A stretch of 64,000 nucleotides of DNA, taken from the IMG/VR virus record IMGVR_UViG_3300042518_000726, positions 1 through 64,000 of that record. One strand, 5' to 3'. The position numbers were made by a program, and so were the translations under genes. Origin of the DNA: a virus. Positions 1 to 64,000 of this stretch are shown piece by piece. The number at the start of each line of letters is the position of its first letter. The stretch's first letter is position 1. The notes below the pieces were generated by a model that was given only the letters and a program-made list of their open reading frames with translations, had not been told where the DNA came from and ran no database searches.

Positions 1-480
1 ACTAGTGTAAAAATAGCTACTGATGCTATTACTAGTGTAAAAATAGCCAATGATGCTGTTACTGCTGATAAAATTATTACTAATGCTGTTACCGCTGATA
101 AAATCAATGCTAACGCTGTTACTGCTGATAAAATCAATGCTAATGCTGTTACTGCTGCTAAAATAGAGGCTAATGCTGTTACTGCTGATAAAATCAATGC
201 TAACGCTGTTACCGCTGATAAAATTAGTGCTAACGCTGTTACCGCTGATAAAATTAGTGCTAACGCTGTTACTGCTGATAAAATCAATGCTAACGCTGTT
301 ACTGCTGATAAAATCAATGCTAATGCTGTTACTGCTGATAAAATCAATGCTAATGCTGTTACTGCTGCTAAAATAGAGGCTAATGCTGTTACTGCTGATA
401 AAATTAGTGCTAACGCTGTTACCGCTGATAAAATTAGTGCTAATGCTGTTACAGCTGATAAATTAAGTAGCAATACTATA
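1..480 (+). repeat. Tandem 30-bp repeat tract A (in-frame, 16 units)
   Basis: Sixteen contiguous 30-bp units lie in frame in the fibre gene, each encoding a decapeptide such as VTADKINANA, VTAAKIEANA, VTADKISANA or ITSVKIATDA. Units differ mainly at synonymous positions and at residues 6-8. The tract continues upstream of the window. Confidence 0.95.
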
Positions 481-2919
481 TTAGTAAATCAATCACTAAC
501 AGTAGGTAATCCAGTAGTAACAGGCACAACTATTACATCAGGTAGTGGAGCCGTTATTACTGGCGGAAGTAGTAATGCTAGCAATACTGTAGCTTTTGGC
601 AATAGTACTGCTAATATTGTAGTAAAAGATGGAGTTATTGCTCTTAATGGAGATATAGTAGGTACAAGTAATATTAAAACAAATGCAATTACTAGTGAAA
701 AAATAGTTTCTGATGCCATTACTAGTGAAAAAATAGTTTCTAATGCCATTACTAGTGTAAAAATAGCTACTGATGCTATTACTAGTGTAAAAATAGCTAC
801 TGATGCTATTACTAGTGTAAAAATAGCCAATGATGCTGTTACTGCTGATAAAATTATTACTAATGCTGTTACTAGCGTAAAAATAGCTACTGATGCTATT
901 ACTAGTGTAAAAATAGCTACTGATGCTATTACTAGTGTAAAAATAGCCAATGATGCTGTTACTGCTGATAAAATTATTACTAATGCTGTTACTGCTGATA
1001 AAATCAATGCTAATGCTGTTACTGCTGATAAAATCAATGCTAATGCTGTTACTGCTGATAAAATTAGTGCTAACGCTGTTACCGCTGATAAAATCAATGC
1101 TAATGCTGTTACTGCTGATAAAATTAGTGCTAACGCTGTTACTGCTGCTAAAATAGAGGCTAATGCTGTTACCGCTGATAAAATCAATGCTAACGCTGTT
1201 ACCGCTGATAAAATCAATGCTAATGCTGTTACTGCTGCTAAAATAGAGGCTAACGCTGTTACTGCTGATAAAATCAATGCTAACGCTGTTACTGCTGATA
1301 AAATTAGTGCTAACGCTGTTACTGCTGATAAAATCAATGCTAACGCTGTTACTGCTGATAAAATCAATGCTAACGCTGTTACCGCTGATAAAATCAATGC
1401 TAACGCTGTTACTGCTGCTAAAATAGAGGCTAACGCTGTTACTGCTGATAAAATCAATGCTAATGCTGTTACTGCTGATAAAATCAATGCTAATGCTGTT
1501 ACTGCTGATAAAATCAATGCTAATGCTGTTACTGCTGCTAAAATAGAGGCTAATGCTGTTACCGCTGATAAAATTAGTGCTGGTAGTATTACAGCCGATA
1601 AATTAAGTAGCAATACTATACTGGTAAATCAATCACTAACAGTAGGTAATCCAGTAGTAACAGGAACAACCATTACATCCGGTAGCGGAGCCGTTATTAC
1701 TGGGGGAAGTAGTAATGCTAGCAATACTGTAGCATTTGGTAATAGTACAGCAAATATTGTAGTAAAAGATGGTGTTGTTGCTCTTAATGGAAAATTAGTA
1801 AGTAGTAATAATGCCAATTTTGGAGTAATACAGAGTATTTCACAAATTAAATATCTTTATGGTATAACAAGCCCGGCGGCACCAGATGAGGATTTTGATA
1901 CGCAAGGTTATAATGGTGAAAATTTTGTTAATGGTTTTGAATTGTCTAGCATAGCAAATGATGGAACTAAAGCTAGACCTATTGTTACTATTCCAGGAAA
2001 TACAGATGCAACTAAAAGTTATAGAGTAAATTTAAAATTTACTCTTACAATGGAAATTTCACAGCATTTATTTACCGGAGTATACGGTATACTTGTGTAT
2101 AGAACTAATATTGGTGATGGATATGCACCAGTAGATTCTTTAAGATTTAAACATACTCTTGGAATTAATCCTCCTGTAGGCACTGTGCATGTTTTTAAAA
2201 AATATATCTATGGAGGCATTGATGCAGAGTGGGGTAAAGAGACCAAAGATATAGTTGTAGATATTTTAGAATCTACAGATGATGCTGCTAATAGTTTATA
2301 TCCTGGCTATACCGCAATTCAACATGGTAAAACTTATAGCTATCATATTTATTTCTTTAGTATGCAATACGGCCAAGATCGAGTAACTGTTCAAACAAAT
2401 AATTTTACGTACTATAATGGAGGTGATACAGTAATACCAATACCACATCTTGGACTATATGATATAAAATATGGTTATATTGTTAGGGGCCCAGGACTAC
2501 CTTCTACTTATTTTCGAAGAACTCCTACACTTGCGGCTAATAGTGAATACTTAAGATTTAATACTAGTACTGATTTAAATATTGGTATGACTGTAAGTGG
2601 TCGAAGAATTCCTAAAAGATCTGCAATATATACTAAACCTAACAGTACAGAAATAAATTTAGCTACATTTGATGGATCTGGTTTTGGAAGAGATACAAGT
2701 TATGTACCTATTATACCTATAAGTAATTCGGATTGGGATAAAGTATTTTTTGGTCCTCCGTTAATTAGAAGTATTAATAATGTTACAATAAGTATATGGG
2801 GACAGTTTTCAATACCTTGGCAGTCCACAATTACAATAGAGCCTCAATTATACGGAGGTAAAGTAGGAGCTATATCTTATCCATCAGGAATTATAGAAAC
2901 TATAGTTTATTATATTTAA
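1..2919 (+). CDS. Tail fibre / long repeat-built virion protein (5' truncated)
   Basis: The frame is open from base 1 to the TAA at 2919 without a stop, so the real start lies upstream of the window and about 972 residues are visible. The N-terminal two thirds is a tandem array of 10-residue units of the type VTADKINANA or ITSVKIATDA, interrupted twice by an almost identical 60-residue block (481-660 and 1621-1800). The last 370 residues are unique, rich in Tyr, Asn and beta-type sequence, and probably form the distal domain. Such VTxxKI decapeptide arrays are common in trimeric phage fibres. Its place at the head of a fibre gene cluster supports a virion role; the receptor is unknown. No ATG, GTG or TTG occurs in frame inside the repeats, so the gene is easily missed. 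Confidence 0.8.
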   Translation, partial: TSVKIATDAITSVKIANDAVTADKIITNAVTADKINANAVTADKINANAVTAAKIEANAVTADKINANAVTADKISANAVTADKISANAVTADKINANAVTADKINANAVTADKINANAVTAAKIEANAVTADKISANAVTADKISANAVTADKLSSNTILVNQSLTVGNPVVTGTTITSGSGAVITGGSSNASNTVAFGNSTANIVVKDGVIALNGDIVGTSNIKTNAITSEKIVSDAITSEKIVSNAITSVKIATDAITSVKIATDAITSVKIANDAVTADKIITNAVTSVKIATDAITSVKIATDAITSVKIANDAVTADKIITNAVTADKINANAVTADKINANAVTADKISANAVTADKINANAVTADKISANAVTAAKIEANAVTADKINANAVTADKINANAVTAAKIEANAVTADKINANAVTADKISANAVTADKINANAVTADKINANAVTADKINANAVTAAKIEANAVTADKINANAVTADKINANAVTADKINANAVTAAKIEANAVTADKISAGSITADKLSSNTILVNQSLTVGNPVVTGTTITSGSGAVITGGSSNASNTVAFGNSTANIVVKDGVVALNGKLVSSNNANFGVIQSISQIKYLYGITSPAAPDEDFDTQGYNGENFVNGFELSSIANDGTKARPIVTIPGNTDATKSYRVNLKFTLTMEISQHLFTGVYGILVYRTNIGDGYAPVDSLRFKHTLGINPPVGTVHVFKKYIYGGIDAEWGKETKDIVVDILESTDDAANSLYPGYTAIQHGKTYSYHIYFFSMQYGQDRVTVQTNNFTYYNGGDTVIPIPHLGLYDIKYGYIVRGPGLPSTYFRRTPTLAANSEYLRFNTSTDLNIGMTVSGRRIPKRSAIYTKPNSTEINLATFDGSGFGRDTSYVPIIPISNSDWDKVFFGPPLIRSINNVTISIWGQFSIPWQSTITIEPQLYGGKVGAISYPSGIIETIVYYI
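481..1800 (+). repeat. 1140-bp-period segmental duplication of a 180-bp non-repeat block
   Basis: The 180-bp block 481-660 recurs at 1621-1800 with only scattered differences. The offset is 1140 bp, exactly 38 repeat units, so a whole module (repeat tract plus globular block) was duplicated in frame. Confidence 0.9.
691..1620 (+). repeat. Tandem 30-bp repeat tract B (in-frame, 31 units)
   Basis: Thirty-one contiguous 30-bp units have the same family as tract A. The first units are ITSEKIVSDA-like, then ITSVKIATDA, then a long run of VTADKINANA, VTADKISANA and VTAAKIEANA. Adjacent units are often identical, which points to recent unequal exchange or slippage. Confidence 0.95.
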
Positions 2920-2930
2920 ATTATTACTAA

Positions 2931-2967
2931 AAAAATACCCGACCCTAAACCAGGGCGGGTATTTTTT
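2931..2967 (+). terminator. Rho-independent terminator after the first fibre gene
   Basis: A hairpin with stems TACCCGACCCT and AGGGCGGGTA around an AAACC loop is followed by a T-run. It lies 12 bases past the fibre stop codon and just before a new promoter, so it closes the upstream transcript. Confidence 0.85.
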
Positions 2968-2970
2968 ACA

Positions 2971-2999
2971 TTGACAACTTTATGCTCTTGTGTTACAAT
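2971..2999 (+). promoter_or_regulatory. Sigma70-type promoter (rightward)
   Basis: A perfect -35 TTGACA (2971-2976) is separated by 17 bp from TACAAT (2994-2999). It sits directly behind the terminator and ahead of the fibre/lysis block. It is the only strong promoter I recognise in the rightward half up to 24.6 kb. Confidence 0.8.
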
Positions 3000-3001
3000 A
3001 G

Positions 3002-3064
3002 TTGAAAATGTCCGTTTCAAAACTAAAATTTTCAAGGAGCCAAACCTTTTAGGCTACTGCACGG
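3002..3064 (+). promoter_or_regulatory. Possible pseudoknotted 5' leader
   Basis: TTGAAAAT (3002-3009) is complementary to ATTTTCAA (3028-3035). CCGT in that loop (3012-3015) is complementary to ACGG (3061-3064), which would make a pseudoknot, with a small hairpin AGCC/GGCT (3038-3055) between. The expected transcription start is near 3006, so the first helix might be only partly transcribed. I see no match to a known riboswitch consensus. Confidence 0.35.
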
Positions 3065-3080
3065 AAAGAAAGGGTAAAGA

Positions 3081-3434
3081 ATGTTAGAAATATCAGAACA
3101 AGTCATTCAAGTCTTGGGCCTTATTGCTATAGCCGTTGTAGCCGCATTTTTTGGCATCCAGCAGCTAATAAAAAATTGGAAAGCAACCCAAGCAGAGTCG
3201 GGAATTATACAAATTATGCACCGAGAGCTAGAGCGAATGGGTGAGCAGAATACTAAACTAAGCCTAGAGCTTGGTAGACTACACGAGCAGATTATAGCCC
3301 TGAACAGGGAACTAGAAAAGCTTACACTCGAAAACCAACGCTTACAGGTTGAGGTAGTTGCACTAACAAATGAAGTCGGTATATTTAAACGACTAGCAAA
3401 ACAAGGAGCATACCTAGATGCAACAACCAGCTAA
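3081..3434 (+). CDS. Small membrane-anchored coiled-coil protein
   Basis: This 117-residue protein has one hydrophobic segment near residues 9-27, then a long charged region with heptad-like Leu/Ile spacing (about 45-105), typical of a coiled coil. It is first in the transcript from the promoter at 2971 and its end overlaps the next gene by 17 nt. I do not recognise the family. A single N-terminal membrane anchor plus coiled coil would suit a lysis accessory or a virion-assembly scaffold, but nothing decides between them. Confidence 0.7.
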   Translation: MLEISEQVIQVLGLIAIAVVAAFFGIQQLIKNWKATQAESGIIQIMHRELERMGEQNTKLSLELGRLHEQIIALNRELEKLTLENQRLQVEVVALTNEVGIFKRLAKQGAYLDATTS

Positions 3435-4017
3435 AATTAATTATAAAGTGTATCAGGGTGCAACCTTTCAAGAAATTTATCGTTGGGAATCGCAAACAAA
3501 AGTTTACACACCCATCTCACAAATTTCTCGGAGTGCGCCTTGTGTAATAACTACAACTACTGCATCAAACATTCCCATTGGCTGGCGATTTCGTGTGGCG
3601 GGCGCTGGCGGAATGAAAGAAATTAATAGTGTGGGTGAGGATAATTGGTATATAGCTACTGGGGTTAGTGGTACGCAAATTACCATAAATCAGGTAAATA
3701 GTTTGAGTTATACTCAGTACACCAGTGGCGGAGTAGTAGAGTATAATGACTGGGTTGGACTAAACAATCTTACAGCACGTATGCAAATTCGTGAAACTGT
3801 TGAAAGTCCTGCCATAATATATCAGTGCGGAACCCAAACCGGTGAAATTGTCCTTGATCAAGTCTACAAAACAATTACTATAACTATTCCTGCCGGCATA
3901 ACCGAAGATTTTACTTTTGAAACTGCTGTATATTCTGTAGAATTAGTAGATCAACAAGGTAGAGTAACTCCTTTCTTAACAGGTAATTTAGTACTAGTTA
4001 AGGAGGTAACCCGATGA
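3418..4017 (+). CDS. Virion protein with baseplate/fibre-adaptor (BppU-N-like) features
   Basis: A 199-residue beta-rich protein. The start is set by AAGGAG 10 nt upstream. The opening (KVYQGATFQEIYRW) and the later LTARMQIRET segment resemble the small Ig-like virion proteins of many tailed phages, whose pattern is a polypeptide opening with YQGxxF and a central xxARMQIR strand. It overlaps the previous gene by 17 nt and the next by 4 nt (ATGA), so it is translationally coupled within the fibre/baseplate block. The role is inferred from context and motif similarity. Confidence 0.6.
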   Translation: MQQPAKINYKVYQGATFQEIYRWESQTKVYTPISQISRSAPCVITTTTASNIPIGWRFRVAGAGGMKEINSVGEDNWYIATGVSGTQITINQVNSLSYTQYTSGGVVEYNDWVGLNNLTARMQIRETVESPAIIYQCGTQTGEIVLDQVYKTITITIPAGITEDFTFETAVYSVELVDQQGRVTPFLTGNLVLVKEVTR

Positions 4018-4280
4018 CAACTACAGTAGTCGTAGATAAAAATACTACAGTAACTATACGGGAACAAACAGTAAATACTGTAGTTGTACGAGACCAAACT
4101 CCCAGAACTGTTATAACCGGTATAATGGGGCCTCCTGGAAAAACTACAGTAAGTGGCCTAGAAGATGTTGATGTAACCTCTTTAAATCCCGGAAGTATAC
4201 TAGTATACAATACACAAACTCAAAAATGGATTTCAACTACCTTGCTGAATCAACAAACAGTTGATTCAGGCCAATATTAA
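4014..4280 (+). CDS. Small virion-associated protein
   Basis: An 88-residue protein coupled to the upstream gene by an ATGA overlap. The first half is very rich in Thr and Val beta strands and ends with a short GPPG turn. The second half carries L-x-DVDV-x9-ILVYN-x4-KW, a module that recurs in phage fibre and neck proteins (LxDV…LxYN…W). Probably a structural or fibre-connector protein. Confidence 0.6.
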
Positions 4281-4291
4281 AAGGGACAAAA

Positions 4292-5713
4292 ATGGCTTCT
4301 ATTATTAGAATTAAACGTTCAGAGGTAGCTGGAAATCCAAGTGTTCTAGCTGCAGGCGAAATGGCCTACTCTGGATTAGTTAATAACGATTCAAATGGCG
4401 GTGACCGCCTATACATTGGTATGGGTAACGAAAATAATGGTAACGCTGTTAATCACGTAGTAATTGGTGGTAAATACTTTACTGACCTACTAGATCATAC
4501 ACGTGGTACACTAACAGCTAGTTCTGCCATTATCGTTGATGCAAATAAAAAGATCAATGAACTACTAGTAGATAATATTACAATAGATGGTAATAGCATC
4601 ACTAGCACTGATAGCAATGGTAATATAAATATTACTCCAGACGGTACCGGTATTACCATAATTAAAAATATTTATACCGATGCCAGCACTAGTCTTGCTG
4701 AGTATATCTACGACACTGTAGGTGGAGCAATTACTGCTGGTACAGGTATTACTGTAACTAATAGTGATCCCGGTAATACTAGTACAATTAGTATCACTGC
4801 TACTGGCGTAACAGCTGGAAGTTACGGTTCTCAAACTGCAATACCTGTACTTACCGTTAATGCACAAGGTCAAATTACTAGTGTTAATACTGAAAATATT
4901 GCCACTAACCTAAATATTGCTGGCGGTACAGGTACTGATGCGGTTGCACTACTCACTGATACCTTAACATTTACAGGCGGTACTGGCGTTACTACTGCAG
5001 TTACTAATAATACAGTAACTATTAGCATAGGTCAAGCTGTTGGTACTACCAGTGATGTAACGTTTAATAATGTTACAGTAAATGGTCAATTAAGCAGTGA
5101 TGATATTACAGCTGCAAATATTAGTGTAGCAGGTAATGCTACTATTACTGGTAATCTTACTGTTCAAGGTACTACTACCACTGTAAATAGTACGGCCGTT
5201 GCAATTACAGATATTAACATTGAACTAGCCAAAGATGCTACAACTGCTGCTCAAGCTAATGGTGCTGGTTTAACAGTAACAGGAGCTGGTGCAACACTTA
5301 CTTATACCAGTGCAGATGATCGCTGGAATTTAAACAAAAACTTAGTAGTTACAGAAGTTATTGGTAATAGTGCTACAACTACTAAATGGAAAACAGCCCG
5401 CGACTTAAGCCTAACTGGTGATGCTACTGCTACTCTAGTAGGCGTAGATGGTAGTGCTGCAGTAAGCGCTGCAATTACCCTAGCTACTGTTAATGCAAAT
5501 GTTGGTAGTTTTGGTGATGGTTATACAGTACCTACAGTAACAGTTAATGCCAAAGGCTTAGTAACTGCAGTAACCACAACAGCAATTCCAACTGCAACTG
5601 CAGCAGCAACTAGCGGTGCAGCTACACTAGGCTTAGCAAAATTTAATAGTGCAAACTTTACAGTTGACAGTGGCTGGGTAACTATAAGTGTAGTTGAAGG
5701 CGGAAGTTATTAA
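4292..5713 (+). CDS. Tail fibre / virion structural protein
   Basis: A 473-residue, Thr/Ala/Gly/Asn-rich protein. The N-terminus ([23 protein letters not shown]) is the typical opening of phage fibre subunits in which a short beta module contacts the virion. Residues about 265-350 carry the [15 protein letters not shown]…GAGLTV…W module found in T4-like and cyanophage fibres, where it forms trimeric beta-prism repeats. It shares this module with the giant fibre at 8301. Adsorption apparatus component; which part is unknown. Confidence 0.75.
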
Positions 5714-5759
5714 AAGGTAGTTTTTTAACTACTAGTACAAGTCCTTTTTAGGAAACACT

Positions 5760-8276
5760 ATGGCTAGATTAATACTTAAAAAATCAGCGGTTATTACCGA
5801 TGGTGCACCAAAACAACCTGCGCCAGGCGACCTTGAGTACGGTGAGCTTGCCCTTAACTATGCAGTTGGTACACTCTACTACAAAAAATCTGATAATACA
5901 ATTGGTGCTATTGGCGCAGGTGCTTCACCTGGCAACGGCACCCTGACACTCCAGGCTCAGGCGGGCCTAACTAACACTAGTGTTTCCATTGGTACAGGTA
6001 CAGGATTTAGTGCTAATACTGCAACTAATACAACCTATCAAGTTAATGTTGGTCCAGCACTTAGTGCACTAGCTGGCACCATGACAGGTGCAGGTAGTGG
6101 CTTTTTACGCAAGTCGGGTGCTGATACTTATGAGGTAGATACTAATACGTACGCTACTGCAAGTAGTTTAGCTAATTACTTGCCGCTTGCTGGTGGCACC
6201 ATGACTGGTGCTATTAACATGAGCGGGACTCAAACCCTTACACGTGCTGGTTTTGCTGGTATTGAGTACTACAATACTGCTGGTACTTGGGAAGTCTATA
6301 TTGGTACTGAAAATAACACCGGCAATGTACGGTATAATTCTAGACAGGGTACACATACTTGGTATGCAAATGGAACTTCCATAGGTTCTTTAGCTTCAAC
6401 AGGGCTTAATGTTGCCGGAACCTTAACTTTACAAGGTAATAGACTAGGTATTAAAAATACTGCTATTACCGCTGGCATAGACAGCGTAGCAGGATGGGCT
6501 TACGACAGCACATTTAGTGTTGCTAATCCAGTTGATATATTCTTTAAACCAGACGGTTTAATAATGTATCTAGCGTTTTCTAATTCAATTACCCAGTATA
6601 ATTTGTCAGTTGCATGGGATATCACCACAGCAGTAGCAGGCTCAACATTTTCAATGTCACTAATTGACGTTAGTACATTAGGATTGTTTATTAGTCCAGA
6701 TGGTACTAAGATGATAACCTCTGGTAACAGTGGAGTTGTTATTGCCAACGGTTCAGGTGTTGCAGGCGAAGATAGAGCTTACTATTTTACCTTAGGTACA
6801 CCTTGGGATATAACAACCGCTAGTTTAGTAAGTTCAATACGATTTGCCATAGGTGATGCAGGTGGTATTCCAGCAGCAATGACTGCACCACAGGCGGTAG
6901 ACTTTAAGAATGATGGTACAATAATGTACATCATAGATTCAACTACTGATGCTGTGCATCAGTTTGCGTTGAGTTCGGCATATAATGTTGCAACGGCAAC
7001 CTGGACTAAACAATTTAGTGTTAGTGGCCAAGAAAGCGGCCCAACTGGTCTGAGATTTAACACTGCTGGTACACGCATGTACGTATACGGTAGTACCGGA
7101 GACGACGTAAATGAATATAGATTGGGCACAGCGTGGGACATTGCCACTGCTGTATTTTATGATAAATTCTACACAGGTTGGTTTGAACCTACTCCAACCG
7201 GTATATACATTAACGAATCTGCTAACGTAGCATTCTTATGCGGATCTAGTGGTGATGTAGTATTAAAATTCCGCACAGATCGTCAGGCAGTAGAGATTGA
7301 CGCAGAAACTACTACCAGTAAAATTGAACTTGCTGGCAACACGAGAGTTACAAATAACTTTTACGTTAACGGACGTACAGTACTTGAAGGTCGAGTTGAC
7401 ACCCTTGGAGATCTTGTTATCGGGGGTGATATTACAGTTCTTGGTAATGATTTAGTTGTTGGTTCTGCTACGAGTAGTGCGACATTATTCTCTGGATTAA
7501 CGTCGGGTGCTTTAAGCATCGCTACCAGCGAAACAACTGGTGCAATTACTGTAGGCGGAACAGCAGCCACTGGTGTAATCACCGTCGGTCAGTCCACAGT
7601 TAATCAGACTTTAAACTTATCATCGGGTGCTACTACCGCAGTTTCGACTAAAGTTATTAATATTGGTACCGCCGGTCTTGCAGGTTCGACTAGTACAATT
7701 AACATCGGATCAACAGTTTCGGGAGCACTGGGTGTTACTACAATAGGTGGAACACAAACTATAATTAGTTCTACTACTTCTGCTGTTTCAACTACTACTG
7801 GTGCATTAGTAGTTGCCGGTGGAACGGGTATTGGTGGAAATTTACATGTTGCCGGAACCCTAACACACGCAGGCCTAGCTCCTAGTACCGGTACTGGTAT
7901 AGATCAAGTATATACTCATCAACAAAGCATCACACTAACTACTAGCTGGCAAGATACTGGAGTAAATGCTGCCGAACTTGCAACTGGTAGTTATATTGTT
8001 CAAGTAACTAACGTAAGTGACCATACAGTAGGTGGTACTCAATATCAAGAATACTATACTGGCGTAATGAGTTGGTTTGCTGGCAATACTAATAGTGAAG
8101 TAACTGATGAAATTGTCTTGCACCGAGCAGGGCACGCACCAAATAGTGGAACAATATTCCTAAGAGTTCAAAGAACTCCTGGTGAAAACGCAGACGATTT
8201 AAAGCTACAGGTAGCTGGAACAACTACGAATAGTGCGGCATACCAGTACACATTTAAGTTTCGCAGATTGATATAA
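5760..8276 (+). CDS. Tail fibre protein with a beta-propeller-like domain
   Basis: An 838-residue protein whose N-terminal PGDLEYGELALNY resembles the fibre N-terminus of the upstream gene. Residues about 235-515 contain at least five repeats of the form F-x-PDG-x-x-MY…WDITTA (for example ISPDGTKMIT, FKNDGTIMYI, FNTAGTRMYV), which look like blades of a beta-propeller. A Gly/Thr-rich repeat region follows (about 560-720) and a distal beta domain (about 740-838). A propeller embedded in a fibre suggests glycan or protein receptor binding; that is inference. Confidence 0.75.
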   Translation: MARLILKKSAVITDGAPKQPAPGDLEYGELALNYAVGTLYYKKSDNTIGAIGAGASPGNGTLTLQAQAGLTNTSVSIGTGTGFSANTATNTTYQVNVGPALSALAGTMTGAGSGFLRKSGADTYEVDTNTYATASSLANYLPLAGGTMTGAINMSGTQTLTRAGFAGIEYYNTAGTWEVYIGTENNTGNVRYNSRQGTHTWYANGTSIGSLASTGLNVAGTLTLQGNRLGIKNTAITAGIDSVAGWAYDSTFSVANPVDIFFKPDGLIMYLAFSNSITQYNLSVAWDITTAVAGSTFSMSLIDVSTLGLFISPDGTKMITSGNSGVVIANGSGVAGEDRAYYFTLGTPWDITTASLVSSIRFAIGDAGGIPAAMTAPQAVDFKNDGTIMYIIDSTTDAVHQFALSSAYNVATATWTKQFSVSGQESGPTGLRFNTAGTRMYVYGSTGDDVNEYRLGTAWDIATAVFYDKFYTGWFEPTPTGIYINESANVAFLCGSSGDVVLKFRTDRQAVEIDAETTTSKIELAGNTRVTNNFYVNGRTVLEGRVDTLGDLVIGGDITVLGNDLVVGSATSSATLFSGLTSGALSIATSETTGAITVGGTAATGVITVGQSTVNQTLNLSSGATTAVSTKVINIGTAGLAGSTSTINIGSTVSGALGVTTIGGTQTIISSTTSAVSTTTGALVVAGGTGIGGNLHVAGTLTHAGLAPSTGTGIDQVYTHQQSITLTTSWQDTGVNAAELATGSYIVQVTNVSDHTVGGTQYQEYYTGVMSWFAGNTNSEVTDEIVLHRAGHAPNSGTIFLRVQRTPGENADDLKLQVAGTTTNSAAYQYTFKFRRLI

Positions 8277-8300
8277 CCTCTGATAAATAGGGACGAGGAT

Positions 8301-11300
8301 ATGTTTAAAGTAAAAGATGGTATCAGAATAGGTGCCCAAGAATTTGTAGACGGCAGCAGAAATGTAACTGCAGGCACAGTCTCGGCCTCAGACGTTACCA
8401 TTAGTGGCGAGCTTCGTGGCCCAGCTACTATGTATATTGACCCTGCCGGTATCGGTGATAATACAGGTACGCTAGTAATTCGTGGTAATTTACAAGTAGA
8501 CGGTACAACTACTACAATTAACTCTACCACAGTAGCTATTGATGACCTAAACCTACAATTAGCTACGGATGCCCCTAATGCAGCTGCTGCAGATGGTGCA
8601 GGTATTACTATTGGTGGTGCAGGTGCAACCTTTACCTATGTGTCCAGTGGCGACAAGTGGCAGCTAAATAAATCCTTAGAAATTAATGGCAATCAGGTTT
8701 GGCATGCTGGCAACTTAACAAATCTTAACCAACTTACTAATGGTCCAGGCTATATTACCGGTTATACAGAAACAGATACACTCGCAACTGTAACTGCAAG
8801 AGGTGCAAGTACAAGTAATTCAGTTACACTGAGTGGAACGGGGAATCAGTTTGGTGGTCACTTCTATTTTCTTCCTTGGGATTCTGCTGGAAATCACTAT
8901 CCTCATTTTAACGACGGAGGTAATGCTTCAGGATCTAAAGTTAATTGGCGTCTATTTACCGGAGGCACCAATAGCATAACACACTATTGGGATACTGGAT
9001 ATACGTATTTTGCGAATAGAGTTGAGTCTGCGAGTGACATGCGCGCTACACTATACTATGATGCTACTAATACTTCTTATTATTTAGATCCAGCAGCAGG
9101 ATTTTATCTGTTTGCGAGTTCATCAAGTGCTGTTATAAATGGCACAGAATCTTCTTCTGGGCTTATTATTCAAAACAATTCCACTGGTGGTCCAAAACTT
9201 TCTCTTAAATCTACAGCAGCATCTGGAAAAGATCTATGGTTTATTTCCAATAATACCAGTAACACAGATGGAGCTGGCAGACTCCAGTTATGGAATAATA
9301 GCGACGGCTACACTTTTGCTACTTTTGGCACTACTGCAGGCGCTAATCATTTTATCTATGGTGCATATACACAAATGAGTGGTAGTGCGAGAGCACCAAT
9401 ATTCTATGATTCAGATAACACTGGTTATTATGTAGATCCAGCAAGTACGTCAAATCTTTCGGGTTTAACTGTTAGTAATGCTATTTCGGGTAACGTTACA
9501 GGATACTCTAAGTGGATTGACAGAGTCCCTGCATATCAATGGAGCAACTCAACCCTGCCATCTGGGTATAACTCCGGGGTGGAGACATCATTTGTTTCTT
9601 CTGCTGAAGGGTGGCCACAATACGGCGTTGTATTAAGTGTAATGGGACGTGTTCCTGTAGATCCGGGTGGAAATTTTCAATTATTCATGGGACATGGTGC
9701 AAGCTATGGAGGATTAGGGTTAAGAGTTAGATCAATCAATCAAACAAATAATCTTTGGACTTCTTGGAAAATTTTACTTGATGAAACTAACTACACTAAT
9801 TATGCAATGCCTATTGGTTCTTCAGCAACAAACTCTGTTGATATAAGAGCACCGATATTCTATGATTCTGCTGACACTGGTTATTATGTCGATCCGAATA
9901 ACACATCCCGTTTAGCTGAATTGAGAGTTGGCGGTGGACCTGGTGGTAGTACAGCGGGTAACTTATACATACAAGGAAATAATGATTGGAGATGGATTGC
10001 CGGACACGTGCCAAACTATGGTGTAGGAAATGGATTTGGCTTATATAGCGATTCTCTTGGTTACTATTTAATGTCTTTATCGACTTCAGGAAATTGGTAT
10101 TTTGGTGAAAACAATCACAATTCATCTCACAGAGTAAGTATCAACGGTACCGGATATGCATCTGGTGATTTTAGATCTCCTATCTTCTATGATTCAAACG
10201 ATACTGCATATTATACAGATCCTGCAAGTACATCTAGGTTAAATAGCATTCTTCCAAATGAAATTCAACTTTATGCAGGTAAAATACAACATGGATCTGG
10301 TTCTGGTGGAACTTCATTTGGTGGGGGCCATTATTCACAGGGTATGGATATAGCTAATGGCTATAGTAGTTGGTCATATCCATATAAAGACTATATCATT
10401 GGACACCATACTGGAATTAGAATAGGTGGTTATTATAATTACGGAGGAACACGATTCTATAATAATTCTCCGACAACTGATGCTGATATGAATGGTCATG
10501 GTGATGGTGGAGAAACACTATTATTCTCGACGGGAATGTGGGATAATAATGTTAGATCACACGTTACGCTGTATGCTCCATTTATATACGACCTTGATGA
10601 TACTAATTATTATCTAGATCCAAACAGTGGCTCTAGACTACTTCACATTTTTGCTGGAAACGTAAGTTCCAGCAATGATGGTAGTTGGAATGCTAGAATG
10701 AATCTTGTTGGTTCTGCTCATGCGAGATTAGATGTAGTTAGCAATAGTGATGGCATTATCACTACGATGTATTCACACACTGGTCAAGGCGTGGGCAAAA
10801 TTGGAACGATGTCTAATCATCCGCTAACGTTAATGGCACAAGGCGCTAATGACGGAGGATACGTTTACAACGGATCAATTCGTTCACCAATTTTCTATGA
10901 TGCTAATGATACTAATTATTATTTAGATCCAGCTAGCACATCGAGATTAAACACTTCGCGAATTGGGAACATTAATGTAGGTTCTGGAACTTATTTAAAT
11001 ACGATAACACCAATTGGTGATGGTAATATTAATTTAAGTGCACCAAGTGGGGCATTTTATTTTGACACTTGGCCAAGGATGCCAGGATTATATGATATTA
11101 ATGATACTGCATACTATGTAGATCCAAATTCAAATTCTAAACTCGTAAATCTTGGATTAGGTGGTGCCACACCAGACGTAAGATTAAGTATTAGTGGTGA
11201 TGCACATGTATCAGGCTTCCTTTACATGGCGGGGACTGCAGGATCAGCTGGTAGCTGGGGATCGAGAGATTATACATCAGGAAGCAGTAGATACTTTAAC

Positions 11301-14300
11301 GCTAACTACTATGAATTTAATAATGTTGGATATGGATCGACTTGGTCATTTACAATTAGCAGTGGAGATACAACATCTTCTTCTTCATCTAGAGCACCTA
11401 TATTCTATGATTCAAATAATACAGCATACTATACAGATCCAGCAAGCACATCCAGACTAAACTCAATTACTATTGATGACGGCAATGTACAACTGTATAA
11501 ACCACAAACAGTTGACATGTCGAACACTTCGACATATAGCACAAGCAATTACTATCCTGTAACTATACAAGTTCCAACTGGCGGATGCTGGATAGAGATT
11601 CAAAATAATTTAAACTCTAACGTTCCATCTTGGGCTACACACCCAAGCGGATTTACTTTAAATCTAAGATGGTGGACTAACGGTAGTAGCTGGGGAACTA
11701 CTGAAGTTAAGAGAAGGGTAGAACAATACCACGAAAGATTTACTAATTTGACTATTTGTGGTGGTATTACGCAAATGATACATAGTAGTACTGAAGTTGT
11801 ATGGCTACGCGGTGGTGGCACCTACTACTTTTATTTTAGTCGCAATTTAGGTGCTACTGCACAATCAAGTACTTACAGTATTAATAGTCAGAGTGTATCA
11901 CCAACTTCATCAGCTCAAAATAGTGTTTGGGATTCTGCTTCTGGAGCACATACATCTTATAATACACGCGTCGACGCCGATAGTCAGATGCGTTCACCGA
12001 TATACTATGATTATAATGATACTGGTTATTATGTCGACCCTGGTGCCGATTTATCTTTTCGCACAGCTGGGTACATAAATTTATTTAGAAATGATGTACA
12101 AGCTATTTTACAATCGCAGAATACTTCTGCTGGAAGTCCTGCCCAATTTAATTTGCGCCATAGTTATGGTGATGTAGTTTTAGAAAATTACAGAGGTGGG
12201 ATCCTTGAGTATGCCACTGCGGTTCAAACCAACAATAGTTATCGCGCACCAATATTTTATGATTCAAATGATACTGGTTATTATTTTGATGGTACAGGTG
12301 GAACACGTCAATCTAGATTTTTGACTATAAGTGGTGGAGCTACTGGCATCTACGGGAATGAATTAGTTGTTGGCGCTACTGCTGTACAATACTCTCTTCA
12401 AGATACTAATCAACGAGCAATTATTCAAGCACATGGCGCGTATCCGGTAATATCACTAAATCATACTGTTACGTCTAACACACAGCATGGACCAACTATT
12501 CAGTTTACATCTAATGGCACAGGGCATCAATTTGTTATTGGTACTAATGGTACTGGTACTATGTTGTCAATGGGTTATTCTTCTGCAGGTGACTGGAATC
12601 CTCACAATGGTATTTCTGGATATAATGGTACTTCATTCTTCCATGTTGGAACAAACGGCTACATCGGAATAGGATCTGAAGGCGACTGGACTGTTTCAGG
12701 TGGATCTGGAACACATACTCCTGGATATAATCTACACTTTATTGGAAGCAACAACGCAGTGAATGGACACGCAGCTTTCTTTGATAATCGTGTAAGTGCA
12801 ACAAATAACGGATCCGGATTCTTATTTAGAAATCTTCACGGAAACCATTCATGGGGTGTAGTGGCAGAATATAGAATTGATGGAGCCGGAGATAGACCTT
12901 CTATTTTATTTTCAAGTAATCAGGTAAATACTTCTTGGTCTGTAGGATTTGTAACAGGCAGTGACGACACATTTCGTATAACTAAAAATCATGGTCATAG
13001 AGCATATTATGGTGGATGGACAGATGCTAGTACTGGATGGGGAGCACCATATTTAACCATCAATACTAGCGGTAACGTTACAGCTCCTGTTGACATGCGT
13101 TCACCAATCTTCTATGATTCTAATGATACTAGTTACTATTTAGACCCAAATAGCACTTCGTTTCAACGAAGCCTATTCCTAGGAGCACACGATTCTGGTA
13201 CTTCTGAATTCAGATTTGGTGAAGATAGTAGTGGCTGGTATGGTGACCGATGGTATTGGGATAGCCAATATACTGCATATCGTTATAGCCGATATGCTGG
13301 AACAGATAGTTTAATTCACTACCACGACACCCGTGATGCCACAAGAATTACTTATGGTCGTAATATTGTATTTGACGACTACGGTAAAGGTATAGTTGGT
13401 GTATATTCTTCTTATAGATACCAAGGCGTGTTTGCAATGGGAGATTCGTATAAACTTCCTGCAGATGGTACTACTACTGGAAGCTTATATGGACTAGCTT
13501 GGTCACACCCAAATGCTGGTGGAACAGCCGGCAATCTAAACACACACGGCCTCCTAGTTTTAGAAAATGGAGGTTTCTTAGCAGCCGTTTCAGGAAGTAT
13601 TCGTGCTCGCGATGATATGCGCGCACCAATATTCTATGAGATAAATAACACTGGTTACTATGTCGATCCAGGCAACAATGCAAACATAGCTGGCCAAGTT
13701 TATATTGGCGGCTGGTTTAGAAACTACGGACAACAAGGTTTGTATAATGAGTCTTATGGAAATCACTGGTATGCAACTGGCAACGACTACTGGAACTTAG
13801 CTGGAAATAATGGCATTAATGTTGGTATTATTTTTAGAACGGGCGGGCATCAAGGCACGTCTCGTGGATATGTGTATGCAGACAGTAGTAATAATATTGG
13901 ATTTTTAAACAGTGGGGCTAGTTGGAGACTGCGTGTTGTTGGAGATGATTATTCTGTAGCAGATGGCTCCTCTATGAGAGCGCAGATTTTCTATGACTCT
14001 AATGATACCACATACTATCTAGATCCAAATAGTACTACTAGTTCATTAAAAATCGCAGGCGCAATTGAACTAGGCGAAAATCATGCTTTCCCTAACGTAG
14101 AGTGGTCTTCGAGTGGAAGTAGTACTGGTATGATCATATTCAAGTTACCAGGTGGTAGCGGTAACTATGGTATGGTACACATGGTATTTGATTATTACGA
14201 GTACAATTCTCCTCGCACTGCTACAATCATAGTCGGCGGACATAATTGGAATAGTGCTTGGTATAATAATTCTTGTAATGTAGTTGGGTTCATTGACAAA

Positions 14301-15992
14301 CAAGTAAGACTAGGATTTAAAGACGGTCAGTATTGTGTAGTCATTGGAACTTCTGGATCAGAGTGGAACTACGGTACTGTAAGATTAAGAAAAATTCATA
14401 ATGCTTCGTTTTATAACAATGCAATGGATCTTGGTGGATCATACAGCGTAGCTCAAACCACAACAGAGTCATTTACAAATATAACTAGCGACTTAAGAAA
14501 CTTTAGAACACCTACAGCGTTACAGGTTGATGGTATTCTACAAGCATACACAGATGTACGCACGCCTATTGTTTACGATCAAAACGACACCAATTACTAC
14601 TGCGATCCTAACGGCAGCAGCAGACTCAATGATGTATTTCCTAATCAGATATACAACTATGGTTGGTTTAGAAATCAAAATTCTGCGACTGGTTTATACA
14701 ATACTGCAACTGATTCGCATTTTTATTCTGCAGGTGCTAATTACTGGCACATTAATCCAGATAATGGTAGTGTTTCAGTTGGCGGATTAATATTTTATGA
14801 CCAGTTTAACAGCACTCAAAATAGCTCAACCGGAAGAAAAGGATCTATTTATTGGGACAGTGCTGGATTTGGTTTATTAGATAGCACGGGTAATTGGACA
14901 ATAAATCTTCATCCAACAAATTATAGACGAGTCACTATAGGCGGTTACAATGGTCTTAACCCTTATAGTAGCGTTGATGGTATTCGCCTTATGTTTGGTG
15001 GCGGCGATGATAACGCGGCTGGCAGTTACTATATTGGTACTAACTTTGAAAACTATGGTGGCACATATACCAAGCTCGATTTACGTTGGCACACCGGTAT
15101 TCGCATGGGTGCTCAACCTGGCTATGGTGGTATTAGATTCTACAACAATGAAGGTCTTGAAACAATAAGATTCTCGATTAATAAAGGTGACGAACATACT
15201 CGAGTAGAGAGTGGTAGTTTTTATTCAAACTTAATGTATGATCGTGATAATACTGCTTATTATGTAGATCCAGCAAGCACTTCTAGACTTCTTAAACTAC
15301 GAGTTAATACTGCTAATGATCCTAGCGATAATGCATATGGAACGGCAACAGACATACCCATGTATATGTCTGGTAGTACTCGTACTCAATCAACATTTTT
15401 AATCGAAAATACTAGTAATAGTTTTCTTGAATATCCTGTCATTGTTATTAGAAGAACACAAACTCCAACAGCAGCTAGATTTGGATCATTTATACGTTTT
15501 GCTGATAGGAATTCTGGTGGTAATGATGTATTGACTCAAATTTTTACTTATAATAGACAAACCTCCCAAGATCTAAACATAGAGGCTAGTAGTAGTACAG
15601 GAGATCGTGTAATTATAACAGCAGGTAGTTCTTCTAATATATATGTTGGTGAAAACTATGTTTTTCATTTAAAAGCTGCTAATTATAACGGTATCACTCC
15701 TGGAGCACTAGATATTGATTGTAGGCAAGGCAACTACTTTACAAAAACAATTGCTGGTAATAGTACATTTACATTTAGTAATGTAACTAGTTTAAGTGGA
15801 TATACTCTTGCATACTCATTTACACTTGAAGTAACACACACTAGTGGTACTATTACTTGGCCTTCAACTGTAAAATGGCCGGGTAACACTGCTCCTTCCT
15901 TAACAACAGGTAAAACTCACTTATTTATGTTTGTTACAGATGATGCTGGAAGTAGATGGCGTGGTTCTTATTTAACTAACTACGATAATTAA
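8301..15992 (+). CDS. Giant tail fibre protein (2563 aa) with 15 YD-x-DT-YYxDP motifs
   Basis: One open frame of 7.7 kb. The N-terminus repeats the GNLQVDGTTTTINST…GAGITIGGAG module of the 4292 protein. The bulk consists of about 15 variable domains, each introduced by a conserved linker of the type RAPIFYDSNDTGYYVDPASTSRL; variants include YYLDP, YYTDP, YYCDP and YYFDG. The inserts between linkers are rich in Trp, Tyr, Gly and His (GHSW-like), as in carbohydrate-contacting fibre domains. The last 90 residues form the usual distal tip with GNYFTKTI, F-x-F, WPSTVKWPG and GKTHLFMFVTDD. The architecture suggests a modular long fibre with exchangeable domains. Confidence 0.85.
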   Translation: MFKVKDGIRIGAQEFVDGSRNVTAGTVSASDVTISGELRGPATMYIDPAGIGDNTGTLVIRGNLQVDGTTTTINSTTVAIDDLNLQLATDAPNAAAADGAGITIGGAGATFTYVSSGDKWQLNKSLEINGNQVWHAGNLTNLNQLTNGPGYITGYTETDTLATVTARGASTSNSVTLSGTGNQFGGHFYFLPWDSAGNHYPHFNDGGNASGSKVNWRLFTGGTNSITHYWDTGYTYFANRVESASDMRATLYYDATNTSYYLDPAAGFYLFASSSSAVINGTESSSGLIIQNNSTGGPKLSLKSTAASGKDLWFISNNTSNTDGAGRLQLWNNSDGYTFATFGTTAGANHFIYGAYTQMSGSARAPIFYDSDNTGYYVDPASTSNLSGLTVSNAISGNVTGYSKWIDRVPAYQWSNSTLPSGYNSGVETSFVSSAEGWPQYGVVLSVMGRVPVDPGGNFQLFMGHGASYGGLGLRVRSINQTNNLWTSWKILLDETNYTNYAMPIGSSATNSVDIRAPIFYDSADTGYYVDPNNTSRLAELRVGGGPGGSTAGNLYIQGNNDWRWIAGHVPNYGVGNGFGLYSDSLGYYLMSLSTSGNWYFGENNHNSSHRVSINGTGYASGDFRSPIFYDSNDTAYYTDPASTSRLNSILPNEIQLYAGKIQHGSGSGGTSFGGGHYSQGMDIANGYSSWSYPYKDYIIGHHTGIRIGGYYNYGGTRFYNNSPTTDADMNGHGDGGETLLFSTGMWDNNVRSHVTLYAPFIYDLDDTNYYLDPNSGSRLLHIFAGNVSSSNDGSWNARMNLVGSAHARLDVVSNSDGIITTMYSHTGQGVGKIGTMSNHPLTLMAQGANDGGYVYNGSIRSPIFYDANDTNYYLDPASTSRLNTSRIGNINVGSGTYLNTITPIGDGNINLSAPSGAFYFDTWPRMPGLYDINDTAYYVDPNSNSKLVNLGLGGATPDVRLSISGDAHVSGFLYMAGTAGSAGSWGSRDYTSGSSRYFNANYYEFNNVGYGSTWSFTISSGDTTSSSSSRAPIFYDSNNTAYYTDPASTSRLNSITIDDGNVQLYKPQTVDMSNTSTYSTSNYYPVTIQVPTGGCWIEIQNNLNSNVPSWATHPSGFTLNLRWWTNGSSWGTTEVKRRVEQYHERFTNLTICGGITQMIHSSTEVVWLRGGGTYYFYFSRNLGATAQSSTYSINSQSVSPTSSAQNSVWDSASGAHTSYNTRVDADSQMRSPIYYDYNDTGYYVDPGADLSFRTAGYINLFRNDVQAILQSQNTSAGSPAQFNLRHSYGDVVLENYRGGILEYATAVQTNNSYRAPIFYDSNDTGYYFDGTGGTRQSRFLTISGGATGIYGNELVVGATAVQYSLQDTNQRAIIQAHGAYPVISLNHTVTSNTQHGPTIQFTSNGTGHQFVIGTNGTGTMLSMGYSSAGDWNPHNGISGYNGTSFFHVGTNGYIGIGSEGDWTVSGGSGTHTPGYNLHFIGSNNAVNGHAAFFDNRVSATNNGSGFLFRNLHGNHSWGVVAEYRIDGAGDRPSILFSSNQVNTSWSVGFVTGSDDTFRITKNHGHRAYYGGWTDASTGWGAPYLTINTSGNVTAPVDMRSPIFYDSNDTSYYLDPNSTSFQRSLFLGAHDSGTSEFRFGEDSSGWYGDRWYWDSQYTAYRYSRYAGTDSLIHYHDTRDATRITYGRNIVFDDYGKGIVGVYSSYRYQGVFAMGDSYKLPADGTTTGSLYGLAWSHPNAGGTAGNLNTHGLLVLENGGFLAAVSGSIRARDDMRAPIFYEINNTGYYVDPGNNANIAGQVYIGGWFRNYGQQGLYNESYGNHWYATGNDYWNLAGNNGINVGIIFRTGGHQGTSRGYVYADSSNNIGFLNSGASWRLRVVGDDYSVADGSSMRAQIFYDSNDTTYYLDPNSTTSSLKIAGAIELGENHAFPNVEWSSSGSSTGMIIFKLPGGSGNYGMVHMVFDYYEYNSPRTATIIVGGHNWNSAWYNNSCNVVGFIDKQVRLGFKDGQYCVVIGTSGSEWNYGTVRLRKIHNASFYNNAMDLGGSYSVAQTTTESFTNITSDLRNFRTPTALQVDGILQAYTDVRTPIVYDQNDTNYYCDPNGSSRLNDVFPNQIYNYGWFRNQNSATGLYNTATDSHFYSAGANYWHINPDNGSVSVGGLIFYDQFNSTQNSSTGRKGSIYWDSAGFGLLDSTGNWTINLHPTNYRRVTIGGYNGLNPYSSVDGIRLMFGGGDDNAAGSYYIGTNFENYGGTYTKLDLRWHTGIRMGAQPGYGGIRFYNNEGLETIRFSINKGDEHTRVESGSFYSNLMYDRDNTAYYVDPASTSRLLKLRVNTANDPSDNAYGTATDIPMYMSGSTRTQSTFLIENTSNSFLEYPVIVIRRTQTPTAARFGSFIRFADRNSGGNDVLTQIFTYNRQTSQDLNIEASSSTGDRVIITAGSSSNIYVGENYVFHLKAANYNGITPGALDIDCRQGNYFTKTIAGNSTFTFSNVTSLSGYTLAYSFTLEVTHTSGTITWPSTVKWPGNTAPSLTTGKTHLFMFVTDDAGSRWRGSYLTNYDN

Positions 15993-15993
15993 A

Positions 15994-16668
15994 ATGGATA
16001 CAATTAGTTTTAATAATTTTATGGCTAGTGGTCAACCCAGAGGGTATACACTAACAGCCGGAACTAAAGCGCCAACCCTAGGTGCTGGTGGACATCCTAA
16101 TTATCCTCCTAGTGGTTGGACAGGTTTATCATATGGAAATGTTGATGATAGTTTTGTTAGTGTTACTATACCAAGCTTTGCACTTAATCTAAATAGTTTT
16201 ACAACAGCCTATATCGGTTCAAATACTTATATTACTTTTGGCAGTGGTTCAACTGTTTTTAGTAGTTTAAGTGCAAGTAATCCTGCTCTACATAAAATTC
16301 ACTTAGGAGCTGCCGATAATTCATATCAACAAGTTTCAATGATTCAATCTGGAACTGATTATACAAGAATTAGATATGAAGGAAATGGTAGTACTAGCGG
16401 TACTATTGGTTCACCTGGTATTGTATATGAAGCTACTTTTTTTAATAGCGCAAAAACAGGCGGAGTACCTGTACTAGAAGTATTATTTGGTAATCATAAT
16501 AGAACGAGTGGTGCATCTGGCATAGCTACTACAAACTCTTATCTAGCTACACCCTCTCCTGCAGGATACTTTTCAGCAAATCAAAGCTATGTTTTTGTAG
16601 GCAATGCTTCGGGCGGTACCGCATGGACTATATATACTGGATACTATATGGCAGGTACAGACTACTAA
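15994..16668 (+). CDS. Fibre-associated beta-rich protein
   Basis: A 224-residue Gly/Ser/Thr/Tyr-rich protein starting two bases after the giant-fibre stop. There is no signal peptide and no catalytic motif I recognise. The composition (NYPPSGWTGL, SYVFVGNASGG) matches fibre-tip or lectin-like proteins. Immediate linkage to the giant fibre and to a fibre assembly chaperone suggests a distal fibre subunit or tip attachment protein. Confidence 0.6.
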   Translation: MDTISFNNFMASGQPRGYTLTAGTKAPTLGAGGHPNYPPSGWTGLSYGNVDDSFVSVTIPSFALNLNSFTTAYIGSNTYITFGSGSTVFSSLSASNPALHKIHLGAADNSYQQVSMIQSGTDYTRIRYEGNGSTSGTIGSPGIVYEATFFNSAKTGGVPVLEVLFGNHNRTSGASGIATTNSYLATPSPAGYFSANQSYVFVGNASGGTAWTIYTGYYMAGTDY

Positions 16669-16681
16669 TTAAGGAAAACTA

Positions 16682-17140
16682 ATGATATATGTAAAATTAA
16701 ATAGTAATGGTGAAATTGAGAAATACCCTTATAATCTGTACGATTTAAGAGTAGATTTTCCTAATACATCGTTTACTATTCCTGTAGAAGAAGATTCTCT
16801 GAATAGTAGAGGTATTTTTAGGGTAGCAGAAAGCGTAATGCCACAGATTGATCATACTAAAGAATTAGTTGAACTACAACCAACTCTACAAAACGGAACT
16901 TGGACAAGGGTTTGGAGTGTAGTTGATGCACTTCCAGAACACATTCAAACTAGATTTGATGCTGCTGCATACGACATAAGAAAACGGAGAAATGAACTAC
17001 TTTCAAGCACAGATTGGACACAAGTAGCAGACACCCCTGTAGATAAACAAACATGGGCAACGTATAGACAAGCTCTTAGAAATATTACCACACAATCAAA
17101 CTTTCCTTGGTCAGTAGAATGGCCAACCCAACCCGTATAA
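16682..17140 (+). CDS. Tail fibre assembly chaperone (Phage_tail_APC-like)
   Basis: A 152-residue protein. The C-terminal part has the family signature: an R-x2-RN-x-LLSSTDWTQ-x-AD segment followed by W-x2-YRQALR, as in phage tail assembly chaperones. The N-terminal half (residues 1-70) is the usual small beta domain of this group. AAGGA precedes the start by about 7 nt. Its position straight after the fibre genes fits a chaperone that folds or attaches the distal fibre. Confidence 0.75.
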   Translation: MIYVKLNSNGEIEKYPYNLYDLRVDFPNTSFTIPVEEDSLNSRGIFRVAESVMPQIDHTKELVELQPTLQNGTWTRVWSVVDALPEHIQTRFDAAAYDIRKRRNELLSSTDWTQVADTPVDKQTWATYRQALRNITTQSNFPWSVEWPTQPV

Positions 17141-17265
17141 TAAGGAATTACTATGGTAACCTCTTAGTTACGCCCATCAAATAATAACAGTCAGAAATCA
17201 ACAAGTTAAAAATGCTAGTAAGATAACTACTAGCAAAACAAGCGCCAACATTTTAGGAGAAAATA
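17141..17265 (+). other. Intergenic region with two small hairpins and a 4-codon mini-ORF
   Basis: It contains GTAAC/GTTAC (near 17156-17171) and GCTAGT/ACTAGC (near 17213-17234) hairpins. A good ribosome-binding site (AAGGAATTACT) is followed by ATG-GTA-ACC-TCT-TAG, a four-residue reading frame that could be a remnant or a translation-coupling device. No promoter is evident. Confidence 0.4.
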
Positions 17266-17643
17266 ATGGCAATTACTTATACATGGAAAGTAACTTCAGC
17301 AAAAACTAAAACTGAAGGTTCAAATCAAAATGCTATTGTTCAAACATACTGGACAAAAACTGGTACTGATGAAAATGGAAATACAGGAACATTTTCAGGT
17401 GCAACACCTTTTACTACAGTAGGAATGCCTGAAGGATATACATTTATTCCTTTTGACCAACTTACGGAAGAAATGGTTTTAGAATGGATTAAAGCTGTAG
17501 TCGTTGGCGGTTACGAAGAACACGTTAATGCTCAAATTCAAAAACAGATTGATGATAAATTAACTCCAGTAACTGAAGCTACACTACCTTGGGCTCCTGC
17601 ACCTACACCTACTACTGCACCACCCGCACCTATTAATCCATAA
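17266..17643 (+). CDS. Conserved phage virion-region protein (cyanophage-type)
   Basis: A 125-residue protein with AGGAG 7 nt before the ATG. The N-terminal half (TYTWKVTS…NAIVQTYW…GTDENGNTGTFSGATPF) is a conserved small domain seen in many aquatic T4-like phages. The C-terminus is a Pro/Thr/Ala-rich tail. Function is not established; location suggests a virion or assembly protein. Confidence 0.65.
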   Translation: MAITYTWKVTSAKTKTEGSNQNAIVQTYWTKTGTDENGNTGTFSGATPFTTVGMPEGYTFIPFDQLTEEMVLEWIKAVVVGGYEEHVNAQIQKQIDDKLTPVTEATLPWAPAPTPTTAPPAPINP

Positions 17644-17658
17644 TACGTAGAGGTTACT

Positions 17659-18204
17659 ATGCGACAATTAGTTTGGCTATTATTTTTGATTTCAAGCCTT
17701 GCCCTTGCCCAAACAACAGACAGGATTATTTCAGAATCAACAAGTAATAGTCAATCTAATTCGACTAGTACTAGCGTAAATGAAACTACAGTTAAATCGC
17801 CCCCACCTAGTGCTATTAGTCCAGGTATTACTGTAATTAACAATGATCTTTGTACTGTTGGTGTGTCAGGAGCAGTACAAACTCAAATCTTAGGTATTAG
17901 TGGTGGTAGTACTGTTCGGGATATGAACTGTGAACGTATTAAGCTTGCAAAGAATCTTTATGACATGGGCATGAAGGTTGCAGCGGTATCCACACTATGC
18001 CAAGATGATCGAGTATTTACTGCCATGATGAATGCTGGAACACCTTGTCCAGTGGATGGTAAGATCGGCGAAGAAGCTAAGAGAATATGGGACACCAATC
18101 CAACACGAAAACCTGAATCCGTAAAGGAGAGTAACAATGCAAGTTTCTGGCAAAAAGTTAGTGCTGGGCTTGGCGTCCTGGCTATTCTTCTCATTCTCCT
18201 GTAG
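17659..18204 (+). CDS. Secreted protein with C-terminal membrane anchor
   Basis: A 181-residue protein. The N-terminus is a clear signal peptide (about residues 1-17, cleavage after ALA). A Ser/Thr/Asn-rich stretch follows, then a compact domain with four cysteines (residues about 72-135), and a C-terminal hydrophobic segment (about 166-181). It overlaps the next gene by 68 nt. The topology suggests an envelope-located protein made with the lysis genes. No known family recognised. Confidence 0.65.
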   Translation: MRQLVWLLFLISSLALAQTTDRIISESTSNSQSNSTSTSVNETTVKSPPPSAISPGITVINNDLCTVGVSGAVQTQILGISGGSTVRDMNCERIKLAKNLYDMGMKVAAVSTLCQDDRVFTAMMNAGTPCPVDGKIGEEAKRIWDTNPTRKPESVKESNNASFWQKVSAGLGVLAILLILL

Positions 18205-19585
18205 TGCTCAGGATATACATACAACACCCAATCTAATTCAAAATAGCTGGGCAAATACTGTTACAGGTAATTATACTCCAGGAGGAACATCTGGAGGAAA
18301 TCGCGCAGCCTATAATCCTCAAACACAAACAATACTATTTGGTTATACACAGCAAATTGTTAACCAAGAAATAAGATTACGTGAAGCTCTACAAGGTACT
18401 CATCTAAGACTTTATGGATACAACTATTCTTTTCAATACATGAATAGTGAATTTAATAGAGGATTTGTTTCTTTTTCTGTTGATCTAAAAGATCAATTTG
18501 GATTCAGTAAACAAAAAGACAACTATACACTTAATCAAACAAATGGATGGGAAACTGTAAGTGGTAAAAGAAATTATGGCAGTCCATTTAATTTAGATTT
18601 TGTTGATAGGTTTGATGTAAGTTTTAATGGAAAAGATGATAGGTATTGGGCGGGTTATTATGGACCGCAGATTAAAAATGTTTCTTTAAATGCAATGTAT
18701 GTGGTTGATGAGTGCGCTGTGAATCCACTTTATGCATCAACCTGTCCAAACTATCAACAAGCATATTTTCAATCTCAATGCAATATTAATTCTATATACA
18801 GTCCAAATTGTCAGGGGTATGCACAAGCATATCGTAGTCAACAATGCTCAGTGAATGTTTTGTTTTCTCCTGAGTGTCCCGGATACGAATCAGCATATCT
18901 AAATCAACAATGTGCTTCTAACCCCCTTTTTTCTACGGCCTGTTTACTGTACCCGCAGGCATACTTCAATCAACAATGCACAGCAAATCCTCTATACAAT
19001 TCTGGTTGTTCAGGATATGCAAACGCTTTTAAAGAAAAACAGGTAACAGATGCGTGTAAATCTAATTCGCAGAGTAGTCCACAGTGTACCAATTATACTA
19101 CTCCTACTCTTAGCCCTAGTCAATCAAATTCTTTAACCGATACTAGCAAACTAGCAGAAACTGTATTAATAGGGGACCCTCAAGCGCAGCAAGCAATTAC
19201 TGTACCAAGTATTACTAGTACCACCAGTCCTACTTCTCAAATTAATATAAACCCACAACTTGGTACAGGTTTAACTGTATCCGGTATTACACCTCAACCT
19301 ACAGCACAGCAGCAACGTCGAACCCAAGCCGCTCAAACCCAGCGCGCGGAGCGCGCTCGGCAAGACCCCCAGCAGCAGCAACAAGCACAACAAGTTGCAC
19401 AAATGGGTACAGTACCGGGGTTTGATCAGTATCAACAAGTTAACCTACCAGACGCTGTATTTTATACTAGCAAGGAAATTTATCGTAATCGTACACTACC
19501 AGATAATCCGCGTGCTCAGCGCGCACTTTCACAGCGCAGCGACCGGCTTCACCAGGAGATGATTGATGAGCAATACAGAAAGTAA
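18137..19585 (+). CDS. Exported protein with six C-x9-C repeats
   Basis: A 482-residue protein with a signal peptide (cleavage probably in CSAQD near residue 25). Residues 26-190 form a beta-sandwich-like domain containing GYNYSFQYMN and RYWAGYYGP, seen in aquatic phages. Residues about 193-320 are six repeats of about 22 residues with pattern C-x2-N-x-L/I-Y/F-x3-C-x2-Y-x2-A-Y/F-x2-QQ, suggesting six disulfide-stapled units. A Gln-rich low-complexity region follows, then a basic C-terminal domain. The 68-nt overlap with the upstream exported protein and proximity to spanins suggest an envelope role. Function unknown. Confidence 0.65.
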   Translation: MQVSGKKLVLGLASWLFFSFSCSAQDIHTTPNLIQNSWANTVTGNYTPGGTSGGNRAAYNPQTQTILFGYTQQIVNQEIRLREALQGTHLRLYGYNYSFQYMNSEFNRGFVSFSVDLKDQFGFSKQKDNYTLNQTNGWETVSGKRNYGSPFNLDFVDRFDVSFNGKDDRYWAGYYGPQIKNVSLNAMYVVDECAVNPLYASTCPNYQQAYFQSQCNINSIYSPNCQGYAQAYRSQQCSVNVLFSPECPGYESAYLNQQCASNPLFSTACLLYPQAYFNQQCTANPLYNSGCSGYANAFKEKQVTDACKSNSQSSPQCTNYTTPTLSPSQSNSLTDTSKLAETVLIGDPQAQQAITVPSITSTTSPTSQININPQLGTGLTVSGITPQPTAQQQRRTQAAQTQRAERARQDPQQQQQAQQVAQMGTVPGFDQYQQVNLPDAVFYTSKEIYRNRTLPDNPRAQRALSQRSDRLHQEMIDEQYRK

Positions 19586-20234
19586 TGTTGACATTAACAA
19601 AAAGGTAGAAGCTGCAGAAGCTGCCCTAAAAAAGTACGCTAGTAAAGATACTGTGATTAGTATAGGCGGGTACAGTTTTACACCTGCAAAGCTAATGATT
19701 GCGGCCGGTATTATAAGTAGTGTAGTCGGCGGCATGTATGGAGTTTTTGAAGCCTACAAAGACTACGAAAATATGAAGAAAAAGATTGCAAGCTATGTTG
19801 CACCCGACTTTAGTGAATATGAGGCTCGCATAATTAAACTAGAAGAAAATAGTGAAAAAGTAGTAGGCTATACTCGTGATATTAATCAAAATCTAAAAGG
19901 CGATATTCGTCGCACAGAAACTGTCTTAGAAGGTGTAGAGCGGGGATCTAAAGTTGCTCAGCGTGAAACCGAAAAAGAAGTGGCTAGTATTCGTAGACAA
20001 GTTGATGACGATGTTAAAGAAATACGACGACAAGTAGATACAGAAATAAAAGAAATACGTCGTAGTGCTGATACCAGTGTTCGTGAAATGCAAAAACAAG
20101 TTGATGCAACTGTACAAACCGTAAATGAACGTGTAAACAGAATTGAACGTGATACTAACGGTGAACTACGAGCTATTCGGCGTGAGGTAGATGACAAGAT
20201 TAAAAAGGCACTAGATAATCCTCTTGCTAATTAA
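19566..20234 (+). CDS. Membrane-anchored long coiled-coil protein
   Basis: A 222-residue protein. The ATG at 19566 has AGGAG 8 nt upstream, so I prefer it to the TTG three bases earlier. One transmembrane segment lies at about residues 38-60 (LMIAAGIISSVVGGMYGVF). Residues 85-215 form a strongly charged heptad repeat with three near-identical EIRRQVD / SIRRQVDDD / EIRRSAD units. It overlaps the upstream gene by 20 nt. Such proteins may bridge envelope layers; the role is not known. Confidence 0.6.
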   Translation: MSNTESNVDINKKVEAAEAALKKYASKDTVISIGGYSFTPAKLMIAAGIISSVVGGMYGVFEAYKDYENMKKKIASYVAPDFSEYEARIIKLEENSEKVVGYTRDINQNLKGDIRRTETVLEGVERGSKVAQRETEKEVASIRRQVDDDVKEIRRQVDTEIKEIRRSADTSVREMQKQVDATVQTVNERVNRIERDTNGELRAIRREVDDKIKKALDNPLAN

Positions 20235-20244
20235 GGGGAGTAGT

Positions 20245-20763
20245 ATGGATCCGCTAACGCTAATGGGTACGGTAACAGCTGCATTTAATGGCCTAAAAGC
20301 TGCTGTAAAAGTAGGTCAAGAAGTCGAGGGAGTATACCGTCAATTAAGTAAGTGGGCGGATGCTGCAGGGCAACTTCAACAACTAATCAATGATAATAAA
20401 ACGGATACGGGTGAGCAAAAACCTGGCTTGTTTGAAAAAATAGGATTTGGTAAAACCGCAACAGCAGAAGCCTTTGATATAATTATAGCACAGCAAAAAT
20501 TGCGAGAAATGGAAGCTGAAATATATCATATGTTTTATTATGGTGAACTTCAACACCTAGGAGCAGAGGGCTATAGTCAGTTTAATCAGCTACGTCGTGA
20601 AATTCGTGAGCGCCGTGAGCGTATGATTCGTGATCAAGCTCGCCGTAGAAAACGGTTTATTGAAAACCTATTCTGGGGAACCTTACTAGTTATAACACTT
20701 ACTATTGCAATTAAATTTTTTGTATGGTTATTTGATATTGGCCGCGAAGCAGGCCGATGGTAG
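20245..20763 (+). CDS. Membrane-associated phage protein with basic linker
   Basis: A 172-residue protein; AAGGGGAG precedes the ATG at 20245. The N-terminal 120 residues are helical and soluble-looking, followed by a very basic segment (IRERRERMIRDQARRRKR) and one C-terminal transmembrane helix (about 145-165). This layout predicts a cytoplasmic domain with tail anchor. It sits in the lysis/envelope block. Confidence 0.6.
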   Translation: MDPLTLMGTVTAAFNGLKAAVKVGQEVEGVYRQLSKWADAAGQLQQLINDNKTDTGEQKPGLFEKIGFGKTATAEAFDIIIAQQKLREMEAEIYHMFYYGELQHLGAEGYSQFNQLRREIRERRERMIRDQARRRKRFIENLFWGTLLVITLTIAIKFFVWLFDIGREAGRW

Positions 20764-20771
20764 GAGACGCA

Positions 20772-21206
20772 ATGTGGATTCTTCAATGGCTACCTTGGTG
20801 GCTATTTTATATGGTACTAGCCTTAGGATTATTTGGACTAGTGGTAACTTATTTACTTAAGTTTATTCCACTACCCATAATTCATGTGTACAAAACTCCA
20901 CTACAAATTGGGTCTATTATACTTGTAGTTATCGGAGTTTATATGCTGGGCTCTATAGCTAATGAACGTGCTTGGCAGGCTAGGATAAAAGAACTAGAAG
21001 TTAAACTAGCACAAGCTGAGGCTGAAGGGGCAAAAGAAAATATTAAGATAGTAGAAAAAGTAGTTGTGCAACAGAAAATAGTACGCGAACGCGGTCAAAA
21101 TATAGTACAGTATGTTGACCGAGAAGTAGTTAAGTATGATACTCGGTGTGAAATTCCACAACCATTTGTAGACGCACATAATCGTGCGGCGGAAAAAATA
21201 CAATGA
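20772..21206 (+). CDS. Probable inner-membrane spanin (i-spanin)
   Basis: A 144-residue protein. I place the start at the ATG at 20772, 5 nt after AGGAG, rather than the ATG at 20757 that overlaps the previous stop. Two hydrophobic segments (about residues 3-30 and 44-62) are followed by a coiled coil (about 68-110). The next gene encodes an outer-membrane-type lipoprotein, the classical Rz/Rz1 arrangement. Rz-type spanins normally have one N-terminal helix, so the extra membrane segment is unusual. Confidence 0.55.
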   Translation: MWILQWLPWWLFYMVLALGLFGLVVTYLLKFIPLPIIHVYKTPLQIGSIILVVIGVYMLGSIANERAWQARIKELEVKLAQAEAEGAKENIKIVEKVVVQQKIVRERGQNIVQYVDREVVKYDTRCEIPQPFVDAHNRAAEKIQ

Positions 21207-21466
21207 AATCGATAGTAATAGTATTATCACTAGCGTTAGTAGGCTGTAGCACTCCTGTTCCACTAAAACCCAAATTTCCAGAAGCACCACAGGTATTACT
21301 AGAGCCTTGCAGATCTTTAAAACCACTAGAACAAAATGCTAAACTTAGTGATGTAGCTAAAACGGTTACAGAAAATTATCACCTTTACCATGATTGTAGC
21401 TTAAAATCTAGTATGTGGCAGGAGTGGTACAAAACTCAACGTAAATTATTTGAGGACATAAAATGA
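21203..21466 (+). CDS. Outer-membrane spanin lipoprotein (Rz1-like)
   Basis: An 87-residue protein with a lipobox: MKSIVIVLSLALVGC, lipidated Cys at residue 15, then a Pro-rich stretch (STPVPLKPKFPEAP). ATGA-type overlap with the i-spanin candidate. The C-terminal half (LSDVAKTVTENYHLYHDC…W-x2-WYKTQ) is the pattern of phage o-spanins. Partner i-spanin and endolysin are adjacent, so this is the best-supported part of the spanin call. Confidence 0.75.
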   Translation: MKSIVIVLSLALVGCSTPVPLKPKFPEAPQVLLEPCRSLKPLEQNAKLSDVAKTVTENYHLYHDCSLKSSMWQEWYKTQRKLFEDIK

Positions 21467-22086
21467 CCTTAACCTTAGAACAATTACAAAAATTAATACC
21501 ACGAAATAAATATACAAGCTATTGGTTACAAGTTATTAATCAGCTATTTCCAGATTACGAAATTAACACTCCACTACGTCAAGCAGCTTGGATTGCACAG
21601 TGTGCACATGAGTCGGCTGAGTTTACAGTCTTACAAGAAAATCTTAACTATCGTTGGCAAAGCTTACGCAAAGTATTTTCTAAATACTTTCCTACGGATG
21701 AACTAGCACAACAGTATGCTGGTAAACCCAATAAGCAAGAGGCAATAGCTAACCGTGTATATGCTAATCGTATGGGTAATGGCGATGAGGCTTCAGGTGA
21801 TGGATGGCGATACCGTGGCCGAGGACTTATTCAGCTAACTGGTAAAGATAATTATACTTGGTTTGCTCACAGCATAGAAATCAAACCAGAAGAAGCAGCA
21901 GATTACCTAGAAACCTTTGAAGGAGCTGCTCAAAGTGCGTGCTGGTTTTGGGAAACTAATAGCTTAAATCGTTGGGCAGACCAAGGGGATATTTTAACCT
22001 TGACAAAACGAATTAATGGTGGTACAATAGGCATAGAAGATCGTAAAAAACACTACGAGCACGCCTTACACATACTAGGAGGCTAA
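21463..22086 (+). CDS. Endolysin, glycoside hydrolase family 19
   Basis: A 207-residue protein with the complete GH19 (chitinase/lysozyme) fold signature: QCAHESAEF with the probable acid Glu50, QENLNY with Glu59, KYFP, ANRVYANRMGNGDEASGDGW and YRGRGLIQLTGKDNY. Phage GH19 enzymes cleave the glycan backbone of peptidoglycan. There is no signal peptide, so release depends on a holin. It overlaps the o-spanin gene by 4 nt. Confidence 0.92.
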   Translation: MTLTLEQLQKLIPRNKYTSYWLQVINQLFPDYEINTPLRQAAWIAQCAHESAEFTVLQENLNYRWQSLRKVFSKYFPTDELAQQYAGKPNKQEAIANRVYANRMGNGDEASGDGWRYRGRGLIQLTGKDNYTWFAHSIEIKPEEAADYLETFEGAAQSACWFWETNSLNRWADQGDILTLTKRINGGTIGIEDRKKHYEHALHILGG

Positions 22087-22088
22087 CG

Positions 22089-22379
22089 GTGATTAGTGAT
22101 AAAAAACTATTTCTATTCTTGTTAATTTTACTTGCACTACCTGTTGCACTAGCTGCTTTTGGTAGCGATAGGTTTAGATATCCTTGTCAAGATCCTCAAA
22201 ACTGGGAAACTAAGCAGTGTCAGAAACCACTATGCGATGTTACTCGTACTTGTCCAGAGCATATATTTAAAGGGCAGCGAGATCCTAGACTAGGGCCGCC
22301 AGAGACCCGGCAAGAACCAATGACTCAAACTTGTCAACAGTGTCAACCAGATAAAGGAGGAGCTAAAGGTGCAAAATAA
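22089..22379 (+). CDS. Small exported Cys-rich protein
   Basis: Starts at GTG (22089), 2 nt after the endolysin stop, with AGGAGG just upstream. 96 residues: a hydrophobic signal (about 6-22) then a domain with six to seven cysteines arranged as pairs (PCQDP, TKQCQKPLCDV, RTCPEH, TCQQCQ). Likely periplasmic. It overlaps the next gene by 11 nt. Function unknown. Confidence 0.6.
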   Translation: MISDKKLFLFLLILLALPVALAAFGSDRFRYPCQDPQNWETKQCQKPLCDVTRTCPEHIFKGQRDPRLGPPETRQEPMTQTCQQCQPDKGGAKGAK

Positions 22380-22812
22380 GGAGACTTTAATTTATACCGA
22401 AGAACAACTAATGGCTAGACTTAAATTCTTTATAGGAGTTTGTCTAGCACTTACACTAACAGGCATTGTATTTGTAGTTTTATACAGTATAATATTTGTT
22501 ACACAGCCACTTAATGCTATGAGTCCAATTGATCAAAAGTTCTTTGAACTTATTGTACCTATAGCAACATTTTTAACTGGTACACTTAGTGGTATTATGC
22601 TTGCAGGAGCTAAAAAAGAAGATCAAGAAGTAATGCTTCAAGCACAAAAACAACAACAAGATGGATTTAAAGCTACTATTGAGGCTATACGTACACCAGA
22701 ACCTAAACCGCAGCACGTCAGACAAGAGCCAGTACTGTTTGCTAGTGGTCAGCCAGAAGCGGGATACGGCGGAAAACCTAAGCCTCCACAAGCACCACAC
22801 CCGGAGATTTAA
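22369..22812 (+). CDS. Two-TM membrane protein, possible holin
   Basis: A 147-residue protein. The likely start is GTG at 22369 with AAAGGAGG 8 nt upstream. Two transmembrane helices (about 17-41 and 60-80) are followed by a charged, Gln/Pro-rich cytoplasmic-type tail. Class II holins have two helices and a charged C-terminus, and the neighbouring endolysin makes this a holin candidate, competing with the next gene. Confidence 0.5.
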   Translation: MQNKETLIYTEEQLMARLKFFIGVCLALTLTGIVFVVLYSIIFVTQPLNAMSPIDQKFFELIVPIATFLTGTLSGIMLAGAKKEDQEVMLQAQKQQQDGFKATIEAIRTPEPKPQHVRQEPVLFASGQPEAGYGGKPKPPQAPHPEI

Positions 22813-23031
22813 ATGCTTAAATCACTACTACAAGATGGAGTAGATGGCAGCCTAAGCAGCAAACGTGTAATAACATTTTTAGCTTTTATGCTATGTAGCC
22901 TAGGTTTTGTAGCTAATTTATTTTTTGGGTATAAGGTAGACGGAACACTATACGATAGTATGATGTACATAGTATTAGTAGGTTTAGGTGTAATTGTTAC
23001 TGAAAAGTTTAGCCCACACAAAAAGGACTAA
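22813..23031 (+). CDS. Putative holin (two-TM)
   Basis: A 72-residue protein starting directly after the preceding stop. The pattern is DGxxGSLSSKR then two hydrophobic helices (about 18-40 and 48-64) and a basic end (HKKD). This is a widespread small phage protein usually annotated as a holin, and size and topology fit. Confidence 0.6.
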   Translation: MLKSLLQDGVDGSLSSKRVITFLAFMLCSLGFVANLFFGYKVDGTLYDSMMYIVLVGLGVIVTEKFSPHKKD

Positions 23032-23033
23032 TC

Positions 23034-23231
23034 ATGAAATATATTTTAGCGGTATTAATTTCGTTGTTTGCTACAGGCTATGTGGCAGCTGAACCCGAAA
23101 CAAAACGGGTCTGTGAGATCCAAAAGGATAGCAAAGGTAAAGAGCAAGAAGTTTGTAAAACTATAAAGATCCATAAGAAACTAGAAGGGGCTCAAAAGCC
23201 TAGTGAGGTAAAACCAGACACAAAAAAGTAA
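23034..23231 (+). CDS. Small exported protein
   Basis: 65 residues with a signal peptide (cleavage near YVAA/EP, about residue 19). The mature part is Lys-rich with two cysteines (RVCEIQ and EVCKTI), probably disulfide-bonded in the periplasm. Last gene of the lysis run. Family not recognised. Confidence 0.5.
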   Translation: MKYILAVLISLFATGYVAAEPETKRVCEIQKDSKGKEQEVCKTIKIHKKLEGAQKPSEVKPDTKK

Positions 23232-23271
23232 TCTAAGTGTTTAACCTTAACTTCTTAACAGGGTCGAATCA

Positions 23272-23961
23272 ATGGCAACTAGATCAGGTAAAAAAGCTCG
23301 TAAACAACAAACCAATACTCAATCAAACCCAATTGAGTATGGATTTAGAGATGTAAAACCTCTTAATTTTATACAAGAACAATACTTAAATGCTATAAAA
23401 CAAAATGAGGTAGTTTTTGGAGTAGGCAGTGCAGGTACAGGTAAAACATTTGTAGCTGCTAGCTATGCTGCAGGAGAGCTTTTTCATAGACGCATAAATA
23501 AAATTATACTAACCCGTCCAAATGTAGAAACTGGCCGCGGCTTAGGATTTTTACCAGGTGAATTAGAGGAAAAGTATGCCCCATACTTAGAACCATTTGA
23601 CAACGTGTTTCAACGATCTTTAGGTAAAGGATTCTATGAATATGCACTTAAAAATAAAGATATAGAACCCCGGCCTATAGGATTTATGCGTGGAGCAACA
23701 TTTGATAATGCAATAGTTTTAGTCGATGAAGCGCAAAACTTAACTAAAACTGAACTAAAAATGCTCTTATCACGCATAGGTAAAAATTGTAAAGTAATTT
23801 TAAGCGGTGACCCAGATCAGCGAGACTTAAATAATTCAGGACTAGAGGACGCTATAAAACGGCTAGAAGGTATTGAAGGTATTGAAGTAATTAGATTTTT
23901 AGATCAAGATATAGTTCGTAGCAAAATGTGTAAACAAATAATTTTAGCATATAAGGATTAA
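23272..23961 (+). CDS. phoH: PhoH-like P-loop ATPase
   Basis: A 229-residue protein covering a complete PhoH domain: Walker A GSAGTGKT (residues 52-59), the LTRPNVETGRGLGFLPG segment, Walker B IVLVDEAQN (near residue 152), and a late GDPDQRD motif. PhoH proteins are RNA-associated ATPases/nucleases common in aquatic phages, sometimes linked to phosphate stress. A pstS homologue is also present in this genome, but on the opposite strand. The 40-nt gap upstream lacks an obvious promoter. Confidence 0.93.
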   Translation: MATRSGKKARKQQTNTQSNPIEYGFRDVKPLNFIQEQYLNAIKQNEVVFGVGSAGTGKTFVAASYAAGELFHRRINKIILTRPNVETGRGLGFLPGELEEKYAPYLEPFDNVFQRSLGKGFYEYALKNKDIEPRPIGFMRGATFDNAIVLVDEAQNLTKTELKMLLSRIGKNCKVILSGDPDQRDLNNSGLEDAIKRLEGIEGIEVIRFLDQDIVRSKMCKQIILAYKD

Positions 23962-23962
23962 A

Positions 23963-24613
23963 ATGGCAAAAACTTACAAACCCACTAGTGGCATGGCATC
24001 GGCAGCTCGTCGTGCCCTAAAGTGGAAAGACGAAGGTAAGCCTGGTGGTACCCTAGTAGGTTTAGCCAGAGCTAATCAATTAAAGGATCGTGATCCACTA
24101 AGCGCTTCAACTGTCCTACGAATGTACAGCTTTTTTTCTCGTCATGAAGTAGACAAAAGGGCTACAGGTTTTCGTAGCGGCGAAGAAGGTTTTCCTAGTA
24201 AGGGTAGAGTAGCTTGGGATCTCTGGGGAGGCGATGGTGGTTATTCGTGGAGCAAGGCTAAACGCAATCAAATTATGCGTGAACGCGAAGGCAAAGCTCT
24301 TAAATTACTAAGCCTAACAGTAAAAGCATATGTAAAGCAGGAATATCTAGACATTGTAGCCGAAGCAATTGAAGACTATGCTAACGAAAGTATCTCAGAA
24401 GAAGTAGAAGCCTTTGGTCAGTTTATGTACCACGCAGAACTACTACGTAATGGTCATGTTGATGTATACTTACAAGACTTACCAGACGTAGACCAACCTT
24501 ATCGCGACATACTAGTAGAAATAGTTAGTACCTTATACGATAGTGATGAAGATAGTTCGGATGATATGGATGATGAGGATAGTGACCAAGACACTGACGA
24601 TTCACCCAGATAA
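23963..24613 (+). CDS. Conserved phage protein with acidic C-terminus
   Basis: A 216-residue protein. The first 100 residues form a conserved phage domain: SAARRALKW…GTLVGLARANQL, VLRMYSFFSRHEVD, FPSKGRVAWDLWGGDGGYSW. This domain occurs in many tailed phages, free-standing or fused to prohead or portal-associated proteins; biochemical role unknown. The C-terminus is almost pure Asp/Ser/Glu (about 188-212). It ends the rightward block 1 nt before the bidirectional terminator. Confidence 0.7.
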   Translation: MAKTYKPTSGMASAARRALKWKDEGKPGGTLVGLARANQLKDRDPLSASTVLRMYSFFSRHEVDKRATGFRSGEEGFPSKGRVAWDLWGGDGGYSWSKAKRNQIMREREGKALKLLSLTVKAYVKQEYLDIVAEAIEDYANESISEEVEAFGQFMYHAELLRNGHVDVYLQDLPDVDQPYRDILVEIVSTLYDSDEDSSDDMDDEDSDQDTDDSPR

Positions 24614-24653
24614 CAAAAAGCCCCGTTACTTTACAGTAACGGGGCTTTTTGTT
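24612..24653. terminator. Bidirectional terminator between convergent halves
   Basis: A perfect 19-bp inverted repeat (24612-24630 / 24635-24653) has GC core GCCCCGTTACT, a TTAC loop and A/T runs on both sides, giving a T-run in either direction. It separates the convergent rightward and leftward transcripts. The last codon of the leftward small gene lies at its edge. Confidence 0.97.
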
Positions 24654-24829
24654 TAACTAGCAGGCGTTTCAGGTGGAGGCTGAAGTGCTTGTAGTTGTTC
24701 TTGTGCTTCTTTTTGGATCTTTTGACTTAGAGGATTGCAAACTTTAGCAGGCAATTCTTGTAAGCCTGCTAAGAGTGCATTAATTTCGTTTACGCTAAGT
24801 GTAAGTGTTAAGATAGGATCATTATTCAT
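24653..24829 (-). CDS. Small conserved phage protein (58 aa)
   Basis: ATG at 24829, stop TAA at 24655-24653 inside the terminator arm. It begins MNNDPILTLTLSVNEIN and continues with a Leu/Gln-rich helix and a Pro-rich end. Short NDPIxTLTL proteins of this kind are common in phages; function unknown. It is the last gene of the leftward transcript, 9 nt downstream of the ribonucleotide reductase. Confidence 0.6.
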   Translation of the reverse strand: MNNDPILTLTLSVNEINALLAGLQELPAKVCNPLSQKIQKEAQEQLQALQPPPETPAS

Positions 24830-24838
24830 ATTTAAATA

Positions 24839-26800
24839 TTACTTTACTGGGCATGCGCCGGTTAAACATTCGTCATCTAAGATTGCGTCAAAACTATTGG
24901 CACTATCTATATTGACGGCTTTTAGGTCTTGAACATATGTGCGAAACGTATATTCGTCGACAACTTCTTGTGGTAGGTATAGGTAGCCAAGATCTTTGGC
25001 TGTTTTTGTAGGATCACTTCTATAAATAAATGAAACTCCAACATAGCAGTCCCAATTATTCATTAACCAATCTACAATTTGTGGAACTTCATGCGGCTCG
25101 TAGCTAATAGTTACTGAGGTATTTTGCTGAGTCCACGAAGTTTGAATTAGTTTATATCGTTCAAGTTGGTCAATAGCAGTTTCTAGGTTAACTTCTTTGC
25201 CATCTTGTTTGTGGAATGGAACATCCGACCACTCTACTGGAAAGGTTACTAGAACACCGGTATCGTCTGTGGGATGATTAAATACTCGGTAGTTTGCTTC
25301 ACGCAATTTATCTACAACTGGATCGTACTTGCTAAACTGTACATTGTTGAAAATGTACTTGCCTAGAGGCTTATGAACTCCCTCAGTGGTATCCATAATT
25401 TTCGATAACGTGCCACTAGGCTTAACACAAGTAATATTCTTGGGACGTGGTAAGCCTAGCTCATCAGCCATACCAATTGCTGCACTAGTAGCTGTACGTT
25501 TTAGGTATTCATAATCGTAACCAGTCATGTCTGGACGCTTAGCAATACCAGTTAGGCCTACACCACACAGTCGCAAGAAGTAATTGTTGAGATGCCATGC
25601 TTCTTGAAGGATACCGTCTTTGAGGTTAACACAGGTTTGACGGTAATTAGCTCGGGCGGCAAGCCGTATAGCTTCGTGAAGTCCTGCGGTATTTCCCTTA
25701 AACTTTCCAATATCTGTTTCTGTAAGATTACAGAATGATTTGTTTCCGAGTAGAATCTCAACACAAGGATTTGCTCCCTTATACCAAGGTGCACGACGAC
25801 GTGCTTCTTGTGCATTAATAAACCCTGGCTCACTTCCGCCAGCTTCTTGCATAATTGCAAAGATTTCGCTTAGTTGCTCGTAGGTAGGCTTTTCATTAAA
25901 CACTAGACTATTGTTACTTTGCTGACGATGTGCATTGCCATGCAACCACCAGTCTTTTTTAGCTACTGCAAATTCTTGCCACTCCGGTTGGCCGTAGTCG
26001 AAAAGCGCAATCTCAGCACTTCGGCGACTAGACAGAATGGTACCAAGCCAATTAACAATATCCATGATATCCATTCTGGTGAGTAGTGAATCTGCCCGTC
26101 CATTAAGGATACGGGCGATAGCAACATAAGCAGTACTGATAGCCGAGTCACCCGAACTAATCCATCCATAGCCTTTTAACCTTTCACCAGCAGGACGCAG
26201 TTGACTGAAGTCTAGAACAAGAGTATCAGCAGGATATTTTCCTGCCATTAGTTTACCAATGCTTTTAGCCCATGCTTCTGCACTATCGCCAACCTGAATA
26301 CGCCAAGTTTTTGTTTGCGGGTCCCAAGTTTCTACATTATGTTCACAGCCACCTTTTTCAGTACGCTGTGATCGTACCACTTCGATATTTTGAATAGGTT
26401 TTGAGAATCCATTTAGTGTGCCTATAATAGGCTTAAATCCTACGCCGCAACCTTGTAAAAGTAGCCATAGTACATCTACTACGTCATATACAGTTTCAAC
26501 CTCTGTAAAGCTACAATTAAACTGTGATGCTTCACGATTTTTAGCTACTTGTGTGCCGCCTAGCCATAAGGTACGACCGCTCATAGAAACTTTACGCTCA
26601 AGCATAAGTTGTTCTAGGCGATTTAGTTCTGCGTACTCATTGGGAAGCAGCTGCCTACCGGCAGCACGTTCCCACAACCATGCCTGATGTGAGATTACTC
26701 GGCTAACAGTATCTTGCCAAGTTTCAAATTGTTTGCCATCATCACTGATGGGTCTGTTATAAGTTCTGCGTGTAATTACTTGTGCTCGTGTGCTTGTCAT
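24839..26800 (-). CDS. Ribonucleoside-triphosphate reductase, class II (adenosylcobalamin-dependent), monomeric
   Basis: A 653-residue protein reducing ribonucleotides to deoxyribonucleotides. Visible hallmarks: first redox Cys in FNCSF (Cys96), active-site loop NPCVEI with Asn344, Cys346 and Glu348, partner Cys357 in SFCNL, and the C-terminal shuttle pair C-x4-C (645/650) in ECLTGACPVK. Size and layout match monomeric B12-dependent RTPR (Lactobacillus type), not the NrdAB pair, so activity depends on host or environmental cobalamin. It is oxygen-independent. Clustered with dUTPase. Confidence 0.93.
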   Translation of the reverse strand: MTSTRAQVITRRTYNRPISDDGKQFETWQDTVSRVISHQAWLWERAAGRQLLPNEYAELNRLEQLMLERKVSMSGRTLWLGGTQVAKNREASQFNCSFTEVETVYDVVDVLWLLLQGCGVGFKPIIGTLNGFSKPIQNIEVVRSQRTEKGGCEHNVETWDPQTKTWRIQVGDSAEAWAKSIGKLMAGKYPADTLVLDFSQLRPAGERLKGYGWISSGDSAISTAYVAIARILNGRADSLLTRMDIMDIVNWLGTILSSRRSAEIALFDYGQPEWQEFAVAKKDWWLHGNAHRQQSNNSLVFNEKPTYEQLSEIFAIMQEAGGSEPGFINAQEARRRAPWYKGANPCVEILLGNKSFCNLTETDIGKFKGNTAGLHEAIRLAARANYRQTCVNLKDGILQEAWHLNNYFLRLCGVGLTGIAKRPDMTGYDYEYLKRTATSAAIGMADELGLPRPKNITCVKPSGTLSKIMDTTEGVHKPLGKYIFNNVQFSKYDPVVDKLREANYRVFNHPTDDTGVLVTFPVEWSDVPFHKQDGKEVNLETAIDQLERYKLIQTSWTQQNTSVTISYEPHEVPQIVDWLMNNWDCYVGVSFIYRSDPTKTAKDLGYLYLPQEVVDEYTFRTYVQDLKAVNIDSANSFDAILDDECLTGACPVK

Positions 26801-26809
26801 GTTACTCCT

Positions 26810-27295
26810 CTATGTTCCTGTGCTGCCAAAGCCACCTGTACCTCGTTGGGTATCATTCCAGCAGTCTGTAAATGTGGCTAATTGAATTGGTACTATTACT
26901 AGCTGGGCAATTCTGTCGCCTTGTGAAATTTTATATAGGTCGCCTGAAATATTTTTTAACAGAACTTTTAGTTCGCCACGGTAATCACTGTCTATAACGC
27001 CTACGCTATTAGGCAGTATGATTCCCCTTTTTCCTTGACTGGATCTGTTAAAGATTAACCCGACAAAGCCTACTGGAATTTTGACTGCTATACCTGTACC
27101 AACAGCTTTGGTTTCTTCAGGATAAAGATCAATAGTTTCCGCACTACACAGATCGGCTCCTGCATCTGTGGGGTGCTGACGTTTAGGTAGCTCTGCATCT
27201 GCCGTTAGTCGTAAACATTGAATATTAAGTGTACTAGCATAAAATCCTGCTATATTAGTTGTTCCTGTTAGTGTTGCGCCATTTGTTATCATCAT
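26810..27295 (-). CDS. dut: dUTP pyrophosphatase
   Basis: A 161-residue protein with all five trimeric dUTPase motifs: TDAGADL, RSSQGKRG, GVIDSDYRGEL, GDRIAQLVI and the C-terminal RGTGGFGSTG arm. It hydrolyses dUTP to dUMP, preventing uracil incorporation and supplying ThyX. The start overlaps the stop of the upstream exonuclease gene (ATGA). It has an extra N-terminal stretch of about 30 residues before motif 1. Confidence 0.95.
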   Translation of the reverse strand: MMITNGATLTGTTNIAGFYASTLNIQCLRLTADAELPKRQHPTDAGADLCSAETIDLYPEETKAVGTGIAVKIPVGFVGLIFNRSSQGKRGIILPNSVGVIDSDYRGELKVLLKNISGDLYKISQGDRIAQLVIVPIQLATFTDCWNDTQRGTGGFGSTGT

Positions 27296-28134
27296 TTAAT
27301 ATACTCTTGTAGGATGGTGTCTATTTGTCGGGTATTAGAACCTAGTGCATCTGCACAGTATGTAACTAAGTCCATAAGTTGATAGTTTAGCATGATAGTA
27401 TCTGCACTATCATTAAGTGTTTTAACGTATTTTAGTTTGCTGGAGATAGGTAGATTTGCAACTATGTCAAGAGCAGTGCCCCATTCTTCCACAAGTTGAT
27501 GAGCACGTTTAGGGCCGATGCCTTCTACTCCGCGAACATTATCTCCAGTATCACCCATTAGGCATTTAATACTAATGTATTGATCTTGTGTAAAGTCGTA
27601 GTGAGTGTGCCAATTATTAGCTGTAACTTCTTTGCGTGTTACATAACTAAATCTACTAGTATCTTCACCCACTAGTAGATCCCAATCTTTATCGCTACTG
27701 ATTAGCCAAGTATGGGTAACTGGATAGTTTTTGACCTGTTGAGTTATGTAAGCGGCTATATCATCAGCCTCAGTTTGTGGAAACTGAACAACCGGGTATG
27801 TAGTCTGAGTACGAATCCAGTCTAGTGTGTGCTGGTAGTCTTCAAAAAATCGCTCAAAAGCTGCACGTTCTGCTTCAGTTTGCTCAGCAAATTTATCTTT
27901 TCGGTTTTGCTTATATTCAGGATAAATCTGTTTACGATAGCTGCTTGAACCTTGATCCGCAGCCACAATAACCCAGCGAGCTTTGTAACTCTTTTTAAGA
28001 CTATCTATTGTACGCAAGTAATCTTCATAAAAGTCTGTTGCGCCATTGTGTTTCCAGCGAAATGCTAAGTTTAGTGCATCCACTACCATTAAGGTATTTT
28101 CTAATTCACTTACTTGTTGAAATGATTTACTCAT
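27292..28134 (-). CDS. 5'-3' exonuclease / flap endonuclease
   Basis: A 280-residue FEN-family nuclease. Metal-binding acidic clusters: VDALNLAF, AADQGSSSYRK, QTEADDIAAY, SSDKDWDLL and MGDTGDNV, followed by the helix-hairpin-helix GVEGIGPKRA that binds DNA. It corresponds to the exonuclease domain of Pol I and to T4 RNase H / T5 D15, removing RNA primers and flaps. The family A polymerase of this phage lacks that domain, so this gene supplies it. Confidence 0.93.
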   Translation of the reverse strand: MSKSFQQVSELENTLMVVDALNLAFRWKHNGATDFYEDYLRTIDSLKKSYKARWVIVAADQGSSSYRKQIYPEYKQNRKDKFAEQTEAERAAFERFFEDYQHTLDWIRTQTTYPVVQFPQTEADDIAAYITQQVKNYPVTHTWLISSDKDWDLLVGEDTSRFSYVTRKEVTANNWHTHYDFTQDQYISIKCLMGDTGDNVRGVEGIGPKRAHQLVEEWGTALDIVANLPISSKLKYVKTLNDSADTIMLNYQLMDLVTYCADALGSNTRQIDTILQEYIK

Positions 28135-28136
28135 AT

Positions 28137-29147
28137 TTAGTGCTTAATCTGACTCCAAACACGGGTTCTAATTTGAGCTTGTAGTGTCTCTGGAAGGTGT
28201 ACATAATCAAGTTCTTCACTCATTTTAGCACCGTGTTTAAATGCCCAATCAAAAAACTTAATAGCTTCTTGGCTGGATTTTTTATCTTGTGGATCTTTGT
28301 ACATGATAATAAAACTAGCAGTACTAATTGGCCAAGTATTCTTACCCGGTTGATCAACAATACTTAGACCCATACCGGGTACACTAAACCAATCTGCACC
28401 AGCCGCAGCGGCAGCAAAAGTAGTATCATCAGGATTAACAAATATACCGTCCTTGTTTTGTAGTTTCATGTAGGTCATGTTATTTTTCTTAACATAGGCA
28501 TACTCTACATATCCCACAGAACCACGTACCCTACGCACATTAGCAGCCACGCCTTCATTACCTTTGCCACCTACACTGCTACTAGCAGGCCATTTTACTG
28601 CTGCGCCACGTCCTACACGACTCATCCAGTCTGGGCTTACTGTGCTCAAGTAATCAGTAAAATTAAAAGTAGTTCCCGATCCATCAGCTCTGTGTACTAC
28701 GGTAATAGCCATATCTGGTAATTTTTTGGCTGGATTAAGTTGCTGAAGTTTAGGGTCATTCCACTTTGTAATCGTACCCATGAAAACTTCAGCCAGTACG
28801 GGTCCGGTAATAACAAGCTCACCGGGTTGGAATCCGTCAAGATTAATAATAGGAACTGTTCCACCTATAATTGCAGGAAATTGAACTTGTCCCAGTTTAT
28901 CTAGGTCTTCACCCTTAACCGGAGCATCTGTAGCTCCAAATGTTACTGTTTTATTATTAATTTGACGAATACCGCCAGAACTGCCAATACTTTGATAATT
29001 TAATCCAATTTTAGTCTCTTTTTGATAGGCTTCAGCCCATTTAGCGTATATTGGATAAGGAAAAGTAGCTCCTGCTGCTGTAATTGTTTGAGCTGCAACT
29101 GAAATAGAGGCTGTAGCAAGAATAATTCCAACTAATTTATTAATCAT
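28137..29147 (-). CDS. pstS: Phosphate-binding periplasmic protein PstS
   Basis: 336 residues; I use the ATG at 29147 (AGGA 6 nt upstream) rather than the TTG two codons earlier. Signal peptide with cleavage near SVAA/QT. PstS motifs: AGATFPYP, IGSSGGIRQI, FGATDAPV, HRADGSGTTFNFTDYL, W..GKGNEGVA and GSVGYVEYAY. It would be exported and bind phosphate for the host PstABC transporter; phage pstS genes are known auxiliary metabolic genes. It sits between nuclease genes, not with phoH. Confidence 0.95.
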   Translation of the reverse strand: MINKLVGIILATASISVAAQTITAAGATFPYPIYAKWAEAYQKETKIGLNYQSIGSSGGIRQINNKTVTFGATDAPVKGEDLDKLGQVQFPAIIGGTVPIINLDGFQPGELVITGPVLAEVFMGTITKWNDPKLQQLNPAKKLPDMAITVVHRADGSGTTFNFTDYLSTVSPDWMSRVGRGAAVKWPASSSVGGKGNEGVAANVRRVRGSVGYVEYAYVKKNNMTYMKLQNKDGIFVNPDDTTFAAAAAGADWFSVPGMGLSIVDQPGKNTWPISTASFIIMYKDPQDKKSSQEAIKFFDWAFKHGAKMSEELDYVHLPETLQAQIRTRVWSQIKH

Positions 29148-29155
29148 AGACAATC

Positions 29156-29611
29156 CTAGGTTTTGATAAACTCAATATTTTCATTTGTTATCCAATCTTC
29201 TGCTAGTGCAACAAAAAACTTATACTCGTCTCTGTTTATATACACATAAGGATATAGGTCATTAGGTATATCTTGAAAGGCTACAAATATTTTACTACGA
29301 TCAAACTTAAAGAATAGTAGTGGTTGTTTACCGACTTGACCACTTTCTCGTAGTGTTTGCTGCCACCAGTCTAGAAGCGTAGGACTTTTACTAGTTAATA
29401 TATGGCTAGTAAGATGATCGTCTGCATAGCCTTTTACTTCTACGCAGTATATATTCTTTTCGCCCGGAATATATAAGTCACCTTTTAGGCCATGTTTTTC
29501 ATTTAGGGCACCAGAACCTGGAACTCGTTCCCACTTTAACTGGGTATGTTCTCGTAAAAATTCTTTTACTTTGGTTTCTGTTCTAGCGCCCTTTTGTCGG
29601 CTATCTACCAC
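29156..29611 (-). CDS. Holliday-junction-resolvase-like (Hjc-type) nuclease
   Basis: A 151-residue protein with a PD-(D/E)xK core: RQKGARTETKVKEFL, WERVPGSGALN, GDLYIPG and CVEVKGY. This Glu…Gly-Ser-Gly…Asp…Glu-x-Lys order matches archaeal Hjc and related phage resolvases. It probably resolves recombination or replication junctions with the SbcCD genes downstream in the cluster. Substrate specificity is inferred. Confidence 0.7.
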   Translation of the reverse strand: MVDSRQKGARTETKVKEFLREHTQLKWERVPGSGALNEKHGLKGDLYIPGEKNIYCVEVKGYADDHLTSHILTSKSPTLLDWWQQTLRESGQVGKQPLLFFKFDRSKIFVAFQDIPNDLYPYVYINRDEYKFFVALAEDWITNENIEFIKT

Positions 29612-29783
29612 GACGAATTTTTGGAACTACACCCACGGGCTTAGGATTTTTCCAGTTATCTATGGCTTGATTTATTTCTAGGGCTAGGGCATTCCAATCA
29701 GTTATCATGTCTAGTTTACCACCAGCGTGATAAACAAATGTGGTATGCTTGCCTTTTACAATCTTTGAGCGTTTGGGCTTCAC
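29601..29783 (-). CDS. Small basic hypothetical protein
   Basis: 60 residues starting at GTG (29783), which shares one base with the upstream TAG and overlaps the next gene by 11 nt. Rich in Lys/Arg at both ends (KPKRSKIVKGKH, KIRRGR). Possibly nucleic-acid-binding. Family not recognised. Confidence 0.5.
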   Translation of the reverse strand: MKPKRSKIVKGKHTTFVYHAGGKLDMITDWNALALEINQAIDNWKNPKPVGVVPKIRRGR

Positions 29784-30430
29784 TATGTAGCTCCATGTAA
29801 AATAATTTTACATATATGCTCTAACCTTTCAATATGTTCAAAAGCACGCCAAGGACTGGTATCTACAGCTACAACGCCGTGCCTGTCCATTCCTACTATA
29901 TTATACCCTAATGAGCCGTCTAGTTCAAGTTCAAGATTTCGAACACACGCATCAGCTAATTCTTGAGTTAGTGGTAAAAATGCTGGAACAGTTTTTCCAA
30001 CTTTAGTATACCTACTTAATTCAGGGAACTCATTAGATAAAGTTGTTAAGTCAATTCCCTTATACATAGCTGCAGTTGTATATGTAGGATGTAAGTGCAG
30101 AACAACTCTGGTATCTGTGTTAATTTCCTTTTGTAGAGCAAAGTGCATAGGAATTTCGCCGCTAGGTTTTAAGTTTTTACTTATAGGAGTATGTTCCGCC
30201 TCTTTCCAGTCTTTCCAATACATATCTGGCCCTACTATTCCGCTATGTATTCCACTAACAATATTTAGCTTTTTAAACTGATCTGGTTGAAGTGTTTGCT
30301 TACGAACACCACTAGGAGTTACATAAAAGTATTTTTGCTCACGATACCTAATACTAGCATTACCATCACGAGTAGTTACCCAGCCGCGTCTGTACCCTTC
30401 TTGAAATATGTCACATATAGTTTCTAACAT
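29783..30430 (-). CDS. Class II aldolase / adducin-family protein
   Basis: A 215-residue protein with the class II aldolase fold: DGNASIR (N-terminal phosphate-binding loop), KPSGEIPMH with Glu92, metal ligands H-x-H at 112/114 in LHLHPTYTTAA, and MDRHGVVAVD as the probable third His. Family members are fuculose-phosphate or ribulose-phosphate aldolases/epimerases and methylthioribulose-1-phosphate dehydratase; the exact substrate cannot be read from sequence. Tightly packed between DNA metabolism genes with no gap, so expressed with them. Confidence 0.85.
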   Translation of the reverse strand: MLETICDIFQEGYRRGWVTTRDGNASIRYREQKYFYVTPSGVRKQTLQPDQFKKLNIVSGIHSGIVGPDMYWKDWKEAEHTPISKNLKPSGEIPMHFALQKEINTDTRVVLHLHPTYTTAAMYKGIDLTTLSNEFPELSRYTKVGKTVPAFLPLTQELADACVRNLELELDGSLGYNIVGMDRHGVVAVDTSPWRAFEHIERLEHICKIILHGAT

Positions 30431-32227
30431 TTAGTCCTCTATCTTAGAGATATTTTGTTTCTTAACAACTGTAATCTTTTCTAACAGGGGATGGGTAAAT
30501 CCGTGTGATACTAGTAGTGTATTTAAGTTTTCTTCACGTAGTAAGATTTCTACAAGTTTTTCTTTTCCGTCTAGGTCTAGAGCTTCTACAGTTTCATCTA
30601 AGATTAGTAAGTTTACTCGATTTTGAGATAAACTCTGCATTAGCTTACGAATAGCAAGCAGTGTAGCTACATTAACTCTGGCACGCTCTCCGCCGCTTAA
30701 TGCTTGTATATCAATGTTATTACCATTGTCTACAATAATAACATTAAGTTTGTCATTACCACTAATCTCAAACGCAAGTTGAAATCTTCCACTACTTAAT
30801 TCAGCTAAATATTGATTGGTTAGTACCTCTAGATCTTTTACTAAGTTTTCTATTTTATAAGCTACTAAACCAGTTGTACTAAATGTTTTTACTAGAATCG
30901 CTAGTATATTTAGGCGGCTTTGTAAACCTGCAAGATTAGCTTGCCAAGTAGTTAAATCTTCTTGCATATCAGCAAGCTGAGACTTTAAAAGTTCTGCTTT
31001 ACTGTTATGCTGTTGTCGTGCTTGATTTTCTAGCTCAATAGTTTGAATTGCAGTTTTAGCTTGTTGTATGGATTTTTGCAACTCATCTAGCTGTTTTTGT
31101 AGAATTTTTTCATCTAAGAGTTCATTGGGTAAATCATTATCAATTAGTTGATAGTATTTTTCCCATTCTGCCTGAGCTTCTATAGCTTCTTTCCACAGTT
31201 TTAATCTGTTTTCAATATCTTGAATTTTTGTGTTTACTTGTTGGCTAAACTCTTTACTAGTTGTAACGATTTGTTCATATTCATTAAGCAATTGTTGAGT
31301 TTTTTCTCTGTTAATTGCTTGTAAACAAGTAGGACAAGAATCTGATAGATTAGTTAGTTTACGAATAAACTGTTGAGCATCTTGTGCAGTTTTATCATGT
31401 TCAGCACGTTTAGTTATATATTCGCTAATAGTTTCTGTAGGTTTTTCTGGTACAGGTAACAGTTTTAATTTACCTTGAACTGTTTTATATGTATTGTTCT
31501 GAGAAATCTTTTTATTTTTAGCACTTATAGTACTAATAGTTTCTCGAATACTAGCATATTGGCTTATATCATCTTCTGGCTGGGAAGGAACTGGTAGAAG
31601 TGGTTTTTGTTCTAAATTTTGTTTGTTATACTTATCAATCCAGTCTTGAATTGTTCGCAACTTAGATTCTGCACTGGCTACTAGTACTCCTAGATCTTGG
31701 TGTAGGCGTTTAAATTGATCACCAGTTTCTGTGTACCTAGTTAAGTTTAGGAGTTCAATTAAAAACTTTTTACGAGCCGTATCCGCACTAGTTAGAAACT
31801 CTAGACTATTTGCACCACTTTGGTAAACTACTTGCGTAAAAGTTTTGTGATCAATACCTATAATGTCTTCAATAATTTTATAGGTTGTAGTAGCAGTATG
31901 CCCACTTATATCTTTGCCATTCTTATACAACTTAACAATCTGAGAACCAGATCGTTTTGTTTCTATCCTATACTCATCGTTATCTTTTGTTAGTGCAAGT
32001 TCTACGTTATACCAGTTATCTTTTACATATCGGTTTAAAATATCTGCTTTTTTAATACCTTTGCTATTCTTATTATATAGAACTTCTTCAAGTATAAGAG
32101 CTATAGAACTTTTACCGTGTCCGTTTTTACCAATTAATTGCATTAGTGGAGCACTAGTAAAGTTTATTTGATTATCTTTGCCGTAACTAAAACAGTTAGA
32201 CCATTTTAAGTGCTTTATTGTTATCAT
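30431..32227 (-). CDS. SbcC/Rad50-like recombination ATPase (T4 gp46-like)
   Basis: 598 residues. Walker A GKNGHGKS (33-40), long coiled-coil arms with a CPTC zinc hook near the middle, ABC signature LSGGERARVN, Walker B LLILDETVEALD and a switch-like LVSHGF. It forms the ATPase of the Mre11-Rad50/SbcCD nuclease that processes DNA ends. Its partner is two genes away, with a glutaredoxin between; the end of that glutaredoxin gene overlaps this start by 32 nt. Confidence 0.93.
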   Translation of the reverse strand: MITIKHLKWSNCFSYGKDNQINFTSAPLMQLIGKNGHGKSSIALILEEVLYNKNSKGIKKADILNRYVKDNWYNVELALTKDNDEYRIETKRSGSQIVKLYKNGKDISGHTATTTYKIIEDIIGIDHKTFTQVVYQSGANSLEFLTSADTARKKFLIELLNLTRYTETGDQFKRLHQDLGVLVASAESKLRTIQDWIDKYNKQNLEQKPLLPVPSQPEDDISQYASIRETISTISAKNKKISQNNTYKTVQGKLKLLPVPEKPTETISEYITKRAEHDKTAQDAQQFIRKLTNLSDSCPTCLQAINREKTQQLLNEYEQIVTTSKEFSQQVNTKIQDIENRLKLWKEAIEAQAEWEKYYQLIDNDLPNELLDEKILQKQLDELQKSIQQAKTAIQTIELENQARQQHNSKAELLKSQLADMQEDLTTWQANLAGLQSRLNILAILVKTFSTTGLVAYKIENLVKDLEVLTNQYLAELSSGRFQLAFEISGNDKLNVIIVDNGNNIDIQALSGGERARVNVATLLAIRKLMQSLSQNRVNLLILDETVEALDLDGKEKLVEILLREENLNTLLVSHGFTHPLLEKITVVKKQNISKIED

Positions 32228-32468
32228 TTAAAAATCTTCTAAATTCCTGTAGTCCACCAATCCATTTACCATCTACTACAATTTGTGGAACACTGCGTGC
32301 ACCCGGTAGTGTACTAAAAAATAGTTGTTTAGTTTCTGGCGTATCTATTACGTTAACTTGGTATAGAACACCAAGTTGATCTAATAATTTTTTAACCGTA
32401 TCACACCCAGGGCAGTTTGGCTGCGACCATACAACAACTTGTTTAATCTGTAAGTTTGTCTCTGGCAT
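32196..32468 (-). CDS. Glutaredoxin-like protein
   Basis: A 90-residue thioredoxin fold with active site C-P-G-C (WSQPNCPGCDTVKKLL), the cis-Pro loop RSVPQIVVDG and GGLQEF. It likely reduces protein disulfides, plausibly the C-terminal cysteine pair of the phage ribonucleotide reductase. Wedged between SbcC and SbcD with overlaps on both sides (32 and 26 nt). Confidence 0.9.
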   Translation of the reverse strand: MPETNLQIKQVVVWSQPNCPGCDTVKKLLDQLGVLYQVNVIDTPETKQLFFSTLPGARSVPQIVVDGKWIGGLQEFRRFLNDNNKALKMV

Positions 32469-33411
32469 TATAAAATTCCTCTAATACGCTATTAATTGTA
32501 GTCTGATCTAGTTCTAGAATATAGGTAAGATATTCACGAACTTCCTCAGCCATAGTCATATTAGGGTCTAGAATAAGCTGAGTATCTTGTGCTCGTTTTA
32601 CTACTTTTTTATCGATTAGGTCACTATCTTCTAGTTGACTTAATTCGTGCAAGTTACCCTCAATCTCATAGATTGTATGATCGGGGTATGTCTGCGGTTT
32701 AGGGTCGCTTACGCCTACTGTTCGCTTAATAAGCTGTGGTAGATCAAACTTTAGCCACTCATGTTCCAAATTGTCCAAGTCAAGTAAGATGCATCCAGTT
32801 TCAACTCTGTTACGATGAAAGCTAGTAGTATAAGGACTACCGGGATAGAGAATATTACGCTGAGAGTTTTCATAACTGTGTAGATCTCCTGCTAGTACTA
32901 CTTGCCAGCGATTTAGTAGTTCTAGATTAATTTCTGCCTTAACGTGTGGAGGAATATCTCCACGAACATGAGTTACTAGTACTCTACCTTGAAAGTCTAA
33001 ATTACTGTAATTATCTTGAAAATCCCGTAATTTATTATAAGGAATAATATCAATGTCTCCACCAAGTAAATCACTCCTATAGTCATCACATACAGTTACT
33101 AGTTTATTTAATCGCCAAGTTGCACGTTTTAGATATGTTAAAAAGGTAGTATCCTTTTTAACCATTTCATGATTACCACTATAAATAACACTGGGTTTTT
33201 GAAGGCTAGCTACTAGGTCAAAATATAGCTCGACTTCATCCATATTAGGCAGTCTGTCAAATATATCACCGCCTATAATAATCATATCAGCTTTATCTTG
33301 CATCTCATGAAATTGATCTACAAATAGCTGAAATCTATTTTTAGCCCATTCTGTGGGCACATTCTTTTGACCTAGTTTAATGTGAATGTCGGCTGTAAAA
33401 AGTAATTTCAT
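32443..33411 (-). CDS. SbcD/Mre11-like nuclease (T4 gp47-like)
   Basis: A 322-residue metallophosphoesterase nuclease: TADIHIKLG, GGDIFDR, SGNHE, THVRGD and AGDLHS supply the two-metal site. The C-terminal 100 residues would cap the active site and bind SbcC. First gene of the sbcD-grx-sbcC run, downstream of the SSB terminator. Confidence 0.92.
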   Translation of the reverse strand: MKLLFTADIHIKLGQKNVPTEWAKNRFQLFVDQFHEMQDKADMIIIGGDIFDRLPNMDEVELYFDLVASLQKPSVIYSGNHEMVKKDTTFLTYLKRATWRLNKLVTVCDDYRSDLLGGDIDIIPYNKLRDFQDNYSNLDFQGRVLVTHVRGDIPPHVKAEINLELLNRWQVVLAGDLHSYENSQRNILYPGSPYTTSFHRNRVETGCILLDLDNLEHEWLKFDLPQLIKRTVGVSDPKPQTYPDHTIYEIEGNLHELSQLEDSDLIDKKVVKRAQDTQLILDPNMTMAEEVREYLTYILELDQTTINSVLEEFYNARDKLTD

Positions 33412-33420
33412 AATATAAGA

Positions 33421-33455
33421 TAAAATAGCCTGCTAAACTTTTGGCTTAGCAGGCT
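33421..33455 (-). terminator. Rho-independent terminator after the SSB gene
   Basis: A perfect 10-bp stem AGCCTGCTAA/TTAGCAGGCT (33427-33455) with a 9-nt loop, followed leftward by a T-rich tract (TATTTTATC). It lies 7 nt past the SSB stop, so it can limit read-through into sbcD. Confidence 0.8.
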
Positions 33456-33461
33456 GGATTA

Positions 33462-34106
33462 TTAAGCTAAATCTTTAACAGCTTCACGTTCGCTATCTGT
33501 TTGATTCTCTTGTTCCTCTTCTTGACCTTTTTGCAGTTTCTCGATTAAGGCTTTTACCTCGTCGCTGGTGGGGCGAGGATACTTTTCATCAATAGATACT
33601 GCGGTATCAGCTAGCTTACGCTCGTTATCACCAAGGCTGCGCTGTTTACAACGAAGAACTTGCAGGGTGTATTCAACATTAAAAGCTAGTGGGCCAGTTT
33701 TATTACGCTTAAACACTACATCCCAACCAGTATCGTAGTCAGTAGGGTCGCCCAGATCTTCTGCAGCAGTTAGGATTTGCTCAAACAGTTTCTTTTTAAG
33801 ATTTAGTACTTTAACTTTTCCATCCTTAGGATCAATACAGTTAACTGCATAGCTCCAGGAGCACTTCAAGTCAGGATACGAATCTTGTACCCAATCTTTT
33901 TCTAGATTATCAAATTTTTCTTTTTCACGACTAAAAGCTAGACATTCAATAGGAATATCTTTGTTATTAGTACCTTTTACCCAGTATACATAGCGTGGAA
34001 GAACCCCACCAATAAGCCTAACAGAGTTTTCTCCGTCTTTGTACTCGTAAGATTCAACTTTAGATGTTTGTGCTTTGCCTTTGGTTTGTTTAAATGAGAG
34101 TGCCAT
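33462..34106 (-). CDS. Single-stranded-DNA-binding protein, T4 gp32-like
   Basis: A 214-residue protein. The LPRYVYWVKGTNNKDIPIECLAFSR segment and the following KDWV/Cys-rich core are typical of gp32-family OB-fold SSBs. The C-terminus is acidic and Gln-rich (KGQEEEQENQ), the usual partner-binding tail. AGGA lies 8 nt before the ATG. A promoter 0.4 kb upstream and a terminator directly after make it part of a short, probably abundant transcript. Confidence 0.85.
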   Translation of the reverse strand: MALSFKQTKGKAQTSKVESYEYKDGENSVRLIGGVLPRYVYWVKGTNNKDIPIECLAFSREKEKFDNLEKDWVQDSYPDLKCSWSYAVNCIDPKDGKVKVLNLKKKLFEQILTAAEDLGDPTDYDTGWDVVFKRNKTGPLAFNVEYTLQVLRCKQRSLGDNERKLADTAVSIDEKYPRPTSDEVKALIEKLQKGQEEEQENQTDSEREAVKDLA

Positions 34107-34491
34107 TTGTTTCCTCGTATATAAATTTTATATGTGCGTGTTTAATTATTAATAGCGGATTGTGTTTAATTGTAGCTATATTTAAGTCTGGGTATAAGGT
34201 TAAGTCAAGATGTTTTTGTTTTATGGTTTTATAGGAAAGATAATCTCTGCGTCCAGCTAGCCTAATATACTGTGCCTTAAATATTGCATCTGTTATTTTA
34301 TCTTCAAATAGTGCTTTTGGATTTAACAAATAACTACTGCCTGCTTCTAGCCCCAAAATAGGTTTGTACTTTTCTCGTGCATTTTTAGGTATCCGAATAC
34401 CAAGAAAACACTTATGTAGAGCTGCAACTAAATATTCAGGGTCGTTGTTTGTAGCAAACTCTAATTTGTTTAGGTTAAAAAAGAAGATCAT
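34090..34491 (-). CDS. Hypothetical protein preceding SSB
   Basis: A 133-residue basic protein, first gene after the promoter at 34510-34538, overlapping the SSB gene by 17 nt. No motif recognised; it has several aromatic and Ile-rich strands (YPDLNIATIKH). Co-transcription with SSB suggests a DNA-related role. Confidence 0.55.
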   Translation of the reverse strand: MIFFFNLNKLEFATNNDPEYLVAALHKCFLGIRIPKNAREKYKPILGLEAGSSYLLNPKALFEDKITDAIFKAQYIRLAGRRDYLSYKTIKQKHLDLTLYPDLNIATIKHNPLLIIKHAHIKFIYEETNGTLI

Positions 34492-34509
34492 TCTTTGAAG
34501 TAAAATAAT

Positions 34510-34538
34510 ATTATATCACTTTGTAGAACATTTTGCAA
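34510..34538 (-). promoter_or_regulatory. Leftward sigma70-type promoter
   Basis: -35 TTGCAA (34533-34538), 17-bp spacer, -10 TATAAT (34515-34510) followed by ATTATT, with an AT-rich tract upstream (AAATTTTGAC). Drives the 34491 gene and SSB. Member of the TTGnnn-N17-TATAATAT family. Confidence 0.8.
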
Positions 34539-34549
34539 GTCAAAATTTT

Positions 34550-35842
34550 TTAAACCGTTTCAATGTGCCAGCCCTTTCTAAGGTACAAGCCTAGGCGGTT
34601 TCTGTTTTGCTTTTTATCAGCCCAACCAGCAAACTGTAGATCTACTACTAGTGGATCTAATTTACCAGGATGTTGTCGTTGTATTCTACCAATAACTTGC
34701 TCTAACAAGCTATCGTTGTTCATTGGTATTGCTAGGATAACACAGGAGAGTGAGTTGATTGAGATTCCTTCTGAGAAGATTTGTCTGCTACCAGCAATCG
34801 ACATTTTTTCACGGTTAAGGAGCTGTTGTTTAATCGTCTGACGCTCATCAAACCCGGTTTCGCCAGTAACCAACACACAATTTTCTCCGATGTATTCTTT
34901 GACATTTCGTAAAAACTCCACCCTATCTGCAATTATAAGTACTTGATGCCCTGTTTCTATTTCTTGTTTAGCAATGCCAGCAATAAACTCTTGATAACTG
35001 GTATCGTTTGCTAGTGTATTTACTTTTTCAACCCATGTAGCGCCATGTTTAAGTGTGATTCCAGTGTTAACTGTCCTGACCGTTGGGGCCAGTGTGTTAC
35101 TTTGTGGGGGCTTGATAACATGATTTCCAAAATAATCTTGAAATAAGACGTGTTTTCCATCTTTACGTTGCATTGTTCCCGACAGAGCAATGCGAAATCT
35201 ACTGTGAAAAGTGTCAATAATTTGTGTAAATGTTGTTGCTGGACAGTGGTGTGCTTCATCTAGAATAATTGTTCCAAATTCTTTGCTTAGTGTATTACAG
35301 TGCTTTACAAGCGTTTGCACATTAGCCACAGTAATAGCATGATCTTCCCAATCTAACTTACCACTACCTATAATTCCAGCTCTAATACCAAATAGGTTTT
35401 CTACTTCTTCACACCATTGATCTCTAAGCGCTGTAGTGTGAGTAATTACTAGTGTTTTTTGACCCAGCTTTCTAGCAAGATGTAGTGCGGTAAATGTTTT
35501 ACCCCAGCCTACTAGTGCATTAATAAAGCAGGTATCTGTAATCTCGTCACATACGGCCTGTTGTTCTGGGCGTAGCTCAAACTTAGGGTCTGGAAACGGA
35601 GCAGGAACAAGTACTCGTTTATCTACTACTTCCCAGCCTTGAGGAATTAAATCTTTACGGCCTTGTGGAACACTAATAATACCATTACCAATTATTTTAT
35701 AGTTTCTAATAGTTTCTATACTACTAAAATGTTTACTACCAGTATCTTTTTTAAACTTATAGGTAAGAGTATCAATAATTTTTTTAGATAGTTCTGCACC
35801 TGGATCATTTAAGTATATTTTATTACTTATGACTGCTTTCAT
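34550..35842 (-). CDS. SF2 DNA helicase, UvsW-like
   Basis: 430 residues: LRPEQQAV Q-motif region, Walker A GWGKT, LVITHTTALRDQW, DEAH box ILDEAHH, SGTMQRKDG (motif III type), and C-terminal motif VI QVIGRIQR. T4 UvsW remodels branched DNA and unwinds R-loops. Situated directly after the polymerase-linked genes and before the SSB promoter. Confidence 0.88.
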   Translation of the reverse strand: MKAVISNKIYLNDPGAELSKKIIDTLTYKFKKDTGSKHFSSIETIRNYKIIGNGIISVPQGRKDLIPQGWEVVDKRVLVPAPFPDPKFELRPEQQAVCDEITDTCFINALVGWGKTFTALHLARKLGQKTLVITHTTALRDQWCEEVENLFGIRAGIIGSGKLDWEDHAITVANVQTLVKHCNTLSKEFGTIILDEAHHCPATTFTQIIDTFHSRFRIALSGTMQRKDGKHVLFQDYFGNHVIKPPQSNTLAPTVRTVNTGITLKHGATWVEKVNTLANDTSYQEFIAGIAKQEIETGHQVLIIADRVEFLRNVKEYIGENCVLVTGETGFDERQTIKQQLLNREKMSIAGSRQIFSEGISINSLSCVILAIPMNNDSLLEQVIGRIQRQHPGKLDPLVVDLQFAGWADKKQNRNRLGLYLRKGWHIETV

Positions 35843-35845
35843 TTG

Positions 35846-36385
35846 CTAGATTAGCCTGTAGGTAGTTTTAAATTGATCCAAGTATAAGCCGTATAACATA
35901 TAACCTAAACCCCACTGTAGTATACCAGCATAGCGTTCACCATTTTGTGGATGTCTGAGAGACTTAAATCTCTGATCTAGACCCTCAATTTCTAGAATAC
36001 ACCCTAGATTGGTCGCAGGTAACACCCTTTTAATCTTCCGGCAAACCAGCTTGGCGCGTGTGGATTTTTTGTACTGAAATAAGTTTCCATGGTTGTCTAT
36101 AAACCATGTAGTAGGCTTTGCTAATTTTATTAAATCCACCAAGAAGTATATTGCGCGAGTAATAGGAAACAGTTTTGATTGGTCAAGCTGATATTTTAAG
36201 TGCAATCGTCTCAGCCCTAGGGTCGGTGCATCTACAGTTCTATCGTCTACAAGACGAAAACCTATAAAACTATTTGTAGAATCTTTATCTACGTACTCTT
36301 TAGAGTAGAACACAACCCCATCCTCAACAGTAGGCTTGTGCTCTCCTAGTCTAAATACGGGCCAGACGATCTCCCCTAAATTCAT
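35846..36385 (-). CDS. Hypothetical protein overlapping polA
   Basis: 179 residues from the ATG at 36385, which has GAGG 7 nt upstream; a longer form from 36424 lacks such a site. It overlaps the 3' end of the polymerase gene by 35 nt. Basic, with repeated LxxLIK and LRRLHLKY segments; family unknown. Position between polymerase and helicase suggests a replication accessory. Confidence 0.6.
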   Translation of the reverse strand: MNLGEIVWPVFRLGEHKPTVEDGVVFYSKEYVDKDSTNSFIGFRLVDDRTVDAPTLGLRRLHLKYQLDQSKLFPITRAIYFLVDLIKLAKPTTWFIDNHGNLFQYKKSTRAKLVCRKIKRVLPATNLGCILEIEGLDQRFKSLRHPQNGERYAGILQWGLGYMLYGLYLDQFKTTYRLI

Positions 36386-38633
36386 AAGTTTCCTCAAAAG
36401 ATCCAAAACTGTAGTCATCACCAATATCTTGGTCTACTCCAATAGGTGAGCCAGAAATACTGCACCCACGATCAGTTTGAGTTCTAGTTTTTAGGATTTT
36501 GCAATAAGTATCAACATCTTTTTCATTAACTAGCGCAACAATAGAGTCATGTACTAACATGAATATTTTAGCATCCAAACCAAGTTTATTGACTTCTTGT
36601 TGAGTTTCCATTGCAGCCAGCAAGTTCATATCGCTGGCTAGAGATTGTACTTCGCTGTTAATACCGCTGCGTACCTCGTGCGCTGCAATACCTTTATCAC
36701 TAGAAAACACATTGGGCAACCTACGCTTTCTGCCAAAAAAGCTATAAGTAAACCCATTTTCTTCAATAAACCGTTTGCGACCGTCCAGCCACTTTTTTAG
36801 TTTATTAAACTTGTTAAAATATGCGTCAATGTCATCTTGTGCCTGTCTAACTGGATAAGGCTTTCCAGTAGCTTTTGTAACAGTTACAGACACTTTTTGA
36901 GCACCAGATCCATATAGGATACCAAAGCTAATAGCCTTAGCACTTTGCCGCATTTCTGGGTATAGTTTCTTAACCTGATCTACTTCACAAGGCAGATTAA
37001 ACACCATTTTAGCAATCGTACTGTGAAAGTCTCCGCCGCTGCTAAACACTTGTTGCAGGTTTTTATCTGCACTTAATACAGCCGCATAATACATCTCTGC
37101 AGTAGTCAAGTCTTGCGAGATTATTTTGTAGCCCAAGGGAGCTCGGATACATCCTTTAATAATTGGATCATCTCGTGGTATTTGTTGTGCATTAAATTTA
37201 CCGCTAGAACTAAGTCGGCCACTTGTTGTGAAAATAAGATTAAAATTAGTCCTAATTCTACCATCTTTGTCTAGCTCCGGCAGGATTTTATTGATATAAG
37301 TATTTTGAATTTTACCTAATTGCCTAACCTTTAGGATAGCACCTGGCAGAGGGTGTTCTTCACTAAGTTTTTCTAGGACTTCGGCGTCTGTAGAAACCGC
37401 TCCGGTACTAGTTTTTTTACCTGTAGGCTGTAGTCCAACATAGTCGAATAGTACCTCACGTAGATGAAACACAGAATTAGCGTTAAAGATTTTACCAGAA
37501 TCTTTTTCAAATTCTTGTACCTCCTTGTAGGTAAATATAGCCTGTTTTGCTTCTTCAATCTGATCGTCTAGATAAAGTTTTGCTGCCTGCATTCTTTTTA
37601 CACTAATAGGAATACCTACTTCTTCCATATTCATGAGAAACACAGTACCATCGATTAACAGATTTTTATATACCCACAAAAACTTATCATTCTTTTGAAT
37701 AATAGGCCAGAACTTTTGATATAGCTCATAGGTTACAGCAGTATCAATACTTGCATATTCTGAGATAATATCAAAAGGAATCAAATCATAGGTAAACTGC
37801 TCTTCTAGAATACCTTTTGATCTACAGTATTCTTTTTTGAAAGTGTCTAGAGCAGAATCATAATCACCAAAATCTGTGTACTTTAGGGCTAGTTCTTTTA
37901 AGCCATGACTATCAGTTTCATCAAGCACATAGTGCATAACCATAGTGTCATGAACATGGTCTGGTCTAAAGTCAATTCCAAGATGATAGCGAATCATCTT
38001 AAAGTCAAACTTTAGATTATGAAATACAATGTCAAAAGTATCAGCAATTTCTTGAATAAGCTGAATACATTCTTCATCTAGACAATCTGTAAGAATGTAT
38101 CTGCCATGTTTTGACCTGTAGGTTACACTAAGGCCAAGCACATAGCCATCTCGAGGATATAGTGCGGTAGTTTCTGTATCCATACACACCACGCCCTGGG
38201 CACCAGCCAAAACCTCCCTAAAGAATTCTTTAGCCTCTACAGTATCATCAATACCCTTATAGTCGCCAGCCTGTAGTGGCTTAACTTCACCATTATAAAT
38301 TTTGATGATTTTGTCTAGTGCACGCTCAAAGTCAGGTTTACCCTCTGGCTTGAACGCAAGCATTGCCGGGTTAGTAATACACACAAACTTATCGTCTACT
38401 AGCTGCCCAGCCATGTTAGTAACGCTGGTAACTTTAGCATATTCTTTAGCAGCTTCTGCGCCCACTAGAATAACTAGATCATACAGTTCATGATCAAAAT
38501 CTAAATCAACATCTTTTTTGAGCAACTTAGTAATAGGAACACTACTCATATGAAAGTGTTCAAACTCAAAAAGAAAGTAGTCAGAATATCTAGTTCTATT
38601 TGGTGCTTTGTCAATTAAGGCTACGCGCTTCAT
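36351..38633 (-). CDS. DNA polymerase, family A, with 3'-5' proofreading exonuclease
   Basis: 760 residues. Exonuclease motifs: CMDTETTALYPRDG (Exo I), FHNLKFDFKMIRYHL (Exo II), ASIDTAVTYELY (Exo III). Polymerase motifs: A as SQDLTTAEMYYA, B as RQSAKAISFGILYGSG, C as MLVHDSIVAL. Bacterial Pol I has DYSQIE in motif A and HDE in motif C; here the second acidic residue of motif C is Ser. No 5'-3' exonuclease domain. The start overlaps the primase stop by 4 nt. Confidence 0.95.
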   Translation of the reverse strand: MKRVALIDKAPNRTRYSDYFLFEFEHFHMSSVPITKLLKKDVDLDFDHELYDLVILVGAEAAKEYAKVTSVTNMAGQLVDDKFVCITNPAMLAFKPEGKPDFERALDKIIKIYNGEVKPLQAGDYKGIDDTVEAKEFFREVLAGAQGVVCMDTETTALYPRDGYVLGLSVTYRSKHGRYILTDCLDEECIQLIQEIADTFDIVFHNLKFDFKMIRYHLGIDFRPDHVHDTMVMHYVLDETDSHGLKELALKYTDFGDYDSALDTFKKEYCRSKGILEEQFTYDLIPFDIISEYASIDTAVTYELYQKFWPIIQKNDKFLWVYKNLLIDGTVFLMNMEEVGIPISVKRMQAAKLYLDDQIEEAKQAIFTYKEVQEFEKDSGKIFNANSVFHLREVLFDYVGLQPTGKKTSTGAVSTDAEVLEKLSEEHPLPGAILKVRQLGKIQNTYINKILPELDKDGRIRTNFNLIFTTSGRLSSSGKFNAQQIPRDDPIIKGCIRAPLGYKIISQDLTTAEMYYAAVLSADKNLQQVFSSGGDFHSTIAKMVFNLPCEVDQVKKLYPEMRQSAKAISFGILYGSGAQKVSVTVTKATGKPYPVRQAQDDIDAYFNKFNKLKKWLDGRKRFIEENGFTYSFFGRKRRLPNVFSSDKGIAAHEVRSGINSEVQSLASDMNLLAAMETQQEVNKLGLDAKIFMLVHDSIVALVNEKDVDTYCKILKTRTQTDRGCSISGSPIGVDQDIGDDYSFGSFEETYEFRGDRLARI

Positions 38634-39490
38634 GTGTTATATCCAATATAATTTTTTATGCTGTCTACTGTTTCTTGATCTAGTTCGCCAGGGTCTGTAT
38701 CTTCAGGTAGATTTATAATTTCTACTAGAAATCCACAATCTTCAATTAGTGGTTTTAGTGTTTGCATAGCATTTTGACCTGCTTCGTCGCCATCAAACAT
38801 CAAGTAGATTTTTGTTATACCTTGGGCTCTGTATGGTAATAGTTTAAGCTGTGTATCGTTTTGAAGTGTATTTGTACCAAATGTGCATACTACTGGGTGT
38901 AGTCCTTTATCGTAGACATTTAGTAAATCAAATATGCCTTCAACCATCACTAGGCTAGTTGATTCGTACGGCATATGTGGTGGGAATAAGGGAATCTGCA
39001 CACCACTAGGATAATTTACATATCTAGGATTGCCATTGCTCATAGTATGCCGGGCTACAAATACTTGGATTTTATTAGTAATGTCCCAAATAGGAAACAC
39101 TATTCTATCCTGAAGTTTTTCTACTTGATTTGTATAAAATGCTTCAAATTTCTTTAAAGTTTTTGGACTAATACCTCTAAATTGCTTTGTGTAAGGAGTA
39201 GCTCCTAGAGGCATATCTAGTCCAGTATTTGTAACCATAAGATCACGTAATTTTTTCTTTAATTTAGCTATTTTAATTGGTACTGGATTTGTAAAAACAT
39301 TAAAATGTTTAAATACATTTGTTTTAAATCCGCAGCTAAAGCAGTGGGCGACTCCAGTTACTCGATCTATTCTAAAACTAGGATTTGAATCGTCATGCTC
39401 TGGATTAATACATTTTACAAGATAATCTCTGCCGCTTACGGTATAACTTAATCCTTGTTTTTGCAATAGTTCTAGTACTGGATCGCTCAT
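38630..39490 (-). CDS. DNA primase (DnaG-type, zinc finger plus Toprim)
   Basis: 286 residues. Zinc-binding C27-x4-H32 and C50-x2-C53 (HCFSCGF), then a Toprim domain with VMVEGIFDLL and the metal-binding MFDGDEAG. Shorter than bacterial DnaG, with no helicase-interaction domain; the separate DnaB-type helicase is the adjacent upstream gene. Makes RNA primers for lagging-strand synthesis. Confidence 0.92.
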   Translation of the reverse strand: MSDPVLELLQKQGLSYTVSGRDYLVKCINPEHDDSNPSFRIDRVTGVAHCFSCGFKTNVFKHFNVFTNPVPIKIAKLKKKLRDLMVTNTGLDMPLGATPYTKQFRGISPKTLKKFEAFYTNQVEKLQDRIVFPIWDITNKIQVFVARHTMSNGNPRYVNYPSGVQIPLFPPHMPYESTSLVMVEGIFDLLNVYDKGLHPVVCTFGTNTLQNDTQLKLLPYRAQGITKIYLMFDGDEAGQNAMQTLKPLIEDCGFLVEIINLPEDTDPGELDQETVDSIKNYIGYNT

Positions 39491-40867
39491 TTATGTGTTC
39501 CAAGGTAGATCGTCTACTGGTTCTTGTGTTTTCTTAGTTTTTCCTGCGCGTTTTACTTTTTCTTCGTGCTCTGGTTTTTCTATAGTTTGAGGACTAATAC
39601 GTAGTGTATCCCAATCAATAGGACAGGTAAACTGCATTTCTTTACCGCCACGTATTTTAGTAGTTTCAAAGGTAATTGCTTGCTTTTCTTTATCGTGTGC
39701 TTCCATTACTAATGCAATATCGGCAGCATCAAGAATACCTTTTGAAAATCTTGCCTCACCACTGGCATCAATTTGATACGGACTTACTAGTACTATTTCA
39801 TACTTACGAGCCAGATTCTTTAATTTTTTGGATACCTCAATTTGTGGTTTCCAGTCATACTGGTCTATACCATCGGCAACAATTTGATTTAAGTAGTCTA
39901 CTACTACAACAGCTAGTTTATCGCCAAATCTAGCCTTCATTTTACCAATGTGCAAGTCAATAGCACCTATGCTCAAGTCTCTATCATCAACAATAACCAT
40001 TTGATTGGTTTGTTTTAGACGATAGTTTCTGACTAGTGTTTCTTCAAATTTAAATCTATCTCTGTGACGCATAAACTCTAGAACGGTTTGATCCGCATCT
40101 TCAAACATCTCGGCTCTGGCTTTTACTACTTTAAGCACTTCTTCATCAGTTAATTTATTTTGTTTTAGGCTTTGATGATTAACATTAGCTAGAATAGCTA
40201 GGTTTCGCTCCATTACTTCTATAGCTGTCATCTCTATGCTAAAGTAAAGGCAACTATTACCACTCTCATACTGATTAATAAAAATATTACTACTAGTAAT
40301 ACTCTTACCGCTACCTCGTTTACCACCGATGAGTATGAGTTCCTGTCTAGCCACGCCGCCAAGCACAGCATCAAAAGTATTGTTAAGTCCAAGATAAACA
40401 CGTTCTTTTTCTAACTCTTGAGGATTGCGGAATAGAAGAATATCGCTCATTGTGTATACTTTTTCACTAGTATGAGTCTTTTCTTCTATGGTTAGGGCTA
40501 TTGTTGATAAGTTTTCTTTTATTTCGTTGGAGTCGTAAAGTGGCAGTTTGTCTACAAATTTATCTAATAATTTTACAGTTTCGTTCTGAGTATACTGATC
40601 TATAAGAGCATCAAGGGCTACTTCAGCACTAACATCGGGTAACTCAGTTAGCTTTAGTGTAGCTAGAGTTTTAGCTGCCGGACCTTCTCTAATAGTAAGT
40701 TCTAAGTCATCAAAGTTAGGTAGTTTATTATACCGTTCATAGTGCTTATTGATGACACTATACAAAGAGGAGTATGCCGGGTCTAAAAACACCAGCTTAA
40801 GCTTTGCCCATATATCTAGGCTCTGCTCAGATAGCAATTTATTTAAGACTACGGCGGATACATCCAC
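39491..40867 (-). CDS. Replicative DNA helicase, DnaB family
   Basis: 458 residues; the start is GTG at 40867 because the ATG two bases upstream is out of frame. RecA-like ATPase core: Walker A GGKRGSGKS (about residue 180), Walker B VVVVDYLNQI, and late ARFSKGILDAADI and KIRGGKEM segments typical of DnaB hexamers. Adjoins the primase by 0 nt. Confidence 0.92.
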   Translation of the reverse strand: MDVSAVVLNKLLSEQSLDIWAKLKLVFLDPAYSSLYSVINKHYERYNKLPNFDDLELTIREGPAAKTLATLKLTELPDVSAEVALDALIDQYTQNETVKLLDKFVDKLPLYDSNEIKENLSTIALTIEEKTHTSEKVYTMSDILLFRNPQELEKERVYLGLNNTFDAVLGGVARQELILIGGKRGSGKSITSSNIFINQYESGNSCLYFSIEMTAIEVMERNLAILANVNHQSLKQNKLTDEEVLKVVKARAEMFEDADQTVLEFMRHRDRFKFEETLVRNYRLKQTNQMVIVDDRDLSIGAIDLHIGKMKARFGDKLAVVVVDYLNQIVADGIDQYDWKPQIEVSKKLKNLARKYEIVLVSPYQIDASGEARFSKGILDAADIALVMEAHDKEKQAITFETTKIRGGKEMQFTCPIDWDTLRISPQTIEKPEHEEKVKRAGKTKKTQEPVDDLPWNT

Positions 40868-40868
40868 A

Positions 40869-41168
40869 TTAACCTACCTTAGATTCATTGTCTACTATAA
40901 CTTGGTCTATAATTTCTGTAACTTTATAAACAATATTTTCTCGTAACTTTTTAATATCTTGCTGATAACTACTACCTTTGTCAAATAGTAGACTTAGCTG
41001 TTCATGTGTTACGAGCTGTTGTAAGCCAAAATATATATGGTCGTATGCCATTGTAGATTCTGGCATGACTTCTACTTGAGCTTGGCGACCATAGTTATGT
41101 ACTGCTTGCTTTACTACTTCTTCTACAGTAAACGATTCTGTATCGTGATATGTGATTGTAACTTTCAT
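40869..41168 (-). CDS. Hypothetical protein upstream of the helicase gene
   Basis: A 99-residue acidic protein with no recognised motif. It ends 1 nt before the helicase start. Position just ahead of the helicase suggests a replication accessory, perhaps a loader, but no loader signature is visible. Confidence 0.5.
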   Translation of the reverse strand: MKVTITYHDTESFTVEEVVKQAVHNYGRQAQVEVMPESTMAYDHIYFGLQQLVTHEQLSLLFDKGSSYQQDIKKLRENIVYKVTEIIDQVIVDNESKVG

Positions 41169-41180
41169 TTACAGTATCCA

Positions 41181-41216
41181 AAGTAAAAAGGCCGGGAGTT
41201 GATTAGACTCCCGGCC
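41181..41216 (-). terminator. Rho-independent terminator after the multi-HTH gene
   Basis: A 10-bp GC-rich stem GGCCGGGAGT/ACTCCCGGCC (41190-41216) with a 7-nt loop, followed leftward by TTTTTACTTT. It ends the transcript of the 41238 gene, separating it from helicase-primase-polymerase. Confidence 0.9.
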
Positions 41217-41237
41217 TAGTGTTATGCCTAATCTAGA

Positions 41238-41984
41238 TTAGGCAGCAGCTTTAGCCTCGGCCTTGGCTTTCTTGTCTGCGCCTTTGTAATCGGCAACATT
41301 AATTCCGCGGCGGGTAAGAAGGGTACGAAGACCACGCTCAGTCTTATCAACTTCTTTGGCAATCTCTGCTACAGTCATAGTAGCAATACGACTACCAAGA
41401 GCAACGATAGGATCAACCTGATCTTTAGCATGGGACTCGCGCTGTGCGGGAATCTTAGCAATTTGACCTTTACGAGTAAGGCTAAGAGCCTTGCCACGTA
41501 CACTTGCAACAGTCTTGTTAAGGGCAGCAGCAATATCCTCGATAAAGGCACCGCGCTCAGCCATTTGAACAAATTTTGCTTCTTCAGCTTCTGTGTAAGT
41601 ACGAGCAACTTCAACTTTCTCGGCAGGCTTTACAGCGCCGGTAAGTTCTAGGGCAAGAAGTTTACCCTGAATCTGTTTAGCAGTAAACTTGCCATCAGCA
41701 AAGTTTTCTGCAATTTCTTTGTAGGTATAACGACCAACATTATCCTCAACAAAGTTGGCAAGATCATCAGTCTCGTCTTCGGTGAAGGCAGTGGTCTTTT
41801 CTTTGGCCATGCTAGCAACATCACGGTCTAGCTGGCGGAGTTTAGCAGCAATACTACGAGTAGTGAATCCAAGGGTTTCGGCGGCTTCTTCAACTTTAGC
41901 TACGCTAACGGGGCTTTGGCTACCAACGATTTGAAGCAGTTGGTCAACAACCTCGTCATTCCATTTTTTAGCTTTTTCAGTCAT
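41238..41984 (-). CDS. DNA-binding protein with repeated Myb/HTH-like units
   Basis: A 248-residue Ala/Glu/Lys-rich protein. At least four helical units share the pattern of a start acidic helix, an EIA/DIA turn and a Lys/Arg recognition helix (TTRSIAAKLRQL, TAKQIQGKLLAL, TVASVRGKALSL, TERGLRTLLTRRG), as in phage DNA-binding proteins with SANT/Myb-like folds. The Ala/Lys tail resembles histone-like proteins. Codon use is visibly biased to common codons, suggesting high expression. Possible transcription regulator or DNA-packaging factor. Confidence 0.65.
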   Translation of the reverse strand: MTEKAKKWNDEVVDQLLQIVGSQSPVSVAKVEEAAETLGFTTRSIAAKLRQLDRDVASMAKEKTTAFTEDETDDLANFVEDNVGRYTYKEIAENFADGKFTAKQIQGKLLALELTGAVKPAEKVEVARTYTEAEEAKFVQMAERGAFIEDIAAALNKTVASVRGKALSLTRKGQIAKIPAQRESHAKDQVDPIVALGSRIATMTVAEIAKEVDKTERGLRTLLTRRGINVADYKGADKKAKAEAKAAA

Positions 41985-42738
41985 CTTTATTTTCTTTCAA
42001 AAATTGTTGTAGGTCTGTGATAATTTTAATATTTAGTTCTTCGGCACGTTTACGCTTAGAACTAGATTTGTCAGATTCGTCAACTAGAAAGTCTAGGGAT
42101 TTGGTTACAGTTTCGGAAATTTTAAATCCAAGCTGTTCAAGTTGATCGTATGCTTCTTGTTTTGTTTTGAAACTTTTTAGTTTACCAGTAATACAAATAG
42201 TTTTTCTATCTTCTAGGGCATCTACTACATGGTTAGAGTGAAATGAGAACGGCAGAAATTCTCTCATTTCTTGAAAATCTGTTTGAATCCAATTCATAAG
42301 ATTTTCGGTGGCTTTTTCCCCTAAACCAGCTTCACGGCATTTTTCTGTGGTAAGTTCGTCAATATGACTGATTACTTTAGAAACTTTCTGTGATGCGGTG
42401 TTACCAATTAAGGGAATACTAAAACTTGCTAGGACTTCGGCTAGACTTGCACTACGGCTGCGATTGATTTCATCAATCAGTTTCTCAGCCATACGCTCAC
42501 TGCCCAAGCACTCAGCAATCTCACTTTCCTCTAGGTAGTAGAGTTCAGTAATATCTGCCAGTTCTAGTTTTTCTATAGTCTTAGAACCCATGCCCTTGAT
42601 ACCAAGGGTTTTGCAGAAGTGTTCTAACTTTTTATCAAGCTGAGCACTACAAGCCTGATTCCGGCAAAACAGCTGGTCATTAACCCACTCAAGTGGGTAT
42701 TCACAACACGGACAATTTGTGGGAATCGTGATTTTCAT
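41977..42738 (-). CDS. NAD+-dependent DNA ligase, C-terminal subunit (Zn finger, HhH, BRCT)
   Basis: 253 residues corresponding to the C-terminal half of LigA: four-Cys zinc finger (CPCC and CRNQAC), helix-hairpin-helix repeats (LGIKGMGSKTIEKL, FSIPLIGNTASQKV), and a BRCT domain (KTICITGKLKSFKTKQEAYDQLEQLG). It has its own promoter in the 87-nt gap after the adenylation-subunit gene. Coliphage T5 is known for a two-gene NAD ligase, so this split is likely functional. Confidence 0.9.
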   Translation of the reverse strand: MKITIPTNCPCCEYPLEWVNDQLFCRNQACSAQLDKKLEHFCKTLGIKGMGSKTIEKLELADITELYYLEESEIAECLGSERMAEKLIDEINRSRSASLAEVLASFSIPLIGNTASQKVSKVISHIDELTTEKCREAGLGEKATENLMNWIQTDFQEMREFLPFSFHSNHVVDALEDRKTICITGKLKSFKTKQEAYDQLEQLGFKISETVTKSLDFLVDESDKSSSKRKRAEELNIKIITDLQQFLKENKDD

Positions 42739-42764
42739 GGGGTTTTATCCAACAGAATATAAAT

Positions 42765-42793
42765 ATTATACACTAATTGTATAGGCTTAGCAA
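42765..42793 (-). promoter_or_regulatory. Leftward promoter for the ligase C-terminal subunit
   Basis: -35 TTGCTA (42793-42788), 17-bp spacer, -10 TATAAT (42770-42765) then ATTT. Lies between the two ligase subunit genes, giving the C-terminal subunit an independent transcript. Confidence 0.8.
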
Positions 42794-42825
42794 GTCTAAA
42801 TTTTACTTGCCCGAGCCTGATAAAT

Positions 42826-43782
42826 TTAGGCATCTACTTTGTGCAGCACACAGGGAATGATTTCTCCAGCCCTGATTACAGCTACCCTGTCGCCAATTTC
42901 AAGGCCCAGTGCTTCGATAAAGCCTGGATTGTTTAGGGTAGCTCGGCTCACTTGTGCATCGCCAATCATAACAGGTTCTAGAATAGCCACAGGGGTAACC
43001 TTGCCAGTTTTACCTACTTGCCATTCTACGCCTAAGAGTGTAGTTTCTACGTGTTCAGCTCGTTCTTTTCTAGCGTATGCACCACGGGGATGCTTGCTAG
43101 TATAGCCCAAGGCTTCAAACTCTTGGTTTGAGTCACAACGAAATACTACACCATCACAAGGATAAATTTTATCTAAGTCTGCTTCCAAGACAGTTTGAAA
43201 ACCCTGCTTACGCAGCCATTTCATATCTTGCGAATATGAGTCTGACCAGTGCGGGAATAAGCCATAGGCAAAGAAACTAATGGCTCGCGTTCTAAATTCA
43301 TCTAGATCCTTTAGATTAAGGGAGCCAGCGGCATAGTTTCGGCTATTTTCAATATGGCTTGGAGCAACAATTTCTCCGGTAATTTGGAGAATAGGCGTAT
43401 AGGAAATTTTATGCGGTACTAGGTTAGTTGACAACAGCTTGTCAGTAATCAGTTGACCCTCTACTCCATCGCCCCGAGTAAGTGCTTGAACTAACTCGCC
43501 GTTGATGTAAAGCAGTGAGATGGCTGCGCCATCAAGTTTGGGAGTAACACTAACTTCCCGAACGCCTTCTAGTGGATTACGCTGACCCTCATCATCATAG
43601 AATTTCTGCAGACTATACATTTGCCTAAAGTGTTTAGCCTTATTGGTCTGCGGAGCACTACCTACCTCGCCGTAGCCAATCAACTCAGCAAGACTATCAA
43701 ACTGCTTATCACTAATAATAGGCCAGCCGTCGTAATAGTGCTTGCTTGCTGTGTCAAGAAATTCTTTGAGTTTGTTTGTCAT
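42826..43782 (-). CDS. NAD+-dependent DNA ligase, N-terminal adenylation/OB subunit
   Basis: 318 residues. N-terminal Ia-like segment (YYDGWPIISDKQFDSL), the nucleotidyltransferase motif K-L-D-G with the adenylated Lys in TPKLDGAAISL, RGDG, GEIVAP, DGVVFR and an OB domain (GKVTPVAILEPVMIGDAQVSRATLNN) ending at IRAGEIIPCV. It stops exactly where the zinc finger begins in LigA. Seals nicks with the separate C-terminal subunit. Confidence 0.92.
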   Translation of the reverse strand: MTNKLKEFLDTASKHYYDGWPIISDKQFDSLAELIGYGEVGSAPQTNKAKHFRQMYSLQKFYDDEGQRNPLEGVREVSVTPKLDGAAISLLYINGELVQALTRGDGVEGQLITDKLLSTNLVPHKISYTPILQITGEIVAPSHIENSRNYAAGSLNLKDLDEFRTRAISFFAYGLFPHWSDSYSQDMKWLRKQGFQTVLEADLDKIYPCDGVVFRCDSNQEFEALGYTSKHPRGAYARKERAEHVETTLLGVEWQVGKTGKVTPVAILEPVMIGDAQVSRATLNNPGFIEALGLEIGDRVAVIRAGEIIPCVLHKVDA

Positions 43783-43806
43783 GTTAAACTTTCACAAGAG
43801 TTTAAT

Positions 43807-43835
43807 ATTATAACAGTTTAGGGTCGTGTGGTCAA
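43807..43835 (-). promoter_or_regulatory. Leftward promoter for the ligase adenylation subunit
   Basis: -35 TTGACC (43835-43830), 17-bp spacer, -10 TATAAT (43812-43807) followed by ATTAA. Located 25 nt before the ATG at 43782. Confidence 0.85.
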
Positions 43836-43836
43836 G

Positions 43837-44118
43837 TTAGGATTTCTTGAGCTGGTTATGGTAGTGCTCAATGATTTCCTCACCCTCTGCTTCAGCGCAG
43901 ATTTCCATCATGCCGTCAAGAAGGTTGTAAATATTCTCCATACTAGCTGGGAAACTTACACCTTCTCGGCTGGCAACCCACTCGCCTTCATAGCTTAAAA
44001 AGTATTTTCGGAGTTGAATATAGATTGTTTCCCTGAAGTCATTGACCACCAGTTTGATCTGAAAGCCTTTTTCCAAGTTTTCTTCTATAAGTTTTTCATA
44101 GATAATGTTATTATCCAT
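43837..44118 (-). CDS. PC4/p15-like ssDNA-binding domain protein (tentative)
   Basis: A 93-residue protein. The middle (TIYIQLRKYFLSYEGEWVASREGVSFPAS) follows the PC4 transcriptional-coactivator pattern: beta strand with R-K-Y, a basic/acidic turn, then a KGxSxP-like strand and a C-terminal helix. PC4-like proteins bind single-stranded DNA in phages and eukaryotes. Overlaps the upstream gene by 1 nt (TAATG type). Confidence 0.45.
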   Translation of the reverse strand: MDNNIIYEKLIEENLEKGFQIKLVVNDFRETIYIQLRKYFLSYEGEWVASREGVSFPASMENIYNLLDGMMEICAEAEGEEIIEHYHNQLKKS

Positions 44119-44741
44119 TAGAATTGAACTCCAACTTCTTTTAAGTGCTTAAGAGAGGCTAATTCACAGGCTGGTTGGTAGGCATACTGTAGCCACTTTT
44201 CATTAGTTAGCCATACACGGTAAACCCAGCCATAAGTAGGATCAGGCAGTTCTGTAATAATTTTTGCAGTAGAATCATATCTGCTGCTATATACAGTTTC
44301 TCCTACTTCAAACTTATCCTGCATTGCGCCTTCAGGAATAAGTTGGGGATGAAAATAGTCGTGAGAACTATTTCGTTTTGGAACGTGGTTTTCTTCTAGA
44401 ATTCGTTTAATGAATTCCCCACCACGATACGTGGACCTAGAAATACCCTCAATGGTATTACCCTCAAGATATTCACGAATAATAAATCCGGTTTCTTGTT
44501 GGGTTGCAGGTTTTCCACGTAGTGCTGCCCGACGCTCACCATCTCGACGTTGACGCTCTTTGAACTGTTCAAGAAGTGTTTCTAGGCGTGAAGTGTTATA
44601 GTTCATGCCTAGAATCGCGCAAGCTTCTTTTTTGGTTATAGGCTTAGTGTTGGCATCTTTAGGCTCAAGTAGACCAATAACCTTTTGTAGATTAGTGTCT
44701 GTCATACGCTCTTGTTCAAGAGCTGATCGTTTCTTTGCCAT
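44118..44741 (-). CDS. Putative HTH DNA-binding protein
   Basis: 207 residues. ITKKEACAILGMNYNTSRLETLLEQFKER and EGISRSTYRGGEFIKRIL look like two helix-turn-helix units; the C-terminus (FEVGETVYSSRYDSTAKIITELPDP…W) resembles a small beta-barrel. Probably a regulator or structural DNA-binding protein; family not recognised. Confidence 0.5.
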   Translation of the reverse strand: MAKKRSALEQERMTDTNLQKVIGLLEPKDANTKPITKKEACAILGMNYNTSRLETLLEQFKERQRRDGERRAALRGKPATQQETGFIIREYLEGNTIEGISRSTYRGGEFIKRILEENHVPKRNSSHDYFHPQLIPEGAMQDKFEVGETVYSSRYDSTAKIITELPDPTYGWVYRVWLTNEKWLQYAYQPACELASLKHLKEVGVQF

Positions 44742-44756
44742 AGCCTATAACCTCGA

Positions 44757-44781
44757 AAAATAAGGGCAGCAATGGCTGCCC
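44757..44781 (-). terminator. Probable terminator after the 44788 gene
   Basis: A perfect 7-bp stem GGGCAGC/GCTGCCC (44764-44781) with an AATG loop, then TTATTTTT in the leftward direction. It is 7 nt downstream of the stop at 44788. Confidence 0.7.
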
Positions 44782-44787
44782 GGAATA

Positions 44788-45153
44788 TTAAGCCTTGATA
44801 ACACTCAACAGGTAAACAGCAGCTTTACCAGTCAGTTTGCCAAGAATATCCTCGTCGATAGGAGCACCCTTGGCTTCGATAGCTTTGGTAAGCTCAGCAA
44901 TAGCTGCTTCTTTGCTTACACGCTTAGTGCCTTCGCCGGTTTTGGCGGTACTGCCGCCCTTGCTAGTGCTGGCGGAGGCTTCTTTCTTAACATAGACACC
45001 CGCTTGAACAAGAACCATGCGAACACCGTTAGGTGAGGCTTCGATCTCGTCAGCAATGTCTTTGATAATCTCAGTGCTGCTCTCAGGGGTAGGATCAGCA
45101 TCTTGATACATTTTAACAACTTGTTCTTTAAGTTCAGGAGTCCATTGAGTCAT
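44788..45153 (-). CDS. Small HTH-like phage protein
   Basis: A 121-residue protein. The first 55 residues look like an HTH domain (ELKEQVVKMYQDADPTPESSTEIIKDIADEI…GVRMVLVQAGVY); a Ser/Thr/Lys linker and a C-terminal helical domain follow. Biased codon use, as in the 41238 gene, suggests strong expression. Candidate DNA-binding regulator. Confidence 0.5.
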   Translation of the reverse strand: MTQWTPELKEQVVKMYQDADPTPESSTEIIKDIADEIEASPNGVRMVLVQAGVYVKKEASASTSKGGSTAKTGEGTKRVSKEAAIAELTKAIEAKGAPIDEDILGKLTGKAAVYLLSVIKA

Positions 45154-45162
45154 TTTTAATCC

Positions 45163-45420
45163 TTAGTGTATATTGTCTTTGTCAGAGCGTAAGTTTCCGG
45201 TTTTTGTAAGTTCGTATTCAATTAGTTTGTTATATGCTGCATCAAAACTTGCGGCTAAAATGTAAAGTTTTTCTGTAGGTATTAAGCTAGGTGGTAACAT
45301 AGCTGGAATAGTTTTATTTTGTCGGCAAGTTTCGTCAATAATTGCGCCTAATTGAATGGCGATTTTAGCTGCTTCTTGAAGTGTTATGGCATCCCATATT
45401 CTGAATGGTTTATCTGTCAT
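45163..45420 (-). CDS. Hypothetical protein
   Basis: An 85-residue protein overlapping the upstream gene (ATGA). Helical, with no motif recognised. Confidence 0.45.
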   Translation of the reverse strand: MTDKPFRIWDAITLQEAAKIAIQLGAIIDETCRQNKTIPAMLPPSLIPTEKLYILAASFDAAYNKLIEYELTKTGNLRSDKDNIH

Positions 45421-45689
45421 ACTAAAGTAGTTTCGGTAATTTGCATCCGATCAGGAACAAACTGCCGATAATTGTGTTTAAGATCATGGCGAGCCATTAG
45501 CTGCATAATTTCTTCATGTTGACGATTCTTTACTTGACGATACTCGTCCAAGAAAAGTGCAAAGCTAGACTCATCAAGTTGAGTGAGATCAATACCAGCG
45601 TAATTACGCTGAGGTTCTTGCAGTACCATAACAGCACGTTGTGATTGGGAACCATCTTGTTTTGTGTAATTGAATTCTACAAGTTTCAT
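45417..45689 (-). CDS. Hypothetical protein (short beta/alpha)
   Basis: A 90-residue protein opening MKLVEFNYTKQDGSQSQRAVMVL, a strand-turn-strand seen in several phage small proteins with a GIDLxQLxE motif after it. First gene after the promoter at 45719-45747. Role unknown. Confidence 0.5.
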   Translation of the reverse strand: MKLVEFNYTKQDGSQSQRAVMVLQEPQRNYAGIDLTQLDESSFALFLDEYRQVKNRQHEEIMQLMARHDLKHNYRQFVPDRMQITETTLV

Positions 45690-45718
45690 AGTCTGTGTTT
45701 TCCTAATGAAGAAATAAT

Positions 45719-45747
45719 ATTATAGCAATATATGGCACACGATTCAA
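45719..45747 (-). promoter_or_regulatory. Leftward promoter
   Basis: -35 TTGAAT (45747-45742), 17-bp spacer, -10 TATAAT (45724-45719) then ATTATT. A 9-bp inverted repeat AAGATTAAA/TTTAATCTT (45746-45766) sits immediately upstream and overlaps the end of the 45759 gene. Confidence 0.75.
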
Positions 45748-45758
45748 GATTAAATTTT

Positions 45759-46019
45759 TTAATCTTCGTTAATTGCTCGCCGCATTCCTGCTCTAGCCGA
45801 TTCAAACATTGATGGAATAAATACTATTGGAAGTACGATAGGAGCCATTAGTGTGTTTAGCAAAATAAACACTACAGAGCTTAACTTGGGACTACGAGTA
45901 ATATCGTTAATTACTCCTGCCTGAATAGCCTCTCTAACTAAGGGTCTAAACATAAACCACCAACTAACAATGCTAGTAGCTAGTGCAATTGAAAAATATA
46001 CTATAATAATTTCATGCAT
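45759..46019 (-). CDS. Small inner-membrane protein (two TM)
   Basis: 86 residues with two transmembrane helices (about 4-22 and 48-68) joined by a charged loop. Three bases after the 46023 gene. Function unknown. Confidence 0.5.
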   Translation of the reverse strand: MHEIIIVYFSIALATSIVSWWFMFRPLVREAIQAGVINDITRSPKLSSVVFILLNTLMAPIVLPIVFIPSMFESARAGMRRAINED

Positions 46020-46022
46020 AGA

Positions 46023-46334
46023 TTACCAGCAATCGCCAATTACTTCTTCGCTATCTCCCTCTACCTTTTCTTCAAGCTCTTTGCCGCGCTTAATATCATC
46101 GTTCATATCCCGTACACGAACTAGTGCATCAATAAGTTCATTAATATGGTCAATGCTAACTGGAACTTCTCGATCACAGGTATCACGCAACATTACGTCT
46201 TCCATACCACCGTTATTAGTGCCCCACTCAAGCTCGTAATAAAAGTATTTAGTAGGTGCTTCATCAGTAGTAAACAGCTCATCTGCATCAAGCTCGCTGG
46301 GATCGTAGTCTACTGCGCCAAAAAAGATTTTCAT
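46023..46334 (-). CDS. Acidic hypothetical protein
   Basis: 103 residues from the ATG at 46334, preceded by AAGGA 7 nt upstream; this start is preferred to one 13 codons earlier that overlaps the neighbour. Asp/Glu-rich (YDPSELDADELFTTDE, EEKVEGDSEE). No motif recognised. Confidence 0.5.
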   Translation of the reverse strand: MKIFFGAVDYDPSELDADELFTTDEAPTKYFYYELEWGTNNGGMEDVMLRDTCDREVPVSIDHINELIDALVRVRDMNDDIKRGKELEEKVEGDSEEVIGDCW

Positions 46335-46344
46335 TTGTGTTTCC

Positions 46345-46539
46345 TTAGTTAATTTCAATAAAGTTAATTGCAATATCTTGATCTGTACACCACTCTAAGA
46401 GTTTGTCTAGGGTAGCAATACCGGGCGGTTTTGCGCCTAAGTAGTTAACTACAGCATCAAAATCTGTATCCGCGTGTATGATTTTTTGATCTACAGTTCC
46501 GGTATGATTCATGTAGCTAGCTACAATATATTTGCTCAA
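46345..46539 (-). CDS. Hypothetical protein (TTG start)
   Basis: 64 residues. TTG start at 46539 overlaps the upstream TGA (TTGA) and has GGAG 7 nt upstream. Small alpha/beta fold; function unknown. Confidence 0.45.
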   Translation of the reverse strand: MSKYIVASYMNHTGTVDQKIIHADTDFDAVVNYLGAKPPGIATLDKLLEWCTDQDIAINFIEIN

Positions 46540-46781
46540 CTTGGATCTCCTAGTAGTTTAAGATTTAGGGTAAAGTTTTCTACTGTTGTTCTGACTAGAG
46601 TAGCTAAGATTAGCATTTCTCGTTCAGTTTCAGGATAGCCAAACAGGTCTACTAGTCCGTTTGCGATTAGCAAATAAGCACTGTTTTCATCTACGCTTAG
46701 CATACCCCAGTCAATAGGATCGTTAACTTCTTCCTCTTGTGCTAGTTCAATAATTTGTGCTAATTGTGGAATATTATTCAT
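46536..46781 (-). CDS. Conserved phage hypothetical protein
   Basis: An 81-residue acidic protein with the DPIDWGMLSVDENSAYLLIA segment that recurs in small proteins of aquatic phages. It begins 5 nt after the end of tRNA-Met. Function unknown. Confidence 0.55.
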   Translation of the reverse strand: MNNIPQLAQIIELAQEEEVNDPIDWGMLSVDENSAYLLIANGLVDLFGYPETEREMLILATLVRTTVENFTLNLKLLGDPS

Positions 46782-46786
46782 AGTAT

Positions 46787-46864
46787 TGGTGGGCCCCCTG
46801 GGAGTCGAACCCAGTACCTGCCGATTATGAGTCGGATGCTCTAACCACCGTGAGCTAGAGGCCC
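46787..46864 (-). tRNA. tRNA-Met (CAT), elongator type
   Basis: Cloverleaf with acceptor GGGCCTC/GGGGCCC, D stem GCTC/GAGC, anticodon loop CTCATAA, T arm CTGGG/CCCAG and encoded CCA (46789-46787). A normal 1-72 pair, so elongator or tRNA-Ile2 type rather than initiator. Confidence 0.93.
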
Positions 46865-46871
46865 GTATAGG

Positions 46872-47075
46872 TTACATAAATGCTGCCCACAGCAGCGGCA
46901 TGAAAAGTAGAACACCAAAAAACACAGCAACAATCCAACCTGGATCTTTGAGTGTAAGTACGGTTTGTTTGCTGACAGGAACCCCTGCATATTCTACAGT
47001 ATTTTGTGTGTTAGTATTAGTTAGGGTTTCTGAGCTACGTGGCCACGGCCAACTTTTATTTTGCACTTTTTGCAA
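46872..47075 (-). CDS. Small C-terminal-anchored membrane protein
   Basis: 67 residues: a polar N-terminus with Ser/Thr/Asn and one C-terminal transmembrane helix (about 48-66, WIVAVFFGVLLFMPLLWAAF). Overlaps the upstream phosphoesterase gene by 20 nt. Confidence 0.5.
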   Translation of the reverse strand: MQKVQNKSWPWPRSSETLTNTNTQNTVEYAGVPVSKQTVLTLKDPGWIVAVFFGVLLFMPLLWAAFM

Positions 47076-47592
47076 TCCTTTTATTTATATCTGCTAGGCT
47101 GACCGGAGTATAGTTGTCAAGGCACTCCATGCTAACATTTATGTAACGTGGGTCTGGGTGGCCGTTTGGTAAGAGCACTCGTTTGTAGTGCAGGTGTCCG
47201 TGTAAGTTAGTGCCCCAGCGATCCAAACTCTCTGGATGTATAGGCACATGAGTCATTACTACACCGTACCTATGGCATACTCCACGAACATCATCAAAGT
47301 ATTGTGCATACTGTGCTAGCTTACACTCGTCGTGATTACCACGGATCAATATTTTTATACCGTTAAGACGACCTAGAATTTCTAGTCCTGTTGCATTCTT
47401 AGTCATGCAAACATCGCCTAGGAAGTATACTTTGTCATCAGGTTTGACCACACTGTTGTGTTGAGCAATAATGTGCTCGTGCATATGGTTAATGCCATTA
47501 AAACTACGTAGTTGTGTGCCGTCACTTCTAAGAAACTTTAAGATGTTCTCGTGATGAAAGTGATGGTCACTAGCAAAAAATACATTGCTCAT
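47056..47592 (-). CDS. Metallophosphoesterase (calcineurin-like, small)
   Basis: 178 residues with the five phosphoesterase motifs: SDHHFHHENI, GDV, GNHDE, MTHVP and HGHLH. Similar small phage enzymes cleave phosphodiester or nucleotide substrates; the substrate here is unknown. It has its own promoter embedded in a long inverted repeat. Confidence 0.85.
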   Translation of the reverse strand: MSNVFFASDHHFHHENILKFLRSDGTQLRSFNGINHMHEHIIAQHNSVVKPDDKVYFLGDVCMTKNATGLEILGRLNGIKILIRGNHDECKLAQYAQYFDDVRGVCHRYGVVMTHVPIHPESLDRWGTNLHGHLHYKRVLLPNGHPDPRYINVSMECLDNYTPVSLADINKRIAKSAK

Positions 47593-47612
47593 TTTTAAAC
47601 CTTAAAAATAAT

Positions 47613-47657
47613 GCCCAGCCTGTGTGACATTTTTATATTATATCACACTGACTGGGC
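47613..47657 (-). promoter_or_regulatory. Operator-like interrupted inverted repeat over a promoter
   Basis: GCCCAG (47613-47618) plus GTGTGA (47622-47627) mirror TCACAC (47643-47648) plus CTGGGC (47652-47657). The 12 paired positions are symmetric about the region containing the -10 TATAAT; the right half lies in the -10/-35 spacer. This fits a repressor or activator site rather than an RNA hairpin. Confidence 0.6.
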
Positions 47658-47665
47658 CTGTGCAA
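47637..47665 (-). promoter_or_regulatory. Leftward promoter for the phosphoesterase
   Basis: -35 TTGCAC (47665-47660), 17-bp spacer, -10 TATAAT (47642-47637) followed by ATAAAA. Confidence 0.8.
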
Positions 47666-47675
47666 GTTTAAGTTT

Positions 47676-47750
47676 TGGTAGTACCTGAGGGTTTCGAACC
47701 CACGACCCTCTCGGTGTAAACGAGATGCTCTACCACTGAGCTAAGGTACT
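47676..47750 (-). tRNA. tRNA-Val (TAC)
   Basis: Acceptor AGTACCT/AGGTACT, D stem GCTC/GAGC, anticodon arm TCTCG-TTTACAC-CGAGA, T loop TTCGAAA, discriminator A, encoded CCA. Overlaps the stop codon of the methyltransferase gene by 2 nt. Confidence 0.95.
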
Positions 47751-48318
47751 AGGGATTTGCTAGGTAAAAAGCTAGGGCAAAGCCTAGTGGAGTCATACTA
47801 CGCAATTCTTTAGTTCGTTCTGATTTACCACCTAATTGCATTATTGGCGATTTAGGGTCGGGATCAACTGGTGATTGAGGCAGGTCACGATTAAATGTGC
47901 CCCACAATCCTGTTTTCTTGGTGTAGGCGTCACCAAACCACCACGGCTGAAAGTACCAAGGTGTGCCTAGTTCTGGCCTAAGTTTTGCTAGTCTACCCAC
48001 AGGATTTTCAATCACCCACCATTTGGGTTCATGATAGCTTATGATTTCTAGGGTTTTATCTACTAGCTGTAGGCTCTGCTGGGTACGCCCATCCCTATCT
48101 TTTTGCCCCCAGTACTGAGCACCACTACTAGCAAAGTCTGTGCAAGGTGGAGCAGCTAGGATGCCGTGTATGGGTTGTGGTAAGTCGCCGGGAGTTATAT
48201 CAAGTATATCAAGACCAAGTTTAACGTCTACTTGATATACGTCATATAATCCGCTGTCGCGGTAGTATTTAGGCCAATTGCCACTATAATCGAACAGGGA
48301 AAGTATAATTTTTTTCAT
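47749..48318 (-). CDS. DNA cytosine-5 methyltransferase (short form)
   Basis: 189 residues from the ATG at 48318. Motif IV APPCTDFASSGAQYW with catalytic Cys59, ENP-type motif WWVIENPVGRL, and an N-terminal strand KKIILSLFDYSG as the SAM-binding start. Much shorter than typical Dcm enzymes, with no clear separate target-recognition domain, as in small phage C5-methylases. Likely modifies phage DNA against host restriction. The A of its ATG is the last base of the upstream tRNA-Gly CCA. Confidence 0.85.
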   Translation of the reverse strand: MKKIILSLFDYSGNWPKYYRDSGLYDVYQVDVKLGLDILDITPGDLPQPIHGILAAPPCTDFASSGAQYWGQKDRDGRTQQSLQLVDKTLEIISYHEPKWWVIENPVGRLAKLRPELGTPWYFQPWWFGDAYTKKTGLWGTFNRDLPQSPVDPDPKSPIMQLGGKSERTKELRSMTPLGFALAFYLANP

Positions 48319-48395
48319 GGAGCGGGTAGGGAGATTCGAACTCCTCACTTCGAGTTTGGAAGACTGGCGTGCTAACCGTTAAACACTATACCCGC
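48318..48395 (-). tRNA. tRNA-Gly (TCC)
   Basis: Acceptor GCGGGTA/TACCCGC, anticodon loop CTTCCAA, T loop TTCGAAT, discriminator T, encoded CCA. One mismatch in the anticodon stem (C28 with C42) and one in the T stem. Overlaps the DUF1289 gene by 17 nt. Confidence 0.88.
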
Positions 48396-48558
48396 TAGTA
48401 TACCTAACTTGTCTATAGAATAGTTTATTAACTACTTGTTCTCGTTGTTTGTCTGTGTATGCTGTCCAGTCTTGGATTTCTTCCCTAGTTCTCCAGCAGT
48501 CTATACATAGCTCTAGTTTAGGGTCTAGCCTACACACTTTAATACAAGGGGTAATCAT
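48379..48558 (-). CDS. DUF1289-like small Cys protein (59 aa)
   Basis: ATG at 48558, stop TAA inside the tRNA-Gly D arm. MITPCIKVCRL…LCIDCWRTREEIQDW has the four-Cys pattern C-x3-C…C-x2-C with R-T-x-E-E-I-x-x-W of DUF1289 proteins, which are thought to bind a metal. Bacterial homologues are common; function unknown. Confidence 0.75.
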   Translation of the reverse strand: MITPCIKVCRLDPKLELCIDCWRTREEIQDWTAYTDKQREQVVNKLFYRQVRYTSGYSV

Positions 48559-48559
48559 A

Positions 48560-48682
48560 TTAGTCTAAGACTAGCACTTCTACATCCCAGAATCCCCACT
48601 CGTCCACAGTCCAATTTAGGAACATTTTAGTTGGTAGGGGAATAAGGTAGCCAGCACTGGGTGGAATTTTTGTTTGGTTCAT
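48560..48682 (-). CDS. Small ORF downstream of tRNA-Ser (40 aa)
   Basis: ATG at 48682, reading MNQTKIPPSAGYLIPLPTKM then a Trp/Asp/Glu-rich end. It starts 11 nt past the terminator hairpin and has no strong ribosome-binding site, so coding status is uncertain. A longer form would begin inside tRNA-Ser, which I reject. Confidence 0.4.
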   Translation of the reverse strand: MNQTKIPPSAGYLIPLPTKMFLNWTVDEWGFWDVEVLVLD

Positions 48683-48692
48683 TGGCGCAAAT

Positions 48693-48723
48693 CTAAAAAG
48701 TAGAGGGTGCTGGGCACCCTCTA
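48693..48723 (-). terminator. Terminator downstream of tRNA-Ser(TGA)
   Basis: A perfect 10-bp stem TAGAGGGTGC/GCACCCTCTA (48701-48723) with a 3-nt loop, followed leftward by CTTTTTAG. It lies 4 nt after the CCA of tRNA-Ser. Confidence 0.85.
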
Positions 48724-48726
48724 TGT

Positions 48727-48816
48727 TGGCAGAAGCGGTGAGATTCGAACTCACGGACCCCTTACGGAATCGTCGGTTTTCAAGACCGGTGCCTTAAACC
48801 CCTCGACCACGCTTCT
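48727..48816 (-). tRNA. tRNA-Ser (TGA)
   Basis: Class II cloverleaf: acceptor AGAAGCG/CGCTTCT, anticodon loop CTTGAAA, long variable arm, discriminator G, encoded CCA. Two bases overlap the stop of hsp20. Confidence 0.95.
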
Positions 48817-49255
48817 AAAGATCAAGCTGTTGTTGTCCACCAATAGGAATACGCTTAGGCTTCAGGGTTTCTTGCAAGCCTAGGTAAACCTTTAACAAGC
48901 CGTCTTTAAGCTCGGCATGTAGGACTTCATACTGATTGTCTAGGAAAAAGCTACGAGTAAAGCCTCTGTAGGCAATACCTTGATGAATCCAAGCTGTATA
49001 ATCTTTATCTTCTTCCTGCTCAGACTTTTGAGCAGTAATTACAAGTTCGCCTTTTGATACTTCCAGACTAATCTCTGATTCCTTAAAACCAGCAACAGCT
49101 AGTTCTAGGAGATACTTGTGATCTTCTGCTTTGCGAACATTGTATGGTGGATAATTAACATTTGCTTTAGCAATCATTTGCGTATGCAATTTGTTAATGC
49201 GATCTTGGGCTTCATCAAAGCCTAGAAAGTATTTATTAATATCTTTTAGTGTCAT
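48815..49255 (-). CDS. Small heat-shock protein (Hsp20/alpha-crystallin)
   Basis: A 146-residue protein. The alpha-crystallin domain spans about residues 35-130 (YNVRKAEDHKYLLELAVAGFKESEISLEV…GELVITAQK…YRGFTRSFFLD…DGLLKVYL), ending with an IPI-type C-terminal anchor (RIPIGG) that docks onto the next subunit. Hsp20 holds unfolded proteins; homologues occur in aquatic T4-like phages. GGAG precedes the ATG by 7 nt. It is the first gene after the tmRNA terminator. Confidence 0.93.
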   Translation of the reverse strand: MTLKDINKYFLGFDEAQDRINKLHTQMIAKANVNYPPYNVRKAEDHKYLLELAVAGFKESEISLEVSKGELVITAQKSEQEEDKDYTAWIHQGIAYRGFTRSFFLDNQYEVLHAELKDGLLKVYLGLQETLKPKRIPIGGQQQLDL

Positions 49256-49282
49256 CTCATTCTCCTCGGTTGAGCAAGAATT

Positions 49283-49309
49283 GTTAATAAAAATGCCAAA
49301 TGGCCATTT
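49283..49309 (-). terminator. Terminator downstream of tmRNA
   Basis: AAATGGCC and GGCATTT form a stem with one bulged G, followed leftward by TTTATT. It closes the tmRNA precursor, 28 nt before the hsp20 start; read-through would reach hsp20. Confidence 0.6.
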
Positions 49310-49616
49310 AAGTCCAGGTTTTCTGTTACGAGGATAACCTGGAACCCTAAGCCGAGTTTAGGCGGCTAATGCGAACGTTTCATCGTTTGCGTTTAGTTTG
49401 TTTGCTTCTCTAGCCGGGTAGTCCCAGCCCTACGGCTTCTGCATTGCCGAGTTGTCCATCTTCCTACTCTGCACCCTGTCGAAACCATGACTAGCCCATC
49501 AGAAACATTCTCACGGTTTATCTTTCCGTTCCCAAATACATGGACAAAAATGTTTCTGGTGGACCAGGCGGGAGTCGAACCCGCGTCCAAAGCACCTTTG
49601 GGTTAACTTCATACAA
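49310..49616 (-). ncRNA. ssrA: tmRNA, circularly permuted two-piece type
   Basis: Transcribed leftward, the acceptor piece comes first: stem CCAAAG/CTTTGG, T arm GCGGG-TTCGACT-CCCGC, acceptor strand CTGGTCC and ACCA (ending 49557). After 59 nt (49498-49556) the coding piece starts with GGGCTAG (49497), pairing with CTGGTCC through the G3-U70 wobble used by alanyl-tRNA synthetase. Then come TGGTTTCGACAGGG, a pseudoknot region, and the tag frame 49405-49358 encoding ANKLNANDETFALAA and a stop. A 7-bp hairpin CCAGGTT/AACCTGG follows. A 10-bp helix (CAGAAACATT/AATGTTTCTG) joins the spacer ends, as expected for precursor processing. Rescues stalled ribosomes. Confidence 0.93.
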
Positions 49617-49796
49617 CTATATCTTCTTTTGCGTAACACTACAACTACCAACTAGGGTTTTACCTTTAGTTTCGTAGTCTAGTTTAAGTTTGGCTAGTGC
49701 TTGTTCGCACTCAGCTCTGCTAGAGTATGCACCTCTAGTTCCGTGCTCGCCGCCAGTGCCTAACACAGAAAATAGTATAATCCATACCCAAGCCAT
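49617..49796 (-). CDS. Small exported protein
   Basis: 59 residues from the ATG at 49796. N-terminal hydrophobic signal (MAWVWIILFSVLG), then a short Cys-pair domain (CEQALAKL…GSCSV). Its stop lies at the boundary of the tmRNA acceptor piece, so the tmRNA is probably processed from a longer transcript. Family unknown. Confidence 0.45.
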   Translation of the reverse strand: MAWVWIILFSVLGTGGEHGTRGAYSSRAECEQALAKLKLDYETKGKTLVGSCSVTQKKI

Positions 49797-49801
49797 AGTA
49801 T

Positions 49802-50191
49802 TTATCCTATATCTTGTGCCCAAGAATGCTGATTCCAGAACTCACTAACTTTTGCTTGGTCAAGACCACAAAACTCAGCAAATTTAGTTAGCAAGTTGTC
49901 ATCATGTTCAGCATCAAAAATGCTATTATGTATAGTCAGGTATCCTGCCATCTGTGCAGGAGCATAGGCTTCTGGCCCGAACTCAAACACATTGTAGAGA
50001 ACATACCTGTAAGTGCCCTTGTCCTCAATATCACCTTTGTAGATGCGACGACACACTGCACAGAATGCATCAAGCTGTTGCTCTTTGGTTAAACTATTCC
50101 AGTACTCCTCACTAGCCTGCTCAATATTTAGCATAGCTTTATTCCAAGCTTCGCCAATTTCACTTAGTGAATCTTTAAGTTCTTCGTTCAT
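49802..50191 (-). CDS. Conserved aquatic-phage protein
   Basis: A 129-residue acidic protein. YWNSLTKEQQLDAFCAVCRRI, YRYVLYNVFEFGPEAY and AGYLTIHN are conserved segments of a family widespread in T4-like cyanophages and relatives. No enzymatic motif. Function unknown. Confidence 0.7.
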   Translation of the reverse strand: MNEELKDSLSEIGEAWNKAMLNIEQASEEYWNSLTKEQQLDAFCAVCRRIYKGDIEDKGTYRYVLYNVFEFGPEAYAPAQMAGYLTIHNSIFDAEHDDNLLTKFAEFCGLDQAKVSEFWNQHSWAQDIG

Positions 50192-50203
50192 GATTATACT
50201 TAG

Positions 50204-50278
<75 letters not shown>

Positions 50279-50282
50279 GGTG

Positions 50283-50358
50283 TGGAGTAGATGACAGGAC
50301 TCGAACCTGCATATACTGGATTTGCAATCCAGTCCCTAGCCTTTCGGGTCACATCTAC
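50283..50358 (-). tRNA. tRNA-Cys (GCA)
   Basis: Acceptor GTAGATG/CATCTAC, anticodon arm CTGGA-TTGCAAA-TCCAG, T arm GCAGG/CCTGT, discriminator T as expected for Cys, encoded CCA. Overlaps the 50355 gene by 4 nt. Confidence 0.95.
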
Positions 50359-50576
50359 ATAATTCGGGGATCTAGCTTACGTTGGGTAACCAGCTGCTCA
50401 AATGTTGCAAAGGTGCGCTCAAACTTAAGGTGATAAAGAGTCTTAAGTCCAAGTAAGAGATTATGCACATCGTCACTAAGTTCAAGACTATCAGTTTCCA
50501 TAATAGTCTGCAGATCATCGGTAATATGCCAGCAATCTAGGATTTCTTGTTCAAGATCAAAGCGGTCTTTAGTCAT
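50355..50576 (-). CDS. Conserved phage hypothetical protein
   Basis: 73 residues with the ITDDLQTIM…DDVHNLLLGLKTLYHLKFE…LVTQRKLD pattern, a small helical family frequent in aquatic phages. Function unknown. Confidence 0.65.
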   Translation of the reverse strand: MTKDRFDLEQEILDCWHITDDLQTIMETDSLELSDDVHNLLLGLKTLYHLKFERTFATFEQLVTQRKLDPRIM

Positions 50577-50577
50577 T

Positions 50578-51048
50578 TTAGTTTGAAAGAATAAATTTTA
50601 GTCGGTCTGCTGCGTAACTTGCTGCAAATGCTTGAGGTTTAACTTGTGCTTCTATATTACAGGTGCCACGAATATATCCAATAGCTTGAGAAATTACTTG
50701 TGAACTAGCATAGCGATCATCTGGATTAATATCTAGATGCACTTCTACGTGTCGGTCTTGGAGTACATCGCTTAGCTCATTAAATAGCTGTGCGACCTTA
50801 TACACTTCACCCATGAGTCGTAGCGCAGGCTTATCTCGGCGTTGATCATAGTCTCGCTCACGAGTAATATGACCAAATATCTTACAGCCGTGTTTGCCTT
50901 CAATGTGAACTACAACCGCTAGGTAGTATTCAGCCATCCAGCAATCACCACCACTTACACGCTCACTATCTGCGCCCAAGTATATTCGAGTATCTGCGCT
51001 TTGAGCACTAATAAACTGTTTAATTTCGTCTAGGTCGAATTGTTTCAT
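50578..51048 (-). CDS. RNase H-fold protein (YkuK/DUF458-like)
   Basis: 156 residues from the ATG at 51048; the longer upstream frame would run through tRNA-Gln. RIYLGADSERVSGG supplies a first Asp/Ser motif, then a strand-rich core (YYLAVVVHIEGKHGCKIFGHI) and VHLDINPDD, as in the RNase H/RuvC fold of the YkuK family. Predicted nuclease or nucleic-acid-binding protein; activity not shown. Confidence 0.6.
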   Translation of the reverse strand: MKQFDLDEIKQFISAQSADTRIYLGADSERVSGGDCWMAEYYLAVVVHIEGKHGCKIFGHITRERDYDQRRDKPALRLMGEVYKVAQLFNELSDVLQDRHVEVHLDINPDDRYASSQVISQAIGYIRGTCNIEAQVKPQAFAASYAADRLKFILSN

Positions 51049-51054
51049 GATTTG

Positions 51055-51128
51055 TGGCAGGGGTACTTGGAGTCGAACCAAGAATATGGGAATCAAAATC
51101 CTGTGTGATACCGTTTCACTATACCCCA
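51055..51128 (-). tRNA. tRNA-Gln (TTG)
   Basis: Acceptor TGGGGTA/TACCCCT with an open U1-U72 end (weak 1-72 pairs are usual for tRNA-Gln), anticodon loop TTTTGAT, T arm CTTGG/CCAAG, discriminator G, encoded CCA. Confidence 0.92.
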
Positions 51129-51130
51129 CT

Positions 51131-51205
51131 TGGCTCCACAGGCTGGGATCGAACCAACGACCAATTGATTAACAGTCAACTGCTCTACCGCTGAGCTACT
51201 GTGGA
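51131..51205 (-). tRNA. tRNA-Asn (GTT)
   Basis: Acceptor TCCACAG/CTGTGGA, D stem GCTC/GAGC, anticodon loop CTGTTAA, discriminator G, encoded CCA. Its 5' end overlaps the stop end of the 51196 gene by 10 nt. Confidence 0.94.
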
Positions 51206-51393
51206 ATATAATTAAGCTGTGCTAGAATGTACCGGTATACTGTTCTACGAGGTTCATCCCCTGACTCCAACATTTGGAGTGGAGTTTGCATACCAAATGC
51301 ACGATTAGGTGATTCGTACCACTTGTCTACTAGCTCTTGTGAACCTAGCATACTCTTTAGGCACATATTAAGTGTAGCGTATGGATACTTCAT
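51196..51393 (-). CDS. MbcA/ParS (DUF2384)-like antitoxin-domain protein
   Basis: A 65-residue protein. LGSQELVDKWYESPNRAFGMQTPLQMLESG…VYRYILAQL follows the MbcA/ParS/Xre antitoxin C-terminal pattern (LG…A..W…N.A.G..P.x.L.S). There is no HTH part and no adjacent RES-domain toxin, so it is an orphan; it might neutralise a host toxin, but that is inference. Confidence 0.65.
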   Translation of the reverse strand: MKYPYATLNMCLKSMLGSQELVDKWYESPNRAFGMQTPLQMLESGDEPRRTVYRYILAQLNYIPQ

Positions 51394-51410
51394 TCAGATT
51401 CCTAAGTGTA

Positions 51411-51496
51411 TGGTGCCCCGAGCCGGACTCGAACCGGCACGCATTTTCAGCGAGGGATTTTAAGTCCCTTGTGTCTACCTATTTCACCATCAGGGC
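51411..51496 (-). tRNA. tRNA-Leu (TAA)
   Basis: Class II cloverleaf: acceptor GCCCTGA/TCGGGGC, anticodon arm AGGGA-CTTAAAA-TCCCT, long variable arm, T arm GCCGG/CCGGC, discriminator A, encoded CCA. Confidence 0.95.
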
Positions 51497-51501
51497 TTAG
51501 A

Positions 51502-51717
51502 TCAGACTAGTACAGTTCCCCTGTCGTAGAGGATATAGATATTTTGGAACTGCTGGTGCATTAGGTCAAGGTCGCGGATCGAGCAGTAGGGTCCGCCTTC
51601 AATTTGAAAGTCTTTGCCACCCTGCCAGTCGCGGAGCGCTTGCTCACGAGTCTTATACTGGCGACCATAGGCAGGCAGCAAGAACATGGGACTAGTAACT
51701 TGGTTCAACGCTTCCAT
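51502..51717 (-). CDS. Hypothetical protein
   Basis: 71 residues starting after the promoter at 51747-51775. Segments RQYKTREQALRDWQGGKDFQI and GGPYCSIRDL recur in small phage proteins of unknown function. Confidence 0.55.
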   Translation of the reverse strand: MEALNQVTSPMFLLPAYGRQYKTREQALRDWQGGKDFQIEGGPYCSIRDLDLMHQQFQNIYILYDRGTVLV

Positions 51718-51746
51718 TTAGATTCCTAAATTGTCACAGAAATAAT

Positions 51747-51775
51747 ATTATAGCAAATCTGCGATTTAGGGTCAA
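51747..51775 (-). promoter_or_regulatory. Leftward promoter
   Basis: -35 TTGACC (51775-51770), 17-bp spacer, -10 TATAAT (51752-51747) then ATTATT. The downstream side of the -35 reads TTGACCCTAAATC, identical to the promoter at 60724. Confidence 0.88.
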
Positions 51776-51789
51776 GACAAAAATTTTCT

Positions 51790-51863
51790 TGGCCTCCCCA
51801 TACGGACTCGAACCGCAACCAACAGTTTTGGAGACTGTGATGCTGCCATTACACCATGAGGAG
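51790..51863 (-). tRNA. tRNA-Trp (CCA)
   Basis: Acceptor CTCCTCA/TGGGGAG, anticodon arm ACAGT-CTCCAAA-ACTGT, discriminator G, encoded CCA. Confidence 0.93.
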
Positions 51864-51868
51864 GTTAG

Positions 51869-51942
51869 TGGTTGCGGGAGAGGGAATCGAACCCCCATCT
51901 GGAGCTTATGAGACTCCTGAATTACCTTTACTCTATCCCGCG
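51869..51942 (-). tRNA. Initiator-like tRNA-fMet (CAT)
   Basis: Begins CGCGGGA and ends TCCCGCA-A-CCA, so position 1 is C opposite A72, the mismatch of bacterial initiator tRNAs; the D stem also has A11-U24. The anticodon loop is CTCATAA. However, the anticodon stem is GGAGT/GCTCC, without the three consecutive G-C pairs typical of initiators. Confidence 0.9.
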
Positions 51943-51950
51943 AAAATTAG

Positions 51951-52109
51951 TTATTGTGAGCGATTGAACCAGTTACTAGTAGTAAGCCAGCGCTTTTCTA
52001 GATCTTCTAGTTCTTTGTGGTCTTTAGGGCCGTATTCTTTGACATAATCCTCGAATGTGTACGGACGAACAAATTCCAGGACGCGCTGCCACATATCAGC
52101 GACTTTCAT
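51951..52109 (-). CDS. Small hypothetical protein (52 aa)
   Basis: ATG at 52109, TAA at 51953-51951. Starts MKVADMWQRVLEFVRPYTF, then a charged helix. Overlaps the upstream gene by 14 nt and ends 8 nt before the initiator-like tRNA. Confidence 0.5.
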   Translation of the reverse strand: MKVADMWQRVLEFVRPYTFEDYVKEYGPKDHKELEDLEKRWLTTSNWFNRSQ

Positions 52110-52335
52110 TATTTACAAAGCCGTATAGCTCTTTGGCTTTCTCTAGAATATCTTTAAAATCATAAAACTTGGGCATATGCGTAGCCCAATCTTCGGGCTG
52201 AACCTTGCCAAGCTCTACCATCTGGTGAAATGTTTGCTCTGCAAATTGTTTATTAGCTTCAAACTGTTGTTGAAGATAGCCCTGAGCAAGTTGTAGCAGC
52301 TCAGTGCGAATTTCGTACGGATTTTTAGTTGTCAT
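52096..52335 (-). CDS. Conserved phage hypothetical protein
   Basis: 79 residues; NPYEIRTELLQLAQGYLQQQFEANKQ is a helical N-terminus seen in many phage small proteins. Function unknown. Confidence 0.6.
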   Translation of the reverse strand: MTTKNPYEIRTELLQLAQGYLQQQFEANKQFAEQTFHQMVELGKVQPEDWATHMPKFYDFKDILEKAKELYGFVNNESR

Positions 52336-52361
52336 GATACTTCCTTGTGTGTTGTGTGTGT

Positions 52362-52390
52362 AAAAGAAAAAAGCCGGTTACCTGTCCGGC
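52362..52390 (-). terminator. Terminator downstream of tRNA-Pro region
   Basis: Stem GCCGG/CCGGC (52373-52390) with an 8-nt loop, followed leftward by TTTTTTCTTTT. It separates the tRNA-Pro-side transcript from the 52335 gene. The remaining 52391-52478 stretch holds further GC-rich complementary segments but no gene. Confidence 0.8.
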
Positions 52391-52478
52391 ATAACCCGTA
52401 TCGTCTGTTATGGATGACGCTAGCACTGCCGCGGCTAGTAACGGCTATAGCGGTTTAGGTTCTATAGCTAACCAGGAT

Positions 52479-52557
52479 TGGTCTCGGGGGTGGGATTCGA
52501 ACTCACGATCTCCTGCTCCCAAAGCAGGCGCTTTAAGCCGGACTAAGCTACACCGAG
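52479..52557 (-). tRNA. tRNA-Pro (TGG)
   Basis: Acceptor CTCGGTG/CCCCGAG with one T6-C67 mismatch, anticodon arm CCTGC-TTTGGGA-GCAGG, T arm with one A-C mismatch, discriminator A, encoded CCA. Confidence 0.9.
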
Positions 52558-52559
52558 TA

Positions 52560-52636
52560 TGGCACACCTAAGGGGATTCGAACCCCTGATCTACTCCGTG
52601 AAAGGGAGTTGTCCTAGGCCGCTAGACGATAGGTGC
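52560..52636 (-). tRNA. tRNA-Glu (TTC)
   Basis: Acceptor GCACCTA/TAGGTGT, anticodon arm ACTCC-CTTTCAC-GGAGT, T arm AGGGG/CCCCT, discriminator G, encoded CCA. Confidence 0.94.
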
Positions 52637-52795
52637 TTATTTTTTCGGCGGTTTAGGGTAAGGTTTCTTGCCCTTGTCACCTTCACGAGCATGAATAGCT
52701 GCTTCAGCAGCTTTACATGACTCTAGTGTGTCAAACTGGCAGTTGCCACGTTGACCATATTTGTACTTACCGTTTGCGCATTTATAGCAAGGCAT
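52637..52795 (-). CDS. Small zinc-ribbon-like protein (52 aa)
   Basis: ATG at 52795, stop adjacent to tRNA-Glu. MPCYKCANGK…RGNCQF…ESCKAAE has four cysteines (C-x2-C…C…C) and a Lys/Pro-rich tail, suggesting a small metal-binding protein. Family not recognised. Confidence 0.55.
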   Translation of the reverse strand: MPCYKCANGKYKYGQRGNCQFDTLESCKAAEAAIHAREGDKGKKPYPKPPKK

Positions 52796-52797
52796 GG

Positions 52798-53103
52798 TTA
52801 ATCCAGTGCAGGAATTTTTGTTAGAGTTTTTGTTTTATGCCCTACAATAGTATCTGTAGGCTTGTACTCGCCATCTTGTTCCCTGTACACTCTGATTAAA
52901 GCACCTGGGTCATCTGGCGTTCCTGTAATTTTAAAACTACTACCGGGGATTTGTTCCTCGCCATTAGTAATTACTTTGGTAACTTTGCCACGAGCAGTAC
53001 CGCCGCTTGAATTCCAACTAACGCTATCGCCCCTTTTAACATTTTTTGCTTTAGTAATTATAGCATCTAAGGCTGCTATAAGCGTTTCTGTAGAGTAGTT
53101 CAT
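52798..53103 (-). CDS. Hypervirulence-associated (HVA1) Tudor-like domain protein
   Basis: 101 residues from the ATG at 53103. VKRGDSVSWNSSGGTARGKVTKVI, GALIRVYR and VGHKTKTLTKI match the small SH3/Tudor-like HVA1 domain found in many bacteria and phages. Ligand and function unknown. Confidence 0.7.
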   Translation of the reverse strand: MNYSTETLIAALDAIITKAKNVKRGDSVSWNSSGGTARGKVTKVITNGEEQIPGSSFKITGTPDDPGALIRVYREQDGEYKPTDTIVGHKTKTLTKIPALD

Positions 53104-53114
53104 AGTATTCTCCG

Positions 53115-53207
53115 TGGCAGTGAGTGTGGGATTCGAACCCACGGACCCGGTTGACCCGAATCGACGGTTTAGCAAACCGCTGCCTTAAGCCACTCAGCCA
53201 ACTCACT
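53115..53207 (-). tRNA. tRNA-Ser (GCT)
   Basis: Class II: acceptor AGTGAGT/ACTCACT, anticodon loop TTGCTAA, long variable arm, T arm GTGGG/CCCAC, discriminator G, encoded CCA. Confidence 0.95.
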
Positions 53208-53213
53208 AGGTTA

Positions 53214-53314
53214 TGGTAGAAGGGGTGGGAATCGAACCCACATTAACTGCCTTATCTGGACAGTGCTTACGAGTTTATAAGGCTCGCCCTAAGGCCAATA
53301 TTAGCAACCCTTCC
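53214..53314 (-). tRNA. Atypical tRNA with long variable arm, apparent anticodon TAT
   Basis: Acceptor GGAAGGG/CCCTTCT, T arm GTGGG-TTCGATT-CCCAC, discriminator A and CCA are clear. The D arm is irregular, the anticodon arm reads CGAGC-CTTATAA-ACTCG with a C-A pair closing the loop, and the variable region is about 28 nt with its own stem ACTGTCC/GGCAGT. An Ile anticodon with a class II variable arm is not normal, so identity is uncertain. Confidence 0.6.
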
Positions 53315-53320
53315 ATTAAC

Positions 53321-53437
53321 TTATGCATCTAGTTTGCGATTTAGTTGACCACGAACTTGTTTATGGGTTTTGGTATGTGAACCCGCCCTACGTTTGCGGG
53401 CTAGTGCCACATACGGATTACGAGGTTTTAGTTTCAT
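53321..53437 (-). CDS. Small basic protein (38 aa)
   Basis: ATG at 53437, TAA at 53323. MKLKPRNPYVALARKRRAG…HKQVRGQLNRKLDA; small Arg/Lys-rich proteins with an RNPYVA-RKAGxH pattern are widespread in phages. Possibly nucleic-acid-binding. Confidence 0.6.
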   Translation of the reverse strand: MKLKPRNPYVALARKRRAGSHTKTHKQVRGQLNRKLDA

Positions 53438-53493
53438 GATATACCTAAATTAAATATAAATTACTTTGCAGTTTTAATCAACGCCAAAGTAAT

Positions 53494-53522
53494 ATTATAG
53501 CAAACTAGATTGCATAGTTCAA
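53494..53522 (-). promoter_or_regulatory. Leftward promoter with downstream start-site hairpin
   Basis: -35 TTGAAC (53522-53517), 17-bp spacer, -10 TATAAT (53499-53494) then ATTAC. TTACTTTG (53461-53468) and CAAAGTAA (53485-53492) would fold into a hairpin right at the transcript start. Drives the 53437 gene and tRNAs. Confidence 0.75.
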
Positions 53523-53532
53523 TATTAAAATT

Positions 53533-53748
53533 TTAACTGTCTTGTTCTACATAACGATAGTGTTTAGTTATCTCTGTAAAACATTCTTGAAATTGATCGC
53601 GGGCTTGTAGGAACTGTGTATAGGCTTGAGCACCGTTAGTTGCTAGAGCAAGACTAGCTGCACCCAAGTCATCTACAGCTTGCATTATGGTTTTGTAATC
53701 TTGTTCTTGTTTTGGGCACCAGTATTTATGAATTTTTAAAGCTGACAT
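53533..53748 (-). CDS. Hypothetical protein
   Basis: 71 residues, helical, first line KIHKYWCPKQEQDYKTIMQAV. No family recognised. Confidence 0.5.
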   Translation of the reverse strand: MSALKIHKYWCPKQEQDYKTIMQAVDDLGAASLALATNGAQAYTQFLQARDQFQECFTEITKHYRYVEQDS

Positions 53749-53802
53749 TTTTACTACTTTTTATTTAACTGTAATTTGAGAGCAGTCACACCCGCATGTA
53801 AT

Positions 53803-53834
53803 CTACTATAGTGCAGCCGCCTCATCTATAGTAG
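53803..53834. repeat. 9-bp inverted repeat downstream of the virion cassette
   Basis: CTACTATAG/CTATAGTAG with a 14-nt loop lies 21 nt past the 53855 stop. There is no T-run, so it may be an RNA processing or stabilising hairpin rather than a classical terminator. Confidence 0.5.
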
Positions 53835-53854
53835 TGTTATCGATACCGTCCTCC

Positions 53855-54259
53855 TTATATTACGTTCCAATTTGTTCCGCGGAACACTAGTGTAATTGCT
53901 CCATCTGTGGCGGCTAATATTGTGTAGCTTGCTGCATTTTCAATGGTTTCTGCACCATTGGGCGTAACGGTAATATCGCTGGTTTGTCCAGCTTCGCTTT
54001 TGATAACTACTGTTCTACCGTCTACACCGGCAGTTAGGTTAATAGCAATCGCAGCTCCAGTGCCTACTACGCCTAAGTAGTAATTTGGAGTAGTACCTGC
54101 ACTGTCTAGGGTATAGGGACTTGCTGCGTTGTTGACTAGCTGTGTATTAACAGTTTCATTTCCTACAACAGAAATAACGCCGTTAGTAACTGTAATATTT
54201 GATCCAACCTTTACTACACCGTAGTTGGTGGTTGAGGTTAATGGTGAATTATATGCCAT
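53855..54259 (-). CDS. Virion-type beta protein (decoration/head-fibre-like)
   Basis: 134 residues. N-terminal SPLTSTTNYGVVKVGSNITVTNG followed by a beta domain YYLGVVG…GRTVVIKSEAG…FRGTNWNV. This domain recurs in the two neighbouring proteins and in phage head-fibre or decoration proteins. Located in a leftward cassette far from the other virion genes. Confidence 0.6.
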   Translation of the reverse strand: MAYNSPLTSTTNYGVVKVGSNITVTNGVISVVGNETVNTQLVNNAASPYTLDSAGTTPNYYLGVVGTGAAIAINLTAGVDGRTVVIKSEAGQTSDITVTPNGAETIENAASYTILAATDGAITLVFRGTNWNVI

Positions 54260-54297
54260 GGATTTTCTCCTGTTATTGTTATTGTTGGCACTGAAAA

Positions 54298-54603
54298 TTA
54301 CCCTGCTATACTCTTCCAGTTAGTGCCGTCGTAAGTAAGTAGTACGCGGCTATATGGAGTATTTAATATTGCAAAACTTGCACCATCAATGGTTTTTCCA
54401 CTGGGTGCAGTAATAGTTATAGGATTTATTTTTGAATTACCTGAAAAATCTTTGATATAATAAGTTTTACCAGTATTACTTCCAGATAGGTTTGGTAGTA
54501 CCAGTGATGACGCAGTTGTTACATTACTAAATATAACCTCATCGTCTTTATCAATTGTGGCGGGTGTTGTTGTAATAGTTCTAGTATCATAAGTTATACT
54601 CAT
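54298..54603 (-). CDS. Virion-type beta protein, paralogue
   Basis: 101 residues made almost entirely of the shared domain: ITTTPATIDKDDEVIFSN…KTYYIKDFSG…NPITITAPSG…YDGTNWKSI. No signal peptide. Probably assembles with the neighbouring cassette proteins. Confidence 0.6.
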   Translation of the reverse strand: MSITYDTRTITTTPATIDKDDEVIFSNVTTASSLVLPNLSGSNTGKTYYIKDFSGNSKINPITITAPSGKTIDGASFAILNTPYSRVLLTYDGTNWKSIAG

Positions 54604-54604
54604 A

Positions 54605-55165
54605 TTATCCTATCCTTGTTAGTGTAACCTTGACTGCATAACCTGTTGGTCTAACAGGATTTACTTGAGCAGCTAGTGGGCTAAAACCAGTAGTTATATC
54701 TGGACTACTCCAACAGGTTTGTATGTTATCTCCTGCTGCTAAACTCAGTGTATAATTACCGCTTAAGAATACTATAGATAATACGTTTGTTAGTTGTAAC
54801 TCTTGTGCTGAGCCTGTTATATCTACACCGTTTTTTCGTAACCATATACTTAGTGTGGCTGTGCCACCGCTGGTTTTTGTGGTTATAAGTGTAAATATTT
54901 GAGTATATATACCTGCATTTGCAACAGTGATATTGTTACCGCCGCCGCCTATGCTTACTCCATTAGCTGGGCCTAATGTATCAAATGTAATAACATTAAC
55001 CTGATTAGCAACTGGATTAGTTTGTGGGGTACTACTATTAACAAATCCATATTCGCCAAAACTGCTGCTAGTTGCAGTAACAATACCATTTGTTACACTT
55101 AATCCACTTCCTACTTTGATTACGCCATAGTCTGTGGTACTTGCTAGTGCTTGATTATAGCTCAT
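54605..55165 (-). CDS. Virion-type protein with C1q/TNF-like jelly-roll
   Basis: 186 residues from the ATG at 55165, which overlaps the upstream TGA (ATGA). N-terminal ASTTDYGVIKVGSGLSVTNG is shared with the 53855 protein; the rest (NVITFDTLG…AGIYTQIFTLITTKT…LRKNGV…GDNIQTCW) resembles a C1q/TNF-type jelly roll as in exposed fibre knobs. Confidence 0.6.
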   Translation of the reverse strand: MSYNQALASTTDYGVIKVGSGLSVTNGIVTATSSSFGEYGFVNSSTPQTNPVANQVNVITFDTLGPANGVSIGGGGNNITVANAGIYTQIFTLITTKTSGGTATLSIWLRKNGVDITGSAQELQLTNVLSIVFLSGNYTLSLAAGDNIQTCWSSPDITTGFSPLAAQVNPVRPTGYAVKVTLTRIG

Positions 55166-55653
55166 ACTACATTCCATTCTATGCCATTATAGACCAAACC
55201 AATACTGCCCCAGTCTGTGTCTAAAACATAAGTTAATTCGCCATCAATACTACTGCCTGTAGTAGTCACAGTAATTGGATTTGTATTAGCATCCCCCGCA
55301 CTATCTTTGATAATAAACACTTTGCCAAGGGTTCCACTAGGAAGTGTAACCGTTACTGCACCATTATAAATTACGCCTAAAAAGTACTCATCTGTGGTAG
55401 CACTATAGGTTGGCGTATCTATGAGTTGCACAGGCACATCTGCTAGTGAGCCTGGTGGTCCTTGTGGTCCTTCCGGACCCTGAGGACCAGGTGGTCCTGG
55501 TGGACCGGGTGGTCCGGGCGTGCCTATGCCATAGTTGATAAATAAGTCATTATCTTCCATGATTGGAGGCGGCAGGGGCGGAGCAGGAACAAGAGCAAAC
55601 CCTTGCTTTTGCCACATAAATGGTGGCAATAAGTGTTGTTTTTGTCTTTGCAC
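55162..55653 (-). CDS. Collagen-like virion protein
   Basis: 163 residues; GTG start at 55653 with GGAG 7 nt upstream. A Pro-rich N-terminus, a collagen-like run of six to seven G-P-P/G-P-Q triplets (residues about 46-67), then the same beta domain as its neighbours (EYFLGVI…IIKDSAG…NPITVTTTG…YNGIEWNV). Collagen-like triplets in phages form trimeric stalks. Confidence 0.7.
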   Translation of the reverse strand: MQRQKQHLLPPFMWQKQGFALVPAPPLPPPIMEDNDLFINYGIGTPGPPGPPGPPGPQGPEGPQGPPGSLADVPVQLIDTPTYSATTDEYFLGVIYNGAVTVTLPSGTLGKVFIIKDSAGDANTNPITVTTTGSSIDGELTYVLDTDWGSIGLVYNGIEWNVV

Positions 55654-55666
55654 AATAATCTCCTAT

Positions 55667-55701
55667 AAAAAGCGCCCCCAGGTCTTTTGAACGTGGGGGG
55701 C
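55667..55701 (-). terminator. Terminator between glycine-rich gene and collagen-like gene
   Basis: Stem CCCCCA/TGGGGG (55675-55699) with an 13-nt loop, followed leftward by GCTTTTTAT. It allows the glycine-rich gene to be made in excess over the downstream cassette. Confidence 0.75.
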
Positions 55702-55718
55702 CAACCGTTAATTAGAGA

Positions 55719-56480
55719 TTATCTAATATTTGTATTTGTGTTTGCTGGATTAGCGGTTTGTGTTCCACTACCAACATTGATTGCTGAGTTAGTATTCTGA
55801 ATGTTTTGAGCAAGGGCCCAGAGAGCATTGTAAAGCTGACCGTATTGTTGTTGCTGTTGAGCTTGCTGTTGCATCTGGTTAACAGTGGTTGTTGTATTGA
55901 CCTCTACACCACGTGTACGCTCTGCGGTATCAAAACGAGATTGCAGTGCAATAATGTTTGCATTAGCATCGCTGAGTTGACGGTTTAGAGTGGCTTCGTA
56001 TTGACTAGTGATTAAGGCACGAGTCTTGTCACCATCATTGTTAATGTCTTGTGCCAACTGGTAACGGTTTTCCATTACTTGTTGTTGTACGCCATTAAGT
56101 TGCTGTGAAAGCAGCATAGCGGTCGCATTAACTGCTTCTTTGGTACCGTCAACACGAGTTGCCAATGAGCCTGTTTGTGCATTGAGCTGGTTTGTAAAAG
56201 CAATGGTTTGATTGGCTTGTGACGCTTCCATGGCTGCTGTACTAACAGCTACTGCCTTGTCTACTTGACCAATGCTCTGCATTAGGCTCATGTTGGCTTG
56301 AACTTGCTCAGGCGGACTACGTAGAGTTGCTCCAGCAGCTGCGCCATCTCCTCCAAAGAGATTACCATTGTTGCGTAGGAGCGAGCCTAGGATAAGACCG
56401 CCAATAAGACCGCCGCCTCCGAAAAGACCGTCGCCGCCGCCACTCATCATCATGCCTGCAGGTGTGATTGATTCTGCCAT
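55719..56480 (-). CDS. Glycine-rich / coiled-coil virion-type protein
   Basis: 253 residues: a Gly/Met-rich hydrophobic N-terminus (GGGDGLFGGGGLIGGLILGSLL, about 14-37), a long Gln/Ala-rich helical middle (about 60-210), and an Asn/Thr tail. Similar Gly-rich-head proteins occur in phages as predicted virion or membrane-associated proteins. Heads the virion cassette; its codons look highly expressed. Confidence 0.55.
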   Translation of the reverse strand: MAESITPAGMMMSGGGDGLFGGGGLIGGLILGSLLRNNGNLFGGDGAAAGATLRSPPEQVQANMSLMQSIGQVDKAVAVSTAAMEASQANQTIAFTNQLNAQTGSLATRVDGTKEAVNATAMLLSQQLNGVQQQVMENRYQLAQDINNDGDKTRALITSQYEATLNRQLSDANANIIALQSRFDTAERTRGVEVNTTTTVNQMQQQAQQQQQYGQLYNALWALAQNIQNTNSAINVGSGTQTANPANTNTNIR

Positions 56481-56555
56481 TTTGTTCTCCGTTTTTTATT
56501 ATTGTTTGTGGAGTTAAACGGCTACTAGGCCGGCAAGCCTAGCTGCCGACCATAA

Positions 56556-56759
56556 TTAACTAACTATGGGTTTCTCTGTGATTACTTCGTACTCATCTAG
56601 GGTAAGGCACTCGTCGTGTTTACTTAACCACATCAAGTTTTCCATCATATAGTTTATATGATCTTGCGTTACCTTAGGGTCTTTGATATGTTCTAAGAGC
56701 TTTTTCATGAGTTTAGGGCTAACCTCAATCTCTACGAACTTGTAATATTTATCGCCCAT
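56556..56759 (-). CDS. Small hypothetical protein, paralogue of its neighbour
   Basis: 67 residues. VEIEVSPKLMKKLLEHIKD…HINYMMENLMWLSK…LTLDEYEVI aligns in spacing with the upstream protein, suggesting a tandem gene duplication. Function unknown. Confidence 0.5.
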   Translation of the reverse strand: MGDKYYKFVEIEVSPKLMKKLLEHIKDPKVTQDHINYMMENLMWLSKHDECLTLDEYEVITEKPIVS

Positions 56760-56956
56760 TAAAAACCCCCTCTATCAACTATTGTGTCATAGTGTTTCAT
56801 AGTGAGGAGAGTATTTGTTTGCATTAGCCTGATTAGGTGTTCTGCTACAAAGTGCAAATCTTTATCGTGTTTAGCATCTTCGCGCGCAAATTCCATCAAT
56901 CTAAGCATTAGCGGAACATCGACTGAAATAATGTCTAATCCGTTATATGCCATCAT
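56759..56956 (-). CDS. Small hypothetical protein
   Basis: 65 residues from the ATG at 56956, 6 nt after GGAG; an ATG at 56962 is too close to that site. IISVDVPLMLRLMEFARED…HFVAEHLIRLM…LTMKHYDTIV matches the layout of its downstream neighbour. Confidence 0.5.
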   Translation of the reverse strand: MMAYNGLDIISVDVPLMLRLMEFAREDAKHDKDLHFVAEHLIRLMQTNTLLTMKHYDTIVDRGGF

Positions 56957-57020
56957 ACACATCTCCGTGTGTTTAAATTCCCCTTACGGGGGCTGTTTGG
57001 GTTGGTTCCCAAATCTTTTA

Positions 57021-57095
57021 TGGTGGACCGCCGGAGGATCGAACTCCGACCTATGCCGTGCAAAGGCACCGTGCTCCCATTATCACTAGCAGCCC
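57021..57095 (-). tRNA. tRNA-Ala (TGC)
   Basis: Acceptor GGGCTGC/GCGGTCC with the G3-U70 wobble that marks alanine tRNAs, anticodon loop TTTGCAC, T arm CGGAG/CTCCG, discriminator A, encoded CCA. Confidence 0.95.
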
Positions 57096-57413
57096 TTAAT
57101 AATAATATACGTGTGGTTTACGTCCTACTGCGGGCGGATCTACTAGCTCTAGGTCTGTGGTCTTGAGCACTGCGTGCTCCCATACACGGCCACGACGACG
57201 CTGTGGACGATTCATAGTAATACGAGTCCACCAGCTAGGTGTTGTGCTATACCAGCGAAAATGACAGTAGTTTCTACGCTTTTTAGTTTTCTTGCCCGCA
57301 ACTTGTATGTAACGAAAACCAAAGCTACTAGTATCTACACGAATAGCATCGTATAAGTAGTGATCTTCTGGATACGCTACAGTGTGCGGTTTATCTTTTA
57401 GAGTACGACTCAT
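57096..57413 (-). CDS. Basic conserved phage protein
   Basis: 105 residues from the ATG at 57413 (GGAG upstream, just past the ncRNA terminator). MSRTLKDKPHTV is the opening of a widespread small phage family; the rest is Arg/Lys/Trp-rich (KKTKKRRNYCHFRWY, NRPQRRRGR). Probably nucleic-acid-binding. Ends at the 5' end of tRNA-Ala. Confidence 0.6.
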   Translation of the reverse strand: MSRTLKDKPHTVAYPEDHYLYDAIRVDTSSFGFRYIQVAGKKTKKRRNYCHFRWYSTTPSWWTRITMNRPQRRRGRVWEHAVLKTTDLELVDPPAVGRKPHVYYY

Positions 57414-57423
57414 TATTATCTCC

Positions 57424-57465
57424 AAAAAACCATAGTTCAAATCACGAGTATGAGTTGAACTATGG
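57424..57465 (-). terminator. Strong terminator of the tRNA-linked structured RNA
   Basis: A perfect 11-bp stem CCATAGTTCAA/TTGAACTATGG (57430-57465) is followed leftward by six T residues and then the ribosome-binding site of the next gene. It defines the 3' end of the noncoding transcript. Confidence 0.93.
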
Positions 57466-57922
57466 CCCCACTCCCTAAAGTGGCTTCATAGTGTCTTGTT
57501 ACTATTGGGCGACGGCCCGCAGGTCTAGAATGTCCAGTTACGTAGTCCACCATCACTAGTAACTTTTATCGCCCTGTTGCGCGGTATAGTCTAGGGATAC
57601 GACTATGTAAGCGTGGCGGGAACTATTATATGCAGGTGCTCATTCCTGCTTGCTCTAGACTTCACTGTTCACGTTGTACAGTCGAATATCTTTACGGGGT
57701 ACGACCCCAGCCTAGTCACCAGCCTAGAGTTTATAGGTTCAGCGTGAGCAGCGCAATTACGGATGTTGACTAGAAATAAGTTTTCCCAGTTCAGGCTTTA
57801 GAGTGCCTTATCGGGCTAGTCAACAACCATATTGAAACACACTGTGGTCTATACATACTTTCCTTGAGAGGTATGTGGTGTACCAGCCCTGATCTTTTTA
57901 GGGATTTTAATGTGCTTCAATA
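57466..57922 (-). ncRNA. Large structured noncoding RNA, 3' module (novel or GOLLD/ROOL-like)
   Basis: About 457 nt without any plausible coding frame between tRNA-Tyr and a terminator. Self-complementary segments fill it: CCATATTGAA/TTCAATATGG (57827-57836 / 57916-57925) extended by CACA/TGTG, enclosing ACATAC/GTATGT and CCCT/AGGG arms; GTTGACTAG/CTAGTCAAC (57765 / 57816) with inner ATAAG/CTTAT; GGGGT/ACCCC (57696-57708); TTCACTGT/ACAGTcGAA (57661-57686); GCAGG/CCTGC (57632-57649); ATAGTC/GACTAT (57586-57606); AGTTAC-TAGT/ACTA-GTAACT (57536-57564) within GGGCGA/TCGCCC (57507 / 57569); CCACT/AGTGG. GTCTAGA (57523) and TCTAGAC (57654) may pair at long range. Size, phage origin and tRNA neighbours recall GOLLD and ROOL; identity not established. 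Confidence 0.75.
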
Positions 57923-58009
57923 TGGTGGATGCGGATGGATTCGAACCACCAGCGTTTCTAGTGTCACGAGTTTACAGCCCGCTGCCGTCAACCATTTGGC
58001 TACGCATCC
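57923..58009 (-). tRNA. tRNA-Tyr (GTA) embedded in the structured RNA unit
   Basis: Class II: acceptor GGATGCG/CGCATCC, anticodon arm GCGGG-CTGTAAA-CTCGT, variable stem, T loop TTCGAAT, discriminator A, CCA (57925-57923). The CCA is also the first three bases of the helix that opens the 3' RNA module, so tRNA maturation and that helix compete. Confidence 0.93.
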
Positions 58010-58192
58010 ATAGTAAAGTATTTTGCTTACTGCCTGCTCGCGCATGAGTTAATCTTCCTGCCATATGATCCCGCTAAGGATCGGCTACGATTAACTTCAG
58101 CCCGCTTTAGGGATATACCGGCCGGGTACCCTTATTTCTCTGGGCTGCAATGTCCTGTTTATTTCACCTAGGACGAACAAAATACTTAACTA
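58010..58192 (-). ncRNA. Structured inter-tRNA RNA module
   Basis: 183 nt between tRNA-Leu and tRNA-Tyr, noncoding. A 10-bp closing helix AAGTATTTTG/CAAAATACTT (58016-58025 / 58178-58187) encloses three arms: GTTAATC/GATTAAC (58048 / 58089) stacked on GCC/GGC and GATCC/GGATC; CAGCCC/GGGCTG (58098 / 58142) with inner AGGG/CCCT and TACC/GGTA; and GTCCT/AGGAC (58152-58174). A compact multi-arm junction, not seen between the other tRNAs of this genome. Confidence 0.75.
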
Positions 58193-58275
58193 TGGTGCCC
58201 TGGGACGGACTCGAACCGTCACGCTCGCGCACTGGCTTCTAAGACCAGCGTGTCTACCAATTCCACCACCTGGGC
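58193..58275 (-). tRNA. tRNA-Leu (TAG)
   Basis: Class II: acceptor GCCCAGG/CCAGGGC-type pairing, anticodon arm CTGGT-CTTAGAA-GCCAG, variable stem, T arm GACGG/CCGTC, discriminator A, encoded CCA. First tRNA of the noncoding transcription unit. Confidence 0.94.
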
Positions 58276-58362
58276 ATGGTAACGATCTAAGGTTTTAATC
58301 GTTGTGGCTCATGCACCCCAAGCTGACGCTTGTTGAGCTTTTGCGGTTTGTGCCGCCCCATA
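58276..58362 (-). other. 5' leader of the tRNA/structured-RNA transcript
   Basis: About 87 nt between the expected transcription start and tRNA-Leu, with hairpins GCGG/CCGC (58343-58356), AAGC/GCTT or AGCT/AGCT (58320-58338) and AACGAT/ATCGTT (58281-58303). No coding frame. Could be trimmed 5' flank or part of the structured RNA. Confidence 0.55.
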
Positions 58363-58368
58363 TATAAT

Positions 58369-58397
58369 ATTATACAGTATTAGTTAGCGTGAATCAA
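58369..58397 (-). promoter_or_regulatory. Promoter of the structured-RNA/tRNA unit (proximal)
   Basis: -35 TTGATT (58397-58392), 17-bp spacer, -10 TATAAT (58374-58369) then ATTATA. Expected start near 58362, giving a transcript of about 940 nt to the terminator at 57424. Confidence 0.8.
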
Positions 58398-58459
58398 GAC
58401 AAGAAATTAAACGGTAATAGTTGTATTGCTATTTCTTTCTTAATTCACACTATACACAT

Positions 58460-58488
58460 ATTATATCACGTTTACTGGTCTAGTGCAA
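58460..58488 (-). promoter_or_regulatory. Promoter of the structured-RNA/tRNA unit (distal)
   Basis: -35 TTGCAC (58488-58483), 17-bp spacer, -10 TATAAT (58465-58460) then ATGTG. Second promoter in tandem, just after the UvdE stop. Confidence 0.78.
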
Positions 58489-58490
58489 GT

Positions 58491-59492
58491 CTAAATTTTC
58501 ATTTGCTTGACAAAAGCAGCCTGAGCAAGGTTTTTCTCTTTGGACTCTAGCATAATGTCGCTATACTCTAGAAAACTACCGGCCCACTCGTTACAAGCTA
58601 GGTTCCAGTAGTAGTCACTATGTGCACGCAATTTAGCTCGCGTGAATCCTTGTGTTAACAATTCCTGCAGGTTGGGTCGGGCATTGCGATCATGTTCGAC
58701 TACAACATCTTCACGACTCAAGCTGTAGTGGATTACTGGCCTAACACCTCGCCAAGATTCCCATAACCGCTGTACACGAGGATCGGTTGGCTCAATGTAT
58801 TCCCCACTCATAATCCAGTGATGGTGAATGTCTAGGACTAGTGCACAGTGATCTACTAGCTCTAGACTAGCATTAATACCCCAGCTAAACTCAGCGTTCT
58901 CAATGGTAAGCACATTGCGAGCTTCACGACTAAGACGCTTAAGTGCTTGTTTGATACCTTCTGGACCTTGTTTGCCACCAATATGTACGTTGCACTTAAA
59001 GTCTTGAAATTCACGACCATAACCCATGTAGCGAATAAGGTCTACATGATACTCAAACTCTTGAATAGAGTTTTCAACAACATTTGGGTTTTCACTAGCT
59101 AGTACACAAAACTGACCGGGATGAAAACTAAGTCGAATATCGTGTTGTCTAGCTAGGTTGCCAATCATATCAAATCTAGCCTCTAGCTCGCGAACTACGT
59201 CTGGCTCCCAGTACCACCACGACCAGTCGTCGTGGGTATATGCTGGAAGCAAGTCGCTGCTTAGGCGGAACATACGCTCTTGTGCTGGCTTTTTAGCTAC
59301 CCACTCTAGTTGCCTGATTATGGCGTTAGTATTCTTGTCCAGAATACCCCATAGCTTGGCTACAGCTACATCTCGGGTCTGATTATTTAGCCAAGTAATT
59401 GTGGTAGTGCCGGTGTTTAGGCCTGGAGCTGCTTTGTCATGGCTTTCTTGAATCTTGCAAGCAAAACCAACTCTGGGGTGTTGTTTGAACAT
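58491..59492 (-). CDS. UV-damage endonuclease (UvdE/UvsE family)
   Basis: 333 residues with the TIM-barrel UVDE motifs: FRLSSDLLPAYTHDDW, RLSFHPGQFCVLAS, VHIGGKQGPEG, VLTIENAEFSWG and VLDIHHHW, providing the metal-binding His/Glu residues. These enzymes nick 5' of UV photoproducts. Full length. The start overlaps the stop of the upstream small gene by 1 nt. Confidence 0.93.
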   Translation of the reverse strand: MFKQHPRVGFACKIQESHDKAAPGLNTGTTTITWLNNQTRDVAVAKLWGILDKNTNAIIRQLEWVAKKPAQERMFRLSSDLLPAYTHDDWSWWYWEPDVVRELEARFDMIGNLARQHDIRLSFHPGQFCVLASENPNVVENSIQEFEYHVDLIRYMGYGREFQDFKCNVHIGGKQGPEGIKQALKRLSREARNVLTIENAEFSWGINASLELVDHCALVLDIHHHWIMSGEYIEPTDPRVQRLWESWRGVRPVIHYSLSREDVVVEHDRNARPNLQELLTQGFTRAKLRAHSDYYWNLACNEWAGSFLEYSDIMLESKEKNLAQAAFVKQMKI

Positions 59493-59680
59493 TATCGTGT
59501 GTTTTTATAGTTACGGACTGCTTCGGCGTCCAAGCTAGCATAGACTCTGAATTTGTCTTTGCCGACTTGGTCGTAGAGGTCGCTAGCCAGTTTGTACTGC
59601 TTTTCGGTGGTTTCAAGTCCCAGTGGCTCATATCTGCTCGCAAAACATTCCAACAAAAATTCACGGGTATAGCCTGCCAT
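59492..59680 (-). CDS. Small hypothetical protein
   Basis: 62 residues from the ATG at 59680 (GGAGAAA upstream), just after the promoter at 59705. FLLECFASRYEPLGLETTEKQYKLASDLY; an acidic/basic helical protein, family unknown. Confidence 0.55.
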   Translation of the reverse strand: MAGYTREFLLECFASRYEPLGLETTEKQYKLASDLYDQVGKDKFRVYASLDAEAVRNYKNTR

Positions 59681-59704
59681 GTTTTCTTCTCCAAATGAAA
59701 AGAT

Positions 59705-59733
59705 ATTATAGCACACCGTATCCACTAAGTCAA
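59705..59733 (-). promoter_or_regulatory. Leftward promoter for the UvdE operon
   Basis: -35 TTGACT (59733-59728), 17-bp spacer, -10 TATAAT (59710-59705) then ATCT. Twenty-five bases before the 59680 start. Confidence 0.85.
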
Positions 59734-59832
59734 GATTAAAAATAACCCAACTACACACCCCACAACAATAATTAGTCGCTCTACTACGGTAAAACTTCCA
59801 CAATGTATAAAGTTGTGTAATCGGATATTCAT
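59725..59832 (-). CDS. Small membrane peptide (35 aa)
   Basis: ATG at 59832, 3 nt after the phosphoesterase stop, with GGAG 6 nt upstream. Residues 15-34 form a transmembrane helix (ERLIIVVGCVVGLFLIL). The end overlaps the -35 of the next promoter. Small size makes coding status uncertain. Confidence 0.45.
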   Translation of the reverse strand: MNIRLHNFIHCGSFTVVERLIIVVGCVVGLFLILT

Positions 59833-59835
59833 AGC

Positions 59836-60693
59836 CTACTCCAAGTCAATCCAGACTTTACTGCTAGCCTGTTCAAAACGCTCAGCCTGTCGCTCGTAAC
59901 CAGCATATCCACGAGGATTACTTACCACACGGCAACTACCGATCTGGTAGTCATTCATCGAATGCACATGACCATGTGCCCATAGCTTAACCTGCGGATT
60001 GTCTAGGATGATGTTAGTAAGATCACTGTAGTATGCATGGTTGATATAACCATGTACGTGCTCACGGTACTCACTAGCAATTGACTCGTAGCTAGGAGCA
60101 TGGTGAGTCATCACAATAGTTTTGTGGTTGGGGTAGGCTAGTAGAAATTCTTCTAGTCGAGCACGGCTATACCGGTGCTCTTGCTCACTATCACTAGGGG
60201 TGAACTTGTTAGTCCAGTAGCCACCACCAGCTCCCTCTACAAACCTAGCAGGCTCGTGTTTGATTACTTGGTAATCACTCATGAGTCCACCAATAGCATG
60301 GGCAACTGTGGGATTGCCACGATCATTATCCGTCCACATGGTAGCGCCCCAGATCAGGTAATCTTCAATCTTAACATAACTGTTTTGTAGAATAGTTACG
60401 TTAGGGGGTAGAAGGGGTTCAATACGCTTACGCGCAGTTGAGAAATCATGCTGGTAGTACTCGTGATTGCCAAACACGTATAGGACCTGTGCATACTTAG
60501 GCAGTTGGGTATCACAAAACTTGTGGTACGCATCTAGAGTACTCATACCACGACCCACATTGTGTGCTAGTCGGATATGTCCTGCCTCTAAGAGGTCACC
60601 GCATAGGAGCAGGAGATCACCACCCGGCAGGACTAGTGTGTCGTGTCCGGTATCAAAGTTAATGTGTAGGTCGCTAGCGATATGCACTCGCAT
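59836..60693 (-). CDS. Metallophosphoesterase (calcineurin-like)
   Basis: 285 residues with ASDLHINF, LCGDLLEAG, VFGNHEYY, MTHHAPS and AHGHVH, the full two-metal phosphoesterase set. Larger than the 47056 enzyme and only distantly similar. Substrate unknown; related phage proteins act on nucleotides or DNA. Confidence 0.88.
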   Translation of the reverse strand: MRVHIASDLHINFDTGHDTLVLPGGDLLLLCGDLLEAGHIRLAHNVGRGMSTLDAYHKFCDTQLPKYAQVLYVFGNHEYYQHDFSTARKRIEPLLPPNVTILQNSYVKIEDYLIWGATMWTDNDRGNPTVAHAIGGLMSDYQVIKHEPARFVEGAGGGYWTNKFTPSDSEQEHRYSRARLEEFLLAYPNHKTIVMTHHAPSYESIASEYREHVHGYINHAYYSDLTNIILDNPQVKLWAHGHVHSMNDYQIGSCRVVSNPRGYAGYERQAERFEQASSKVWIDLE

Positions 60694-60723
60694 GATGTTC
60701 TCTGTGTGAATTATTTATAAAAT

Positions 60724-60752
60724 ATTATATAATTTTTGAGATTTAGGGTCAA
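60724..60752 (-). promoter_or_regulatory. Leftward promoter
   Basis: -35 TTGACC (60752-60747), 17-bp spacer, -10 TATAAT (60729-60724) then ATTT. Drives the phosphoesterase gene at 60693. Confidence 0.87.
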
Positions 60753-60764
60753 GATAGAAATCTT

Positions 60765-60839
60765 TGGCCCGGCCGGAGGGAATCGAACCCCCATTCGCAC
60801 TTTAGAAGAATGCTGTCCTATCCGTTGAACGACGGCCAG
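60765..60839 (-). tRNA. tRNA-Arg (TCT)
   Basis: Acceptor CTGGCCG/CGGCCGG, anticodon arm GCATT-CTTCTAA-AGTGC, T loop TTCGATT, discriminator G, encoded CCA. Reads AGA, a codon frequent in this AT-rich genome. Confidence 0.94.
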
Positions 60840-60843
60840 TGTT

Positions 60844-61071
60844 TTACATACCAGCTATATCCCTGCATACACTACAAATGGGATTTTGATCTAGGTCTAG
60901 GATTAGTCGCTTAGACCAGATGTTACAGTGTGTACACTGCTCTATGCCAATGTCCATTTCTAGTATACTTTCGTAGTCTAGGTCAAGTTCATTGCATACT
61001 TTTTTAAGCGGCACACGGGTACGCTCTAGGCGTTTAACCAGCTCACTTAGTTTCAGGCTTCCAGCGGTCAT
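60844..61071 (-). CDS. Small zinc-ribbon protein
   Basis: 75 residues from the ATG at 61071; starts at 61080 (GTG) or 61095 (TTG) are possible. An N-terminal HTH-like helix (KLSELVKRLERTRVPLKKVCNEL) is followed by a four-Cys ribbon (C-T-H-C…C-S-V-C). Overlaps the nucleotide-hydrolase gene by 29 nt or more. Possible transcription regulator. Confidence 0.6.
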   Translation of the reverse strand: MTAGSLKLSELVKRLERTRVPLKKVCNELDLDYESILEMDIGIEQCTHCNIWSKRLILDLDQNPICSVCRDIAGM

Positions 61072-61498
61072 CGAGTTCACGGTGTGTTTTTTCAAATTCT
61101 AGGAGGAACATAATGCAACACATAGCATGAGCTAGGTGGCTTAGTCCCGATTCAGGGTCACGATCTTCGCCGTCTTGAAAAGCTAGGATGTGACGTAGTG
61201 CTGCACTAAGTGGACGAGACCACTCAAATCCGCCACGCCAATTATGTGCAGCGTACTTCTCTTTGCCAAAGGCTAGTACCATAGCAGTTTGATGTAGTGC
61301 TTCACTGCTGAGTAGGCTCATAGGAGCCTTATAACTATCGTACTTTAGTGCAGTACCTTGCGGTTTTGGTGTAGCCTCTTGCCAAGCAGGCTTACTCCAG
61401 CCAGGCCCAAAAAACTGATTTGTTTCTATAGCCTGCTTCATTTTGTCTACTTCTTCTTGCGAGTATAGTGGTGTTTGTGTAAAATTTATAGTTGTCAT
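61043..61498 (-). CDS. dATP/dGTP diphosphohydrolase-like protein
   Basis: 151 residues from the ATG at 61498. The core KYDSYKAPMSLLSSEALHQTAMVLAFGKEKYAAHNW…LSAALRHILAFQDGEDRDPESGLSHLAHAMCCIMFLLEF matches the phage dATP/dGTP diphosphohydrolase N-terminal domain (MazG-related all-alpha fold; metal ligands from the DxES and H residues). It would adjust purine dNTP pools. No PurZ homologue is visible, so no evidence for Z-base DNA here. Confidence 0.82.
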   Translation of the reverse strand: MTTINFTQTPLYSQEEVDKMKQAIETNQFFGPGWSKPAWQEATPKPQGTALKYDSYKAPMSLLSSEALHQTAMVLAFGKEKYAAHNWRGGFEWSRPLSAALRHILAFQDGEDRDPESGLSHLAHAMCCIMFLLEFEKTHRELDDRWKPETK

Positions 61499-61517
61499 GG
61501 TTGTAGTATAGACAAAG

Positions 61518-61548
61518 GCGGCCAAGTCTCGTAGGAGAACTTGGCCGC
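61518..61548 (-). promoter_or_regulatory. GC-rich hairpin in the leader of the dNTP hydrolase gene
   Basis: A perfect 10-bp stem GCGGCCAAGT/ACTTGGCCGC with an 11-nt loop, followed leftward by CCTTTGTC. Only three T residues follow, so it is a weak terminator; sitting between a promoter and the gene it could act as attenuator. Confidence 0.45.
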
Positions 61549-61558
61549 GGGAACACAC

Positions 61559-61699
61559 TTACCTGTACACAGGACTTATAGTGTAGCATCCAACTTGTAC
61601 CTCCAAGCCGTGTACGGCCCAGATTATATAGTGGATTAAGGCATTTGAGTTGTTTCTTGCAACTAGCAGTTCGTGGTCAAATCCTTGAACACCACGCAA
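61559..61699 (-). CDS. Doubtful short ORF in the leader region (46 aa)
   Basis: A TTG at 61699, at the expected transcription start of promoter 61706, opens a frame to 61559. There is no ribosome-binding site and no motif. Equally well this is a noncoding 200-nt leader. Confidence 0.2.
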   Translation of the reverse strand: MRGVQGFDHELLVARNNSNALIHYIIWAVHGLEVQVGCYTISPVYR

Positions 61700-61705
61700 A
61701 GTAAT

Positions 61706-61734
61706 ATTATAGCATTTGTGGAAGATTATGTCAA
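61706..61734 (-). promoter_or_regulatory. Leftward promoter, best match of the family
   Basis: -35 TTGACA (61734-61729), 17-bp spacer, -10 TATAAT (61711-61706) then ATTAC: both hexamers perfect. Confidence 0.9.
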
Positions 61735-61736
61735 CG

Positions 61737-61919
61737 CTACTTTTTTGGTGGTTTAAATAGTGCGGGAACCTGCTGTTCACGACGAACCGCAAGTGTTTCT
61801 ATAAGTTCATTTACTTTAGGACTAGTTTCTATGGTGTGTTCTCTATTATACTTTAAATACGTAGGAAGCAATTCTTGTCTAATAACCTGTTCTAGGTTTT
61901 TAGTGTAATCTGTTTGCAT
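61737..61919 (-). CDS. Small hypothetical protein
   Basis: 60 residues from the ATG at 61919 with GGAGG 8 nt upstream; the longer frame to 61997 would span the promoter. Charged and helical. First gene of the leftward side at the divergent promoter region. Confidence 0.6.
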   Translation of the reverse strand: MQTDYTKNLEQVIRQELLPTYLKYNREHTIETSPKVNELIETLAVRREQQVPALFKPPKK

Positions 61920-61943
61920 AGTAAATCCTCCACAATTTTTATA

Positions 61944-61973
61944 ATTATAGCACTCTAGCAGAACCTTGTGCAA
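61944..61973 (-). promoter_or_regulatory. Leftward promoter of the divergent pair
   Basis: -10 TATAAT (61949-61944) with TTGCAC (61973-61968) at 18 bp, or TGCACA at 17 bp. Faces away from the rightward promoter at 62019. Confidence 0.65.
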
Positions 61974-62018
61974 CACAAAATTTTTATTGCCCATCAAAGA
62001 CCTGGTTATATTTCGGAC

Positions 62019-62047
62019 TTGATTTATTTTTGTTGATAGAGTATAAT
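62019..62047 (+). promoter_or_regulatory. Rightward promoter of the divergent pair
   Basis: TTGATT (62019-62024), 17-bp spacer, TATAAT (62042-62047) followed by ATATAAT. It can drive the small gene at 62113, the cell-wall hydrolase and thyX. Confidence 0.75.
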
Positions 62048-62112
62048 ATATAATCTAGTCATTACTTTTTAGGCTAGAACCCATTAATAACCTTTACCAA
62101 ATCACACCAAAA

Positions 62113-62259
62113 ATGCAAATCGTAAAAATGGATAAAGTGCCGCTTCTAGCTAACGAATTCCTATTCTATCTAGACGCATGGCTTCATTGTTACAAAAATC
62201 AAATTGATCTTAACCGAATCCAACGAAAGAACTGGCAAGTATGGCAAATTGTAGACTAA
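62113..62259 (+). CDS. Small hypothetical protein (48 aa)
   Basis: ATG at 62113 to TAA at 62259: MQIVKMDKVPLLANEFLFYL then LDAWLHCYKNQIDLNRIQ and a Trp/Gln-rich end. No clear ribosome-binding site. The only coding candidate in the leader between the divergent promoter and the hydrolase gene. Confidence 0.45.
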   Translation: MQIVKMDKVPLLANEFLFYLDAWLHCYKNQIDLNRIQRKNWQVWQIVD

Positions 62260-62270
62260 ACTAGTGTGTG

Positions 62271-62300
62271 ATTTGAGCAATCCACCAAGGAGGCTCAAAT
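62271..62300 (+). promoter_or_regulatory. Hairpin enclosing the ribosome-binding site of the hydrolase gene
   Basis: ATTTGAGC (62271-62278) is perfectly complementary to GCTCAAAT (62293-62300). The 14-nt loop contains AAGGAG and the stem includes the first two bases of the ATG, so folding would hinder translation initiation. Confidence 0.6.
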
Positions 62301-62724
62301 GAAAAAGTTTTTTGTTGTGTTGTGTGGCGCAGTGCTAATTTCTGCTGCTGGGGCAAAGCCCACGGATCCAGAAACACAGTGCTTGGCCCGTAATGTTTAC
62401 CACGAAGCTCGTGGTGAATCTTGGCAGGGTAAGATGGCAGTGGCTATAACTACCATAAATCGTACTAATCACTGGCAGTTTCCTAAAACTATTTGTAAAG
62501 TAGTTTATCAACCCGGACAGTTTCACTGGACTAGAAACAAACATCTTAGGATAACTGATATACCGGCTTGGAATGATAGCATCCTAGTAGCACTTATTGC
62601 ACAAGAGTTTGCACATGAGTATGCAAAACACTTTCCTGCACTATACTTTCACAATCACACAGTTCGTCCACGTTGGCAACACCGCAAGCTGGCTACTATA
62701 GGTCGGCACACATTTTACCACTAA
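62299..62724 (+). CDS. Exported cell-wall hydrolase (SleB/Hydrolase_2 family)
   Basis: 141 residues with a signal peptide (cleavage after AGA near residue 19). CLARNVYHEARGESWQGKMAVA is the family signature with the catalytic Glu; VVYQPGQFHWT and HNHTVRPRW complete it. These enzymes cleave peptidoglycan glycan strands. Being exported, it acts without a holin, unlike the GH19 endolysin. Start overlapped by the RBS hairpin. Confidence 0.9.
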   Translation: MKKFFVVLCGAVLISAAGAKPTDPETQCLARNVYHEARGESWQGKMAVAITTINRTNHWQFPKTICKVVYQPGQFHWTRNKHLRITDIPAWNDSILVALIAQEFAHEYAKHFPALYFHNHTVRPRWQHRKLATIGRHTFYH

Positions 62725-62725
62725 A

Positions 62726-63625
62726 ATGAGCAATATAAAAGCTACTATTATCAGGGACAGTGTATATACTCCCACTAAGTCCAGAATTACTACATTTGAA
62801 ATTGAGTACCCACGCTTTATCCTAGCTGAGTTTAATACTCACCGTATGCTATCGCGCAATACAGCTAGTTCGCGTGCAATTCCTGTACAAAAAATGCACG
62901 AACACATTCGTGATAACACTGCGGTTCCTGTGGTTTGGGGTCAAAATAAAGCAGGCATGCAAGCAGATGAAGAAATACTGCCAGATATGCAAAACTATGC
63001 TAGGCTAACTTGGATGGAAGCTCGAGATAGTGCTATTCGCTACAGCAGGTTACTAGCAGATTTTGATGTACACAAGCAGATTACTAACCGGCTCACAGAG
63101 CCATTTCAAATTGTTAAAACTGTAGTAACTGCGACGGAGTGGGAAAACTTCTTCTGGCTACGAGACCATGAGATGGCACAGCCTGAGTTTAAGGAACTTG
63201 CCCATCAAATGCATGAACTGTACCGCGCATCACAACCTCAAGCACTACAACCGGACGAATGGCACCTACCCTATGTTCGTACAACTCGTGCTGCTAATCA
63301 TACGCAGATGTTTATTGATGAACAAACAGGCCTAGAAATCAAGCTGGCCGACGCTATCAAGATTAGTGCTAGTTGTTGTGCACAGGTAAGCTATCGCAAG
63401 CAGGATACCTCACTAGACAAAGCTATTCGTATCTATGATCAATTAGTAGAATCTAAACCCGCACACGCTAGTCCAGTTGAACATCAGGCTACTCCTATTA
63501 CGCAGTGGGATACCCTAGAGCGTATTGGTGTATCGCATCAGGATCGATATGGTCAGCTATGGTCGGGCAACTTCTGCGGTTGGGTTCAATACCGCAAACT
63601 TATTCCAGGAGAAGCAAAGTGGTAA
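62726..63625 (+). CDS. thyX: Flavin-dependent thymidylate synthase
   Basis: 299 residues. ThyX motif variant THRMLSRNTASSR (38-50), Trp/His-rich FAD region, and YVRTTRAANHTQ…ISASCCAQVSYRK…SPVEHQATP in the second half, as in the larger phage ThyX forms. Converts dUMP to dTMP using FAD/NADPH and methylene-THF without needing dihydrofolate reductase. Together with dUTPase and the class II reductase it completes dTTP supply. Confidence 0.9.
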   Translation: MSNIKATIIRDSVYTPTKSRITTFEIEYPRFILAEFNTHRMLSRNTASSRAIPVQKMHEHIRDNTAVPVVWGQNKAGMQADEEILPDMQNYARLTWMEARDSAIRYSRLLADFDVHKQITNRLTEPFQIVKTVVTATEWENFFWLRDHEMAQPEFKELAHQMHELYRASQPQALQPDEWHLPYVRTTRAANHTQMFIDEQTGLEIKLADAIKISASCCAQVSYRKQDTSLDKAIRIYDQLVESKPAHASPVEHQATPITQWDTLERIGVSHQDRYGQLWSGNFCGWVQYRKLIPGEAKW

Positions 63626-63819
63626 AAAATATTGGATTTAATTTATTAGCCCTATTACTTTTTCTACCACTACTAGTAGGCGTGGTTGATTTGTGGGCAC
63701 TAATTATGCTGGACACTACATTTATTGTGGAATGGGATTCTCAAAAGTTTACGGGTGCTTGGTTGCTTAGCATTGCTGGTGTTTTTGTTAAAATTGCACA
63801 TACCTGGAGTAAGGCATAA
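63619..63819 (+). CDS. Small membrane protein
   Basis: 66 residues; GTG start at 63619 with AGGAG upstream, overlapping thyX by 7 nt. Two hydrophobic segments (about 6-27 and 43-58). Stop overlaps the next ATG by one base. Function unknown. Confidence 0.55.
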   Translation: MVKNIGFNLLALLLFLPLLVGVVDLWALIMLDTTFIVEWDSQKFTGAWLLSIAGVFVKIAHTWSKA

Positions 63820-64000
63820 TGAGAACCCACTATTGGTCGTGTACACCACTAGCGGACAGGATTCGTGGTACACTTAAGCCCACAGCCTTGGGCTGGGACG
63901 AGTGGGAAGGCTGGAAGGTAGAAGCTAAGCAAAAACATCCCCTACGCTACTGGATTGCCGAAACACTTCTAGATAAGGTACAAGCCACCATCCACTGGGT
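63819..64000 (+). CDS. Conserved phage protein (3' truncated by window)
   Basis: ATG at 63819 (TAATG junction); 60 residues visible. MRTHYWSCTPLADRIRGTLKPTALGWDEWEGWKVEAKQKHPLRYWIAE-type sequence belongs to a small family found in many large phages; role unknown. Confidence 0.65.
   Translation, partial: MRTHYWSCTPLADRIRGTLKPTALGWDEWEGWKVEAKQKHPLRYWIAETLLDKVQATIHW

Follow-up and report, generated by a model that had tools for sequence, protein, structure and literature searches.

A phage tRNA array that very probably carries two new families of structured RNA, one of them tRNA-like in layout

We found that a noncoding region in the window, the stretch of 64,000 nucleotides analysed here from a 66,038-base IMG/VR virus record, probably represents a polycistronic array of separate units (58363-57424, minus strand) rather than one 0.94-kb RNA. 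Two of its units, designated elements H and C, very probably belong to new conserved RNA families that are absent from Rfam, as judged from comparison of homologous sequences. The tRNA-like layout of H points tentatively to a role in RNA maintenance, though the odds stand against that part of the reading. We put the probability of the whole chain, that is, a separable array with new RNA families of which H takes part in RNA maintenance, at roughly 45%.

The array comprises, in this order, a leader, tRNA-Leu, a 188-nt hairpin, tRNA-Tyr, a 99-nt hairpin, module M1, H, C and a terminal hairpin with a U-run, all on the minus strand. The conserved leader element (58276-58363; 92-99% identity in four relatives, z -2.4) lies 5′ of tRNA-Leu(UAG) at 58275-58193, which was identified by ARAGORN and scored 54.8 bits with Rfam. 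It is followed by a 188-nt spacer hairpin with a conserved inner core (58195-58008; 20-bp arms CCATA..TATGG, 97.8-99.5% identity in five loci), tRNA-Tyr(GUA) at 58009-57923 (ARAGORN), a 99-nt spacer hairpin (57925-57827; 17-bp arms) and the small stem-loop of module M1 (57825-57764; 92-98% identity in five loci). Then come H (57762-57632), matched by model R1 with 108.9 bits at 57653-57762, and C (57624-57461), matched by model R2 with 128.5 bits at 57455-57569, the window copy being part of the R2 seed. The array closes with a 36-nt terminal spacer hairpin followed by T6 (57465-57424), a probable terminator in this phage. Both tRNAs thus agree with the first-pass annotation, as does the noncoding nature of 57424-58397, for which the longest frame lying wholly inside encodes 49 aa (frames of at least 40 aa counted). 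Two further frames, of 53 and 114 aa, overlap only the ends of this region.

The transcription signals that had been proposed for the region were recovered in part. The promoter-like site TTGATT-17-TATAAT at 58369-58397 (minus strand) agrees with the consensus at 10 of 12 positions and is weak alone, as the scan gave 4 sites versus 2.3 in shuffled sequence, while the second proposed promoter at 58460 was absent from the scan list. The strong terminator claimed at 57424 has its 36-nt hairpin and T6, but the scan returned no minus-strand terminator at 57430-57465 because its rules want more G-C pairs; it gave a single terminator, on the plus strand, versus 1.1 in shuffles, so that both scans were near shuffle level.

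Folding of 977 nt confirmed that the region is structured (z -6.2; none of 20 shuffles was equally good). This excess stability is due to the hairpins, namely the 99-nt one (z -6.2, with none of 200 shuffles as good), the terminal one (z -7.4), M1 (z -4.4) and the 188-nt one (z -4.5), whereas H and C gave z values of -0.5 and -0.3, respectively (150 nt of C folded). Therefore, the perfect complementary pairs that had been described as packed end to end do include very stable hairpins, but these mark the spacers and not the conserved RNAs, and the case for H and C comes from comparison among homologues rather than from fold stability. When the window region was searched against 4227 Rfam families, none apart from the tRNAs reached its family cut-off, and relaxing the limit to E<=10 added just four matches, all of them sub-threshold and to unrelated families.

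Close relatives were retrieved via neighbouring proteins and one DNA pattern, and six loci out of five records were compared segment by segment. The more distant relatives share 85-90% identity over the region, and L003 shares 99% where alignable. H is 84.7-99.2% and C 89.6-91.5% identical (five loci each), compared with 78-80% for the upstream UvsE-like gene in the three relatives holding it complete and 67-90% for the downstream 105-aa gene in four relatives; versus L014, H reaches 90.1% and the 105-aa gene 89.6%. Thus, H and C are not always above coding DNA in conservation. The composition of the array varies: L003 and L064 lack tRNA-Tyr and its hairpin, L007 has an additional hairpin cassette 3′ of tRNA-Leu, and in L008 a different hairpin replaces the 99-nt one. 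Because unit content differs among relatives in this way, we read the region as an array of units and not as one RNA.

Hairpins that open with CCATA and close with TATGG, with arms of mostly 14-22 bp, recur across tRNA arrays. We collected 51 distinct spacer hairpins in 23 loci, whereas 60 shuffles of each of five stretches yielded none; the core pattern of the 188-nt hairpin was present in 9 viral stretches. The non-Watson-Crick arm positions, read on the tRNA strand, were G-U in 66 cases, A-C in 33 and others in 47 (related hairpins are not independent), a pattern that fits folding of RNA rather than DNA. The terminal hairpin is a member of the same family; it is longer in L006-L008, and no T-run follows it in L064. 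Such hairpins could place the CCA end of one unit beside the 5′ GG of the next.

Element H has a length of about 110-130 nt and a layout unlike that of GOLLD: a closing helix P0 in many members, the P1 hairpin, UGAACCUAUAA, P2, GGUGACUAGG, P3, UAAnGRUA, P4, P2′ and often a P5 hairpin. This arrangement is tRNA-like, with the closing helix in many members, a D-arm-like P1, a long P2 arm and, in many, a T-arm-like P5; the junction within the P2 arm contains both kissing loops and a pseudoknot. No cloverleaf with an anticodon arm was found in H, and a branched P3/P4 arm stands in the place of the anticodon arm. The acceptor-, D- and T-like arms occur in some members only, several having no P5 or CCA; an acceptor-like helix and a T-loop surround H in L095 and L069, with CCA in L095 (by eye). 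The closing helix covaries in array members, being UAUGGUG/CACCAUA in L032 and L079 and UAUGGCA/UGCCAUA in L075. Although H elements span 33% to 68% G+C, their junction letters are nearly fixed, which fits a partner that barely changes between hosts, such as the machinery of translation or of tRNA processing. Part of the invariance of UGAACC and GGUGAC stems from the pattern scans, which demand fixed letters; in the isolated Sinorhizobium phage Phosso, where H was detected with the model, UGUCGACUAGG takes the place of the second of these strands. A coding role for the AUG after GGUGACUAGG was considered and rejected, since it is missing in several members and followed by an early stop in L034.

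We obtained 61 model matches to H (57 distinct) in 64 sources, nearly all of which had been picked for holding the motif. Seed sequences match by construction, and the model E-values are rough. Across the 61 matches, 92.8% of cells were paired versus 58.2% after shuffling, with a covariation of 0.837 versus 0.205, and sliding the pairing partners lowered the covariation to 0.133 or less. One H alignment was limited to the sequences with the most consistent MAFFT alignment, namely 11 of 28 and L082; the R1 match of L045 (E 0.77) was taken as chance and not counted as H, and stayed in one covariation alignment. Given that a model-fitted alignment leans to the structure, tests independent of it were added, with identical strands or loops collapsed. 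P2 strands scored 7.0 against their own downstream stretch and 4.1 against those of others (sd 0.21; 26 distinct; no fitted alignment). Similarly, the P3/P4 kissing loops scored 2.96 versus 2.10 when swapped (26 sequences, no fitted alignment) and 3.43 versus 2.41 with 49 distinct pairs from the fitted alignment, with 0 of 5000 swaps as good in either case. At the pseudoknot, where the search pattern let three positions per side vary as YYY and RRR and hence allowed 64 combinations, only compensated combinations were found in 58 of 58 distinct sequences (35 CCUA/UAGG, 21 CCCA/UGGG and 2 CUCA/UGAG); in the model-fitted alignment of the 61 matches, one cell of L123 reads U-G from an alignment slip, the actual letters being CCCA/UGGG. 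Pairing between the P1 and P5 loops, which would mimic the tRNA elbow, was strong in only 6 of 24 sequences, and 41 of 5000 swaps were as good (L006, L007 and L097 were removed as near-copies, and L034, without P5, was left out).

Element C consists of a UCCCUA-loop hairpin, a P8 hairpin with a pseudoknot, a GGGCYGUCGCCC hairpin, AAGAC and an UUUAGGGA-loop hairpin; the UCCCUA and UUUAGGGA loops are complementary by eye (UCCCUA/UAGGGA). The pattern of the GGGCYGUCGCCC hairpin matched 23 viral stretches. In a MAFFT alignment of 18 sequences, from which the structure itself was drawn and in which 6 of 18 rows are the window or near relatives, 95.2% of cells were paired versus 75.9% after shuffling, and covariation was 0.505 versus 0.145; the truncated copies L018, L020 and L060, together with L068 and identical fragments, were omitted. 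The pseudoknot that joins the P8 loop to a strand 3′ of it was paired in 18 of 18 sequences, and one of its three pairs appears as GC, UA, AU and CG. Hence the covariation in homologues on which the first-pass annotation had made its proposal of a new class of phage RNA depend was found for both elements. We also considered C as a group I or permuted group I intron, since its letters resemble what we take to be the group I S and R motifs, and rejected this: the presumed P7 fails across sequences, its C strand pairing with the P8 loop instead, and Rfam gave no match. The group I intron model RF00028 found nothing in 57300-58500, in six C-bearing loci or at H in five loci, in a search that was sound in that introns were found elsewhere in L078; no fitting case of a permuted intron was met in a limited check of the open-access literature.

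We then consider where H and C occur. The conserved-strand pattern of H matched 39 stretches, a relaxed pattern 44 and the last pattern 70. Model R1 found exactly one copy in each of 30 motif-chosen records; among 27 further records, 21 had one copy, G053 had two and five had none, these being the record of L132 (whose locus alone gave 25.8 bits) and four named phages. H is therefore single-copy in 51 of the 52 records with a match. Model R2 found one C copy in 22 of 44 records: C was present in 12 of 32 H-bearing records and not found in 20, and 10 records have C with no known H. C lies 5′ of H in L032, L068, L075, L079 and L088 (the last with a weak C match, E 0.0025), H lies 5′ of C in the window, L003, L006, L007, L008, L064 and L097, and the record of L082 holds both. 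The H/C records are mostly fragments, and several are near-copies of each other. Because they occur in either order and separately, H and C are read as two RNAs that are often made together. The C pattern gave 2 matches in bacterial genomes, which were taken as chance because the C model confirmed neither.

H was found in three main settings. Some copies belong to tRNA arrays, others lie in jumbo-phage contigs (up to 607,744 bases) with a tail-sheath-like gene on one side and a tail-tube gene on the other, and a third group precedes a DNA-polymerase-like gene. The genes at these loci were named by eye, with the tube supported by protein search and the named phages by annotation. The tail-tube protein connected H loci to named phages, whereas the DNA-polymerase-like query found no named phage. 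In L100, an HNH-like frame begins directly after H. A whole-genome model search of five named jumbo phages detected H in one, Phosso, at 288279-288387 in an unannotated 509-base gap. When the region was compared by blastn with named phages (50,697 records), 632 records matched, none over more than 80% of the query, and the 20 matches listed of these 632 all fall at the tRNAs. With H of L092, L087, L091 and L070 and C of L019 and L055 as queries, named phages gave short matches only (at most 21% of the query, E of 0.5 or worse). Rfam at E<=1 gave no match overlapping H in twelve loci. Two sub-threshold matches were taken as chance: one to sroE (25.2 bits, cut-off 51, E 0.16), just 5′ of H in L126, and one to AAC_AAD_leader (25.3 bits, cut-off 56, E 0.47), which covers C of L054. 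A limited check of the open-access literature met no prior description of H or C.

For bacterial Y RNAs, YrlA included, tRNA-like domains have been described (PMC7790460). TROVE has been described in a subset of jumbo phages and, for cells, as acting in RNA repair together with a tRNA-like partner (PMC7824862). Of 39 records, 10 had a TROVE (Ro) gene. Seven of these carry H (six metagenomic records and Phosso), two carry C (G034 and G039, with low scores over the cut-off), and the last is Agrobacterium phage Atu_ph07, in which the model found no H. In six of the seven records with both, Phosso (Ro-like protein XYS97555.1) included, the TROVE match lies on the strand of H and begins 872-2628 bases downstream of it; in G046, TROVE lies 163 kb from H. 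These six neighbours may represent one ancestral arrangement in the sheath-tube region and not six events. TROVE was absent from 24 of 31 H-bearing records searched, the window's record among these 24; many of the records are fragments. H recalls the bacterial Y RNA YrlA (RF02553) with Ro/Rsr in its tRNA-like layout and, in six of the seven records with both, in its nearness to a Ro gene, but YrlA runs T-arm, anticodon arm, D-arm, whereas in H the D-arm comes first. No Y RNA family matched at H, whether in the window or at 12 other H loci, and YrlA at its gathering score gave no match anywhere in 29 records. In G046 and G039, Ro is preceded at 1.1-1.7 kb by weak YrlA-like matches that stay under the cut-off (30.7 and 25.1 bits); sub-threshold YrlA-like scores of 20-39 bits also occur in 7 of 14 control genomes. 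Given this background, only the match in L045, a record without TROVE (38.6 bits, E 4.9e-7), is taken as a likely Y RNA. RtcB was found in 1 of 25 records, so that no link to RtcB is seen.

Based on these results, we propose that a polycistronic precursor would carry two tRNAs and at least two structured RNAs, H and C, separated by hairpins, and that host RNase P together with hairpin-cutting RNases would free the units. H would then act in trans as a tRNA-like RNA that guards, trims or repairs tRNAs or other RNAs during infection. In some jumbo phages it might work with a Ro-type protein encoded by the phage itself, in the manner of bacterial Y RNAs, and C would be another RNA acting in trans, in many cases produced beside H. 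The fuller version of this proposal is in our view doubtful: H would be an unrecognised class of trans-acting tRNA mimic that supplies the RNA half of an RNA quality-control or repair particle, joined by Ro in jumbo phages and, where phages have tRNA arrays, by C together with host proteins.

Other explanations have to be weighed against this proposal. H might itself be a bona fide Y RNA, chiefly Ro-bound and steering an exonuclease; the tRNA-like domains of bacterial Y RNAs (PMC7790460), the position of Ro downstream of H in six of seven records, and the weak YrlA-like matches upstream of Ro just where Ro is not beside H (G046 and G039) agree with this, but the many H records without TROVE, the Ro of Atu_ph07 without H, the lack of a family match at H and the similar sub-threshold scores in controls make it unlikely. 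Self-cleavage, with H and perhaps also C acting as a ribozyme to trim adjacent tRNAs, we consider quite unlikely. Theta ribozymes are thought to trim tRNAs, and differ from H in conserved letters and layout. As HDV-like structured RNAs tied to tRNA-based recoding in gut phages (PMC10879173), they share with H an association with phage tRNAs, and the near-invariant junction letters, pseudoknot and kissing loops would suit a catalytic fold; however, H is also found with tail genes on either side and ahead of a DNA-polymerase-like gene, its flanks differ with no common cut site seen, and no HDV or other ribozyme family of Rfam matched in the window. A cis-acting riboswitch or attenuator for the downstream gene would account for one group in which H precedes a DNA-polymerase-like gene, for another in which tail-tube genes follow it, and for the HNH-like frame of L100. 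However, the downstream genes differ by group, and H in tRNA arrays is often followed by a tRNA, a hairpin or C, so that a cis role appears highly improbable. The same low expectation applies to the CCATA...TATGG hairpins as DNA recombination sites that swap tRNA units in the manner of integrons: units are gained or lost at TATGG among close relatives and hairpin sites are repeated, but the preponderance of G-U over A-C arm positions fits RNA pairing, with the reservation that related hairpins are not independent.

A single giant ornate RNA of the GOLLD or ROOL type, in which H, C and the hairpins fold jointly, perhaps into a cage, and the tRNAs sit in linkers, was weighed as well. The size range, the tRNA-island setting and the whole-region z of -6.2 resemble GOLLD (RF02032), which PMC12286853 describes as a phage RNA often near tRNA islands, with a conserved 3′ region and tRNAs sometimes in the linker; the same text places ROOL (RF03087), a phage and prophage RNA, often near tRNA islands. 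However, the GOLLD model gave nothing at E<=10 in the window's record, whereas Phosso gave 186.6 bits in the same search (cut-off 150) at 33533-34001, a locus separate from its H, so that H coexists with a true GOLLD. ROOL was not detected in the Rfam scan of the window, nor in a search of 12 records, which is a weak test since no control genome gave a match either. The suggestion of a divergent GOLLD or ROOL is not supported. Nor is that of one large RNA interleaved with tRNAs, as the parts vary independently: tRNA-Tyr and its hairpin are dispensable, 20 of 32 H records have no C match, 10 C records have no known H, and the order flips. We regard a giant RNA as very unlikely. The island also holds another tRNA-like RNA, the separate tmRNA of this phage (permuted, beta type) at 49677-49267; the tmRNA model gave no match in 57300-58500, and the AUG after GGUGACUAGG is unconserved.

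Structured phage RNA near tRNAs is a known kind of element, while the H and C families and their fold are new to Rfam. If the tRNA-mimic reading is true, phage tRNA arrays would contain effector RNAs as well as tRNAs, with one shared hairpin-cutting system setting both free. Should the link to Ro be real, it would connect such arrays with Ro particles and with defence against tRNA damage. Since H lies unannotated in an isolated phage, Phosso, the question is testable at once. The presence of H at one copy per record across tRNA-array and jumbo phages suggests a shared task that the protein-based picture has overlooked. The phages concerned differ greatly in size, one being a contig of about 98 kb whose ends match and others contigs of more than 600 kb.

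In the isolated Sinorhizobium phage Phosso, we located an unannotated copy of the structured RNA element H at genome positions 288279-288387 (2780-2888 of the compared locus L153), upstream of a gene annotated as a Ro-like RNA binding protein, and the same genome also carries a GOLLD RNA at a separate place. At other viral loci, HNH-like frames adjoin H in L100 and L091, and there is a GIY-YIG-like frame in L084 and a TnpB-like one in L069, all named by eye from their translations.

Downstream of C, the second structured element, and in the same array, a minus-strand match at L045 990-865 is likely a Y RNA of the YrlA type (a bacterial partner of Ro), with a score of 38.6 bits and an E-value of 4.9e-7 that did not reach the gathering score of 69. 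In L055, C is followed by a hairpin and then by a tRNA-like RNA at 8174-8355, in which an insert stands where the anticodon arm would be; 114 bases there are left out of the model alignment. Similar tRNA-like RNAs follow C and the hairpin in L047, L050, L053 and L054, and this RNA is perhaps another effector RNA.

Within the 188-nt hairpin between tRNA-Leu and tRNA-Tyr (window 58195-58008, minus strand), the inner core was 97.8-99.5% conserved in five loci, a higher level than in the flanking gene. The pattern of this core was present in nine viral stretches, and the core may be a further functional RNA.

Both ARAGORN and Rfam identified a permuted tmRNA within the phage's tRNA island (window 49677-49267, minus strand; tag ANDETFALAA). 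Because it is of the beta-proteobacterial type, it hints at a beta-proteobacterial host. Rfam also called a tRNA at 53217-53314 (minus strand), which ARAGORN did not list. Positions 489-1613 hold a long series of near-identical short repeats, readable as one minus-strand frame.
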